Shown here one piece after another: positions 1-64,000 of a stretch of 64,000 bases of DNA. Position numbers and translations under genes: made by a program. Position 1 is the first letter of the stretch. Each line of letters begins with the position of its first letter. The stretch is from Coprinellus micaceus (Eukaryota > Basidiomycota > Agaricomycetes > Agaricales > Psathyrellaceae), in assembly GCA_951394405.1 (NCBI GenBank), contig OX596334.1, forward strand, positions 4,464,001 through 4,528,000, in the 5' to 3' direction. The notes under the pieces were generated by a model that saw nothing but the letters and a program-made list of their open reading frames with translations, was not told the DNA's origin and did not search any database.

Positions 1-1426
1 CTCGAAGACCTACGGCAACTGTGAGTTTCAAGCTTCGTGAAACAGAAATGCCGCGTACCCTGTCGAAGCCAAAGTTGTATACCTCCTTCCGTTCGTTCCC
101 CATCGCACTCTCGCTGCTCGAATGGAGCACAATATCCTTCTTCCCCTCTCCACTGTCGCTGTCGGGAAACACCATCTGCGCCTTCGCCTCGTCCTTCGCC
201 GTCTCCCTCTCCTCGTTGTCTAGCGTTTCAATCCTCGCACTTGAACAAAGATCGCTCGAGAGCACCGGCCGCACTCTGCAGAACACCCGAATATTGCCCT
301 TCAGCTCCAGGATCGTGTTGTGCAACTTCCTCCGGATCGTCTCGCTCTCGAACACTTCCTTCCTCATCGCCACCACTAACTTCTCCTTCTCCTCCACGAC
401 CCTCTTCATCTCCTCCACCTCCGCGTTCGCAGCATCCAGCCGCTGCTGCAGACTCGATACGGTGTTGTGCAACGCCGTGTTCTCCGCGGTGAGCGTGAGG
501 TGCGCCTGCGATTGCCCCGCCAACGTCGTCCTCAAATGATCCACCGTCCCCCGTTCCCTCTCCAACTCGTTCCTCGTCACCCGCAGATCCTCCGTCACCT
601 CCCTCGCCTCCCGCTCCTTCTTCCTCAGATCCATCTCGAGCTCCATAACTTCCTTGCTGTGCTTCAACCGCATCTCGTCGAGCTCGTCGCTGAACGACAC
701 CAGCTCCCTCTTATGGCTCAGCTCCAGCGCCTTGGCTTCCGATAGCTGTTTTGAGAGGTTGAGGTGGTTATTCTGGAGCTCGGACATCTTCGAACGCTCG
801 ACATCCATCTCGGCCGCGAGCCTCTCAGCATCGGCGTGTCGTGCTGCTTCAAGCTCGGCGAGCTGGGATTGGATGGTGGTGATGGTGGGCTTGGGTGGGG
901 TGACTTTCTTCGTAGTTGCGGTCGCCGAACGAAGACCGGGGCGAGAGATCGTACGTGTACGCGCTCCAGCAGCGGCCGATGGGGGCTTGGAGATGACCCG
1001 AGAAGGCCCAGCGGTCGGAGGAGCGCTCATCCCTCTCCCCACCGTACGTGCGGCCCCTGCGCGTGGCTTGGCCACTGTGTTTGTTAGCCCGAGCTTGCTG
1101 GATGAGAGCGTTGGGACCTTCGATGCCCCAGGGCCGTCACTCGAGTGGCCACCTCCACTCGATTTGAGATTCCCTGCGTTCTTCGATGTGTTCAATGGGG
1201 GCTTGGATGGTCCTGAGATCGTTCGTGTTCGTGTTGGCCGTGCTGCCGTCCCCAGAGCTGCGATCTTGCGCGGCCGCACCATCTCCTCCAACGTATCTCC
1301 CTCCTCATCTTCGTCATCGTCGGATGACTTGCGTTTGCGTGTCGTTGTTACATAGGTTGTCGCGAGGGTCGGGACGTTCTCGGCCTGGTTTGGCGAAGAG
1401 CTGCGTAGTCGTGGTAATCTTGACAT
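1..1426 (-). CDS. Kinesin-14 (C-terminal motor kinesin), 5' part only
   Basis: Minus-end-directed microtubule motor of the Kar3/HSET type, used in spindle assembly and nuclear movement. The start at 1426 gives one long open exon (59-1426, 456 codons). Order: a basic, Ser/Thr/Pro-rich tail (about residues 1-165), a long charged coiled coil (about 165-365), then the family's neck-motor junction [20 protein letters not shown]. The exon ends in YNFGFDR. A 49-bp GT-AG intron (10-58) follows, and bases 1-9 continue as VFE, matching the FDRVF motor motif. P-loop, switches and microtubule-binding regions lie beyond the left edge, so the gene is cut by the window rather than broken. A tail, stalk and motor in that order is diagnostic of kinesin-14. 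It shares a 257-bp divergent promoter with APN2. Family call firm; exact orthologue (Kar3/KlpA) inferred. Confidence 0.93.
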
Positions 1427-1683
1427 TGCTTGTCGTCGTAGGCTGGCGATGTCGTCACTGTCAGCGACAACGATGAGAGATGAGAGCAGGACGTGTGCGC
1501 TGTGGTCCGAGGGTCAACAACTTGAACGCGTCCAGAACTGGTCACGTGGCGGCGTCACGACACAGCCACGGTATTACAGACGCGCCCAGCCTCAACCTGA
1601 CTGGCGCTTCCACTTGAACCAAACCTACATCGTTCTAAGGATATTCCTCTCCTAATACCGCCTCTAGGTCGAAAGCGTAAATC
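1427..1683. promoter_or_regulatory. Divergent promoter between kinesin-14 and APN2
   Basis: This 257-bp gap separates the start codons of two genes read in opposite directions, so both core promoters and 5' UTRs must lie here. I see no clear TATA box. Short ORFs in it are not credible genes. Confidence 0.5.
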
Positions 1684-4197
1684 ATGAGGCTTCTAACATG
1701 GAACATAGTGAGTGCAAAACACCCCCAATATGAGGCTTGAGACCTGGATACTCACTGGGAAAGACAGAATGGCGTCAAGACGTTACCGAAATACCACCCG
1801 TACGTATCGACTCTCACACCATCGTCAATAAAGTCTCTGGGTCGTTATACGAAACCGAGGAGCGTTCCAACCAATCCTCTCTCGACGCCCATTTGAGCTC
1901 GAGGAACGCCAACACGAGGTCTATTGAAGGCGAATAGGACGAGGATACCTCATCTTGTGGACGTGGACCCCCATTATTTGCGTTCAACTGACGAAACCCG
2001 TACCTCAGATGGAATACCCTCTCCAACTTTGACGAGATCCTGCAGAAACTAGAGGCAGACATCATATGTTTTCAAGGTATGTCACACACTGGTTCATGAT
2101 ATCCACATCCGAGTTTGGCATCGTAGAAATGAAAACCAGCCGTAAACAACTCACTAAAGACGTTGCCGCCCCACCGTCCTTCGACGCATTCATTTCCCTC
2201 CCAGTCAAGAAGACTGGTTATTCTGGCGTAGCGACGTACACCAAGTCTTCTGTGGTAGTCCCGCTGAAAGCTGAGGAAGGCTTGACTGGGTTGTTGCAAC
2301 CAAAGCCTCCCCTCTCTCTGGAGGAACGGATATCGCGGCCAGAGGTTTACCCGCCGCGCTTACTTGACGACGAAGTAGAGGGAGCTGAAGGGGAGGAGGA
2401 ACTGGATTTCGACGACCTCGACGGGGAAGGGCGCACCCTAGTTCTCGACTTCGGTCTCTTCGTCCTAATCAACACCTACAGCCCCAACGTCGGCGACACC
2501 CCCTCCCGCTTGGCCTACAAAATGGCTTACCATAAGCTCCTCTCCATGCGCGTTAAAGGACTCATCGGAAAGGAAGGGAGAGAGGTGATCGTTGTGGGGG
2601 ACTTGAACGCCTGCGCTGCAGTTATAGACCACTGCGAAGGGGCGTTGATGGTTAGAAAAGGGCAGGAGGAGGGTATGGAGGGAGAGGAGGGATTCTGGGG
2701 TGAATCGTATAGAAGGTGGTTGAGGGACTGGGCCAGGGAGAACGGAGGGATAATGGTTGATGTGGTGAGGAAGTTTTGGCCAGAAAGGAAGGGGATGTAC
2801 ACCTGTAAGTCGTTCAGTTCCATTCAATTCATTCATCTAGTTATCTGTACACCGTCTTTGTGATCAGTGAACTAACGAGTCTGTACACAGGCTGGAATAC
2901 GAAACTCAACGCCCGCGAAACGAACTATGGCACCCGTATCGACTACATTCTCTGCACACCGGGGCTCCTTCCCTGGGTCAAAGCCGGCGACACGCTGCCC
3001 AGCGTAAAGGGGAGCGACCACTGCCCTGTTTTTGTCGACTTCTACGACGAAATCACCACCCCTGACGGAAGCATCGTTCGCCTGCAAGATGCTCTGAGGA
3101 TGAGTTTTATCTCTGGAGGAGTGGGGAGAGAAAGATCAGGAGAAGGAGAGGGGGAAACGCCGAAGAGAGACCCCCCTCGACTGTGCGCGAAGTTCTGGGA
3201 CGAGTTCTCAGGGAAGCAGACTAGCCTAGCGCAGTTTTTTGGTGGAGGGGCGAAGGGGAAGGTGTCCAGCGTAACGTCGGGTTCGAGTTCAAGATCAATT
3301 TCGACATCGAGTACGCCTACGCATACACCCACAGCTACCGCAACCCCTACCCCAACACCAGGTCCCTCGATGCGCACACCAGCTGAGCCCGTTGTAATTA
3401 CCGCTCAGTCTGACCTCCCCTCCGCGACTACCTCAAACTCAACTTCAGCTTCGACAACGGCTACGAAGCGCAAGCTGGCCCCCGAACCCACTAATTCAAC
3501 GAAGAAAGCTAAGATGAAGGAGAGGAAAGGGAAGGCGGGCCAACAGAGTATCGCCAGTTTCTTCGCTAAGCCATCAACATCGACGTCAACGGCCAAGGGC
3601 AAACAACCTACAGAACCCTCTTCATCCCAGTCGAATTCAAACTCAAGCACAGACCACGACATGGACGTCGTCGATGGGTACGACCAGGAGGACGAAGACT
3701 ACAAACTCGCCCTCCAACTATCCCAAGAATACTCGTCACAATTCAACCTTTCGTCGTCCCAGTCTTCCGTAACGTCGTCCTCGAATAGTTCTGGGAACGG
3801 AAAACAAAACGAAAGGGCCAAAGACGCTTGGACGTCCCTCCTTGCGCCTACCCAGCCACCCACCTGCCGCGCCCACAACGAGCCGGCGAAAGAATACACC
3901 GTGAACAAGCCTGGCCCAAATAAAGGGAAGAAGTTCTTTATTTGCTCCAGGTACGCAACTCCTACCCTTGTCGTCCCAACCCCCGGTCTACTTGACTTCG
4001 TCGAAGGAACCAGCTGATGATGTGAAATTCTTAGGCCTGTGGGTCCGGGATACGACAAGGGGAAATCAGAGCGGCTCAGGGAACACGTCGACCCTCAGTA
4101 CCGTTGTGACTTTTTCAAGTGGTCGAGTGACGTTCGGAGGGAGCAGGCGCTGGTGCAACAGGGAAAGAGTGGTTCAGGGTTGAATGGAAAGTCATGA
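1684..4197 (+). CDS. APN2: DNA-(apurinic/apyrimidinic site) endonuclease 2
   Basis: Cuts DNA at abasic sites and trims 3' blocks in base-excision repair in the nucleus. Six exons: 1684-1707, 1768-1799, 2009-2076, 2127-2804, 2891-3950, 4035-4197 (675 codons with stop). Phases agree and introns are GT-AG. The N-terminus MRLLTWNI joins NGVKTLPKYHPWN, the exonuclease III fold start. Other motifs are CFQEMK (metal-binding Glu), GDLNAC, TRIDYILCT and GSDHCPVF (catalytic Asp-His near residues 309-311). The Ser/Thr-rich tail has two PCNA-interacting (PIP) motifs, QTSLAQFF (about residue 377) and QQSIASFF (about 485). It ends in a GRF zinc finger (CRAH, FFICSR, CDFFKW, about 593-655). The nuclease-PIP-GRF order is the APN2/APEX2 architecture. 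The second intron is long (209 bp). Start chosen because it gives the conserved N-terminus exactly. Confidence 0.95.
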
Positions 4198-4523
4198 TGT
4201 CTATCCATTCTTTCCTGCAACCTGGTTTTCAAGGTCAACGGACGTACTCGACTCTTTCAAACGCGAAGTACGTCCCCAAAGCATCCCTCGACAGGACTTC
4301 GGAGGTTTTGAAACAATCACAACAGGCTACTTTGTAACTGGTGACACCGCGACCGACTTAGAGCGACATCCAGAATTTGATACCAGACTTGCCAACCACC
4401 CAGCCCCAAGCAAACGTCGAAAGGATGGCTCACTCCAGTCACCCTCTCACTCACTCCTTTCCTTCCCCTTCAACTATCCCTGACACCCACCTACGCTTAC
4501 ACGCCCATTGTCTCTTCTTGACA
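4198..4523. other. Intergenic, APN2 3' end to sugar transporter
   Basis: The 3' flank of APN2 and the promoter and 5' UTR of the transporter. Open frames here have no recognisable content. Confidence 0.5.
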
Positions 4524-6253
4524 ATGCGCACCTTCAAACGTCGTTACCCCCGATGGATGATTGGGAAACCACTTCTCTACGCCTCCTCCGCCCTCGCCTC
4601 CCTCGGGGACGCGATGTTTGGGTACAGCCAAGGCGTCATCGCCGCCGCACAAGTCCAGCCTTCATTCATCAAACGGATGTACGGACCCAGCCTCACTCTC
4701 CACCAAGTCCAGAGCGGCAACAACGGCGTGAATCCTTTCTTGCAAGGTAGTTCGACTCGCTCTCCCCAGCATCGTGAGGGTAACAGCACCTGGCTTTTAT
4801 AGCGATCGTCGTGGGCTGCCTCAACATCACAGCCCTGCTCTCCTCCATCCTCTCCGCCTACGTTTGCGACAAACTCGGACGGCGTGCCTCCGTCCGCGGA
4901 GGGGCCTTCATCTATTTCGTCGCCGCCCTCATTCAGATCTTCATGCCCAACCTCGCTACTCTCTTCGTCGGTCGGTGTATCCAAGGCATTGGCGTCGGCA
5001 TGCTCTCCATGACGGTCCCTATCCTCCAGTGCGAGATCGCCCCTGGCCATGGGAGGGGGTTGTTTGTCAGCATCGAGTACTTCTTCCTCAACTCGGGTTA
5101 CGCGTTGAGTGCTTGGGTGGGGTACGCGTTTTTCTTCAAGATGCCAAGCGAGATCGCATGGAGGGGGCCGTACATCGTTCAGGCAGGCCTCGCAGCGATC
5201 TTGTTCGCGTGGACGTTCTACCTTCCGGAAACCCCGCGTTGGCTCGTACAGCACGGGTACAGAGAGGAAGGTCTCCAAATCCTCGCAGATCTCCACGGCT
5301 CAGGCGACATTTCCGACCCAGTCATCATCCGCCAATTTGTGGACATGGAAACGACGATCCTCCTCGAAAACAAGCTCGGGCAAGTTACGTGGGGCGAACT
5401 CTTCCGGTTCTACCCCCGCCGTGTCATGGTCGGGGTCTCTTGCCAACAGTTTGCTCAGACGAACGGAATCAACGCACTTCTCTACTTCCTCCCCGAGAAT
5501 CTCGCCCGCGCGGGGTTCACGCTCGACCGATCCCTCCTCTACGCGGGCGCCTGCGCCCTCATCTACTGCGCTGGTACCATACCCACCATGTTCTTCATCG
5601 ATTCGTGGGGCCGTCGTCCTTTCCTCCTTTACGGTAGCATCGGCCTTGCACTCTCCCTCGCGGCCATGGGGGCCCTCCAATTCCACAGCGACAAGATCCC
5701 GGATGGCCCTGCAAAGCTGCCTACGGCCGATGGGTACTTCGCCGCAGTCTGTGCGTACCTCTTCATTTTCGGTGCGAGCTGGGGACCGGGGCCGTGGCTA
5801 CTCAGTGCGGAGATCTTCCCCGTGCGTGCACGCGCGAAGGGTATGGCCCTCGCCACCTCAACCAACTGGCTCTTCAACTTCATCCTCGCCTTCATCACCC
5901 CGCCGCTCTTCGCCGTCATTGGTGGCGGGTTCTACTTCATCCTCCTCGCAAGTTGCCTATGCGGAGGGTTCATGGTGTGGAAGTTCTATCCCGAGACGAG
6001 TAGGCGGACGTTGGAGGAGCTCGGGGATGTGTTCGGGGATGGGAAGGTGGATGTGCCGGTCGATGAGAAGGTGGACGGGCATAGGGTGGTTGGGAGGGAG
6101 GCCGTCAGAGAGACGGGTCCGTTGCTGGATGCGGCGAGGGCGTTGGTGGCGAGTAGTGAGGTGACGTTGCCAGTGGATGGGATGGCGAGTGGGCAGCTGC
6201 AAGTAAAGAGCTTGGCGGGGAGTGAGACTAGCGGGAAGTTGAGCAGAGGTTAG
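4524..6253 (+). CDS. MFS sugar/inositol-type transporter
   Basis: Plasma-membrane symporter of the sugar porter family, probably importing a hexose or related polyol; substrate not predictable here. Two exons, 4524-4746 and 4803-6253, joined by a 56-bp GT-AG intron in phase 1: 557 residues, the usual length for fungal hexose transporters with twelve membrane helices. Family signatures are DKLGRR after helix 2, PETPRWL after helix 6, DSWGRRPF after helix 8, SWGPGPWLLSAEIFP and VRARAKG near helix 10, and FYPETSRRTLEEL after helix 12. The start at 4524 gives MRTFKRRYPRW before the first helix (YASSALASLGDAMFGYSQG); in-frame upstream sequence is unlike the family. The C-terminal tail of about 80 residues is hydrophilic and cytosolic. 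It stands alone, with no clustered catabolic genes. Confidence 0.93.
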
Positions 6254-6482
6254 GTTGTCGTTCACGAGTTGCAAAGGCATTGTCTTTTTCATATACCCAT
6301 TCAAGCTCATGGCTCCCTGTTGTCCCCTTTCGTTTAAAATCCGATAGCCTTGCTCCAAAGACCCGATAGAGTGACCCTGGAATGCTAGTTTGAAGGGATA
6401 AAAACTCTGTTCCGCAGAGAAAGAATCACCATATTGTACAACGATGGACCCGTACCGCAAATCTCTACCGCAACATAGCCCC

Positions 6483-7082
6483 TCACGACATCATAGCGTC
6501 CCCATCTGACGCAGGTATTGAAGAACTCGAAGGAACGACGGCCGTCGTGGCCCTCTTGTTCTCCCTGCCAAGGCCGGCAGCGCGCTCCGATTCCTCGATT
6601 GTGTATGCCGGCTCCTTGAGCTCCTTCAGTCGTCGCTTGTGGACCTTGCTCTTCCAATGGGACTTGAGGGCGTTATCCGTCTCGTAGTATCTTTGATTTT
6701 AGGGATGAATAAGACCAATTAGAGGCAGAAAGGGGTATGGAAAAGACGACGCACTTTGCGCACTCCACACAATAGTGCTGCCCCAGCCCAGGTAAATCAT
6801 AGTCGATAGGTTGAGCCTCCAATGCAGCTCGATTCTACAAAATATATTAGCCTTCTCATCCCCCAACTAGCCCTCCCCTATCCTGAATAGAATACGCACT
6901 TTGGGGTCCAAATCAATGAGTTGGATTTGATCTAGGTCTTTCGTCCTGACCTAATCGATGTCCATGCATTAGCTCCCTGTCCCAGGCTCAATCCAAGCGG
7001 ATGTGCACCTTACTCTAGTTCTGGCTGCCCTGTGGACGTCGCGCCTGGCATGGTGAGCTCGTGAACGTCGTAGACGGCCCAT
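6483..7082 (-). CDS. BUD20: Bud20/ZNF593-type zinc-finger ribosome biogenesis factor
   Basis: Shuttling pre-60S factor needed for late maturation and export of the large ribosomal subunit. Four exons on the minus strand: 7014-7082, 6900-6950, 6755-6834 and 6483-6690, 135 residues, all phases consistent. The N-terminus [19 protein letters not shown] is the conserved basic start. It is followed by [34 protein letters not shown], and the C2H2 finger with Cys-x2-Cys and [15 protein letters not shown]. Introns are 63-65 bp. Length matches the family. It is divergent from the F-box gene across 183 bp. A decayed copy lies about 2.4 kb downstream near 9275-9525. Confidence 0.94.
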
Positions 7083-7265
7083 GGTGGTCAACTGCAGAAA
7101 TATGTCAGGCGCCAATTTCAAATTGATGGCTGTAGTTTGGTTCCTGGGTGTCCTTGATTGGTGCACAAGCCAATGCCAAACATTGGTTGGAGGTCCGCGT
7201 TTATCCCCTTCAAGTTGAACTTGGCCTTGACCTTGATTGCCCATACGATTCCCTGGTTCGCCTCG
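7083..7265. promoter_or_regulatory. Divergent promoter between BUD20 and F-box gene
   Basis: The 183 bp between the two start codons must supply both promoters. An in-frame upstream ATG for the F-box gene exists at 7158, but starting there would add 36 residues with no family match before the F-box. Confidence 0.45.
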
Positions 7266-8483
7266 ATGTATACTCAAGGGCTTCCCCAAGAACTCTTCGA
7301 CCACATCATCGATCACTTCAGTAGCGATTTCCTAGCGCTGAAATTACTAGCACAGATTAGCCGCCCGTGGTCCCAGCGTACTCGTCAACACCTCTTCCAG
7401 CGGATCACCCTGACAAACACCGCTCGATGCTTTACCTTGAAAGAAATTATAAGGAAGAGGCCAATACTATCCCAGTATATTCAGACAGTCGAGATTCGCC
7501 ACGACGATAGGTACCTCTCACCCTTGTACACCATACCGTGCCTCAGCGACATCGTTACCCTTCTTCCGGCGGTCACGAAACTGTATCTAAACGGAGCCGG
7601 GGACTACATCGAGTGGAGCCGCGTTCCAGGTATACCACGGGAGGCCCTATACGACGTTATGAAGAGAGCGACAATCCTTGAGCTCACCAACATTTATAAT
7701 TTTGAAATCATTCCTCTCGCTCAGTGCCAGGCGCTCAAAGAGCTCTCCCTTCACCACGTCTATCTCCTCCCCGCGAGGTTCAAACCAACACGTCACCCTT
7801 CCCGTTCTCAGACACTCTCGCGACGCCTTCGCCGTCTCACCGTGGGCGATTGCGGCGAAGCACTCAAGGAGCTCCTCACGCGACAACCGTTCGCCACAAT
7901 CGACTTGTGCCACCCCACAGAGCTTCTGGTGCATGCCTTTGCATTTGACAAGGAAATGGCCGCTGCACTCGAGCTCTGTAGCTCAGCCGTGGAGTTGTAC
8001 CATGTACTTGCACTGACGAACAAACGGCAATCCCGCGACCCGTTTCCCGACCCTATTTTCGATTTCTCGCGTACCCCTCGCCTCAAACATCTACATATCG
8101 ACATTGCGCACCACCATTGCTGGGTACACTACGACTCAGATATCCTGATATCGGCTGTTGAAGGGCTTGATAGTGTATCGAGGCCCTCCGATTTGGAGAC
8201 GATCACAATATTACACGGGTTCGCACCACCCCCAACTGCCGGAGAATTCAGTACCGCCGTGGACGTCAACTTCGCGGCCACCGACGAAGCATGGGGCCAG
8301 CTCGACGACGTCCTTTCCGGGGACGTGTTCGAAAACCTCCAGAATGTACTTCTGGTGTTCGACATACCCATCGGCACCCAGCAAGAGGAAGATTGGAGAT
8401 GGGCAAAAGGTCAACTCTTCCACCAGATGCCCAAGATGAATGGGAAGGGTATTCTAAACGTAACTCGGTCAGCTCCACATTAG
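7266..8483 (+). CDS. F-box protein, 3' end remade by a MITE
   Basis: Single-exon protein of 405 residues. Residues about 3-45 (GLPQELFDHIIDHFSSDFLA and the SRPWSQRTRQHLF stretch) fit the F-box, which docks on Skp1 to bring substrates to SCF ubiquitin ligases. The rest is a leucine-rich region of the sort found in basidiomycete F-box families; the substrate is unknown. The stop codon TAG (8481-8483) consists of the TA target site plus the first base of the MITE at 8483-8999. Removing the element and one TA keeps the frame open for about 33 more residues beyond the insertion, to a TGA ending at 9098. The ancestral protein was therefore probably longer, and this C-terminus is transposon-made. 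Confidence 0.8.
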   Translation: MYTQGLPQELFDHIIDHFSSDFLALKLLAQISRPWSQRTRQHLFQRITLTNTARCFTLKEIIRKRPILSQYIQTVEIRHDDRYLSPLYTIPCLSDIVTLLPAVTKLYLNGAGDYIEWSRVPGIPREALYDVMKRATILELTNIYNFEIIPLAQCQALKELSLHHVYLLPARFKPTRHPSRSQTLSRRLRRLTVGDCGEALKELLTRQPFATIDLCHPTELLVHAFAFDKEMAAALELCSSAVELYHVLALTNKRQSRDPFPDPIFDFSRTPRLKHLHIDIAHHHCWVHYDSDILISAVEGLDSVSRPSDLETITILHGFAPPPTAGEFSTAVDVNFAATDEAWGQLDDVLSGDVFENLQNVLLVFDIPIGTQQEEDWRWAKGQLFHQMPKMNGKGILNVTRSAPH

Positions 8484-8999
8484 CCGCGCTCACGGTTGAA
8501 CGCTTTTCGCTTATGCGGAACGCTTTTCGCTGATTTGCGTGATGGTGTCACACCGGTCACACGTTACGGCAAACGCCGACCGTGTGCCGCCGCGCTGCTG
8601 CCGCGCGCTGAGAGCGGGGCCGGACACATCTTGCTCACTGTTCATCACGACGACGACGAGGTCTTGTCACGAAAAGTCACTTCCAAACCTGGTCTTGCTC
8701 CTGCCCTGCCACAGCGCAAACCTAACCTCGGATACGGAGCTGGACCAAAACAGGTAGAAACCGAATACTCTTCCTCGTCATCGTCTGCAACGACGAGCAG
8801 GGGTTACACACCCGACGTGGCGACCCTCCCGACGACCTGTCGGCTTCTCTGGCGGATGGGAATTTGATGACTATTGATGGGATTATAATCAGAACAAGCG
8901 ATTGATGTGCGCCCGATGCGCGTGAAATTTATCAAAATCTGTCACGCTTCAGCGAAAAGCGTTCCGCATAAGCGAAAAGCGCTCAACCGTGAGCGCGGC
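8483..8999. mobile_element. MITE with 51-bp terminal inverted repeats and TA target duplication
   Basis: 517-bp non-autonomous element. The left end 8483-8533 and right end 8949-8999 are inverted copies with one mismatch, beginning GCCGCGCTCACGG. It is flanked by TA on both sides (8481-8482, 9000-9001), the Tc1/mariner pattern. Within each terminal repeat the sequence AACGCTTTTCGCT occurs twice, a possible transposase-binding duplication. It codes for nothing recognisable. It sits in the 3' end of the upstream F-box reading frame. Confidence 0.9.
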
Positions 9000-9001
9000 T
9001 A

Positions 9002-9098
9002 TTATCGCTCACAGGTTGCTTTTGACTCATGCTCCGTCAAGGCGGTGCGATTCAGCAACCTGACAGAGCTGCGGCTAACGAGCCCAAGAGCAAGTTGA
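9002..9098 (+). pseudogene. Detached 3' end of the F-box reading frame
   Basis: Coding tail left downstream of the MITE. It reads YRSQVAFDSC through RLTSPRAS to a TGA ending at 9098, in the same frame as the F-box gene once the MITE and one TA are removed. It has no start of its own and would be untranslated 3' sequence now. Confidence 0.6.
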
Positions 9099-9274
9099 AG
9101 TACTACGCTAGGCTCGAAACCAGCCGTTACTAAAAAGTGCCAAGAGCTGGCATCGAGTCTAGTACTACGCGAGCGTCTAGCATTAAGCAAACACGAGCAC
9201 TACCGAGAGAAATTCAAAAAGCACCATAGTCCACAACGCTTGAGCGTGCGGGTATATAGCCCAGCTCAGTATCA

Positions 9275-9525
9275 CTATCCCGTACAGGTACCAAAGTACC
9301 CGAAGGAACGAGGTTCCCAGAGCCCCTTCAGTCGGCGCTCGCAGTGGATCTGCCCTCCCAGTAAGACCTGAGAGTGTTGTCCATCCCATAGGATCTTTGT
9401 TTATGGGCATGAATGGATTGATTTGGGGCAGAAGCTTGAAGGGCATGAAAAGATAAATGCACTTGGCGCACTCCACACAGCATTTTTTTCACAAACCGGG
9501 TAAGTCGTAGTACTTCCAGAGGTGT
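9275..9525 (-). pseudogene. Decayed partial copy of BUD20
   Basis: The minus strand here aligns by eye with exon 3, intron 3 and exon 4 of BUD20. The segments TACTACGACTTACCCGG, TGTGTGGAGTGCGCCAAG and CGCCGACTGAAGGGGCTC correspond to the DYDLPG, CVECAK and RRLKELK codons. Many substitutions and indels remove the frame. The equivalent of intron 3 is still present, so the copy arose as DNA, not through a processed transcript. A 97-residue open frame across it is residual. Confidence 0.75.
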
Positions 9526-9730
9526 CCCGGTAGCCTAGTCATATCGACTAGAGGAAACCGCAGTCCCGAGTCTGGCGGAAGTACTTAGTAGGGGCGGGCG
9601 GAGTCATTTCGTGATTGCCGCCCGCAATCAACCCGTTTTGGGAGCCGCCATGTCACGCTCCGGAAATATTGGTTTCTCATACTAAGCTTAACCTTTCTGC
9701 CCTCCTCCCACCACCACCACCGCGTCGAAC

Positions 9731-11108
9731 ATGCCGCCCAAGAAGAAAGTCAAGAAATCCGACCCAGCACCCAAATCCACGGCGGCGAGTGGGAAAGCTA
9801 GAGGGTCTACGTCGAAGACTTCCACTGAGGACCCTTCGAACGCGCAGAAAGGCATAGTCCGCCTCCCCCTGGAGCTCATCACCAAGATCCTCGCAAACTA
9901 CAAGTCCATAGGGAACTTTACCTCGATCCCTGATCAGAGCGAGAAGAACGACGCCAAGCGGAGCACGTATGGCGGAGCAGGCACTGAGCCGAAGCCTGAA
10001 CCAGATCTCCTGGCAGGCGGACCTGTCCTTCCTAGAACCTACCTCGAGCGCCCGGACGTTCTGAGAGCCTTGTCCCAGACGTGTGTGGCCTATAGGAAGG
10101 TTTTTTTGCCTCTGCTTTACGAGAGGTTAGAGGTGTGTGTTACGACGCGCCCCGGGAACCCGACGAAGGCGTTCTACAAGCACCTTGGGGAGGCGTTGGA
10201 AAGGAAGTGTGAGGGGCTTGCTAAGAGGGAGGATCTCTGGCAGTTCGTAGGGTGCGTACGCGTCTGATACGTGTCTTGCGGGTATCCAGAGATTTCCATT
10301 TCATATTACGATATACAGGAAGGTACATGTCTCCTTAACCCGGTACCAAACTGGTAGCCTATCGACTTTGCTCAAATGCATGCAAAACCTCCCAAACCTG
10401 CATACCATCAAGGTCCTGCACGCACACACCCAAATGACCACCGCTATCAAGAGCGCGTTCGAGAAAGCGTCTTTACCAACTGTGCGCACGGTGATCGTTC
10501 CGGGGTTCTGCCACGAGATTCTGAGAGCATGTCCGGAAGTGAGGAGCGTGTGGTGTACGGAGGGGGACGGGAGTAAGCTTATAGGTGCCTTGGGGAAGGG
10601 GAAGTGTAACAAGGTGGAGGAGGTGAGGGGGTGCGTGTTGAGTGATACGATGATGAAACGTAAGTAGAAAGCTAGGGTTGTGTGCTAGCTGCTAGTGATT
10701 GACCATAGAAACCTAGGTCTGGTGAAAATCGCGCCTAACCTGGGTATCATCGAAATGAAGTCTACAGAGGAGGTTCGTACATCTGGGCTCTATTTATCTC
10801 ACCCTAATGTAGAATACCCATTCTCACCCTTCCGCTCCCTCCTTCTCTCCTCCCTCTAGACCCAGCTCGCCCTCCTCAAATCCTTCAAACACCTCAACAC
10901 CATTGACCTCCCTCAATACCGAAGATGGCGGAATTCCAACCCCTCTCTCGACCCCAAGTCCCCGGAATTGCAAGGCTCGATCAGGACGTGCCGCGCGATA
11001 CTGAAGGCGTCCCCGTCAACGGAGCGGAAGTACCTGAGGCTTTGTTGGGATAGGGAACAAGGGGCGGACGAGGGGGAGAGGGAGTTCGTTCAGGTTGGGG
11101 TGGAGTAG
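9731..11108 (+). CDS. Lysine-rich F-box-like/leucine-rich protein, tandem paralogue A
   Basis: Four exons (9731-10251, 10319-10659, 10717-10772, 10860-11108) give 388 residues with consistent phases and GT-AG introns of 57-87 bp. The start MPPKKKVKKS is a basic, possibly nuclear-targeting tail. Residues about 40-60, KGIVRLPLELITKILANY, look like the first half of an F-box. The body follows with TCVAYRKVFLPLLYERLEVC, PNLHTIKV and a conserved end RKYLRLCWD. Function unknown; an SCF adaptor is possible. The gene at 11918-13275 has the same exon plan, so the two are tandem duplicates. Confidence 0.82.
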
Positions 11109-11917
11109 ATGAGTAGAGAGGGGGTTGGGATGGTTTGTTTGGACGTGTAGATTTAAGGTGGTGTACGCTTTGGTTCCTGAGACGGGGGTTACCTTGTGCT
11201 GATGCTCGGCTTAGGTCTTGTATGTATATATATCCCGTTTCTTGGCCCGCAAAAATTATGTTTCTTGGACAGGTCGTAAAGGTGCCCTTCCCCTCACATC
11301 GGTGGAAGACACTGCGACCCCGTTCCAGGGGTAGTGTCGGTGAGAAGGAAGGTGGCAACTGAGAGCGGGATTTCGTGCATCTTACTTAGGGTTGAACATT
11401 GAACCGCTGTCAGGGATTCAGGCATCGGCATCGTCGGTTGACGACGATGCTTGGATCTTCGGCCTGTTGGATGGGCTACGGTGGCACCAATTGAGGATGG
11501 TCCGACGCGGCAGAGTCCCGCCCGCTGTGAAGAAACCGCTGCTCTATTGTTTTAGCTGCTTCTAGGGTTCCCCTACCCGGCGCTATAGAAAGTATCTGGC
11601 TCCCTCCTCATCCGCATTTCACCTATTGAAGTGCTGCGACGCGTACAGACACGCTATTCCTGCCAAGCAGCTGGGCCGTGGCACAGTGGAATCTGGATGG
11701 AGGGCTATCCCGTTACTGACCGATGTTTGACAGGAGGATGGCAGGAATAGGGGTTAAAAGAACCAATAGCCGCCCGCCAAGATCAAGGCACGAGCATAGG
11801 ACCGGATCCAGATCACGACGTGTCGCGTTTAAACCGCGGCTCCAGCAAACCCCACAAAACGTCGGTCGTCTTCCTCTCAACCACCACCCTCTCGAACTTA
11901 CCCCTACCACGTAGGCT
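11109..11917. other. Intergenic between the tandem paralogues
   Basis: About 800 bp with the 3' end of paralogue A and the promoter of B. A perfect 8-bp hairpin (GCATCGTC / GACGATGC) lies near 11425-11450. No gene recognised. Confidence 0.5.
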
Positions 11918-13275
11918 ATGCCACCGAAGAAGAAGAGCAAGACAACGGAGCCTGCTCCTCCCAAGAAGGCCGCACCAAAGAAGGCTGCACCAAAGACCTC
12001 CGCTCGGAACGCACCTCTCTCAAGTCCTGGCGAGAATCCCTCCAATGTACAGAGGGGCCTGATACGCCTGCCCCCGGAGCTCATCGCCAAAGTCCTGGAG
12101 AACTACAGGTCCATCGGCAACTTCACCACTGTGCCTACCCCCACCGAGATTGAGGAAGCTAAAGCAAACGCACCACCGAACTCGGAAGACACGGAAACAG
12201 AGATCGACCTCCTTGCCGACGAGCCGGTCTTAAAGCGCGTATATCTGGAACGCCCAGACACTCTGAGGGCACTTTCCCAGACCTGCGTGGCGTATAGGAG
12301 GGTGTTCCTCCCGTTCCTCTTCGAGAGGCTTGAGGTGTGCGTTACGACGCGCCCGGGGAATCCTACGAAGGCGTTTTACAGGCACATCAGTGAGACGTTG
12401 GAGAGGAAGTGCTCTGGGCTGGCTGAGAGGCCGGACCTTTCAGAGATGGTTGCGTACGTCCCCTTGACAGAGCCAGTTCGATGCATAGTCTAACCCTCAG
12501 ACGGATAGGAAGGCCCATGTTTCATTCACGAAGCAAAACGCAGACACCGTCCTCCCTGCGTTCCTCAAGTGCTTGGAGAAACTACCGAACCTGCACGCCA
12601 TCAAAGTCGTCTTTGCACCCCTCTCGGTGACCACCTCCATCAAGAATACGTTCGAGAAAGCTTCCCTACCTACGATTCGGACAGTGGTTGTCCCTGCCTG
12701 CTGCCATGAGATCCTCAGGGCGTGCCCCAAGGTGCGAAGCGTGTGGTGTATGGAGGAGGACGGGGGTAAGCTCGTTGCTGCGCTGGGGAAAGGGAAGTGT
12801 GGGAAGGTTGAGGAACTCAGAGGATGCTCGTTAACTGCTCATATGATGAAACGTACGTCCTGCGGTCTATGTTGGGGTTCGCCATATCTCACATGCTTTC
12901 TCATAGGTCTCGTCAAGATTGCTCCAAACCTCCGCATCATTGAAACTAACGAGGGCGAACCCGATGTGATTACCCTCCAAATTCTCTTCCCTTTGTTGTC
13001 ACTGACATAATTTCTCGTGTGGGCAGGACAACCTTGCGACCCTCAAGTCGTTCAAGCACCTACACACTATCGACATTGCGAGATCGGACGCGACGCGAAA
13101 AAGCGGTGCTACCCTCGACCCCACCGCTCCAGGAGTGGCGAAGACCATCGAGTCGTGCCGTGCCATTCTCAATGCCTCCCCGTCTCGGGAGAAGAAATAC
13201 CTGAGGCTATGCTGGAAGCACGAGAAGGATGTGGACGACGGGGAACGACAGTTTGTGTATATTGACCTGGATTAG
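11918..13275 (+). CDS. Lysine-rich F-box-like/leucine-rich protein, tandem paralogue B
   Basis: Four exons (11918-12453, 12509-12852, 12907-12965, 13027-13275), 395 residues, with intron positions and phases matching paralogue A. The N-terminus MPPKKKSKTTEPAPPKKAAP carries an extra KKAAP repeat. It is followed by the F-box-like GLIRLPPELIAKVLENY and the shared blocks RPDTLRALSQTCVAYRRVF and KYLRLCWKHE. The third intron's donor (GTGATT) is weak, so that junction is the least certain. Function unknown. Confidence 0.82.
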
Positions 13276-13617
13276 CGCTCAGCCACCGAGCTTGTCGATG
13301 CGTACGGTATTATGTTGGGCCCTGGGGTTCCCTACCTAATACAGCTTGGTCTCTCTAGGCTGACAGTAATCTAGTTTGGCCTTCTTGCCCCTGCTTTATC
13401 TTTTGGTTACCTTGTCCTATCATCGGCCACGGCCCCCTCCTCTACACCATCCGAGCAACACTTGTAGCTCACATGGTCGAACTTTGAAACGCCTCCTGCA
13501 TCATCGAACCCTTGCAGGATCCTTACCCACCCTTGCTTTGGGCTTCATTTGACCTCATACAGTCTGGTGTCACACCGAAGTGGACAATAGGCGCCCATAC
13601 CAAGCCTGATGTCACTG
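13276..13617. other. Intergenic, no gene seen
   Basis: 3' flank of paralogue B. No coding signal or clear repeat. Confidence 0.45.
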
Positions 13618-14545
13618 TGTAGGTCGCCACGGGGGATTTTCCCTCAGACATTCCCCGGACGGGGGAAGTGCCTAGGGAAGCCTCCGATCGGTCAATTGAT
13701 AACCAGGGGAAATTCTCTCAGTTCAAAGGCGGGGGATATTCTCTTGCTTAACGGGGATTAATTCCCAGGTCCTGGCGGGGGATTTTCGCTCGTGCCGCTA
13801 GGGGATTTGCACAAGGTATACCCCATACTCGTTTACCGAGCTCAATGCAGCGTGTTGGCTATATCTTACTGAATAATGTGAGTGTCCGTGTCTCTCGCTG
13901 GACTCCCAGTCATTTAAATAGCCTGAATTTTGCTCTCAAGGGTCGCTGTACAAGGTAAGGTGTGGACTTAGCGGTAAATTGTGCTTCGGCTGAGATCCCA
14001 CAGAGGGCAAGCGGCTGACCGACTGCAATCGCAGGACCAGGCCGCCTCTGATGATCGAGCAGTGACGCTTATAACGAACACGATGCCTGTCAGCCATCGC
14101 CGTGCACGTCGCCCCTCTTTACTCCCCTTCGCCACAATTTCAGACCAAGGTCTTTGGTGAGTCCATTCAGCACAACCAGCCGGCCGATAGCCCTATTAAC
14201 CTCCCCATCGCCTGCCCCTGTAGACTCACTCGAGGTGCTCCGATTCATGTATCCCCCGCCCTTTCCTGACAGAAGGTTAGTCGTGCTAGCTACTCAGACT
14301 TTATTTTGTTACTGACTTGTGTAGTCGTGTCCGCGGGATATATAGAGGCTGGTATCCAAGCTTCAGTTGTTAGTTGGTGTTCGCTTCATCGCCTTAGGGC
14401 ACTGTACTATACCGGTGTTTTCAAGTATATATTATCTCGCCCTGTATTAGTACTCTGCTCGTTCAATAATCACCCCCGCTATTACGCGCCCATATCCCCC
14501 AATGATCCCCCGCCTACCGAGTGAATTTCCCCCGGACCAAGGAAT
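13618..14545. repeat. Segment bounded by opposed GGGGGAT motif clusters
   Basis: The left side (13618-13810) carries several CGGGGGAT-type motifs on the plus strand. The right side (14468-14545) carries the same motif in reverse orientation (ATCCCCC). The opposed clusters suggest the ends of one roughly 0.9-kb non-autonomous repeat. No exact terminal repeat or target duplication could be fixed by eye. It abuts the LINE relic. Confidence 0.4.
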
Positions 14546-14560
14546 AATCCCCTGTTGAAA

Positions 14561-15552
14561 TGGATGTGGATCGCATGCAGAGCGTAGGCGGCATTGATGA
14601 TATCATCGACGATGTGCAGAATTCGTGCGATCAATACCTCCACAAAGAGCTACAGTAGGGCTCCTCAATTCTAAAATGTGTCGTTTCGTTTCGTTTCGTT
14701 TCGTTCCTCGTCCAAACTGGGACGTGGGGAAAAAGGAAATATTGTGATGGCGCTACCGCTCCCGACGCGAACATGAGAAGGCATCCTGCAGCACTTCCAC
14801 TTTCTCCTCCCCCTCAAGACTCCAAGTTGAACCAAGGTTCTGGCTTTGAGCCGTGGCCCTTTCCGCTCTACTACCCTGTGTTCCAGGGCAGGAAGTCTCT
14901 ACGGAGTCCAGTGATTCGGAGGGAGGCGCCCTCCAATGCCGCACCCACGCCCGCCACCTCATCCCATAATTTCCTTTTTCTACTCGTCCCAATTTGGACG
15001 ACGAACGAAACGAAACGAAACGAAACGACAACTTTTAGAATTGAGGAGCCCTAGTCATCCCGGCTCCCCCTGCTCAACAATCCGCACCGGTCAATCAACC
15101 CCAACAAGCCTGGGTCATTCATCCGAAAGAAGAAGTACCTGAACACAATCATTGTTCCCTCTCATCGTCGGGCAGTAACGAAATTACTCTGTGCCGACCA
15201 CACATTGGCCATTGAACAGTACAGACGCCGTCGCCGACACGACGGTTCAAGCATCCCCATCGACGAGCGTCCGTGCAGATACTGCAACTTCCCAACCGAA
15301 TCGGAAACGCACACCCTATTCTTTTGCCAGGGGTCTGATGACTTTCCCGAACTGGTGGAACGACGGGCGACGTTCTTCAATCGCGTAGCGGAGATCTACC
15401 GCCCCTTTTCAATTGAACGATGCCTTCGAAACCCCGTTCGTTGTATTCACTTCTTCCTCGATGACCCTGACCTTGCCCCTACTTTTGGAAAGTATGCATA
15501 TGATGTATTACAAATGTTTCCTGGCTTCGACCTACCACTAGCAACTACGTAG
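14561..15552 (+). mobile_element. 3' relic of a non-LTR retrotransposon (LINE), interrupted by a MITE
   Basis: Degraded end of a LINE-type polyprotein. The left part reads DVDRMQSVGGIDDIIDDV up to LHKELQ. After the MITE it reads SRLPLLNN, RAVTKLLCADHTLAIEQY and the terminal zinc-binding stretch CRYCNFPTESETHTLFFC (Cys-x2-Cys-x8-His-x4-Cys), ending at a TAG at 15552. This resembles the region after the reverse transcriptase/RNase H of basidiomycete LINEs. RT and the endonuclease are absent, so it is 5'-truncated. A stop falls at the MITE junction. Confidence 0.65.
14658..15051. mobile_element. MITE with long TTTCG-rich inverted repeats, TA duplication
   Basis: 394-bp element. The ends begin GGGCTCCTCAATTCTAAAA and run as imperfect inverted repeats for about 95-100 bp, including tandem TTTCG units on the left matched by CGAAA on the right. 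TA duplicates flank it (14656-14657, 15052-15053). It is inserted in the LINE relic and has no coding content. Different in sequence from the MITE at 8483. Confidence 0.88.
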
Positions 15553-16063
15553 GATACCTGAAATGAACTACTTGATGAATTGACTGTTCACTGTTCTCCT
15601 CTGGTTGGATTGTCCCCTCCGCGTCACTCAGACGAGGCTGAAAGATTCGCCTCGTGCGTTTCGACCCAGCAAATCTGACGTGACGTTCCACAAAATGGCA
15701 CCCGTGCTGTTTAGTGTGGAAAGCGGCCGTTCCTGATTGGGACCAAGTGCCGTCCTACCTACCTACCTACCTACCTACCCGTAGCTCCAGGGAGAATTCC
15801 CGCAGCACCACCCAGCCTCACCGTCTATATCCCATGGCCTAGCGATTCATTCTCCCCGATCTGCTTTGAGACGCCATGGAGTCCTTTCTCTCTCGACATC
15901 ATGCCGCACAATGTGGCCGATCGGCTACCGATGCTGGGATTTGAAGCGACTGCCGCTATCAACGCCTGGGACAGCTGGAAAAGGGACGGGTGTGGGGACG
16001 CCTTCGCGCTTGGGCTGAACGCCTGAACACCACCACCTCCTCCACCTCGCCCCTCTGCCTTCT
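15553..16063. other. Non-coding stretch with (CTAC)n microsatellite
   Basis: Holds the first copy of a duplicated segment (15634-15757) and about five CTAC units at 15757-15779. No credible gene. Confidence 0.5.
15634..15757 (+). repeat. Diverged direct repeat, copy A
   Basis: Shares ordered blocks with 16492-16622: GAGGCTGAAAG, CGACCCAGCAA, GACGTTCC/AGCGTTCC, CGGCCGTTCCT and AGTGCCGT. Each copy runs straight into a short simple repeat (CTAC here, CAC in copy B). They could be remnants of two related elements or of long terminal repeats. Confidence 0.55.
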
Positions 16064-16262
16064 CCTCGACCTATTGCGTTGCCCTTTGGACGCTTCTCCT
16101 GACCTATTGCGTCGCCCTTTGGACGCTTTCCATGACCTATTGCGTTGCCCTTTGAACGCTTTCCCTGTCCTATTGCATCGCCCTTTGGATGCTTTCCCTG
16201 TCCTGTCGCTTCAATGTTTCACCGACCTATTGCGTCGCCCTTTGGACGCTGTTCCCCGTCTT
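16064..16262. repeat. 33-bp minisatellite, about six units
   Basis: Tandem units of about 33 bp with the core CCTATTGCGTCGCCCTTTGG, diverging a few bases each. Reading through gives an 11-residue periodicity (LLRRPLDAFPD-like), which is only the repeat length being divisible by three, not evidence of a gene. Confidence 0.8.
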
Positions 16263-16491
16263 TGAAAGTCCAGTGATATCCTCACGACCCTCAAGTCCCC
16301 TGCTAGTTATCCTGGGCTCATCGTCAGCGGCGGCGTTGACAGGTGTCTCAGATGAGATCCGGCGTCCTCTTGTTTCACCAGAAGACAATAGCAAATCGAA
16401 TTCAGGCGATCAGGCCTCAAATGACATCATCGTGACGACGATCCGTTTTCTATGATCTCCCTTCATTACATTCAGCCCACGTTGCAAGGGA

Positions 16492-16622
16492 GAGGCTGAA
16501 AGGTGACTGATTTTGTCGTCGACCCAGCAATCCTGACCAGCGTTCCGTGGTCTCACTCGAAAGTGTGAGGAAGAGCACGGAAACCGGCCGTTCCTTTATA
16601 GGGACCTAGTGCCGTACACACC
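16492..16622 (+). repeat. Diverged direct repeat, copy B
   Basis: Second copy of the segment at 15634-15757, ending at a CAC microsatellite (16618-16637). Confidence 0.55.
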
Positions 16623-16639
16623 ACCACCACCACCACCCC

Positions 16640-16990
16640 CGTCCGCCGATATGACGAACGAGCAAATATCCCCCGGCGAACAGGAGAAAATCCCCCAGGG
16701 CTCGCCGGGGACCTGCCGGGGGATGTGTTGCAAATGTCCGGGGGATTATACCCTGATAATCCCCCGGACCCATTTCCCCCGTTCCGAGGGATTATCTCCC
16801 GTTCGCCGGGGGATAACCCCCCGATTGGCGGGGGATCTTTCCCAGTTTGCCGGGGGATCGACCTGGGGAATTTCCCCTGGGGCTGCGTACACAGTGTGTC
16901 AAGCCACCTCCTGCCAGACCGGGCGGGGAAATGAGCGAAGACGGTTCCCCGGGATCAAATGTGATGGGGGATATAAGTATTTTGAATTGG
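16640..16990. repeat. Cluster of palindromic CCGGGGGAT / ATCCCCCGG motifs
   Basis: About a dozen GGGGGAT or ATCCCCC words in both orientations, several as face-to-face pairs able to form hairpins. The same word marks 13618-13810 and 14468-14545. It ends about 50 bp before the TATA box of the DUF6533 gene at 17129, so it may contribute to that promoter. Confidence 0.65.
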
Positions 16991-17044
16991 CGCTTGGGAC
17001 GGTCTCGCGTTTTAAACACACGGGGTGCCCAACGGTTTCAAGGC

Positions 17045-17050
17045 TATAAA
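17045..17050 (+). promoter_or_regulatory. TATA box of DUF6533 gene 1
   Basis: TATAAA lies 79 bp before the chosen ATG at 17129, a plausible core promoter spacing for a fungal gene. Confidence 0.5.
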
Positions 17051-17128
17051 TGTTCGATTCGCGCTGAACGACACAGAACCATTGCTCCTTTCTCCCCCTC
17101 CCCTCCATTCATCGGAGTCGCTAGACCC

Positions 17129-18973
17129 ATGTCTCTTTCTCCAGAGGGGCTCTCAGCTCTGCAAGAGGCGGTCTCAAACTGGAGGGTCCAGGAGGTAAGC
17201 AGGAGTTCTCTTCCTACCGTTGACAAAAGAAAGGTCCCCCCCTAATGCTTGGTTCTGGCATAGTGTATCGCAGGTAGGCCTACCGCGCTGAACAGCGACA
17301 TGAGCAACCATCAATCATTCATGATCAACGCGCTCAAGTCGCCTTCTATGCCGCATATGTATATTACTATGTGACAACGCTCGACGAAGAGGTCAGCAAG
17401 GTTCACTTTTCTACCAGCGGGCTAACATTTCCTCCAACCCAGGTCTCAGTTATAGTCCCCCAAAGGTGGAATATGGGGAAGGTTCTTTTCGTGACCATGC
17501 GATACGGCACTCTAATTCGCATTTTTCTTGAATTGGCGAGTCAGTGCGACTGAAGCTCTCCCCGCTGAATGCAACGTATCTCATAAATAGACGCCAGGAA
17601 ACTACCGAACGTACTTCGTCATTGGGCCCCTGGTGAGCTCCCTATTCCCGCTCCGTATTACAGTTTCTGACGGCGCCGTGCTTTGGTGTTGTTCCAGAGC
17701 TGCAAGATTCTGTTTGTAACTTCCGAGGGTGAGCGCTGAGATTAGGTACACTTTTGTTCAGACTCATGCATACTCCATTGTCTCGCAGCCTCTTACAAGC
17801 TTGTCATCATCGCCACCGACGGTGAGCACCCGACGCATCCCAACTACTTCTGTATACTGATGCTAATCTGAATAGCTGCTATTGGGCTCTGTATCTGTGC
17901 GCTCCTGGGCGCGCGTCTTCCAGTGTTCATCGTTGTCATGTGCCTTGCCGTGGTGCGTGTGAACGTGGACCTGAAATACTTCCGTGCTGAGGTTCTTGAA
18001 TTGGGTGGTCTTCTGCTCTAGATATACCCAGTAGTCGCCCTGGTGTTCAGCGTCGTAGGGGACATACAATTTCCAGGTAACCGCGCCAGGCCTTAGCTCC
18101 CATTGACACCCGACGAGCTCTGACCTTTCTTCGTCCAGCTCAACCTATAACGGGGCTTGACAAAGAGCTCGGATACCCTTGTTATCTACCCTCCGTCGAC
18201 GATCTTCTCGACACCCTCAGAGGACAAGGAATCAATATTCGGCAGTACGTCAGCTTCGCCTGCACCTCGAGTGAGTCCTCCCCCTTCCCCCTCACCACCT
18301 CTCTGTGTGACAGACAGGCTAACGCGAGTCCAATCCCTCCAGTAATGTTGATACTAGCGATCACAACCCTTGTCCTACGATATCAAGATCACCAAGGCAG
18401 ACTAATTCATGTCATCCGTCGCGACGGAGGGCCTTATTACTTCACAGTAACAGGTGCCCATCGCTATTCCCTCTATCCAAGGGTATTCATGACGAACTCT
18501 CAGCGATGCGATTTGTGATAGCACTTCTGTATACGCCGTCTGTGATCCCAGTGAGTCCCTAGGCCGGCAATGGATCTAGTCGATTCCTAACACAACGTGA
18601 TCAAGGTCGAAAGACGCGAATCCGTTCATGCATACGTGTAAGTTGCTCCCCGCTGGTACAGTTGCTTTGCGCCTACCCAACTCCTCTCATCCTGTCGGCT
18701 TTGTTAGGTTAACACTGGGGTATGTGCTATGGTTTCCACCGACCTCTTAGAAGTGAGCTGACTCCTGAACCCAGATTTCAAGAAGCAATCGTCCCCATCC
18801 TAGCCCAGAGAATACTGCTTAACATTCGAAAGGTGGACTACCTTGGAACGCGACCTATGGCGTCAGCCATTCTTTTCGCCCCACCCCAAGAGGACTTGCT
18901 ACATGCCACAGAGGAGTCCCAGATACCTACTCCAGACAGCTACACGCAGAAGGGGCACATGCATACTGCTTAG
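17129..18973 (+). CDS. DUF6533 multi-pass membrane protein, gene 1
   Basis: Member of a basidiomycete family with a conserved N-terminal DUF6533 region and about seven membrane helices; function unknown, receptor-like topology often suspected. First exons 17129-17194, microexon 17264-17273 (10 nt), 17339-17391 and 17443-17539, then many small exons to the last one ending at 18973. Signatures: AVSNWRVQE, YVYYYVTTLDEEV, VPQRWNMGKVLFV, LDKELGYPCYLPS, VIRRDGGPYYFTV and the C-terminal VPILAQRILLNIRKVDYLG. The tail is Ser/Asp/Glu-rich. Compared with its paralogues it has lost the intron between AAY and VYYY. Later exon borders are read less surely than the first four. Part of a four-gene expansion in this window. 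Confidence 0.85.
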
Positions 18974-20815
18974 GATGTGAGGGTCTGTGTATTATTTACG
19001 CGTTCGCCAGGCATCCTCATCTAGTCTTCCCCAACTCGGCCCAGGCATCGTACGGTGGTGTATCGATGTCGCCAATGTATCAAGTATTTCAGACCTTCAA
19101 TTATGATATACGTTTCTACTGGGCTTACTCAGAGGGTTTTGAGGCGACTCTTGGTACTTCGGTGGTGTATCTGCCCACAGCCTTCCCGAGTATGATGAAA
19201 TCGGTCGAATAAGCGCCCAAGAGCGGAGCATGTGGCAACGATGCCGGGCGACGCCGAAGCATCTGACCCTGTGGTCACGAAGCTGTGACGTTACTTGCTC
19301 CTGACCACAACGTCGGTGCTCAACTACAACTCCATCCTTGACGCTATCCCACAAAGTCTGCTTCAGGTGAATTTAGGGACGCATACTAATTGAATTACTC
19401 AGGTACGATAGTTCCTTTTCACCCTCCTCCCCATCCCTGGGAATTGGGCGTTCAGTTCGAACTTACATTGTACAAGCAGTAAGTAGGATTAGCCTCCTCA
19501 GGTTCGGTTCCCCATCTTGTCTGTGCAAGAAGCGGCATACCTCGTGTAAGGTAACCCGCGTTCCTTGGTCGAGCCCCAGTGGGAGTTGGGGTTGCACCAC
19601 ACGCGCATTTATAACGGGAAGCGGGCTAGTCCAAGTCTGGTGCTCTCCGGGCGGACAGCCAGGGGAGCTGTAGGTAGACCGTAGGGCGCGCTGGGCGTAG
19701 GCTGTATCGGAGATCTGCGAAGGGCACACCTTCCGATGCTATCCAGCGCCGACTTAAACTTTGCAACGAGACTGGGCTCACGCACAGTTAGTACCGGGTC
19801 AGCTACCAACCAAAACCCTGCTGAAACTTTTTGTCTTGCAGATCCGCGATCTGGTGAGCTTCAACTCTGCCGACTACGTTCAACGTTGTTCACTTCCAGC
19901 ACAATGCACGTGTGGGTATCGGCGCCGGGAGCTCTCGGATGATAGATGCAGCACACCAAGCGCTGTAAAGAACAATACTGGGTTATGGAACCATAGACAA
20001 TGTCGTGGCCCAACCCAACTCAGTGAAGGATAGCAATCGGTGTCGACGTCAGACAACTCCCCTTAAGTGGTCTCATCAACCTTCGGTCGCTCAATCAGGC
20101 CGCTCGTATTCTCGCACGACGTCCCCGGTACTTGGCTAACTGTTCCGTAAAGCCCAGGTAGACGCATTGATCCTCATTCCTGTCCGAATTGCCTAGACAT
20201 GAATTGGCACCCTGCCCCCCGACTAATTACGAGGTAATCTCCCGATAATGTCTAGATCTGAGTCAGGCCCTCCAGAGGTCGATCACAAATTGGCTTCAAC
20301 TGGACGAATGAACGCAATGGTGTTAGCCTTAGCGCTCATCTGTGCACTGTTAAGGGGGCGAGCGGAGCGAAGTCCGTATGTGGCCTCAAGGGATTGCCGA
20401 TCGTCGATCAGGTGGACTGATAGGCGCTCAGTGGTCCCTCGCTAGAGGCCCGATGTCCCCGAAAGCGAGCGCTTTGCTGGGGCATATGAAGTGGAGGAAA
20501 TGCGGACAAATCACCACGTGGGGACGAGGTCTGGCTTAACTTGGGAACTTTAGCTGTTTTTAGATGACACCTTCCTCCTTATCACAGAGGGGCGACAACT
20601 CCGGATCTTTGTTGCACAGTTGCTGCCCGACAATGGGCGCTTCATTGCTCCAAGCCTCAAAGACCCACCAACTGCACCCGTAAAGGATGCATTTTCGTTC
20701 GCTGCCTTTGTCAACCGCTACTTAAGCTAAGCCACGCTATTGGCTTAACTTGCCCTTCTTTCAGCGCCCTTGACCTCTGTTCCGCCCTTGTCGTTTCCAG
20801 CTACCCGCCTTCACC
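18974..20815. other. Gene-poor gap between DUF6533 genes 1 and 2
   Basis: 1.8 kb without a recognised gene. Bases 20584-20731 read as an open tail (GRQLRIFVAQLLPDNGRFIA to a TAA after FVNRYLS) after a possible acceptor, so they may be a last-exon relic of an unknown gene. The rest shows nothing I can support. Confidence 0.4.
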
Positions 20816-22610
20816 ATGGAACTAACAGAGGAAGAGTTCGGGTATTACTATGCGGCGATGACCATTTACTCGGTACACGAAGTCAGTCAGGTCCAACCCT
20901 GTGCCTTGAGGTTCCAGCTGATACTCGTCTTTCTAGTACATCCTTTGTACGTCGTCTCTTCGTCCTTGTGGCTCTGGTGGTCCCTGACCGCCATTTTATT
21001 TATTTAAAAAAGTGCCATTTTACACATTTTTTGTGAGTTAGCAGGCCATATTTCGGGGAGGTGGCATGCTAACAAACGAGGGGCAGGTATACTACTGGGC
21101 GACAACCATCGATGAAGAGGTTGGGAGTATATGCGAAGCTCGAGGGCGACATTTGCTGACTTTTCATAAGGTTTCAACCATCTTCCCTCAGAAATGGAGG
21201 CTCGGCAAGACACTCTTCGTGGTCTTGAGGTACTTTCCGTTCATGATCATTGCCATCGATCTATCTAGTACGCCCCAACCTCCATCTGACCAGTTCAGTG
21301 ACCATTGACGAGCAACCCTTTTTTGTCGCAGTGAACTACAGGACACACGCCGTCCTCTCTGTTCTGGTGAGCAACTTTATTTGGCATTTTATGACCTAAT
21401 GACCTAACGACCTAATGATGCTATTTACAAGGGGTGCAGAGCTTTGTTTCTCATGGAAATGAGTGAGTGAGGAATCTGATACTCGAAAGGAATGCCGTAT
21501 TGAAAGATCCGATTTCTAGTCGTCCTAAGGATTGTCGACTATGCGGGCGATCGTACGTGTACCGTCATTTCACTCTATAAGCCTATCTTTAGGCCTTGTA
21601 GCCCAGCTAACAGAGCCTCCCGGTTAGTAACCTTGCTACTTTGCCTATGGGCGCTTATGGGAGCGGGGAAACGGAGATATCTCTTCCTCCTTGCGCTCAT
21701 CTTCACTGCAATGCCCATTGCACTATCGGTCGTCTTCAGCAGCCTTAAAATGACAGAGCGTGAGTGGTGCATTCGCCAGACCCTCGTGCACAAACCTAAC
21801 AACTGGGCATTCATCGCTTTAAGCCGTACCACGGGAACCTTTGGATGAGCTGATCGGTTACCCGTGTGCCTGGGCAGCAACCGCAAAGGGTACTCAACAC
21901 TATGCTATCCTCCAATATGTCAATTCGGCAAAGACTGCTGGTGAGCATGGGGCATTCAAGTGGCCGACGAACTGACGGGTAATAAACCTTGCACCGAAAG
22001 TCCTTGCGATCGCAGCGACGATTGCTCTTTTCGTTCGCCACAGACGGCATACGGGATCGTTGTTGAAGATTTTGCGCCGGGATGGAGGGATTCACTATGC
22101 CACACTTACAGGTATATAGTCTGTGCTCTTCCCGAGTGAGTGTGAAGCTGAGTTCCACTCCAAGTGGTCCGAGTCTTGTTGGCGATCGCCAATACACCAA
22201 AGGTGACCTGGGTGGGTCTCGTTTGCTGCTTTCCCCAATTAAAATTTCTAACTATGCCTCGCTCCCACCTTAGGCCATTCAACGTCCGGAGCCAGCAGCG
22301 TACGTCACATCTCTCTCTGATCTCAATGCTATCTGATCATACAGCATCTGCCGCGAACCTCTTCACAGAGTAATTTACGGGTAAGGATCCGCTTCGCTTC
22401 GCCGCTGTGGTCTGCTTGCTAAAGCGACTGCGATCTCACAACAGGTTGGGAAGATTGGTTGTACCTGTTCTGGGGCAGCGACTCCTCCTTAACATTCGCA
22501 GAGTGGACTACATGGGCTCACGTCCGGTTGCCTCAACTTTATTATTCGCACCATCTTCCACCGACGAGGACTCACTCGAAGATAGCGACCGAACCATTAC
22601 GACGTACTGA
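20816..22610 (+). CDS. DUF6533 multi-pass membrane protein, gene 2
   Basis: Paralogue of gene 1. Exons readable: 20816-20872, 21087-21119, 21171-21267, 21332-21366, 21432-21462, 21520-21552, then about 21622 onward, with the last exon ending at 22610. Signatures: VYYWATTIDEEV, FPQKWRLGKTLFVVLRYF, a basic loop GAGKRRYLFL between helices, PREPLDELIGYPC, LRRDGGIHYATL and VPVLGQRLLLNIRRVDYMGS. The N-terminus MELTEEEFGYYYAAMTIYS is unlike the AVxTWRLQE start of genes 1, 3 and 4 and lacks the microexon junction. Either the true first exon lies upstream or this copy has a replaced 5' end. Function unknown. Confidence 0.8.
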
Positions 22611-22839
22611 GCTTGCTTGCCGTTGAGGAGGGCGTTATAAAAGTAGATTATTTATGCATTTGGGAAATAGGCGAGCATGACTAATGGGACAGCAACAGCG
22701 GGGTAGGGCGTGGCAGAGTCTGAACAATTCGCACAATTTGAAAGGTTTTAGAGTATGAGACTGGAATGAGAAGAAAGAACTGTAAGAAGGAAAGGGGACG
22801 CATGTTTGAGGGCACGCGCTCAGCGCTCGTGGTGGTGAC

Positions 22840-24326
22840 CCATGGATATATGGTCGTCCCGATTCCGGGAATTGGGAGCCTGTGCAGGCATGGCGTCGAA
22901 CGCTCATTCGCATACCGAGTCTTAGAGGCGACGCCATCAGTGTTGACCCCGCGATTTTATAGGTCTCCCAGCATCCTGCCGACGGGACCCACCCAGAACG
23001 TCACATCCACCTTCCCGAGCCACGCGATCGACCCTCCCTTCTTTCCTGAAGCCCTCCTAGCATCCTCGAAATCGACGGTCTCTCCCTTTGTGCCCTCGCT
23101 ATGTCCCTCTGTAAGGGTGCAAACGAGGATCTCGAGCTTAGGGCAGATAACGTCGATTTCTGCCGTTGACTCGTTCAGCTTAGGCGTAAAGTTTTGAAGC
23201 AGCGACGAATCTAGCGCAGTATGCGTGGCTTTGGGCTGGTCACCCGTTTGGGGGTGAACGTGCGGCTGCACAGTGATATCTAGGTCGTCCTCCGCTTGGA
23301 GGTCGAGCGATACGACGTTGGTGAGGTTCTCCAAGACAGAGGTGAATGCCGATTGAGTGAGGTGCGAGTAAATGAAGGAGAAGTGGGTGAGTTGAGCACC
23401 GTACCGACGAGCCCATTCGACCATAGGGCTGCTTGTCTCACCGAGAGGGGATGTGTGTGTATACAAGGCAGTGAGCCGGCGAACTCGGGGCGCGCTAAGA
23501 GCCCGTGGATGGTGAGGTCTCGAAGTTTAGGGATCCGGACAACCCGCCTCGAAGGATGCATGCTCTGAGAAACACCATTCGAAAATTGAATAACGCATCG
23601 TTCGAGGTTAGGTGTGATTGTGAGCACATTGAGGGCCTGATACGGCCCGAGGCGGGAGGTCTCGTGGGGGGAGCCGACAGAGAGGAAAACGAGTTTATCC
23701 CATCGAGCATGGATCCTGCATAGATCAGAGGCGGACATCGCCGCGGTCAAGGATGTCAGGCATGCTTGCTGCGCATCGATCTTCTCCTGGAGCGACTTCC
23801 AGTTCCCATTGCCGGTTATCCCCTCTTGATTGTAGGTAATGTCTATTTCAAGGTGTCGCAAACCTTTCGACGCCTGCGGGTTCTCGAGGGCCAGTTCGCC
23901 TGACGGGGAACTTGGATTCACCGGATAGCCAGGGGTTGCAATGCCGATGTGGGCCCACACGAGGGGGTTTACAATGGCGAGGTCCCGCCACTGCCGACAG
24001 ACGTGGCTGATAGAGACTGCCGATGGGAGAGCTTGAGCGAACGGCGGAGCGGTAGAAACCAACAGTAGGAAGATAGACACGAGAATATCATGGTAGGGTC
24101 GTCGAACGGGGCTGATGAGCTCGCGGTGCTTGGTGATGTACTCTACGTGGGCGTGCCTCTTCGCCAACAGCGCCTGGCGATGCTGGTCTCGCACTTCGAG
24201 TTCATCGTCAACCCCGTCTACCAGAACTTGGCACTTGTCGGTCAGCTGGTGGATGCTCGTGATCTCCGAGGTGTTGGGGACGTAGTTCGTGTCGAAGCGG
24301 TGAACGAATGGCGACGGTGGTTCCAT
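22840..24326 (-). pseudogene. Broken paralogue of the F-box gene at 41450-43291
   Basis: Starts like the intact copy (MEPPSPFVHRFDTNYVPNTS versus MESQSPFAQHFDTNYVPAAS) and keeps the F-box region SHVCRQWRDLAIVNPLVW. About 100 codons between the PVNP and GLRHLEI segments are missing relative to the paralogue. A small deletion near 23460 shifts the frame just before MVEWARRYGAQLTHFSF. An in-frame TAA (about 22960) falls after GRMLGDL, while similarity continues (RGVNTDGV, TPCLHRLPIPGIGTTI) for about 40 codons. The three lesions make it a pseudogene. Two large open frames across it overlap in different frames, as expected for a frameshift. Confidence 0.85.
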
Positions 24327-25836
24327 GGGAGAGACCAGCGAAAGGAAAAGGTGTCGGCGAGGTCTGCTTGAATGAACGACGCTGGAAGGGGGAGAAGAGG
24401 ATGATATCAATTCCGCAAGGTGTTAGCAGGCCAGGTGACCTGCGGGAATAGGCGCTCGACACGATGCTGGACCTCCACGAGGCAGGAGAAAAGATTCCCT
24501 TCGAATTTAAAATATGAACCTAGACTCTTGTTTCCGGGAGTTGGCAGTTATCCCGGGGTCAAAGGCTCCGCACGGCTCCTGCGGTGTACAAGCTCGGCTC
24601 CCTCCATCTCGAGTTACGGAGGAGAGATAGCGGGCGCTGGGAAAGGAGTTCCTGTCCCAGAGTTACATCGAGGTAGTCACTGGGGTTTAGAAGCTTCTCA
24701 ATTAAAGTACGCAGTTTCCCGTTCGAAGACAGTCTCTCGGAGTCTTGGTGTTCCAACCGCAAGTCACGACCCACAGCATGCCCGACCGCCATCTTGCTAA
24801 CCATCCAGGGAGGGAATAAGAGGTCATGGCGGCGCCGACGTGAGCTGTAGTAAGAGAGACGAGCAGAGGCCAAGCGGTACACGCTTGAAGGTCAAACTCA
24901 GAGGCAAGAACTCATGAAACGCAATTTCTTCCTGGGACCTTTTGACCATATTGGGTTGCCCGGGCCAGGGAACTTGAGCCTTGCCCTTTCCAGGAGGCTA
25001 TTCATCCACTTCGATGTCCGCTCCCTTTCACATTCTCCATAGTCCGGGTGACGAGGGTTTTGACACTTTCTAGACCCGGAGCACCCTAGTCCATATGGCC
25101 TCGAGAGCCGAACGACCCCCGGCCAGTGAAAACGAGCGGCAGGGGCTTAACTCGAGGATCAGTCAAGGACCGACGCGGCATTGGTTCATATGGACGAAGT
25201 TGGACTTCAAAGAGTGGGAGAGAAGGAGTGAGAAAAGAGGAGGGCCGGGAGGGAGATTACCTCGGGTGTGGGACCAAGGTGTTGCGTTGAGATTGGGGTT
25301 AACCCCAGGCGGGCACTGAAAGCGCGTCCGCCCTCCAGGCCACCGAAAAGCTGGGGGCTCAACCGCCTTTGTTGGTTTCCAGTCCAGTCATGACACGCCT
25401 CATTCCTCCAAGTACAGTGATTATTCCCTCGGTCTTCCTCGGGGCCTCGCCGTCTCACATTTTGCTCGAGAATTGGAATTCCGCCGTCCGGGTGCATGCG
25501 CTTGGTCCAGTTCATCGACCTCAATTAACATGTATCTGATCCTACCCCTTCAATACTGACCACAGGGACCGCCCCGCCACTCCACCCCCCCCCATGCAAT
25601 TGTGTAGCAAGGAGCCCCCGCAGGAACGACGCCGAGGGTGTTATGACAGTCCGGCCTGGGCGCTTATTTTGGCTTGGGACCATCCTGCATCATTCGAAAG
25701 CTGTGCGTGACTGACCACGTGTTTGCCTCGTTCCAAGCTTGGTGGACTGGCGGCGGTCAACCTGCTGGGAGGTGAGCCCCTTTCCATCTTACCATCATCA
25801 TCCTGGGTGAACCATCTTGTGGCTCCAGTGGTCCCA
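24327..25836. other. Intergenic, F-box pseudogene to NLR
   Basis: 1.5 kb of divergent upstream sequence for both flanking loci. Open frames are short and lack recognisable content. An additional 5' exon of the NLR could lie in 25720-25840. Confidence 0.4.
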
Positions 25837-28339
25837 ATGAATGACCCCAATCGGACAGCAGAGCAGGCGGAGGAGGGCGGTTCTGAGCGTGTACCTTTGG
25901 GTACTAGCACTGCGGCTATCGGGCCTGGTCATGTTACAAGTATGTTGAGGTTATCGCTTCGTACTCTGAGCTGATGTTCTTTGGGCCCTCGTTCGTTCGA
26001 CAGATCACAATTACTACGTGAACCACATTGGACAAGTACAGAATGCTCACTTCGGACCGAATTACGGTACGCGGCGGGCTTCAGCCCATGTTGCCTACCA
26101 CTTCTACTCGTTACTGAGGTGGCTTAATTGTCAATCAGGGTCAATCAATCGGAACTCCCCACACGATTCTGCGGATGGGGCGGGTCATTCACTTCCTCGG
26201 CAACTAGTGGTGCACGATAAAGGTCAGTCCATCTGTGTATTGGATGTAGGGTGACGTTTATTAACTTTTACATGATAAGACCTTTTCGCGATTCTCAACC
26301 CGATCACCGACGCCTCGCACACGCGCAATCGGAGGCTCTCGCCCCCCAACTCGGCGTGCTTGCCTGGGACAAGGCTCAAAGTGACGAAGAAGATTCGTTC
26401 ATGGGCAGGCAGCAGCCTCCTCTTCGGCAACCCACACATCATGTGGATCTTCGGCTATGCGGGCTGCGGAAAGTCGGCGATCGCTCAAGAGATGGCCAAG
26501 TACTTTGCAGGGGAGAAACGGTTGGCGGCTGCATTTTTTTTCTTCCGTGGCTCGGGGGAGAGAAGTAGGATCGCGCGATTCGTCGCCACCCTGGCAAGTC
26601 AGATCGCCATCTCGATTCCTGGAACGGCACCTATCATTGAAGCGGCAGTGAGGGCCAATCCCGCCCTGCTCACGACGTCGAGCACCTCGTTGACGGACCA
26701 GGTGGAGCAACTTGTTTTTAGGCCCATAAATGCGATCAAGTGGGATAAGATGGGCGCTTCCCTTCGCCAGGGGCCTTTCTTCATCGTCCTTGATGGCGTC
26801 GACGAGTGTGAAGACCGCGAGGACGTTGCAAACCTCATCGACCACATGATCCAATTCTTCGAGGGAAAGCCTCGTATTCCTCTGCGGTTCCTCGTTACCA
26901 GCCGAGTCGAGAACCACGTCCACCAGCGCCTTCACTTATCGAGGCAGGTTCGCCTGCTGGACCTCGTCAATCACACGTCGGACGAGGATATCCTGCGTGC
27001 CCTAGAAGCTGCGATCGAGAAGGAACAGCGTAGCCGTCTCTTCTCCGGTGACCGGTCATGGCCATCCAGCGAAGATAAAGTCAGGCTTGTCAAGCACATC
27101 GGAGGGTCGTACATCTTTATGACGACCATTCTCAAGGCCCTCTTCGACTCGACCAGCAACGACGGTCGCACCCCAATGGAATGTCTCCCTCTCGTTCTCG
27201 GAATGCGCCCAGACTTTGACGGGCTTTACAGGGCGATCCTGGAGCCTTGGCAGCATCTTCCCCATTTCTTCGACATCATCAGCATCATCGCGTTAGCGCT
27301 GGAGCCTCTATCCGTTGCTCAAATCTCGAACCTCTTGGGGGTTGAGACCGTAGCTGTTGTCAATGTTCTGCTTAACCTCCATGCGGTTCTACAGATTCCG
27401 GGAGACGATTGCACCCCCGTCACGGTTTGGCACACCTCTCTTCGTGATTTCCTTTGCTCTGAGGATCGTGCGGGTCATTTATTCGTAAACTATCGGTGCC
27501 TTGCATGCAGCTGCGTTTCGTTGAGCGCTGGCACATTTCCGCACCAGGAAGATTCTCCGGCCCTCGATTACGCAGAGCGCTTTGCTCAAATACACTGGGA
27601 AAGGTACGTGGAGTCGATGGACGGCAATACAAGTGCATTCGAACAAGAACTGGAAGCCATTATGTCGCATTTGCGAAGGACCTTTTCTGGCGAAACCGTG
27701 ACCATTTTCCATTTATACGTCATTGAGAAAATCTTTGAACACGCCAATAAGGTTTCGCTTCCTTGTGTAGGTCGAAAAACCGCAGGTAAATTAGATCAAC
27801 CTCTCTCTGTTCCTTGTATCCTGATTCCATTGGATTGTAGGCGACATGTGGGCAGGGCTTGGGATGGGAACCAACACCGGAAATTGGGAGGCGCTTCGTG
27901 TCGCCGTGGAAGCGAGTGCGGATATCGAATGGAAATTCTCAGGTGAGCCCGATCTGCCTCCTTTCACGGCAACAACGACCTGAGACCCGTCGCTCAAGGT
28001 ACTTCACATAATTCCTGCGTGGCGTTAAACGCAGCTTGCGCAAGCGGTCCGCTTGGTTTCGTCCAATTTCTACTTGACCGGGGAGCCCACCCTAATGGTA
28101 AAGGTGAAATATTTCGTGAAGACCGGAATGCTTTGCTGGAGGCTGACAACGGACGATGTAGACCATTCTGAGAAAACGCCCCTTCGTATCACATGTGAGA
28201 AGGAGCGGGCCCGGTGCGCAATACTGCTCTTGGATTCTGGCGCCAATGCGACTGAAGGTGCGTCCTAATTCCTGGGGAATTTCCGATCCCGTCGCGTTAT
28301 ACGAGCTCTGATTCATCCCGCTTGTACACGAACATTTAG

Positions 28340-28936
28340 ACAACGCAGCGGCTCTCCATGCACTGGGGTGTGTGCTATATCTACATTTCAAAGAAGCAGG
28401 AACCATTGTAGATCTAGACAGAGCAATTCGCCTGGAGAGGGAGGTGCTGAAGCATCATTCGCCGGGGCATCCAGACCGTGCCAAGTCCCAGAGGTCCCTC
28501 ACTGACTCCCTCTCCTCTCGCTTCGAGAAATCGGGCTTGATTCACGAGATGGACGAAGCGATTCTCCTGAAAAGAATGGTACTCGAGCATCGCCCACCGG
28601 AACACCCAGACCGTGCCGGATCTCTCCAGAGCCTCGCCGTCTACCTGTATGCCCGCTTCAAGAAGGTCGATTCCATGGATGACCTGGATAAGGCCATCCG
28701 CTTGGAGAGAGAGTTGCTCAAACTCTACCCACCAGGACATGCAGACCGTGCCAAATTCCTTCATAATCTCACCGCCTCCCTCCATTCCCGCTTGGAGAAG
28801 GTTGATTCCATAGATGACCGGGATGAGGCCATCCGCTTGGAGAGAGAAGCGCTCGAACTCTACCCACCGGGACATGCAGACCGTGCCAAATATCTCCAGA
28901 GTCTCGCTGCCTCCCTCCATTCCCGCTTGGAGAAGG
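28340..28936 (+). repeat. TPR-coding tandem repeats, part before the insertion
   Basis: About four to five 126-bp (42-codon) units, more diverged toward the 5' side. They end at the GGAGAAGG target site. Confidence 0.75.
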
Positions 28937-29062
28937 CAAGGGGGTCCGAACTTTGTAAGTTTGCACCAGACGTCGAAAAGTTTTCTTCAGCACCATGGGG
29001 GCAACTATCTATCTATACGTGGGACCTTTATACTAAATATAGTAAGACCAGACATCACGTGT

Positions 29063-32000
29063 TCACGCGCGCTTCGTCCCCCGCTTCAGTGGGACAGGCA
29101 CGCAGGACAGGCACTTCCACGATGGATCATTCTTTGGTGCTTGGGTGCAGGCCCTATGATACTGAAGGATAGATGGTCAGTCCCCACTCTGCTCAGAATT
29201 GGATAACACTCACATTTTGGGTTTCGCAACCCCGTTGAGCACACTTAACGATCGGGCTTGATTTGCTGTTGGGGTCAACAACTTCCCCGCAGATGCAGAC
29301 ATTGAGATGACCGCGATCTTTACGTTTGGGGACTCGTTTACCCCGCCCCAGATCGCTTCCATTGAGTTGGCCTGGATCGGGCGGTTTGGGGAGTACAGCG
29401 GCGATTATGTTGCTGGCTTCATCGGGGAACGGGGTTTGGTGGGTTGAGTGCGGCCTTGCGTCGTATTCTTCCTTCCCTTCTTCTTCCCTCCCGCCAGCTT
29501 CACCACTCTGAACCAAGTTGTGATCTACCAGCGCCGTGTCCTCCCTTGCTATGTCTACGGTTGCATGACGTGCATTTGGAGTGATCGAGATCCCCACGTT
29601 GGAGTCGTCGGGCGAGTAAGTGCCATTTTCGTACCCCCACATCGTGACATCCTCTTCGGATTCTCGCGACTCCGATTCCCTACGCTGTGCGTTGTCCTTG
29701 CTGCTGCGATCATCCTCACCACTTTCCAAATCGCCCTCGCCCTCACCACTCTCTTCACCATCGCCCCCACTCTCGCTACCGCTGATGTCGTTCACCCCAT
29801 GGCTCGCCTCGGTGTCTCTAGAGAGCACGAAAGATGGTAAGCCTCATCTTCTATTCCGATAAACAGATGGTGTTAAACATACCTTGGCAGGTTCTCGATG
29901 GTTGTATGGGCCTCGGAGATTGTGATTGCAGGTACGCCGCTCTTTTTCTTGCGCCGAGCGGCTTTTTTGTGTCGGTTGACCCAGAGGTGCTGCATGGCAT
30001 CGATTTCGTCGTCTTTGATTTCCCAAAGGCTGGCATACTGGGATACCATGTCAGGGGAATGGGTGCTGATAAGGTGCTCCCGCAGGTTGTACCGCCAGAC
30101 GACCTTTGGACACAAAGGGCAGAAGAGGGGGACGTTCGAACAAGGTGCGTTTGTGTCTGAGACCGCCGCTTTCCCCCATTGAAAGTTGACAAGTCTAGGG
30201 CACCCCGCAGACCGCTCCGTATCAACTCTTGGGTTCCCCTTCGCCCCCTTCCCTTTCAATAGGAAGTACGGACACAACGACGTTGGTCGAAGGCACATCC
30301 CGCAAGGCTGATCACCACGGCTGACCAACGGATCGAAGAGGATATGTGCCCCCATGTGTTCGAGCACACGCTGGGGTTTCTTAAGGTCTAATTCGATCGG
30401 TGGGGAGCAGGCCGTGCACTGAGAAATGTCCGAACCGTCCTCTCCAGCGTCAAGTGTTCCGTCGGCTGCATCAAGTTTCGCCAAGAAACATGCTTTCTCT
30501 GTGTGTAAATCCTTGTTAGTCTGATGGCTCGCTCTCGGGATGATAGGCGCTCGTATACTCACCATGTTCTTCACGATAGGGAAAATCGAGACTGGTGGCC
30601 ACCCTGGGTAGCTGCTTCAGCTCTGTACGTGTTAGGCGTTGGGCAAGGAGCGAGGCCGTAGCGACGAGGAATGCGGACTTGAAGAGATAAAAGGGTTTAG
30701 TCGCTGCGTCGGAGAGCTCGGGGTTGAGGGGTTCAACAAGCCTTCCAGGGATGTCGAGCGTCCTTCCAGGGACGACGCAGGTGCGCCAATCGAAAGATAT
30801 GTCTTGACCGTCATCTAATTTCGCCGGACGCAGGCCAATAACTTGAAACGATATCTTTACCGCCGGCTCGACAAGAAGGTTATGCCCGATCCTATCGATC
30901 CACTGGCCGTCGTACCGAATCCCGTTCACCTCGCCAAGGATGAGCCAGAGGTGGTCTTGACTGTGGACGAGGGCCGCAATGGGGTCGTGGATGAGGAGGA
31001 GGTGCGAGTCGCTATCGTAGCTGTTTGTTTGCTGGGCTTGCGAGGAATTGTAGCGCTCGACCTCCTGTACGCGCTTCAGTCGATCTGTTGAGCTGACCTT
31101 CCGTCGGTAGCGCCCTAGATATGCCAAGGCCTTTGCTTTGGACATGATCTTGCCCTCCACGGAGACCGTAGGGTCAAATCGAGCACCCCCCGATCCTTCA
31201 GCTCCATCCGCAATATTGCTGGCTACGGCCTGAAGTTCATCCTCGACGTCAACGTGAGTTTCAGTTGAGGTTACGCTGGTGGGTGGTGCATCTTGTGGGG
31301 TCGCTGAGCCGGGTGTCGTGGCCTTCATGAGCAGCGCCTCGCTACTCTCATCGATGTCATCAGCATCAAGGTTGGCATTCACGAGAAGCTGTCCGTCTGG
31401 CGCCAACATGTGGATGGACATGTCCTCATCCGCCTGCTTGAGAATTGCGGCTGCAGGGATGTATTCCGCCTCAGCCATGGCTCGGCCTCGTCGCCAGCAG
31501 GTGAGTAGTGTCACGTCGCTAACCGTGTACGACCTTCCAGTCAAATACTTCGGACTGAGGTGGTCCGCAGAGGTTGGAACCTCTGACCCTAGCCGTGACA
31601 TGGTGGGCATTGCAAGCCGGCGAGGTCCGTGGTCCCACTGCGGACGTAAAGCAAGGATCTCCGAGATGTCGATGAGGCCTCCAACCCGTTCGCAAATCTG
31701 TAGTGTGTCGAGATTGGAGTCGTTGCCAACTACTGTGCGCAAGATGCCAAATTGGATCTCGAGTCGGTCTGTTCCTAGGAGGATGATGAAGAAACAAGCA
31801 TTTGGCGTGTCGACTTTTGCCTTCGCAACGCAGAAGAAGACATTTTTAATCATGAGAATGATGTCGATGTATAGGAGAGTGGGGATGAATTCTTTGCCGG
31901 CAGTCTTGTATAGCACAAAGAGGAGATGTGCGGCTGCGCTCAGATGTTCTAGCTGCTCTTCGAGGGAAAGGTCTACACATATGTATGCATAGACGAGGTG

Positions 32001-35000
32001 GTGGAGCAGCTTTCCAAGGACACGGAGAGCCTCACGCCCTCGTGTGGTCCCTGGGTTTTCTGAATGCCCATCGGGGATTGGAGGGATTGACCATATGTCA
32101 CGGAGGAGTTGGAATGCAAGGCGGACATCCTGAAGATCGTTGGGATTGAAGACTGAGTTAATGTGGACTTTTGACTGGCCAGTGGCCTCCAAATGGATCT
32201 TTGTGACGGCGGGTGTGATTCGAAAGTCGTCGATGAGAATTCCACGGTCGCGTAACAGGAGATTTCGAAGCCTTTTGAAGACGTGCTTCCAGTCCTTGTC
32301 ACAGGTGAGGTCGTCGTCGCCGACATGAAGGTCAAGAAGGGATAAAGGGGATAGAAACTTGTAGATGGTGGAATCCTGCGAGAGCAGCCGCTTGAATGTA
32401 GCCTGAATAAAGGCTACTCCCCGTCGTGACTCCCCGTCGGATGCCACTGAGACAATGCGTAGGCCATGGACATTCTTTGCGCTATTGATCCCGTCGAGGA
32501 CAGGCTCTACGACCCTTTGAGCATGCTCCACCCCATCCTCCTTCTTGCAGTCGCAAGACAGGAAGACTGGATGGGAGGCATTGATTCGGCTCTCCTTGCA
32601 TAATATTCCAATCGACCCAAATGTTGCCTACAAAAGACCAAATGAGAGCCATCAGAACCACTAGCACTTGGGAGGTGGTTCCAAAAACTGCGTGACTTGC
32701 GTCACGCTTGCGGGACCTCCCTAAGGCCGCAGGTCACACTGGTTGCGGGCTCCTGCGGGAGTTGCGGGGAACCTGCGGGGTCACGGGCTGGGGGATTGAA
32801 GGGGTTATTGGGGTCAAAAAATAGTCTAGCATGCACCAGCAGGCTCGCATAGACGTTTTAGACATGCACCAGAGCGAGATATTGGCATCCTTCGGGGCAC
32901 GAGCTTCTCCAATGAACGTGGGAATATTCGAATCCAAGCAACGCACGCCGGGGTTCTCTTCACCTTTGCGAGTTACGGCCATCCTACCTTCACTGGACGA
33001 GCTCAAGGCACCTGGTATTCTCGTCCCTGCAATGCGGGACTACCCTATTTTTAAAAATCTAACACTGCAAGTTGGCAACCACAGCAAAGGCGAGTGCAGT
33101 GAACATGGTGCGTGGAAGTAAGGCATCCAAAGGCTACACTTAAGTGCCGGTAGAGAGCCTAATTAGCTCTTAGATGCATATGACTATCCACAGGGGCATT
33201 CGCCTACCTTTAAAATCGTCATTCCCGCCCCGGGTAGTATAGGGAAGCGGAAACTAGGGCTTGTGAAAACCAAGTGAAAACGACTCTACCTTTCCACCAG
33301 CAACGCACCTTGCGTTCGACCAGCCCCCGTGCGGCGGATGGTGGAGCGAGTCAGGCGGATACCCTCGCGCCAACTTTCCCCGCCCTTGAAAAGATCCAGG
33401 ACGGGGTAGTTAACTACAGGTTTCGTTATCCATTTGTCCCGGGACTAATCGTCATTTTCGGAGTACTGCGACGTCCCCCAAGCCCTCAAAATTGGCAACG
33501 TGAAAAAGTTGAGAATAAAAAATACCTGAGACACCTACAAGGATCCCCCAAGTACCCCATAAAGCTATTCCCTCGCAATCATTAGTTGAAACGAGTACAG
33601 GAATGAGTAAAAGTGTCTGCGTTCCAGGGGCGACAGCTGTACCAAGCCCCGCGACAACTTCATCCATTGCCCCCACCATGTGCGAAATATTCTGGGCAAA
33701 GGAGCAGACACAATGCATTTACAATGACAGAGGTATGTATTCCAGAAAAAATAAACAGATCCAAGACCGGCTCATAACGCTTTGAGCGGTGGCAGCCGTA
33801 TCGGGCGCTTGGTCGCTCGATGTGCCAAAAGTATTAAAGTCTAACACCAAGTCCCGTCGCCTTCGCGCTAAGTGCTTGAATCTATTGTCGAAAAACAGAT
33901 TGAGTCAGTAATTCAAACAGTCTATCAGGAGGTATACAAGTTCCAATCCCTTGAGTTCGCGTGGGGGAGTACTCACGCAGCCTCCCGCAGCTGCCCCGCA
34001 GCGATCGCGAAATGATCCCGCAGGTCCCGCAGGCTCACGCAGACCGCCCCGCATTAGGGCTCGGTGAGTATTGGGCTGTTTCTCACATGCGTTAGCAATC
34101 CCTGTTAATAACACGTTAATAACCCGTTACTAACAAAGGCCAAGTTGAAGGCCAAAAAATCGGTGTGAGCAAAGGTTAGGAACCCGAGAGCACTCAGCAC
34201 CATTCCTGCTCAAAGGATACCCTCACCCGTCTCGGAGCATCCCCCAGGACCCCAAACTTGGGTTCAGACCCAGTTGACAGAACACCTTCGTACGTTCCAG
34301 ACCCGGAGGGGCCGACCCAGGTGATTAGTTTGCTCACAGTGAAATCGATTCTAACAGACGTTAATGATCATTTCTCACAAAACTCACCTGTTATTAACAG
34401 AGTAGTTACTAACCGTTACTAACTGCTACTAACACGCGTTAACAACCCCTCTCTGGACAAAAGGTTAGTAACAAATGTTAGCTATCCGGGTTTCATTTCT
34501 CACCGAGCCCTACCCCGCATGTCACGCGTGGGAATAGTTCCCCGACCCATCAAATCTCCTCCTCCTCATACTCCATAGGCTGTTCTGCGCTAATGGAACG
34601 GAACCTCGTGGTTCAGTGGGCTGAACTACACTTATATTCTACCCTAGTTCACGTATATCATGGATATTCATCCATTTTAGTGTTTATGTGGGCGAGGAGG
34701 GCAATCTGAAGTGAAATGCGATTGACGAATAGTGCCCCAAGTGGATACATTTCAGTGTAGATAGGTATTTGGTAGTGGCTCATATGGTATGTGGCTCCAC
34801 TTGAAAGGCTCCCCCGTCCCCCTCTCCGGATAGATGGGGGCGTCCCGCAGGTCCCGCAAGCGTGACCGCAGAGTTTACGACAGCCCACTTGGGATCGGAA
34901 CACAAATTTGCTCACCTCCGACGCGATATGAATCTCGCCATCATCCACAGCTTGGAAGATCTCATCGACATCCTTCATGCTCGTGAACTCCTGGGCAACC

Positions 35001-36984
35001 CTGGGCCCATGCTTGCGGCACAAACCGAGTATCCGATTTGTTCTGGGGCAGTACCGAAGGCGCTTCTCGATGGCAAGCTCATCAAACATGACCACAATAT
35101 GGCGAATGTTAGGGTCGCCGGCGATGATCTCCAGGATTCCATTGAGAACAGCGAGTGTGTTCTGTGCGACGACGTCCCAGGTAGGTGTCCCCACACAAGG
35201 TGTAAAGGGTATCTTCATTGACCCCTCTCGTAGGGTGTTTACACTCGGAAGTCCCATTGCGCGTTGAAGGATGTGGCCCACTCTATCGCCGCCCAATCGC
35301 CACAGTAACGTCGCCAGCAAACGTTCCTCCTCCCCAAAGCTCTTCACACTATACACCCCTCTCGCCGCCTTCATGATCTGCTCCAAGATCGTCGTGACGC
35401 CGCTCTTTCTCTTCAACGCCACATGCACAATTCGAGCAACACGCGGTACGTCTTCATTCGCGATTGCTACGGTGAGACGCTTGTAGTCAGATAGCGATTC
35501 TTTTTGGCGGAGGACAGCACGCGTCTGATTCAACACGTTGAAACGTAAGTGGCCATTCTGCTCGGTTTTTTTCTGGAGAGTCGAAACGAGCTCACTCCAC
35601 CCCAGGTAGGCATATGTTGTGCCTTGACGGGTACCGTTGTTCATTCGGTCGCTGATTCCTTGAATGACTGAATTTCTACCAAGCAAGGTACACGGCCTGC
35701 AAGGTTCTCCCTTGTCTTGAACCCGGCTGGTGCATTCGTGTGAGTGAAGAAACAGCTTCTCGCCACGAACACCATAGTCCCAAGGGAGCCTCTGGGACCC
35801 ATGAAGGCCAAATGGATATGAGGTATGGGGTGACTGTCCCTCGGGAATGGGTAGGTTGTATCCTGGGCACGATAATGTGTGGATCCTGGCTGATTTAAAC
35901 GCGGGCGCAGCACGATTCAACCCAAGGATTTCGATGTCCAGATCTTCCTCGAGTCCGCTTTCAGGCACATGCTGGGGATTGCCTTCGTTGGTTGGTATAG
36001 ATTTGACAACAGGTGGGGCAGTTGAAAGGTATGGAGCATTCGAGTTGGGGGCCTCAGTTGACATAGGCGGTGTATCAACGTACCCAGGGGGAGCCGCCGC
36101 CCTGATTCGTTGCCCAGGTGAGTAGGTTATTGTGTGCCATTCTGTGTGCTTACTCACCTTTCCTCTAACGCCTCTTTTATCAGGGTTAATTTTCCCTGGA
36201 ACAGGGACTCCGGCACCCCTCGTTCACCAACAAAGTACTCAACAAGACTGACGATCCCATCTACACCCCACCGTCCTCTGCGAATGACGACATCCCAGTC
36301 CGTTTTGCCATCGCCCCAGCCCAGACCTTCCTTCAAGCTTCGGTTCAAGCCTGCTTCCCATATGGCCTCCCCACAGATGCCCGGGTGATCGAGGGATTGT
36401 GGGTTTGCATATGCCGCAAGGACATCGGACTCGACACCCTCAGGGATGGAATTGGGTAGCTGGGCGATAAGATGTTGGAGGTCCCGGGCAAGGGAGATAG
36501 TAGGTGTCTGCAGACGGTTCAATGGTGTGGACACACCGGAAGTCGAGCTGTGGTGGCTAGGGCCAGCGAAAGCGTTCGAGCCTGGGTCGACGTGCTCTTC
36601 AGGAGTCTTGGTGTGGTCTGCCGCCTTGCTTTTAGATACCTTTGACCCTTCACCCTTCGGAATAATCTTGAGAAACGACAACATGGACCCGTTAGGTTTG
36701 ACCTTGGGCTTTGCAAAGCTTGCAGCCCGTTTTTTCTCCTCTTTCTCAGTCTTGGATTTGAGTGCGAGACAAGTAGGCGTGTTCTTATGTGTCTTCTTGT
36801 AGTTTTCTGTCTTCCCTCGACCCAAGCCAACTCTGGTGCCGCACACCTCGCAAAGGACTGTGTTTGATTGAGCATTGTAATTTAGGCGCGCCTGTCTATC
36901 ATTAGACCAGACATGTCATTGAACTTGATTAATTATGCCAACCTTCTCAAGCTTCTCGTCTTCGCTGTCTTCCTTGGGTGCCAT
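29063..36984 (-). CDS. Transposase of the 8.3-kb element, P-element/THAP9-like
   Basis: Seven exons (36943-36984, 36158-36891, 34916-36101, 30563-32627, 29883-30498, 29214-29817, 29063-29161) give 1,781 residues with all phases agreeing. Order: an N-terminal C2HC zinc motif (Cys28, Cys31, His49, Cys55); LPSVNTLREGS and MFDELAIEKR (Asp near 599); SDGES (Asp about 718); DKDWKHVFKRLRN (about 764-776), which fits Asp-x2-His-x2-Lys-x2-Arg-Asn; and DRLEIQFGILR (Glu about 944). Distal domains are Cys-rich (CTACSP, CGMC, and FCPLCPK with HLISTH), an acidic linker, and a C-terminal PHD-like finger (CICG, KCAQRGCETQN joined to YHRAC, WKCLSC). This motif order recalls P-element transposases, which cut and paste DNA. 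Catalytic assignments are candidates only. The third intron is 2,288 bp because of nested repeats. Confidence 0.8.
32628..34915 (-). other. 2.29-kb intron of the transposase gene, filled with nested repeats
   Basis: Bounded by GTGAGC and TTTGTAG in phase 0, but some forty times longer than the other introns here. Near both ends is an 18-bp inverted repeat GTCACGCTTGCGGGACCT (32701-32718, complement at 34849-34866), and GCGGGACC/CCTGCGGG words recur around it. This suggests a roughly 2.1-kb GC-motif element inserted in the intron. A clean target duplication was not found. The 458-bp MITE lies within. No gene recognised inside. Confidence 0.6.
34055..34512. mobile_element. hAT-like MITE nested in the transposase intron
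   Basis: 458 bp. The ends are TAGGGCTCGGTGAG and its complement, flanked by a perfect 8-bp duplication CCCCGCAT (34047-34054, 34513-34520). The interior is full of GTTANTAAC-type palindromes (for example GTTAATAAC, GTTACTAAC), a likely binding-site array. TAGGG ends with an 8-bp duplication are typical of hAT. Confidence 0.88.
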
Positions 36985-37284
36985 GGCCAGGGGTATACAA
37001 AGGTGGGGGGAGTGAAATACCGTCTCATCTTGCTTCACGCTGGGGAACCTCAGTCATGAATGATACTCACTCTAAATTGGGAAATGTTTCGAAAATCGCT
37101 TCCAGACCACATGGTGGGCCCAATCCTGGCCTATATCAATGGTAAATTATATGGCGGAACACTTTAGGACCGAATTCCATTCATTTTTGGTGAAGTCAAA
37201 AAGTTTTCGTTGGGGATCCGAGGGGTACTATCTATACTATCGTCGGGTCCGGGATTTCCGGCCCGGGACCCCCTTGGGAGAAGG

Positions 37285-38294
37285 TTGATTCCATGGATGA
37301 CCTGGATGAGGCCATCCGCTTGGAGAGAGAGTTGCTCAAACTCCACCCACCGGGACATGCAGACCGTGACAAATTCCTTCATAATATTGCTGCCTCCCTC
37401 TATTCCCGCTTGGAGAAGGTCAATTCCATGGATGACCTGGATGAGACCATCCGCTTGGAGAGAGAGTTGCTCGAACTCCGCCCACCGGGACATGCAGACC
37501 GTGCCAAATATCTCCAGAGTCTCGCTGCCTCCCTCTATTCCCGCTTGGAGAAGGTCAATTCCATGGATGACCTGGATGAGACCATCCGCTTGAAGAGAGA
37601 GTTGCTCAAACTCTACCCACCGGGACATGCAGGCCGTGCCAAATTCCTTCATAATCTCGCTGCCTCCCTCCATTCCCGCTTGGAGAAGGTCAATTCCATG
37701 GATGACCTGGATGAGACCATCCGCTTGGAGAGAGAGTTGCTCAAACTCCGCCCACCGGGACATGCAGGCCGTGCCAAATTCCTTCATAATCTCGCTGCCT
37801 CCCTCCATTCCCGCTTGGAGAAGGTTGATTCCATGGATGACCTGGATGAGGCCATCCACTTGGAGAGAGAAGCGCTCGAACTCCGCCCACCGGGACATGC
37901 AGACCGTGCCAAATATCTCCAGAGTCTCGCCGTCTACCTATATTCCCGCTTCAAGAAGGTCGATTCCATGGATGACCTGGATGAGGCCTTCCGCTTGCAG
38001 AGAGAAGCGCTCGAACTCCGCCCACCAGGACATGCAGACCGTGCCAAATATCTCCAGAGTCTCGCCGTCTACCTATATGCCCACTTCGAGAAGGTCGATT
38101 CCATGGATGACCTGGATGAGACCATCCGCTTGGAGAGAGAAGCGCTCGAACTCCGCCCACCGGGACATGCAGACCGTGCCAAATATCTCCAGAATCTCGC
38201 CATCTACCTCTATACCCGCTTCAAGAAGGTCGGTTCCATGGATGACCTGAACGAAGCCATACGCTTGAAGAGGGAGTCGCTTCAATTGTGCTAA
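37285..38294 (+). repeat. TPR-coding 126-bp tandem repeats, part after the insertion
   Basis: About eight units of 126 bp coding for 42-residue TPRs (core MDDLDEAIRLERE, PPGHADRAKYLQ). Neighbouring units are almost identical in DNA, so recent unit duplication or gene conversion is likely. The units continue, decayed and with stops, to about 38510. Confidence 0.88.
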
Positions 38295-40812
38295 CCGGGA
38301 CATGCAGTCCGGGCCGAATCTCTCCAGAGTCTCGCCGTCTCCCTCGATGCCCGCTCCTGGAAGGTCTCTTCCATGGACGACCTGGATGAAGTCATACGCT
38401 TAAAGTGACATTTGCTTAAACTCCACCCACCGGGACATCCAGACTATGTCGAATCACTCCGTAGTCTCGCCACTTCTCTGCGTGCTCGCGCCACGATAAC
38501 TGGGTCCACCTCTCAGGAAGATGAGGCAGCCGACCTGGAGTACGAGGCGCGCAAAGTGTGCTCCAAGACCTTCACCTGACCGACAAGGAGTTTGGATCCC
38601 GCCGCATCACTCTCAGAAGTTTCAGCTTTCCCCACATTCACATCCGGAGTGGGCACGCGTTCATCGCTGTGCTTCTAGACGAGACAATCCGCTTGTACCG
38701 AGCACCTAGTCGCCTGGGGGTGTCGATCGTGCAGCACCTCCTCGGCGGTCCATCGACCCCTTCCATGCGTGCTTCCCATCCGGGAGGGGGAGGGAGGGGG
38801 GATCGTGACTCGGCCACATACTATGGACAAATTAACGGAATAACGGCCTTCAGGCCCTTCTACACCCTACCCTACGGACTACCTCTTGTCCTATCCTTCC
38901 TTGCTCCTCCACATTTCCTATGGCTCTCATTTACCTGGCTCCAGGTGTCGCCTATCTCATGTACGTCTTCTTCCCGGCTCGGCTAGGTCCCCCCTCCATG
39001 CTTTTCCTCTGATACGTCCTACGTGTCCTCCCCTACATCTTCTTGTTCGTATCACGCACCACGCAGTGGGGAGCTACTGTTCTTGATCCCTGACAGATAC
39101 CGGATATCAGCTCGACGACGCCTTTCCTCGCTTCGACATTTAGGAACAAATATTCCTTCGGACGGCCATACAGCAGCTCTTAAGACTTTTACCTATCTAT
39201 ACATTAGTGTCGTTATTTATTGTCCCGTCGACCAACCCGTTTGCGTTCTACTCCCAATCGACGTCCTGCGCACTCGTCCACCCATGCACGGGCTTGGTAT
39301 AGGCTACTGCCATGTCGTTGTAAGAATCCGCCGCCCATCCATTTACCCATCCATCTAGCGTCCAAACGCTGAAGCAGAGCCAGCACTTCCACATGATCCA
39401 CTTCTCCCACTTCTCCCACTGACTACGTGCAACAACCGTCTCAGGTACGGCGATCAGGGAGTACGCATGTCGAGGCGGGGGGAGGAGGTGCACCTTCCGA
39501 GTCGGCACCTCAGCCCCAGAGCGACGGCTGGTGAGAGGCGACCCAAGGGGGAATTGGAGGCACGACGTGGAAGGGAAGTGGGCTATTCGAGCACTCCACG
39601 AGCACCGGGACAACACTGAGCATATGGAGGGAGGCGTGGGGAGAAGGTGAGGCCGGGCGGCAAGGGAGCTGCGGTTTGTCCAGCCGTCGAAGATGGTACC
39701 GATTGAAGGCGGAGACGCGATAAGGTGGGGGATCGCTGGCTTCCCCGTCGTCGCTGGAGTCGCGTGGGGGGAGCATCCTGAAAAAATGGCCAGGTCATTG
39801 TTGGATACGGACGGTATATCATGATGTGAGATGCGCAAAGTGACGAACTGGGCCCTCAGTGCGGCGTGAGGGAGGGCGTCGACGGCGCTGCAAGACCGAG
39901 GATCGTCTGGCTGAAGCGGATGTCGTTGTTGGATGAGGTGTGCACAACTCGCGCGTTTCACCCCTACGCGACGGATCTGCATTGATTCTGCGACTCGCGA
40001 GTGCCCGGGTAATAAGGTCAGTGTGCGATCGGATTGGGGTGAGGTGAAGTGGAGGGGGTTGGCTTCGGGAGCCAGCAAAGAGGGACTGGGGGGAATGCGT
40101 CGCATGCTCTTGAGGTGTCGTTGCAAGTGGTGATGCTGACCGTCTGGGGCTTCGTACGGGGAGGATTAGGGAGCCAGGAAGAGTCAAGCTCTTCGCAACG
40201 CCTCTCGTGTTGTCTCGGCGGTACTGGAAGAAGCAAGGCGTTATCCAGGCTTGTGGGATGTGCGAGCCGCGCTCTCTTCACAGCTTGGAGTCGGAGGCTT
40301 GAGCTCGCTCTGCCTCAGCGTCGACTCCAGGGGCGCCTCTTTCTCTCGCTCTGCACTTCTGACCTCCATTATTCCCATGGGTTACGCTTCAGGGCAACAT
40401 GTTTGAAGCCGTCGTACAGGCGTCGCGCATCGGACAAGCCTTGCCTAGTATAGGAGCGTGTGTGAGCTGATGTATCGGAGGAGACCAACGCGCTGAAGGA
40501 TCGGTATGGCCCAAGGTAGGTGCAAGGGGAGCAAGTACACTTGTCGGCCGCCATTTCTATGTGGTCTGAGACCTCGCATCGTTCGTCCCAACACCAGTGT
40601 TGGGATGGAAGAACGTTGCGGTTTAGCCGACCATCCATAGGTAGGCGCTTGAGCTAGGTCTGCGAATGGGGGGAAGGACGAATGAAACTTCGGTTAACAT
40701 AGGAGCTCTAAATAAGGGCATTCGATTAAATGTGCGAGAGTGAAAGCTGGCGTACCTGTTAGGACGACCATCGTATCTTCACGACGGTGCAGTAGATTCG
40801 CTCTGGATTCAC
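38295..40812. other. NLR 3' remnant, then no recognised gene
   Basis: 38295-38510 continue the TPR units with in-frame stops. 38556-38720 read as KEFGSRRITLRSFSFPHIHI and RSGHAFIAVLLDETIRLYRA, possibly the old NLR C-terminus in another frame. From 38,800 to 40,812 there are only weak frames. On the minus strand, the stretch after a TTTTTTCAG near 39780 (RDSSDDGEASDPPPYRVSAF) might be an exon, but I could not build a gene. Confidence 0.4.
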
Positions 40813-41217
40813 CTATCGCCAACCCACGCCCTTGAACAAGACCCCGTCCCTCCTGGTTTCAGGATCCCACTTTGTTCCCTCCTCGCGCTTTGTCCCAATC
40901 CCAGCATAATTTCGAGGTTCCGAAAACGAGTCATTCCGTCCTCCGAGTCGTGGAGGCCGCTCGTTGCGCGAAGATTGAGGCCGGGCGGTCGTGTCACGGA
41001 GCGTCTGAAATGTTTTGAGTTTTGGCCTCTTTGAAGTCAGCTTAGAGACGGGAATAGGCTCAGTTGGACTGGAGTTGGAAGAGGAGGACCTCACAGGATC
41101 GCCCTGCCGTCGGACGGCGAGTGGCGCCATCATTTCTTTAGGCAAGTTATTCCCACTACTTCTCGGCGCTGAAACCACCATCACCGACTCAACACACTGG
41201 AATTCTACGAGCATCAC
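40813..41217 (-). CDS. Hypothetical basic low-complexity protein
   Basis: Open frame of 134 residues with Ser/Pro/Arg-rich composition. It contains a Ser-rich stretch (SSSSNSSPTEPIPVSKL) and ends RRDGVLFKGVGWR. No family recognised. Composition is more protein-like than nearby shadow frames, and it lies between the F-box gene's 3' end (41450) and an otherwise empty stretch. Intron structure and start are unverified; it may not be a gene. Confidence 0.3.
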   Translation of the reverse strand: MMLVEFQCVESVMVVSAPRSSGNNLPKEMMAPLAVRRQGDPVRSSSSNSSPTEPIPVSKLTSKRPKLKTFQTLRDTTARPQSSRNERPPRLGGRNDSFSEPRNYAGIGTKREEGTKWDPETRRDGVLFKGVGWR

Positions 41218-41449
41218 AAGGCTGCACTGACGAACTTTCTAAGAGGTGTAAAACTTCAAGCGAGGCGGAGGCGTACACCTTCTGTCACCCCACACACTGT
41301 CCGCTATTCATAGGCGAGCGGTAAGGCAACCGTGGCGAAGGCGGAGACAGGGAACTGGTAAGTAGGGTAAGGGATCGATAGAATTTGCACAAATCGTCGG
41401 AGAATGACAAGTGGAGGGCGAAAATCAGAGCTGAGGCGCCAATTCAGTG

Positions 41450-43291
41450 CTAGTGCGAATGATGGTCGATGGATATGCTAATCGTCCCAATGCCACCAAT
41501 CGGCACCTTGAAAAGACACGGCGTCAAATGTGCTTCTGCATACCGAGCCTTGAACGTGACGCCGTCGGTATAGACCCCACGCCTCCCTAAGTCCTCCAAC
41601 ATTTTGTCGACAGGACCGACCCTGAATGTGACATCCACCTTGTCCAGAGACCCGAGCTGACTTCCTTTCTCCCTCGCCACCTTCCGCCTCGCCTCAATGA
41701 AATCGATAAACCTCCCTTTCGTCTCCTCGCCATGCCCATCCCCAAGTACGCAAGTGAGAGTCTTGAGCTTGGGCAAGATACACCCCGGCTCACCATCCAT
41801 ATTTGGAGTGAGTCGTTGAAGGAGGGCCGCGTCCAGCACTGTTTCCACGCGGGCGGGTGCTTCCCCGCTCCCGATTTCGAGGTTGATGTAGACCGGAGCT
41901 TCCTCCCTCGGCTCGAGGCACAGTGTCGTAACTGCAATAAGGTTTTCCATGACAAGGGCAAAAGCTGGTTGAGTGAGGGCTGAGTAGCGAAAGGAGACGT
42001 CGGTAAGCTGGGCTCCATAGAGCCTGACCCATTCGACGATGGCACTCTGGTTTTCATCTTGGGCGGGAAGAGTATTATGCATTGCGGAGAGACGCGTGAG
42101 GGAAGGTGTGTTGAGGAGAGCGGCGAATCGGACGCGAGCAGCAGAACCGCAAATGGTTAGGTCTTCGAGCTTGGAGAGAGCCACTGCTTGTTGTTGTGGA
42201 TCGACGATTTGTCTACCATCATCCCAGAACTCGATTGTACATTGAACAAGGTCGGGGGTGATGCGGAGAACGTCGATGGCGTCCTGTGGTCCAAAATGAG
42301 CATTGTGATTCGGGGAGCCGATAGAAAGGGAGGTTAGGCGATTCCACCGGGCATGGATTCTGCATATATAGAGGTAGGGCATTCTTGCGGTCAACGAGGT
42401 AATGGGGGCTTCAAGTAGATCGATTTTCCCTTCCATCCCCTCCCAGAGCTCTTCACGGGTTGTTTCAGCGTTTTCATAAGCGACCTCGAGTTCTAGATGC
42501 CGCAATCCCTCGTGTTTTACCTGAGGAAACGCCAGGAATGTAAAGAGAGAGGACACAGAGTTCGACATCTTGATTTGTAGACGGAAACTCTCCCATATGT
42601 TGTCGCCTTTTTTGACCCGCAAGAGCGGCTGAATAACATCGCTCCAACATTCGTCGTGGATCATGCCCTCCTCGCCTAGAAAGTCCTGGATATGTCGATG
42701 ATCAGCCGCTGACAATAGGACATGAAGCGGGCATCCTTGAGATCGTTCGATAAAGAGGTCCACCCGCGCGCACAATGTGGCAAGACGTTGCCTCCATCCG
42801 GTAAGCCGCGCTTTGTATCGGTCTAGTTCGTCCTGGGTCGGGCCCTGGACGGTGACGTTGGTCTTGATTGGATGGGGAGGAAGACATATGTTGATGTGCG
42901 TCCAAAGGAGCGGGCTGCGCAAGGCAAGGTCTCGCCACTGACGGCATACGTGACTGATTACGAGTGCTGGCACGGGTCCATCCGCCCGAAGGGGGCGTTC
43001 CCAACGGGGTTCAGGAGCGGAAGCTAGCAAGAGGAATATGGTGAGGAGGATGTCGGGATGGAGTCGGCGGGCAGGGCTGATGATTTCGCGATGCTTGTCG
43101 ATGTATTCGGTATGGCTTTGCTTCTGCTCTACCAGCTCTTTGCGACGGCGATCTAGTTCTGCGATTTCCCCATCGATTCCATCCACAACGACTTGTCGGT
43201 GAGCGAGCAACTCCTTGATTGAGGCGATCTCCGAGGCAGCAGGGACATAGTTCGTATCGAAGTGTTGGGCGAAAGGCGATTGGGACTCCAT
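41450..43291 (-). CDS. F-box protein, intact paralogue
   Basis: Single-exon protein of about 613 residues starting MESQSPFAQHFDTNYVP. An N-terminal coiled coil (about residues 20-70, ending YIDKHREI) precedes an F-box-like domain: SPARRLHPDILLTIFLLLA and SHVCRQWRDLALRSPLLW. This is the common basidiomycete arrangement. The long C-terminal part is leucine-rich and ends in GRRGVYTDGV and ISISIDHHSH. Likely an SCF substrate adaptor, target unknown. The start at 43291 is chosen over an upstream in-frame ATG (43402) because the broken paralogue at 22840-24326 also begins its similarity there. Confidence 0.85.
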   Translation of the reverse strand: MESQSPFAQHFDTNYVPAASEIASIKELLAHRQVVVDGIDGEIAELDRRRKELVEQKQSHTEYIDKHREIISPARRLHPDILLTIFLLLASAPEPRWERPLRADGPVPALVISHVCRQWRDLALRSPLLWTHINICLPPHPIKTNVTVQGPTQDELDRYKARLTGWRQRLATLCARVDLFIERSQGCPLHVLLSAADHRHIQDFLGEEGMIHDECWSDVIQPLLRVKKGDNIWESFRLQIKMSNSVSSLFTFLAFPQVKHEGLRHLELEVAYENAETTREELWEGMEGKIDLLEAPITSLTARMPYLYICRIHARWNRLTSLSIGSPNHNAHFGPQDAIDVLRITPDLVQCTIEFWDDGRQIVDPQQQAVALSKLEDLTICGSAARVRFAALLNTPSLTRLSAMHNTLPAQDENQSAIVEWVRLYGAQLTDVSFRYSALTQPAFALVMENLIAVTTLCLEPREEAPVYINLEIGSGEAPARVETVLDAALLQRLTPNMDGEPGCILPKLKTLTCVLGDGHGEETKGRFIDFIEARRKVAREKGSQLGSLDKVDVTFRVGPVDKMLEDLGRRGVYTDGVTFKARYAEAHLTPCLFKVPIGGIGTISISIDHHSH

Positions 43292-45044
43292 TCCTTGGTA
43301 GGGGCAGAGGAGAGCGACTTGGCTGAGAGGAGGAGAGAGGTGGTTTTGGAGATCCTGAAAGATCAGAGTCGCTGACGGGCAGACCTTGGTTTGTGAGAAC
43401 AAGCGAGGGGGCCAAATAAACCCGATCTGACTTGAATAGTGGTCCAGTCGGATGGAAGCTTAGGAGGTATTGTCCAGAGAGGTGGCGGCGGAGATCTCCG
43501 AGACCGGCCCCTACTAGTGAGTGCGTTAGCACCGCAGAATTTGCCAGTGAATAGAGGCATATGCTTGCAAGCCTCCCGTCATGCGAGATAACTATTAACG
43601 ATTCTAGGAGTAGCGGCGTCTACACACGCCCAGATTCTGCCAGTTCGCTCCAGAGGGAAAACCGAGACGGAGAACGAGAACGGTTGAAACCCCGAACACA
43701 GATCGACAAAAACAGCGGGGCCCGGATGTCGGCCAAGCACAAGTCGGTACCTGTCGTTGAGGCACCCTCGGGCCTCCTTGCTCGAACCGAAGACGAAGAC
43801 AATTGAGGGGAGTCGATCCGGTACTCTGGTTCGTTCCTGCCCGTAGAAGCGCCTTCGACTAGTGCCTTCAGTTCGACCATGAGGCACAGTAGACAGCTAT
43901 TGCCCTCCCCATTAGAGATAGAGGTAAAGGTGGGGATACGAGAGCGCCTGCTCGAGATGTATTCAGATAGGCGAGCAGTTGTGAGGCGATGGGAGATGAG
44001 GGGCGACGGAAAAGGGATGAATTGCGCGTCAATCCGGCCCTGGGAGGGTTTGCCCAAATTCGGGTGATCATCCAGTTTGGGGGTGCAATTCATTCACGAA
44101 CCACGCAGAACTTCGACAGCAGCACTTGATACGGGCGCTGAAGTTCGAAATGGGAGAATAGGAAGGGTGAGACCTTGGAGGAACATTGCCCCCGGCCACC
44201 CTGCAGCGTAGCTTTCATCGAAAGGAAGACCCACTCCCTCGTTCTTCTCTCCTAGCGCTGGGTAGCGCAGAACGTTGGCTATCTACGTGGACCGTGAGGT
44301 GCGCTGTCGCCTTAGCCTGTATTTCTACTGTGTGCTCACGACTGCTCCTACGCGATAGTATATGCGAGGGCACAGCGTGCCATCTTTTGGCATCACTCCA
44401 ACGCAGACGAGCACCAGGATCACCGCTCCAGGTACATGCGCCCTCCTGCGTCTAACAGGACTGTGTCTGGGCGTACATAGACGCTAAGGCCACTCTCCTG
44501 TCCCGGAATTGGACGTCCGTTACGTATCCTTTCCGTCGTGGCCGTTCTTTGCTCATCCGTACCCCCGACACTCGTAATCACACCAGCAAATTCGGACGTG
44601 TGTACCCCATGACACAGTGTATTCTGAACAAGGTGCCAGGTACGGTGCCTATTTTCACTAGAGCCCCCACGACCCCTGATGTGGAAGAGTCGCAGGAGCA
44701 ATTAGGTGTGAGGGTGCCTTCCCCGCTGCTTCAGTCATCCAGGGCCAAGCCTTCAACTCCCCATAGGCAGACGGTTATCTCCCTGAGAGCCTTCGGTTTA
44801 GACGCCTGGCCTGGTTCTGTGGACTTTGCTGAGCCGTCTCTTAATACGCTCCGAGCATACCAGTCTGCAGGATGCTGTCTGTGCCGTGTGCATGTGAGAA
44901 GGGCTGCCGTTATGCAAGCGTCCTTATGACATGGGCCAAGTGAACGCCTTTGGACTGTTCGAGCCACTGTCAATGATCACTCGGAGGCTAGGTAATGGCG
45001 ACTAGACGTTTAGGTCCACGACGATCAGAGGTGAGTTTTCCTGA
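43292..45044. other. Intergenic, no recognised gene
   Basis: 1.75 kb upstream of the F-box gene. Several open frames of 60-160 codons overlap on both strands with no recognisable domain and no consistent splice pattern. I see nothing I can support. Confidence 0.4.
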
Positions 45045-45052
45045 ATGTCATG

Positions 45053-45713
45053 AGGACCCCCGATTTCCCACCCAGAGGCCTCTGCAAAAATCGGCCATTT
45101 TGGGCCATTTTTATCCGGACTTTTTCGTCCAATTTCTATCCAGACATCAGAAGAGGCCCCCTGAGTGCCCAGTTTTTATCCGGACACCGGACAAGGCCTA
45201 TAAATCGCCAAAAAATCGCTTAAATATTCATTTTTTCGGCGCGCTGCGCGCATTAGCCCGCTCTTCTACGTGCCCGTAATATCACTCACCAGCCTGAAGG
45301 TGTTTGTCACTGGAGAACTTAGCGGAAGTGACGATTACACTCCCAGCGCGAGGTGCCAACTGGGCGCTTACCAAATCTGGGCGCTGCGCGGCTCGGAAAC
45401 CATTCACAAATGCCTCCAAATCCTCTCGGATGTGGCCCAGAACCTTGTCTTGAACGGTCCGTAAACTGGGTGAAAATTCGTCAATTCTCCCGGCACCGCC
45501 CTATATATGGGCGCAGGCGGCTGCCAGCCGTGGGTTTTTATCCGGACGGGAAGAGGCCCACCCTGCGACCCCCATTTTTATCCGGACGCTGGCGCAAGGC
45601 CTCAGGCCAAATCCGAGGCGTTTTTATCCGGACAGGCCAAAGGCATTTCGCGATTTTGGGGCCGTTTTTATCCGGACCTTGCAGAGGCCTCTGGGTGGGA
45701 AATCGGGGGTCCT
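45053..45713. mobile_element. 661-bp MITE with 8-bp duplication and TATCCGGAC array
   Basis: The terminal inverted repeats, about 35 bp, start AGGACCCCCGATTTCCCACC. The perfect 8-bp duplication ATGTCATG lies at 45045-45052 and 45714-45721. The interior holds six exact copies of TTTTTATCCGGAC plus one variant (TTTCTATCCAGAC), all in the same orientation, in two groups (45100-45185 and 45530-45680). No coding content. The duplication length points to hAT or another 8-bp-duplicating superfamily; the autonomous partner is unknown. Confidence 0.92.
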
Positions 45714-45721
45714 ATGTCATG

Positions 45722-46539
45722 GCCGCAAGTTAGAACACCCAAACGGACGACTGATATCACGCCATCAGCCATTCATCCCTCAAATGTCGATTCGAGGGTC
45801 GGACAGGCTGAACAGACGTCGTGGTTCATCATCTAGCGATGATTTCTGTCCAATGCGTCGGTGGCTAGGCAGTTGATATCTACGAAGGATCGCGATCAGT
45901 TCGAAAGTATCGCATTACGAACCCAAGCTGTGTCCCCTCATGGATGGGGTGTTCTTTGAATGACCTTCTATTCGCCTTTGACTCTCCAAGGAGCTTCAGG
46001 CTTTCCGCAGATTCGCCGGGCGCGGCGACGTCACACCCGATATAGCCCTCGTCAAGCATAAAATCTGCCCGCAGCAGCTTTCAGTAAGCCCAAGGTAAGT
46101 ACCTTAAACTGTGTAGCTATTTTTGTTGTTTGTTTTCGTTGCTCACATCCTCAGCCAGGGTCAGAATTAGGTGGGCAAGGGCATCGTAGATGAGCTTTTC
46201 ACCCCGAATGCAAGGCCCAACTCAATTTTGCCTCCGCTTGTTCATCATATGGTTGGCGATCCCTGCCACTCCCCGCCTCACAGCATCAGAAGCGGATCGC
46301 CCCCTCCCGAGAAACCCTCGAAAACGCCTTCCATTTCTCATTATGGAGCACTCTCAAATTTGGACCAAGATCTAGGCACATTGTCCGGGGGAAATGGAAC
46401 CGATTCTTCTCTCGGGGGATGCCTAACTGCCTTGGATACATATAAGCTCCGTCCCAATATTGCGCACTATCTCTCACTCGCAAGCTCCACACCCGGGTGC
46501 TTTCTTGTTGGCTTCCCCCATCTCGCTTTTATCGACTTT
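45722..46539. other. Upstream region of DUF6533 gene 3
   Basis: Promoter and 5' leader of the gene starting at 46540. Open frames (for example 46171-46656) run into the gene in other frames and are not credible. Confidence 0.4.
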
Positions 46540-48371
46540 ATGTCTCTGGCCGACGCCGTCGCGACTTGGAGGCTTCAGGAGGTGCGTCTTCTGAGCTCGA
46601 GCTCTGGAACTCAGGTCATGCTGCTGAACGATGCCTTCGCAGGGGATACAACGTAGGGAGAACTCATTCTGTCGCGACGCTTCACTGGACTGATTCGCTT
46701 GCAGTTTCCTTTTACACGCTTTATGTACGTTCCTCCATCTCCCTCACACCTGTACCCGCCCTCTGAATCCTCTAACGACCTTTGGTACAGGTATACTACT
46801 ATGCAACGACCCTTGACGAAGAGGTACGTCTCCTTCTCCGACGATGTAGGGCGGAAGCAGGACATTGAGGCCCCTGTCTTTCATCGCTTAGGTTGCCACA
46901 GTGCATCCTCAAAAGTGGAGGCTCGGAAAGATCCTCTTCATGACCTTGAGATACCTCACTTTCATAATCATTCTCCTCGATCTAATAAGTGCGTTATCTC
47001 GCTGTTCGCTGTTCAGCCACTGTTATTGAAGACGCACCTACCCAGAGAATTATCGAACATACCTCGAGATACCGCCAAGCGTATGTCTGAACTTCAGTCG
47101 CGCATCCACTGCACTGATTAATGCTGTACGCAGGGGTGCAAAGTACTGCTCGTCATGTACCAAAGTTCGACCTCCCGTCGCTCATCCCAAGAATACCTTC
47201 ACTCACACATCTCTCTCTAGTACTTCGCCGACTGGTATCTATAGCCGCTGATGGTGAGCATCACCAGTTTCCTGATTCGAGGGTCGCTTCGAAATTCGTC
47301 TCCCAGTATCCGTCGGATTGGCCCTTTGTGCCCTCCTCGGAGCCAAGAAATGGGCTTTCATAATCATCATGTTCTTCTGCACGGTGAGCCGGCTTCCATC
47401 TTGCCCACATATCACGAAATATTCATACTTATCCTTATTATGCCCAAGGTCCCCCCTGTTGTCAACTTGCTCTTCAATGCGATCGGTTTCATCCAGGTCC
47501 CAGGTGATGTGTATTCCGCCTTCAATTCACCGTCAACGCGAACTGATCAAGCGGCCTCTCTTAGCATCTCCAATAGGCAGGCTCGACAGGTATCTCGGGT
47601 ATCCTTGCTACCTCGTTGATTCGAAGGATTTTGCGGTAACGAAGGGAAATCTTGGGATCGAGGCAAGGTCGTATATCGGCTTCGTGAGGACAACTCGTGC
47701 GTCTCATTCGCTTGTCGCGGTGACATCTCGGCGCTTATTTCTTGATGGATAAGTGATGTTTATCCTCGCCATCTTCACCGCCATCTATCGATACCGGCAT
47801 CAGACTGGGAGACTACTCACCGTGCTTCGCCGCGATGGTGGGCTTTATTACCTCGCTTCCGTTTGTGAGTATTTCGGGGTTCTCGTGGATTGAATTGTTC
47901 CCGACTCAACCTCAATGCTACAGTGACCAAGCTGTTCGGTGCCATCTTGGATACACCGAACCTGGCTGATGTGAGTCTTCGTGAGCTGCATGCCGGAGGC
48001 ATCACCTTCTGACCCCCTTTCTCCCCCGTGAAGCGCGAAGACATCATGGCGAGCCCAGCTTACACGTACGCCTTCCCAGCTACTACACGACTTCTTCGTG
48101 CTGACCTCAGAACTTTCGCAGCATACTCATTTCGTAAGCCCTCACGCCTGGCCTCCAACAGGACATCAGTTCTAACGCTGTGATCAGGCTTAGCCAAGTC
48201 GTCGTACCGATTCTAGCTCAGCGCCTGTTGCTCAACCTCAGAAGCTCTGATCATATGCTGGAGACCAGACCGGTGGCCTCCTCCCTCATGTTCGCGAAGA
48301 GCGATCGAACGTCCACAGCTCTAGAGGATGATGCCTACGATCTCTCCGACACAAGCTACAACGACAGGTAG
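46540..48371 (+). CDS. DUF6533 multi-pass membrane protein, gene 3
   Basis: Paralogue of genes 1, 2 and 4; function unknown. First exons: 46540-46581, microexon 46643-46652 (10 nt), 46705-46724, 46791-46823, 46892-46988, then further small exons to the last, ending at 48371. Signatures: AVATWRLQE, YVYYYATTLDEEV, HPQKWRLGKILFMTLRYL, LRRDGGLYYLASV and VPILAQRLLLNLRSSDHM. In the last block the family's RKVDYMG is altered to RSSDHML, an unusual change at a conserved position. The acidic Ser-rich tail is similar to the other copies. N-terminus is eight residues shorter than in gene 1. Middle exon borders are less certain. Confidence 0.83.
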
Positions 48372-48741
48372 ACACCCTCACGCCAGACAGCAGGCGCCTA
48401 GCACCGACCGAAACGTTGTCTTTCCAGCTCCTCACCCGCTCTCGACATCACGCCTCGAACATAGGAAGTGTACTCTATGAAGTTTCTTTGAATCCCGCAC
48501 TGGAATTCTTCAGGCTACGCGTAAAACAAAGGTCGCTCACGACTTGTAATATACAAACACTGGATACATACAGCGAACGTTCCTCACGCAAGCGTAGCGA
48601 CAAGGATTGCGAGAATCGTGTGAGCAATCTCCCCTGCATCAATACGAATATCTGAAAGGAAGACGGCCAGGTCGGATGAAAGGAGTGTGGTTGTTAAAAG
48701 GAATGGAAGGGTATTGTGACCCGGATAATGCTGATGCACTA
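48372..48741. other. Convergent intergenic gap
   Basis: Carries the 3' ends of DUF6533 gene 3 (+) and the cysteine-repeat secreted protein (-). No gene seen. Confidence 0.5.
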
Positions 48742-49569
48742 TCACAGGAAAGCAAGGAAGAACGACAAAATTGAGCCAACCCCGAGGAGAGAAGTGGCTG
48801 CGCGCTGATTGCCGGACGCGCCATTGCCGTTCAAGACTCCACCATTGCCAGAGTTGGACGAACCGGACGTCGTATCAGTGTCCGCCGTCGTCGTCGCCTC
48901 CGCGTTAGCAGTGGTGCTGGTGCTAGTTTGAGTGGCGGGGGGTACGGTGAGGGTTCCAAGGGCGGCGGGGGTGGCGCAACCACATTGGAGGCAGCCGTTG
49001 GCGCCTGGAGTCTGGGTCTGAGTTTGGCCCAGGGGGCAGCTCGCACAACTGAAGGTGGGGCAGGCAGCGGGGGTGGTGGTACTGATTATGGTGGAAGTTG
49101 GCTTGGTCGTGGTGGTAGTTGGCTTAGCGCAGGCGCACTGAAGGCAAGCACCGGGAGCCGATCGCGTCTGGGTTTGGGTTTGGCCTGCGGGGCAGCTCAC
49201 ACAGCTGAAGGTGGGGCACGACGTCGTAGTGGTCACGGTGATGCTAGTAGGCTTGGTGGTAGTGCCCTTGGTGGTGGTTGGCTTGACGCAAGCGCACTGT
49301 GGGCAAGCGGTTGGGGCGGGGCGGGTAAACGTGTGGGTTTCACCAGCCGGGCACGCAGCACAGGTGAAGGTCGGGCAAGGGATTGTCGTGATCGTAGACG
49401 CACAACCGCATTCCAAGCATGCCCCAGGTGCCGATCGAGTCTGGGTCTGGGTCTGACCCGCGGGGCAGCTCGCGCAGCTGAAGGTGGGACACGCTGCAGG
49501 AGGAGGAGTGAATGCAGCTACGAACGAGGCCGCGAGCGAGAGGAAGGCGAAGATGACGGCCTGTCGCAT
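48742..49569 (-). CDS. Secreted cysteine-repeat protein with GPI-like tail
   Basis: Single exon, 275 residues. Residues 1-19 (MRQAVIFAFLSLAASFVAA) form a signal peptide. Four tandem Cys-rich modules follow, each roughly CPTFSCASCPAGQTQTQT plus a closing CLQCxCA, separated by Thr/Pro/Lys linkers likely to be O-glycosylated. A Ser/Thr/Asn/Gly-rich stalk and a hydrophobic C-terminus (TSLLGVGSILSFFLAFL) fit a GPI anchor or wall attachment. Probably a cell-surface protein; no enzymatic motif. The modules contain six to seven cysteines each in a regular pattern. The start at 49569 is preferred to an in-frame ATG at 49629 because it begins the signal peptide. Function unknown. Confidence 0.85.
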   Translation of the reverse strand: MRQAVIFAFLSLAASFVAAFTPPPAACPTFSCASCPAGQTQTQTRSAPGACLECGCASTITTIPCPTFTCAACPAGETHTFTRPAPTACPQCACVKPTTTKGTTTKPTSITVTTTTSCPTFSCVSCPAGQTQTQTRSAPGACLQCACAKPTTTTTKPTSTIISTTTPAACPTFSCASCPLGQTQTQTPGANGCLQCGCATPAALGTLTVPPATQTSTSTTANAEATTTADTDTTSGSSNSGNGGVLNGNGASGNQRAATSLLGVGSILSFFLAFL

Positions 49570-51571
49570 TATGTGAGTGAGTGGGGGAAGGTGGGGATAG
49601 ATGGGGAAACGATCAATTACAAGAGACACTCTTTATAACTTCTCGCCCCCGTGTGGGCTGGAATGCCTCGGTGAACAAGAATCTGCGTCGCACTGCCGCC
49701 GCTAGACACGGACTAGCAGAATCAAAACTGGAGATCATCTACCTGTCGAATTCGTTGCCATGTGACGTTTCGATTCTCATTTCGACTTGTGGAACCATCC
49801 CACGCTTACCTTTGTCGAGTAGGAGGTGGAGGAGCGTGGAACGCCCACACATCGACTGTGCTGGAAGAGGCCGCTCTCCTGATACCCAACAGACCCCCGC
49901 TGACCATTCGACATTTGAAATACATCGAGGATTCCATTTTTCTTCCAAGAGTCGAGGATTACCGAGACCACGATACATCACGGCTTCTATCGAGATGAAA
50001 CTCTTCGGTCATTTGACGCCGTATTTGAAAATGCTTCGGGATTCAGGAACCATGTTGTCCTGAAACAAAGGGCTCGTGAGTGGGGTGTCAAGAGAAGGTG
50101 GTCACGGAGCCTAGATGATTGGGGCTGGGAGGCAAAGATGGGGTGCTCGACGCTTTCCCATTTAAATTACCGGTTAACTCAAACCGCGAACCCCCTCTGA
50201 CGGGAAAGGCAATGGCATATGCACACTACGATACGGTGTGCCTGATCTAGTAAATATTGAGGTTCGGAGGTGCGCAAGCCTAAGACTCACATAGAGGTGT
50301 GGTCCATAGATGATCATGGAGGTTCCCAGCAACTTCTAGCACGAAGACAGTTTCTGTGAGCAATTAGTGGAGGCCAAGGAGGGATTGCCCTAGATCATGG
50401 CCCCTACGACAGGCGGAGATGATGCTGAGCCGTCGTTATGATGGGATGGTGGGAGGATCAGCGTATGGGCGCTTGTTCTCTGGCGCAGGCGCTTCGGATG
50501 CGCCCCTTGATGGCCATCAAGACTCTGACCAAACACTACAGGGTGCGGGGGAATGACAGTGTCAGTTGGCCAAGTACGGACCAATAATCGCATTCTCCTT
50601 GGAAATGTAAGCCTTTGTGTGCATTTCTCTATCCCAGGGCTCTCATAGCCCATAACCGATGTCTCACAAGCGAGAATATTAACGTGCATCACACGCCATG
50701 ATTTCTTCGTGTACGCATTGAATAATGTTTTGGCGTCAGGTCTAGGAAGCAGCGAATAGGCAAGTTGCAGTCGTAAGTCCTGCTGTAGCAGAGATATATC
50801 CATGATTATGGCTTGTTGATCCCTGGTTTTTCTTTGCCGCTGAAGATCCAGGCGTTGGGGGAACGTGCGCGTTCCCATTGTTTGGGTAGCCCAAATAGTT
50901 ATACCCGTCATGATAGACTAGGCGGAAGGGAGAGCCGATGCAGACTCGGATTGTGGTAGACCAATGACTAGTCCAGCGATCCAACCAGGGGTAGTCAACT
51001 CATGGCAGAGAGCACTCTTGGAATTTACTTCTCACCATTTGGCCGAATAATCAGGGAAGCGACGGCCAGGCAGCAGGAAAGTGTGATGGCGCGACTGTGC
51101 GTTGGAGACATGGGGGGCTTGGAGAGTCTCCTTGCTGTGGATCCGGAGGTACCCCTTATACCTTTCGCTACTGTCCCAATAGCGATAGAATCGCTGAGTG
51201 TGTACACTTGTCCGACTATGCCCGTCCATATCCATCCGCCGGGCGCTGACTCCTGAGTGCATGCTTCAGGATTGAACGCGAGCCACGGTAATATTGACGC
51301 CTTCGTTCCAGGCAAACACTAACGTGGGTGCCTGGTAAGTGTTTCCCTTCTGAGCGAACAGAAATTTGATAGTGTGGTCTACAGGGTTGGCCAAGCCCAG
51401 TCTATACGCATTGACAATGTAAGCCCCCCAAAAATACATCCAAATGATTCGAAATGGAAACTTCGAAACCCAGTATACAGCGTCGACGTCTCGGTATCCA
51501 GGCCCTACTCATATTCGGAGGACGGGCCACACCTCCAAATCAGAACGCCTGGGCGTACCGTCACACAGGAT
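49570..51571. other. 2-kb gap, no recognised gene
   Basis: Promoter of the secreted protein and 3' flank of the DUF6534 gene. A 173-codon minus frame (50390-50911) and a 96-codon minus frame (51025-51315) lack recognisable domains and were not called as genes. Confidence 0.4.
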
Positions 51572-53229
51572 TTAGTACTGCTTTCCCTCATACTCATGGC
51601 TCGTAGTGGTCATCATCGCCTCTGGGTCGGTCTTCCGGTCTACGGTCGTTAGCACGTTGACCTGGTAGGAGGGTGCGGGCCCCCTTCCTGAGGTCATATT
51701 GTTGTTCCGAGATGTGTTGAAGCCGTTGGCATCAGAGAGTGAGATACTTGTGCCGTCGCCGCGATTGGTAGGCGAGCGCCTGTTAAGCGTCGTAATAAGA
51801 ACGATGGCATATAGACCACCGATGACATATTGGCTAGAAACGGATCGTGGAGTCAGTAGGGGTTTGTTGCATATGCGAGAAGGGTGAGCATACAAAGCGA
51901 TGTTGATCATGTCCTGCGTCCTGGTGAAGTAGATGATGAGGTTGCCGATAGCTGTCACGGAAGTAATGAGGCCGTTCTCAATCGTTGCGATAATTAAGGT
52001 GTTCAGCAGGCTCTTTGTCTTTACGAAGACCGTGTTGTCTTTATAGTGCGAAAGCTGGAAAACACGGGGAGGGTGAACCACCGGCGCCGGAATACGCAGG
52101 AACGCGAACGTACAATGACGATCATAGCCAGTGTAATTACCGTGTCGCAGGCGGCAGTCGTGACTAGGTGAATGGTGATAGGCGTCTTGAGTTCGTGGAG
52201 CCGGATGGCCTCACGGTTTACCATAATAAACTACGAAGTCGAAGGTCAGTAAACGCTCGTGGTGTCTTCTGCAATTCCTTTTACCTTGGTCGTGATCCCA
52301 ATAGACGCCCCGAATTGGACCACAGAGAGCTATGATCCACAGTCGATGAGTCCAATGTGCTGGCGGCCGTGAGGGTCTGGAATAATAAGACACGTACTAC
52401 TGCAACGAGACCTGCGACTCCGATGAACACTTTACTCTTCTGAGCAAGCGAATATATCTTCCTGCGAGAGAGATGTGAGCTTCAGAGTTTCTCCCACAGC
52501 AAAAGACGGCATACCACACGAAGAACATCTGAACGCAAAGAGACACTGATTTGTAGGCGTCGATTTAATTGAATAAACCGAAATGCACGACAAATGAGCT
52601 AACCCATTCCATTTAGCACTCCAGTCCCTGGTGCCGAAACCGGTGGCGAGATTAGATTCATGGGGTCGATGAAACCAAGCACGCAGACCGTCCACGCATT
52701 GTCGGTGATGAAGGATAGTTGGAGGAATTGAATTATCACAACGACGACCACTAGAAGCATTCGAGATGAGTACGACCGACCAACGTCATCAAAGGATGGA
52801 CAAAGGCACGAAAAGTGGAATGTAGTGGCGTCTCAAGTCGTCTCGGGATCGGGAGGGAATGTCAGATCGGTTGGAATAAGCTCACCGAGAATCCGAAGCC
52901 ACTTTTTGTCCGAGGCTGCGACCGTCTGATAGTACTGAGCTACGGACGAGAAGTATGGTCAGCCGTACCGAGCGAGCGAGCAAAGCAGGAGAACCTGGAC
53001 TGACCGACTTGGGCGAGCAAGACTCCAAAGAGAAGATAGGTAAAGAGGATGCCAATGAGCTAGAGAGGGTCGTTGGGGGTTTGAGTGAAGCGAGGCGAGG
53101 TTTAGCACATACGACGGGACCGGCGCTGGGGAAAAGCTCTCAGTAGCTTCTTTTGGGCTAGGAATGATCGACTTACAATAGGATAGGATCGACGGGGAGA
53201 GGTACAGGAGGAAGGGGGGGAGGGGCCAT
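51572..53229 (-). CDS. DUF6534 multi-pass membrane protein
   Basis: Basidiomycete membrane family of unknown function, about seven helices. Exons seen: 53177-53229, microexon 53113-53125 (13 nt), 53005-53059, 52886-52939, one starting near 52751, then others, with the last ending at 51572. The start MAPPPLPPVPLPVDPIL joins FAGPVLIGILF, then TYLLFGVLLAQVAQYYQ, the family's first helix. The downstream helix IIQFLQLSFITDNAWTV fits the second. The C-terminal DUF6534 core contains LNTLIIATIENGLITSV, IGNLIIYFT and, after an intron splitting Phe, YVIGGLYAIVLITTLNRR, followed by a Ser/Asn-rich cytosolic tail. Middle exons between 52750 and 52081 are read less surely. Confidence 0.78.
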
Positions 53230-55803
53230 CGCGCGTGTGGGGGAACGGAAGGTAAGCAGCGCGACCAGGCAGTATTGAATCCAATTCCCTTCCTATATAC
53301 TACGAGCACCAAGATCCAGGGGAACCCCAATCGGTTTCCAAATTTGTCGTGTTCGCACCGACGCCTTGCTCGGTACCTCTGCAGCCTGGCACTTCCCCGT
53401 CCACCCGACATCACAATTCAAACAAGTTCAGCATTCCGAGAGAATTGTCGGTGAAGGCAAGGCATGGGCGTGAAGACATACGTCGTGGGCGTGTGCGTCG
53501 AGACAGTCGGAGTTGTATGTCAGTTTTACCTTACGTTGATATTCAAACCATTGTCACGGCCTCCCCTCGCCACTGCCTACATCTTCCCACTGTTTCGTGG
53601 CGAAGGTAGCGTTGAATGCTTTGTATACAATTGTCCGTCGGGAACGCGTCCGGCCCTGCGCGAGTGCCAAGGAGTATGTCGTAACCTTCTGTTAGAGCAT
53701 TGCCGCTGGAGGGTAGTCAGAAATCCACCAACAATGGGAGTGGCCACCCTGCTGCACGGTTTCAGAAGGCGAACGAAAACCGTCGATGCTTGGCTGAGAG
53801 AGCAAGGATGGAGCATTAGCCTGAAGCGTAGGGCAGAACACCTCTGGCCGTCATCTTCGCGAATTCCTCTTGAATACTACTAGCGTAGTACCAAGTCTAA
53901 GGGCCCTGTACGATAACGCCAGCTCCCAAGCCCCCGTGCCTGTCCTCCCCAAAATGACGATCGTGCCTTGAGCCTACCCAGCCACATTAGACGCCGCTAT
54001 TCGATTCACGAACTAAATCGCCGGACCTCCGTACTTGGGAGGGAAGCGAGCAAATCGGAAAGATTCGCCCTCCTGGAGGATACCTCCTTCAGGGTGTGCA
54101 GGACATGGACCGTAACGTTAGACATAGAGACGATGGGGTCGGTCGGGTGGGCGTCGACTCTAGGGAAGGTTTATCAGGGGCAAAACCTAAAATGGTTTGA
54201 CTCGGGCTTCGATGGTCTGGCTTAGGAGATTGTTTTCTCCAGCAGCGGGCGGCTGAGGTGTTTGCCAATAGGCCACGGAAGAGGACATGGGAGAAAGTAT
54301 CGAGGAGGCTTTGCGAGGGTCCGAAGGGAGTTGGGGCGTTACGGCGGCGGACATGACCGCCAAAATCTGATTGAATGTGAGATGTCCCAGTTTCAAGTTG
54401 GCTCTGTAGGACAGTGGCGCTCGGATATCGGGTGATGTCGATCGAGGCAGATGTTTGGCACGAGCTACATACACTGCAAGAAAGGCCCAATGTATCCGGC
54501 GGATACGCAGTGGTGAAATCGTGTTAGACGGTTTGATTTTCCCCATCATTCCTTTGTTCTCCTTTGTTACATTGGGGGGAAAAAGCTGTCTGCAAACGTG
54601 TGCCCACGATGTTGGGAGTGGAGAAATTGGCCCTTTCTTGCAGTGATACTGGGACGAGGGCCAAGCGTCGATTTTTTGTTGGTCGTGGCCGAGGCGATTG
54701 TGCTGTCCAAACAAAAGGACAACGAAGGGAGGGATTCTTCCAGCGAGGGGGTTTAGGGTTCTTCCCAGCAACAGTCCAATTCGCCAATTGTACCTGGTTG
54801 CAGCTGAACTCGATTCGGCAATCGGGACGAGTCGTGTACGTGACGAACCAAGGGCGCGATTCTATCTCGCACACGACATTTCCTTGACATTTCCTGTCTG
54901 GGAGCATGAGTTCTCCGTCAGAAGTCAACCCCAAACACCCTCACCCGCTGGAAGCCCTAACCACTGGGTTTGGGTGTCGTATCGCGATCCATCCGAGCCA
55001 AGTTATGTTATTTGCGAATTGTGGGGGATGATTAGTGATGGTCTGGGGGCGTGGTTCAAAGGTTGTGAGTTTACCATACAGTCATACGGTAAGAACGTGC
55101 GAACCTTCCAACATGGATTTGAACTCGCCTTGGGAGGCAGCGCGTAAGTATATGTAATCCCTACCCGGTTGTTGACATGGGGAATGAACCCGGGATCCCG
55201 GAGGAGGGAAATTGTTTACCTTGAGCTTGGCTGCTAACAATCGGAATGTGATAGTCAAGTCTATAGTAGTGCGGGAACGTGTCCAGCTAGGCGGTGTCCT
55301 AATGGCTCGCCTTCACGCGAAGCTGCCCGAACGAATCATAAGAGGGACAGAACACTAAGGTGAAGATTGCATTCCGGCTCGAAAAAGCTACAGTGCGAGG
55401 GAAAAGATAACGGCCAATATGTTACGGCTCAAAGGGAATACCGCTTCCCCTCTGTCTGGGCACGTATACGAGGGTAACAAGGCCCAAGCATACCGCATGC
55501 CCCAGGCTTGCCCCATTCCCCTGCTCCCTTGGCCCTAACGCGCATCCTATACAGACTCCATGGCTCCATCACAGTCCAGGGTAGGGCCAAGGCTCCGGAG
55601 GACGCTGAATGCTACTGAGCAGCTCATACACCCACAAGACATTACATCAAGGAGGGGAAGGGCCCAACTAGGGAGCCGGAACCTCGTCAGAGCACGGAAA
55701 CCGGTGTCGAAGTTGAGTGGGGCCGCCCAAGGGTTAGGCGACCCACATAATGAAGGGCGGTGTGCCAATCGCACACGAGTCCCTGGCCGTGACGAAAGGT
55801 CGC
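53230..55803. other. 2.6-kb gap, no recognised gene
   Basis: Upstream of the DUF6534 gene. Frames such as 53464-53883 (+), 54187-54771 (-) and 54698-55147 (+) are open for 140-195 codons, but I find no domain, no supporting splice pattern and no paralogue in the window. Confidence 0.4.
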
Positions 55804-56558
55804 TCATCCCGAGATCCAGGCCGCAGCAATGGCGTACCCGAGCGTAGAAAGCATCCAGGCCTTAGTCGCCGGGGTCGTTATCCTCGCCATAGCGCCGTTT
55901 CCAACAGGCTCGGTCTCCCTAACATCAGAATCTCCCCGAGCACTGCCGGTGACGCTGACTGTCACTGTTGGGCGAACGGTGACACGTCCGGTTGGTACAT
56001 CAACGTTCATGCTGCAAACAGCGACAGGGGTCGCGATAGTGCAATCGCCGGTGAGGGTTTGGGGAGGGAGACCATCTGCAAGAGGAGCGACGTAGATGAG
56101 GCTGGCTTCATCTGGTGATGGGCCTTGTATGACGGTGGCTGCACGGCGATATGTCTCGTCAGCTTGCATCCATCCTGCAACACGGAGCCTGTGGAACGCA
56201 CCTGGTCCAACCTCACGATCGAGCGGGCGCTCGTATAACCCCCACGTGGTCTGAGACGCCACAGTGTCTACGGCCAGAATTGAAGCACTAATGGGCGCAT
56301 TGTTAGGCCCATCCCAGCCGAAGGGAAGGTACACCAGCGTCTCTTGTTGAGCTGTAACCCGAACTGGTGGGAGTATCAGGGCAGAGTCGGGTAGAGTTGT
56401 GGAAGTGGCTTACCAACGCCTAGGAGGAATCCTAGGAGCGGGAGTGCGACTTGAAAGACGGATCGCTGCACCATGGGTGAGATAGGGAGGAGGAGGAAGT
56501 GGCAAGGTACGGTGCACCAGGCAAGCAGCATGATCGTGATGCGCCGTGACGGCGTCAT
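55804..56558 (-). CDS. Predicted secreted or membrane-anchored protein, unknown family
   Basis: Two exons, 56414-56558 and 55804-56363, joined in phase 1 across a 50-bp GT-AG intron; 234 residues. The N-terminal hydrophobic segments (RITIMLLAWCTVPCHFLLLP and VFQVALPLLGFLLGV) act as signal or anchor. The exposed body has LVYLPFGWDGPNN, VDTVASQTTWGLYERP and GDCTIATPVAVCSMNVDV with paired cysteines, a Thr/Val-rich stretch, and a terminal hydrophobic helix TKAWMLSTLGYAIAAAWI. This looks like a surface protein held at one or both ends. No family recognised. Confidence 0.6.
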
Positions 56559-57074
56559 AGCCTCATTGATCGGCAGTTGACCGGCCCTGGGCTTGGGCGT
56601 CCGAAGAAAGGCTTGGCATTTCCAAAGCCCCCCAGGCACGGATGTCGTTCTTGTTTCCCCCGACCCCCTTCCGCAGGAGAGAAAGTACCCAGGAAGTAAA
56701 TGCTCGCCCTATTTCATTGGAGCTACTCCGAAGCGATCGGCCCGTGGCCTCACAACTTGCCAGTCCCTGGGCGCTTAAAACCACTTAAGAGAGTCTCGGA
56801 ACAGGAGCTTCTGTGCTTTTACTTCAGCGTCCTGCAATCCGAGGGCGATGATGGTTCTTATTTGTTTCAGAACCCGGGTAGGGCGCGCAAGAGGGACGAT
56901 AGAGACGATACTGCCATACAACAGGGCTCGTGATTACACACCCATTCAGCGCCCTGCGCACTGGCACGGTTGAGGCAAATGATGACCGCGAGCCACTGGG
57001 CAGGGTTAACCCCCCAATTTATTTTAGGAGTTGACCGACGCCCCACCTAGTTTTGGTAGTAAAAACACAAACAG
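56559..57074. other. Intergenic, no gene seen
   Basis: 5' flank of the secreted-protein gene and 3' flank of the orphan DUF6533 exon. Confidence 0.4.
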
Positions 57075-57308
57075 TCAAACGATTCTACTGACGCGCGTAG
57101 CCGTCGTTATTGTTCGATTCGCTACGATCGGAGGCTCAGAAAGCATCTCGAACGTATCGAGATCTCTCTCGCTTAGCGACCCTCTCGACCTCTGCTTGGG
57201 AGGGGCAAATAGAAGGGTGGATGCTATCGGCTCGGTACCCACGTAGTCGACCTTGCGCATGTTAATCATTAAGTGCTGGGCGAGAATTGGGACCACGATT
57301 GCTCGCAT
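57075..57308 (-). pseudogene. Orphan last exon of a DUF6533 gene
   Basis: Minus-strand frame preceded by a good acceptor (CTTCCAG). It reads IVVPILAQHLMINMRKVDYV, then EPIASTLLFAPPK and an acidic tail, matching the last exon of genes 1-4. No family exons are recognisable in the 1.5 kb upstream (57309-58800), so this is probably a fragment left by rearrangement. Confidence 0.65.
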
Positions 57309-59013
57309 CCTGGAAGACGGTTCAATACTTCACACTACGAGAAAGATGACGAAACCCGTGAAGGTGACACGCAGAGGGGGGTTCATCCAGGAAGCTAACG
57401 ACAGCGTAAGAGGCGCTTTATAGGCGCCTTCTTGAGACCTTGAATAAGTCCCGGGTCGGTTGGCATATTCGTTCAGCCACATCATGTAAATGTACGTGGT
57501 GAGTTGCGCCAATCTACCGCCTCGACCCACAACCGAACAAGGTGGACCTCCCAATTGGGGGCAGACTTCGCCCGGAATAACGAGAAACCATGGCTTTCCG
57601 CGTTGCTGGCGCTTCGTTCGATGGCTTGTGGCCTCCAGAAGGAGCAGGGAACAGCCCGAGGCAATACATGCCGTGGGCTGGATACGAATGTCGGAGCTGA
57701 GGGGCAGACGCCATCGGCTAGGGCAGATCCGGTACTGTAGGGCCAGGCGGGGAAGCTCTTGGTCTCGTTCACTCGGATAAATTCGATAAAGGTGTCGGAT
57801 AGCAGTAGACGCATTCCGACAGAGAGGAATGGTAGCTGTTCGATGGGCATCTTGAACCCGTGGAGGCAAGCACCAAGAGAAAAAGACGTCGGAGATCACT
57901 AGGCGAAAATTTGTCGTAACAAGCCTCGGGACGGATATGCCCTCCGAAGACAGGATCGATAAATGGGTGCAGATCAACCAGACCTTCCCCTAGATAACCC
58001 AACAGCTTGTCCTGAATGGTATGTGTTAAGTAGATATCTAAGGGAGCGTAGTAGCAGAAGGGGGCCCTGCTGTTCAGCGCATGTACCTGGCCTTCCTGGA
58101 GAAAAAGTGCGGTCTGGGCGCACCATCTTTGGTGTTCAGAAACCGCCACCTGGATGAGGGTGCCGAAGAGAAAAGAGAAGAGTCGTGAACCTCAGATAGT
58201 CGGGTTCTGGCCAAACTGCGAGGGAGTAGAGGGGAAGGACGTGCACCCGCCACCTCCTCGCGAAGTGGTATGGGTAGACCGGAGATAAGAGGAACTTGTG
58301 TCGGCCAAACCAGTCGAGGCTACTTGGTCGGTTGAGTGTGGGTCTCGGCGGGTCGATCTGAAATTAACTCGTGAGGTCGGGTCGGGGGTGGGCAATGGGA
58401 TGGTGATGACTGTGTCTTGGAGGCGATCTTGAAACGGGTCCTTGGGTACACAGTACGGCAACCTCGAACAAGTTTCCAGATGTGAAGGGGCGCGTACCGT
58501 GGTGGTGTCCTCATTTATATTCCAAACGCAAGTTGATATCAATATCTGGTGCCTTTCGTGGTACGTCAACGCTGTCTAGACGTGCATCACCTCCACTCAC
58601 GGACCGCACTGAGAAGAGTGAGTTTATTATGTGCGTCCCTATGCCATAGTGTTGATGTCGTGGTAGTTGAAAGCTTGAGAGGCAGAGGAGAGACGATGGA
58701 GGCCGTTTGAAGGGAATATGGTCATGACTGGCCGGTCCCGATTGATGCTGGACTTCGGGCTTAGTAAGGTGCTGATGGACCGTGGACCTTCAAACTGATT
58801 AGCGCCCACGGGCATACCAACGTACGCCACCCGGACTGCTGCCGACAGGGGCGTGGTTCCGTGAAGTTGTTATCTTTCTAGGGATTGTAGAGAAACGTTT
58901 CAATCTATGGTAAATTCTGAACGGGACAGGGGAAGAATGTGGTAGGCCTACAACGGAGGGGTTCGGGCAGGGGCAGGCGGGAACATCGAAACTCTCCAAC
59001 CCATACAGAACTG
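57309..59013. other. Unresolved stretch upstream of the orphan DUF6533 exon
   Basis: Minus-strand frames (57330-57977, 57482-57850, 57769-58149) are open for 120-215 codons in three frames. One contains IEQLPFLSVGMRLLLSDTF and another DYLRFTTLLFSLRHPH. They could be scattered exons of a membrane protein or chance frames. I could not connect them. Confidence 0.3.
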
Positions 59014-60929
59014 CTAGGCACGACTTGCAACGTTATGCACTACGCTCATATTCGACCCGTAAGGTTGACCAGCACCGTGATGCTCAGCGGACAGGGTGTC
59101 GGAGTACGGCATGTCGTCCTCGAGGGAATCAACCGAATTGTGATCTTCACGTGCAAAAAGCAGGGTAGATGCGAGAGGACGTGAGCCCATATAGTCCACT
59201 TTGCGCATGTTGATCATCAGCCGCTGGGCCAGGATCGGGATCGCTGTGATGCTTGCCCTATACCGGCACTCGTGAGAGTCCGGAGATAGATCCCCAGAGA
59301 CGACTTACACATTAAGAAGGCTTTATAAAGTAAGCTTATTAGTAATTGTTCACCCAAGTCGATAGAATGAATCGTAAGCACATATAAGCAGGATTTCCCT
59401 CTGCATCGCCGACCTTCAAGAGCACGTGTGGGTCAGCTCCAGCCTTGCTCGTCTGAGTGGCGATGGAACTATTGACTTACTGAAATCACAGCAGGTGTGT
59501 TGAGAACCGTCGACAGAACGCCCGTAGCTGAGTGTTGGGCCGTGGAGCTTCAGTGAACCTATGCTGATCACAAGCCTCAAATGGACGCACCTGCCAGAGC
59601 GATGTAGTAAAGGCCACCGTCCCGGGTTATAACCTGAATCAATGGACCCTTTTGACCTTTGTAACGTACAAAGAGTGCGACGACTGCGAGGAGGAACAGC
59701 ACTATAAGGCGCGGAGGTCAGTCACTCGATTGCAGTTTGCATCCCGTTGATAGAGAACTGACGGATGGTGAGCGCGAAGTTGAGGTAGTTTCGGGAGTCA
59801 CGACCAATCCCGGCCACGGTTTCCGCGAACCACACATCGGGGGAGGGCACATAGCAAGGGTACCCAAGTTCTTCGTCGAGGGATCCGATGGGCTCGGCTA
59901 TAAATTTGAGGTTGGAGGTTAGCCTCCCGGAGCATTTACCCGGCCAAAGAACGCGCACCGGGGTATTGTGCATCGGCGACCAGACTGAACGTCGTTTGTA
60001 CCAAGGTTCGACCCTGACATAAGCTGAGCGCGTAATAAGATGACGAGGGTGCTTTTCTAACTTACCACGCAGACAAATATTATTGGGAGGAAGTAAAGCC
60101 TCCTTACCTGGAGTAGCGCACAAAGACAGAGTCCAAGGGTGGCTATGGGGAACGTAAGCCCTGTAACACTAGCAACGACCGAAAAGACTGAGCACCGGCT
60201 CACCACTGCAAGAGAGAGCGACAGTGTAGAATGCCACTGGAGATTGTGTGAGAATGAGCCTCCGGTCTGCGCTCATGCAACGCCCATGTGTGAGCACGAA
60301 CCGTCGTAGACGATCATCAATGCCTTGCAGGTCTAGGGCGGCGTGAGAGACGTAGGTAGCAAGTTCTGGTGCGCGGTCGCAAATACGCACCCCGGGACTG
60401 AGAGTGAAGTAATTTCTGTAGTCTCCTGTGCGTGTTCGGATCCCTTCAATGCGTGCCATATGTGGAGGAGGGGAGAGCTCCACTTACTGACTAACTGCAG
60501 AACGATGAAGATGCAAATCCCATATCTGATGACAAGGAACAGAACCTTTCCGCGACTCCACTTTTGTGGGACGATGATCCGGATCTGAGGGGATACGGTA
60601 AGTAAAGCACACGGAGAGGATGTGCTGTGCCAACCTCTTCGTCAAAAGTCGTCAAGACGTAGTAGATCTGAGAAGTATCAGTGAAGTCGGACCGTACGAG
60701 AGAATTAAGGTAGATGACTCACGTAGAGCATGAAGAAAGATACTGATCCCATGTCAGCTATCGCAGGAACTACGCTTGGAAATAACACGGACTGTGAGTG
60801 TACTGAAAAATGGGCGTCAGCTGTCTCTGATCGTGGGCTACCCTCCATCCGACATTCACTTACTTCTTGCAATCTCCAAGTCGAAACAGCGGCTGAAAGT
60901 ACTTCGATTTGTTCCTGAGATACATCCAT
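59014..60929 (-). CDS. DUF6533 multi-pass membrane protein, gene 4
   Basis: Paralogue of genes 1-3, on the opposite strand. First exons 60864-60929, microexon 60793-60802 (10 nt), 60723-60742, 60635-60667, 60488-60584 (97 nt, the same length as in genes 1-3), then small exons, the last ending at 59014. Signatures: EVLSAAVSTWRLQE, IYYVLTTFDEEV, IVPQKWSRGKVLFLVIRYG, IGSLDEELGYPCYVPS, a QRLMINMRKVDYMGSRP end and an acidic Ser-rich tail. Function unknown; about seven helices. The microexon's donor (GTCCGT) is weak but the phase requires it. Middle exons not individually verified. Confidence 0.83.
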
Positions 60930-63900
60930 GTCGGTACGTTGACTCGAGGAAAGGATCTAGAGTGGTTGAATTTAGCGTCATATGCGGCCCACATTTAAAA
61001 GGCGGTGGTCCGCGAGCGCCCAAGAAACCCGCAAAGATCGACGCACAAATCCAACGATACTCGCGGGTTTCAAAGTGAGCGCTCGGTACCCGGCAAGCCC
61101 GCGAATGTGACAGCGGGGGTCCACAGCCCTCAATCAAGTCCGGATTTAGAGGGATTCTTGAGAAACACAGTGCCTAGAGGCGCAGGTGCCATTGCACCCT
61201 GACGCTAGGATACCCGAGCCGGTGGATGGGAAAGGGGACTTCCGTCTAACAGACCTCTACGATTGACGAGACTCAAGGCGAGGGTGAGTGTCGAACGCCC
61301 TTGTGCATGGGTGCCTGAAGTCGAGGTTGACCAAGCGATAAACCGGTGGGCATATCACCAATGATGATCCGTTGCAAAGGATCGCCAATGGGCTGATTGA
61401 TCAAAGCTCCGTGCCAGTGGTCGTTTCGAGTCCACTGTTCACATCAACCAGACAGCCCCCGCACTGACCGAAACATAGTGCCCACTGCACTTTCCCCTTG
61501 ATCAAGCGCCACGACGGCACCTCGCACAATGTTTGAGGCAGCGTCTCGCGGCGCTTCGGTTAGATGTCGACGGTGGAGTAGTCCAGAGTGGACCTACTTG
61601 GCCACGCTCGCTGGTGAGGCTGGTCCGCTGGGCGACGCTGGCTGAGCACCTCGGTATAACATGAGGGCAAGGAGTGATATTGATCCCGTACACTGCCGGC
61701 ATCTAGTACACCAGGTATCATAATCTAATCTAATCTAAAGTGACGCTGCCTGTGCTGGGCGCCTAAGCGGCCTGGCACAAAGGGAGAAATGGTACAATGC
61801 GTCTATCTGGAATGTCATTACTCGCCTGATGTGTCATTGACGGCTCTGGCCACCTCCTTATTACTACGATGACCCCGAACCCATTGTGCGATTCGAGACT
61901 GTTCCATCATTCCGCAGCGCGCCGGGAATCGTCACCTATCAACAGCGGGAACAGCATCGAGGTTCCCTCCGGAGGACTGCTTGGGGCGTGCAGCAGAGAA
62001 AAGGGGCAGACCGCGATTACGTGCTACGACAGCAATACCGATCTTCGGCCTTGCGCCGCCGCCGTGATAGGGACCCCTCAAACCTATTGCAAGATGGCGG
62101 TACCCCAACGTCAACTGTGGCTCAGTTTCTTTGTGCTAAACAAGAGGCATGTTTTGATTTGACCCTGGCCACAAGTAGATTGTGAGTTGAAGTGCATTCC
62201 ATCATCTAGTTCTCGTACTCGTACTGACGATGAGCGTTATGGTCAGGACGCAATCATTACTCCTTGGCAGGGTTTACGCGTGCGACGTAGACTGCCTATT
62301 GTTCCAATTGGTGGTGAAGTAAGGGATCCTAGGTAATTAACTCTATGTGGCTATTCAATCCTCGGCCAACGGAAATTCCCCCGTCGAGCCTTGAGTCTAC
62401 ATTCTCATCCGCCGTTGAGGTGAGGCGAAGTTAGGTGACCTAGGTTAGGGTTTGGTAACCCACGGTTTACCTTCGCATCAGACTTCAGCACCTCTTTCTC
62501 TTACCACGATAACCCTACCTCTGCCCCACCTATGCGTACACTGCGAACCCCAGTTTTGATGCTTCTGAAGTATGCATCAAGCGTCGCAGTTCCCTGGGAG
62601 TGCTTCTCGACGAGCTGTGTGCACAGAGTTACTCTTAAGGTATGTGCCCACAAATCATTCTGCATCTTTCACTTGCTGTGGTGACACTCCTCCCACTGGA
62701 GCCTTCTAATTCATGGGTGCTGCGTACGTAGTGTGACCTAATTGCCTCATATTCGCTACTTCGGCTCAGTATCTCCTTCAAAAGGGTGCGGTTAGCTTTT
62801 CATCTCGGCGTTTGCTGGGGCAGGATCCAGAGCAGGACTGATTTGGTATAGCCTGTACTGGTACTCCTTTGGTTGCTCGGGTGGCGGGAGGTTCGTGTTC
62901 TCACTCGCCCGAACAGTTCTCCTAGAGGCGTTCTCGAGGTCGCAGATGAAGGAATAGTCCCAGTGTACTCGGCCTTCTATGTGTGCTGATGGTCCTCTGC
63001 TGCGCAATGGGCGCTTCTGTCGTTGGGCGACAAGCGCGCGAAATTCTGTACGCCATCTTTCCGTTCACTATATCAAAGAAGTCCCGATTCCATTGTACAA
63101 GCACTCGACTCCGTTATGTCGCCGACCGTCGGTCCCATGGAGACGTAGTAGTACCTTTGACGTGCCGCCTTACCGTTCCATTCACATCACTTACCTGGCG
63201 CCAGAGAAGCACGGCACTGACGACATGGAATGCAGACAGTACGGCTACCACATCCGACTCTCTGAAGAACCACTTTCCCTCTTCAGAACGCTCTGTCGGC
63301 CAGCCAAGTTCTTACCAACTCGTCTGGGTCAATGGGCCTACACTGCTGTACATGTGTAGGTCTTCCATTTGGCGCGGCTACTTGGACAGTTCAGCCAAGG
63401 GTGGATCCTTCTGTACGTTGTGGTGACCGGAATCCCCCTGCGCGTACAGATATCCTCGTTCTACTCGGGAGCACATGGGCTTGTCAACCGTACAGTCTTC
63501 GGAGGGCAGACTCATTTCACTTCCCATTCTGCACATATTACTCTGGTGGAGCATCGAACATTCAACTGACTCGCGAGGTCTCATTTGCTGGCATCGGTAC
63601 TTAGAACACTCTATGGACTAACGTGCTATCAGGCAACGCTTCTCCCCCTTGGACCCGGCCCAATGGTGTGAGGGATGGGAGTGGGAGTCTCTGTAGTAGG
63701 CATGAGGGGTCCTGCACTGAACTTCGGTGAGTACAAGTTCGAGGGGCACGCTCTGGCGTGACGTACGTCCAGACCACAGTGGAGGTGCGGTCGACAATAA
63801 ACGGCGACTCCCTCAGGAGCGTATGGACGACCCTGGTCGCTGTGAAGATATCCCCTTCCTTGACACCCTTGGTTGCGGAAGCGCCAGACTGTATCGATTA

Positions 63901-64000
63901 ATCTTGGTAAGCGACCTCTTCAAAACAGGATGGAGTGCATGTGGACTGACCAGCGCTAACGCAAGCGTTCCAACGATGGCGATGACGGTGTGCTTGAATT
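60930..64000. other. Right-hand 3 kb, no recognised gene
   Basis: Short overlapping frames only. An ATCTA-type microsatellite lies at about 61725-61740. Plus-strand 62980-63600 has membrane-like pieces (MLMVLCCAMGASVVG, QGWILLYVVVTGIPLRV) that could be exons of another multi-pass or secreted protein continuing past the window edge, but the gene cannot be assembled. Confidence 0.35.

Follow-up and report, generated by a model that had tools for sequence, protein, structure and literature searches.

In the P superfamily, cleavage and strand transfer depend on GTP and the cut is staggered by 17 nt; the GTP switch is, to our knowledge, unique to P elements. THAP is the N-terminal domain of Drosophila P and of THAP9, a domain not shown to be necessary for P membership. 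Excerpts of PMC7776569 describe 13-bp ends and 8-bp duplications for the zebrafish THAP9-type element, and list eight residues of the P insertion domain that contact GTP. For Dikarya, rust P elements were reported in 2011, including two autonomous Melampsora elements with 8-bp duplications (PMC3164196, in part); the transposable-element section of that paper makes no mention of a PHD finger in connection with them. The RAG2-like and Rehavkus transposons (excerpts of PMC7204232 and PMC6446971) combine a transposition system with a PHD finger; they have the finger in common with the element reported here but differ from it in transposase superfamily. Among the matches listed in our literature search (titles and starts of abstracts), no paper dealt with P elements in Agaricomycetes or with a P transposase bearing a PHD finger, and a Repbase entry may exist for either; the available parts of a Laccaria transposon paper (PMC3411680) and a Marasmius paper (PMC9674265) do not mention "P element".

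Here we describe a DNA transposon that interrupts a NACHT-TPR gene and, in what we judge to be the probable reading, encodes a P-superfamily transposase, as predicted, and moves by cut and paste. It resembles the rust elements P-1_PSt, P-1_MLP and P-2_MLP, compared by description rather than by sequence, in its basidiomycete host, its putatively autonomous copy and its 8-bp duplication (PMC3164196, in part). A sequence-only reading of the window (the whole 64-kb stretch of DNA analysed) had proposed an undescribed mobile system; this agrees with the lack of an Agaricomycete P-element paper among the matches listed, but has to be narrowed, as rust P elements had been deposited by 2011 (same excerpt).

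Boundaries of the element and the interrupted NLR-type gene

The element and the parts of the host gene are arranged as follows:

26279–28936, plus strand: left part of the host gene, comprising a NACHT/NPHP3_N open reading frame (26279–27943) and the left TPR array
28929–28936, strand not applicable: left copy of the target duplication GGAGAAGG, exact
28937–37276, minus strand (that of its gene): whole transposon, 8340 bp, its 11-bp inverted ends and the 8-bp duplication all exact
28937–28947, plus strand: terminal inverted repeat CAAGGGGGTCC, exact; related ends in other copies
28969–29017, plus strand: conserved subterminal boxes GACGTCGAAAAGTTTT and AACTATCTATCTATA, also in three short copies with at most two mismatches per box
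32674–34885, strand not applicable: 2212-bp insertion in intron 3, with 9-bp duplication CACTTGGGA at 32665–32673 and 34886–34894
34055–34512, strand not applicable: 458-bp insertion inside the 2212-bp insertion, with ends TAGGGCTCGGT and duplication CCCCGCAT
37195–37242, minus strand: conserved subterminal boxes at the opposite end, CGATAGTATAGATAGT and GAAAACTTTTTGAC, also in three short copies with at most one mismatch per box
37266–37276, minus strand: terminal inverted repeat GGACCCCCTTG, exact
37277–37284, strand not applicable: right copy of the target duplication GGAGAAGG, exact
37277–38291, plus strand: right part of the host gene, the remainder of the TPR array

Both the 11-bp terminal inverted repeats and the 8-bp target duplication are perfect, as the sequence-only reading had stated; the span it gave, 28929–37284, is sound except that both duplications were counted in. 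Exact 11-bp inverted ends, spaced 100–9000 bp apart and flanked by exact 8-bp repeats, occur at three places in the whole window, namely the P-like element, the nested insert at 34055–34512 and an element at 45053–45713. The 8-mer GGAGAAGG alone is weak evidence, since other units of the host-gene TPR array, which is built of 135-bp repeats, also carry it; the weight of the duplication lies in its abutting both inverted ends exactly. With the element in place, the host frame ends at a stop at 29170, and joining the flanks in silico (28312–28936 to 37285–38291) opens it over 544 codons with no stop, so that the rejoining of the NLR frame claimed earlier is reproduced. In Sphagnurus paluster, one gene model (P0029) fuses a transposase homologue to an NLR-type-like TPR array, and a related element may thus lie in or beside an NLR-type gene of another species.

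The earlier length of 8.34 kb is correct with the nested 2212-bp insertion, which had been overlooked and which leaves about 6.1 kb for the P-like element proper. Because this insertion sits in intron 3, the intron measures 2288 bp, or 67 bp without it. The insertion has imperfect inverted ends, one of which recurs at 92% on contig 11; together with the 9-bp duplication, these ends would suit a Mutator-like element. Copies of the 458-bp element are found on contig 4 (100% identical over 458 bp) and contig 11 (95%), a near-identity that suggests recent movement. The short element at 45053–45713 is bounded by inverted repeats of 35 bp and by ATGTCATG, an 8-bp duplication that is exact, and it has relatives on contigs 7 (79%), 9 (74%), 11 and 3.

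The predicted transposase gene and its relatives

The sole large gene inside the element is open over seven exons, as had been read from the sequence. The model, a prediction based on frame, splice sites and homology, lies on the minus strand, ends at 29063, has GT..AG borders at all six introns and encodes 1781 residues without a stop:

36943–36984, minus strand: exon 1, gene model, with the start codon at 36984
36158–36891, minus strand: exon 2, gene model, with an N-terminal zinc-finger-like CxxC..H..C region, by eye
34916–36101, minus strand: exon 3, with the first catalytic Asp, D599, at 35081–35083
30563–32627, minus strand: exon 4, with D718 (32436–32438), the insertion domain and the catalytic Glu, E944 (31758–31760)
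30621–31010, minus strand: C-terminal beta barrel, residues about 1194–1323, weakly SH3/BAH/Tudor-like
29883–30498, minus strand: exon 5, gene model, cysteine/histidine-rich
29214–29817, minus strand: exon 6, with an acidic stretch and the first half of a PHD-type finger
29063–29161, minus strand: exon 7, with the second half of the PHD-type finger and the stop

The last exon completes the C4HC3 pattern of the PHD-type finger. No THAP match was obtained for the window protein at E ≤10 (Pfam), and the 20 families hit at E ≤1 by 26 homologues do not include it; a strongly diverged form could escape these searches. The C-terminal piece had no Foldseek match at E ≤0.001.

By DNA search of the element's own genome (50.3 Mb in 17 contigs; copy counts are lower bounds), the ends were found to recur, and nine loci around matches were examined. 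Three of these hold short elements (523, 523 and 793 bp) whose ends resemble those of the window copy and whose 8-bp duplications, GCGTGCGA, AACTTCGC and ATTTGATG, are exact; a search with the ends had been suggested by the sequence-only reading. All three start with CAAGGGG and end with CCCCTTG, and the window copy's subterminal boxes recur in each; the 523-bp copies show three mismatches between their own first 11 bases. At five of the nine loci no duplication was found, and at the remaining one (L029) the candidate pair, which differs at one position and has poor ends, was taken as chance.

Diverged transposase copies occur at four further loci, with differences mostly at third codon positions (first/second/third: L025, 285/199/483; L026, 214/176/454; L028, 700/528/1096; L030, 591/436/972), as selection on the protein would predict; the aligned stretches hold 7, 0, 6 and 5 stops, respectively, some of them perhaps intronic. 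In L028, a diverged large copy, one end is good and reads CAAGGGGGTCC inward; a GGGGGTCC stretch stands where the other end is expected, and a matching duplication was looked for there and not found. At L026 (G000:C11:580500-589500), with 763 aligned codons and no stop, coding for residues 4–80 adjoins that for 1068–1779, and the catalytic domain is missing. The same DNA search, its counts being lower bounds, found no second near-identical full-length copy. Searching the genome with PF21787 gave no match and was uninformative, as none of 14 controls matched either.

In a protein search with residues 380–1060 as query, at least 221 proteins matched at E ≤1e-3, the closest among the matches listed being from Ephemerocybe angulata (64% identity). 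Those named among the best 120 of these at least 221 are annotated as hypothetical, uncharacterised or PHD-type-domain-containing and come from mushroom genera, which we take to be Agaricomycetes; these relatives suggest that the host of the element is an agaric. A profile search returned at least 568 proteins at E ≤1, overlapping with the 221-protein set; one of the matches listed, P0173, carries a precomputed Pfam PF21787 assignment. Relatives of the transposase are present in dozens of mushroom species without a transposon label. No relative was detected in the viral contigs scanned, and NCBIfam gave no match for three homologues.

Placement of the transposase and alternative readings

Structure, profile–profile comparison and a weak Pfam signal all point to the P superfamily, in line with the P-like transposase proposed from sequence. 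The predicted fold, that of a homologue, is nearer to the P transposase than to other transposases, with 15% identity to P in the structure comparison; RAG/Transib is the second-best match, with a Z about half that of P. Profile–profile comparison with shuffled controls, against a set partly chosen by bait, points the same way, and THAP9-type P elements (P0241–P0360) show profile similarity at E 9.5e-7 to 5.7e-10 over about 360–376 columns. The catalytic Asp, Asp and Glu, kept in 75, 78 and 77 of 78 rows, fall at P-element D230, D303 and E531 with posteriors of 0.99–1.00 in local mode and 0.68–0.69 in global mode. Pfam TNP-like_RNaseH_N matches the window protein weakly (E 0.1) and 16 of 26 homologues at E ≤1 (best 0.0014), with P0173 above the cut-off. 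PDB sequence-profile searches with the fungal alignments returned no P match. The window copy and the three short copies share the 8-bp target duplication. Our confidence in P membership is held down by the differing Asp–Asp spacing, the lower global posteriors and the partly baited comparison set.

The Drosophila P element (6p5a, 6pe2) shares with the mushroom element the predicted RNase H-like fold, the helical insertion domain, D/D/E, the second-Asp-to-Glu spacing and the 8-bp target duplication. Its ends measure 31 bp, compared with 11 bp here, whereas the mushroom transposase has no recognised THAP, has apparently replaced several GTP-contact residues and continues for 837 residues past the catalytic Glu, a stretch that includes the barrel and the PHD-type finger. 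Such departures could mark a superfamily of its own, sister to P or to P plus Transib/RAG, rather than a branch within P: the Pfam scores are borderline, identity to P is 15%, the catalytic aspartates are 119 residues apart as against 73, and the GTP contacts, the THAP domain and the much longer C-terminus all differ. The predicted fold, the second-Asp-to-Glu spacing and the 8-bp duplication nevertheless match P, and we regard a separate superfamily as unlikely.

The 8-bp duplication, together with the occurrence of Kyakuja and Zisupton in Agaricomycetes (PMC12730594, in part), led us to consider hAT and KDZ transposons also. The transposase HMM comparison suggested by the sequence-only reading gave no Pfam match to either, and no KDZ-named family, compared by Pfam names alone, appeared in the window protein or 26 homologues. 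The CAAGGG end loosely fits hAT ends, and the 8-bp duplication would suit hAT too, but with neither hAT Pfam domains nor a Hermes-like best fold found, we give a hAT transposon almost no credence. Another possibility is that the gene is a dead relic, or one domesticated by the host, that lies by chance between inverted repeats; this would suit the finding of one intact copy only and the nested insertions, which imply a long residence with time to be hit. Against this, the ends and duplication are exact, an unrelated gene is cleanly interrupted, 1781 codons are free of stops and short copies have like ends, so that such an origin seems very improbable. Membership of the P superfamily is the reading we prefer.

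Proposed mechanism and significance

As a P-superfamily transposon, the element would move by cut and paste. A pair of transposase subunits would bind the subterminal boxes, which are candidate binding sites, and bring the ends together; the RNase H-like D599/D718/E944 site would cut, and the element would be joined, with a stagger of 8 bp, to target DNA. The 8.3-kb copy is of the kind, probably autonomous, from which the short relatives with like ends would derive.

Each of the eight GTP contacts is kept in 21–22 of 22 chosen P-type proteins, whereas in the fungal rows two are kept (V401 and D528) and at least one, K400, is replaced, with Asp in its place (posterior 0.88); a replacement is seen at S409 also (0.61), and four of the eight are not safely aligned. 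These apparent replacements in the insertion domain make it likely that GTP use has changed or been lost. The family would form a large branch in Agaricomycetes, set apart from known P elements also by its long C-terminal extension, whose barrel and PHD-type finger are predicted to act as chromatin readers at the target. More tentatively, this may be a deep mushroom branch of P that has dropped the GTP switch and uses a BAH-like barrel and PHD tail to steer integration to marked chromatin, with an intact autonomous copy in the NLR gene; we treat this fuller picture as possible but doubtful.

Comparison with a large natural family whose predicted fold is P-like but whose cofactor site appears rebuilt would allow a direct test of what GTP does, and a PHD-type finger on a transposase would allow a test of chromatin-guided target choice. 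Many unlabelled mushroom proteins (at least 221 at E ≤1e-3 and at least 568 at E ≤1, in overlapping sets) would gain a probable function.
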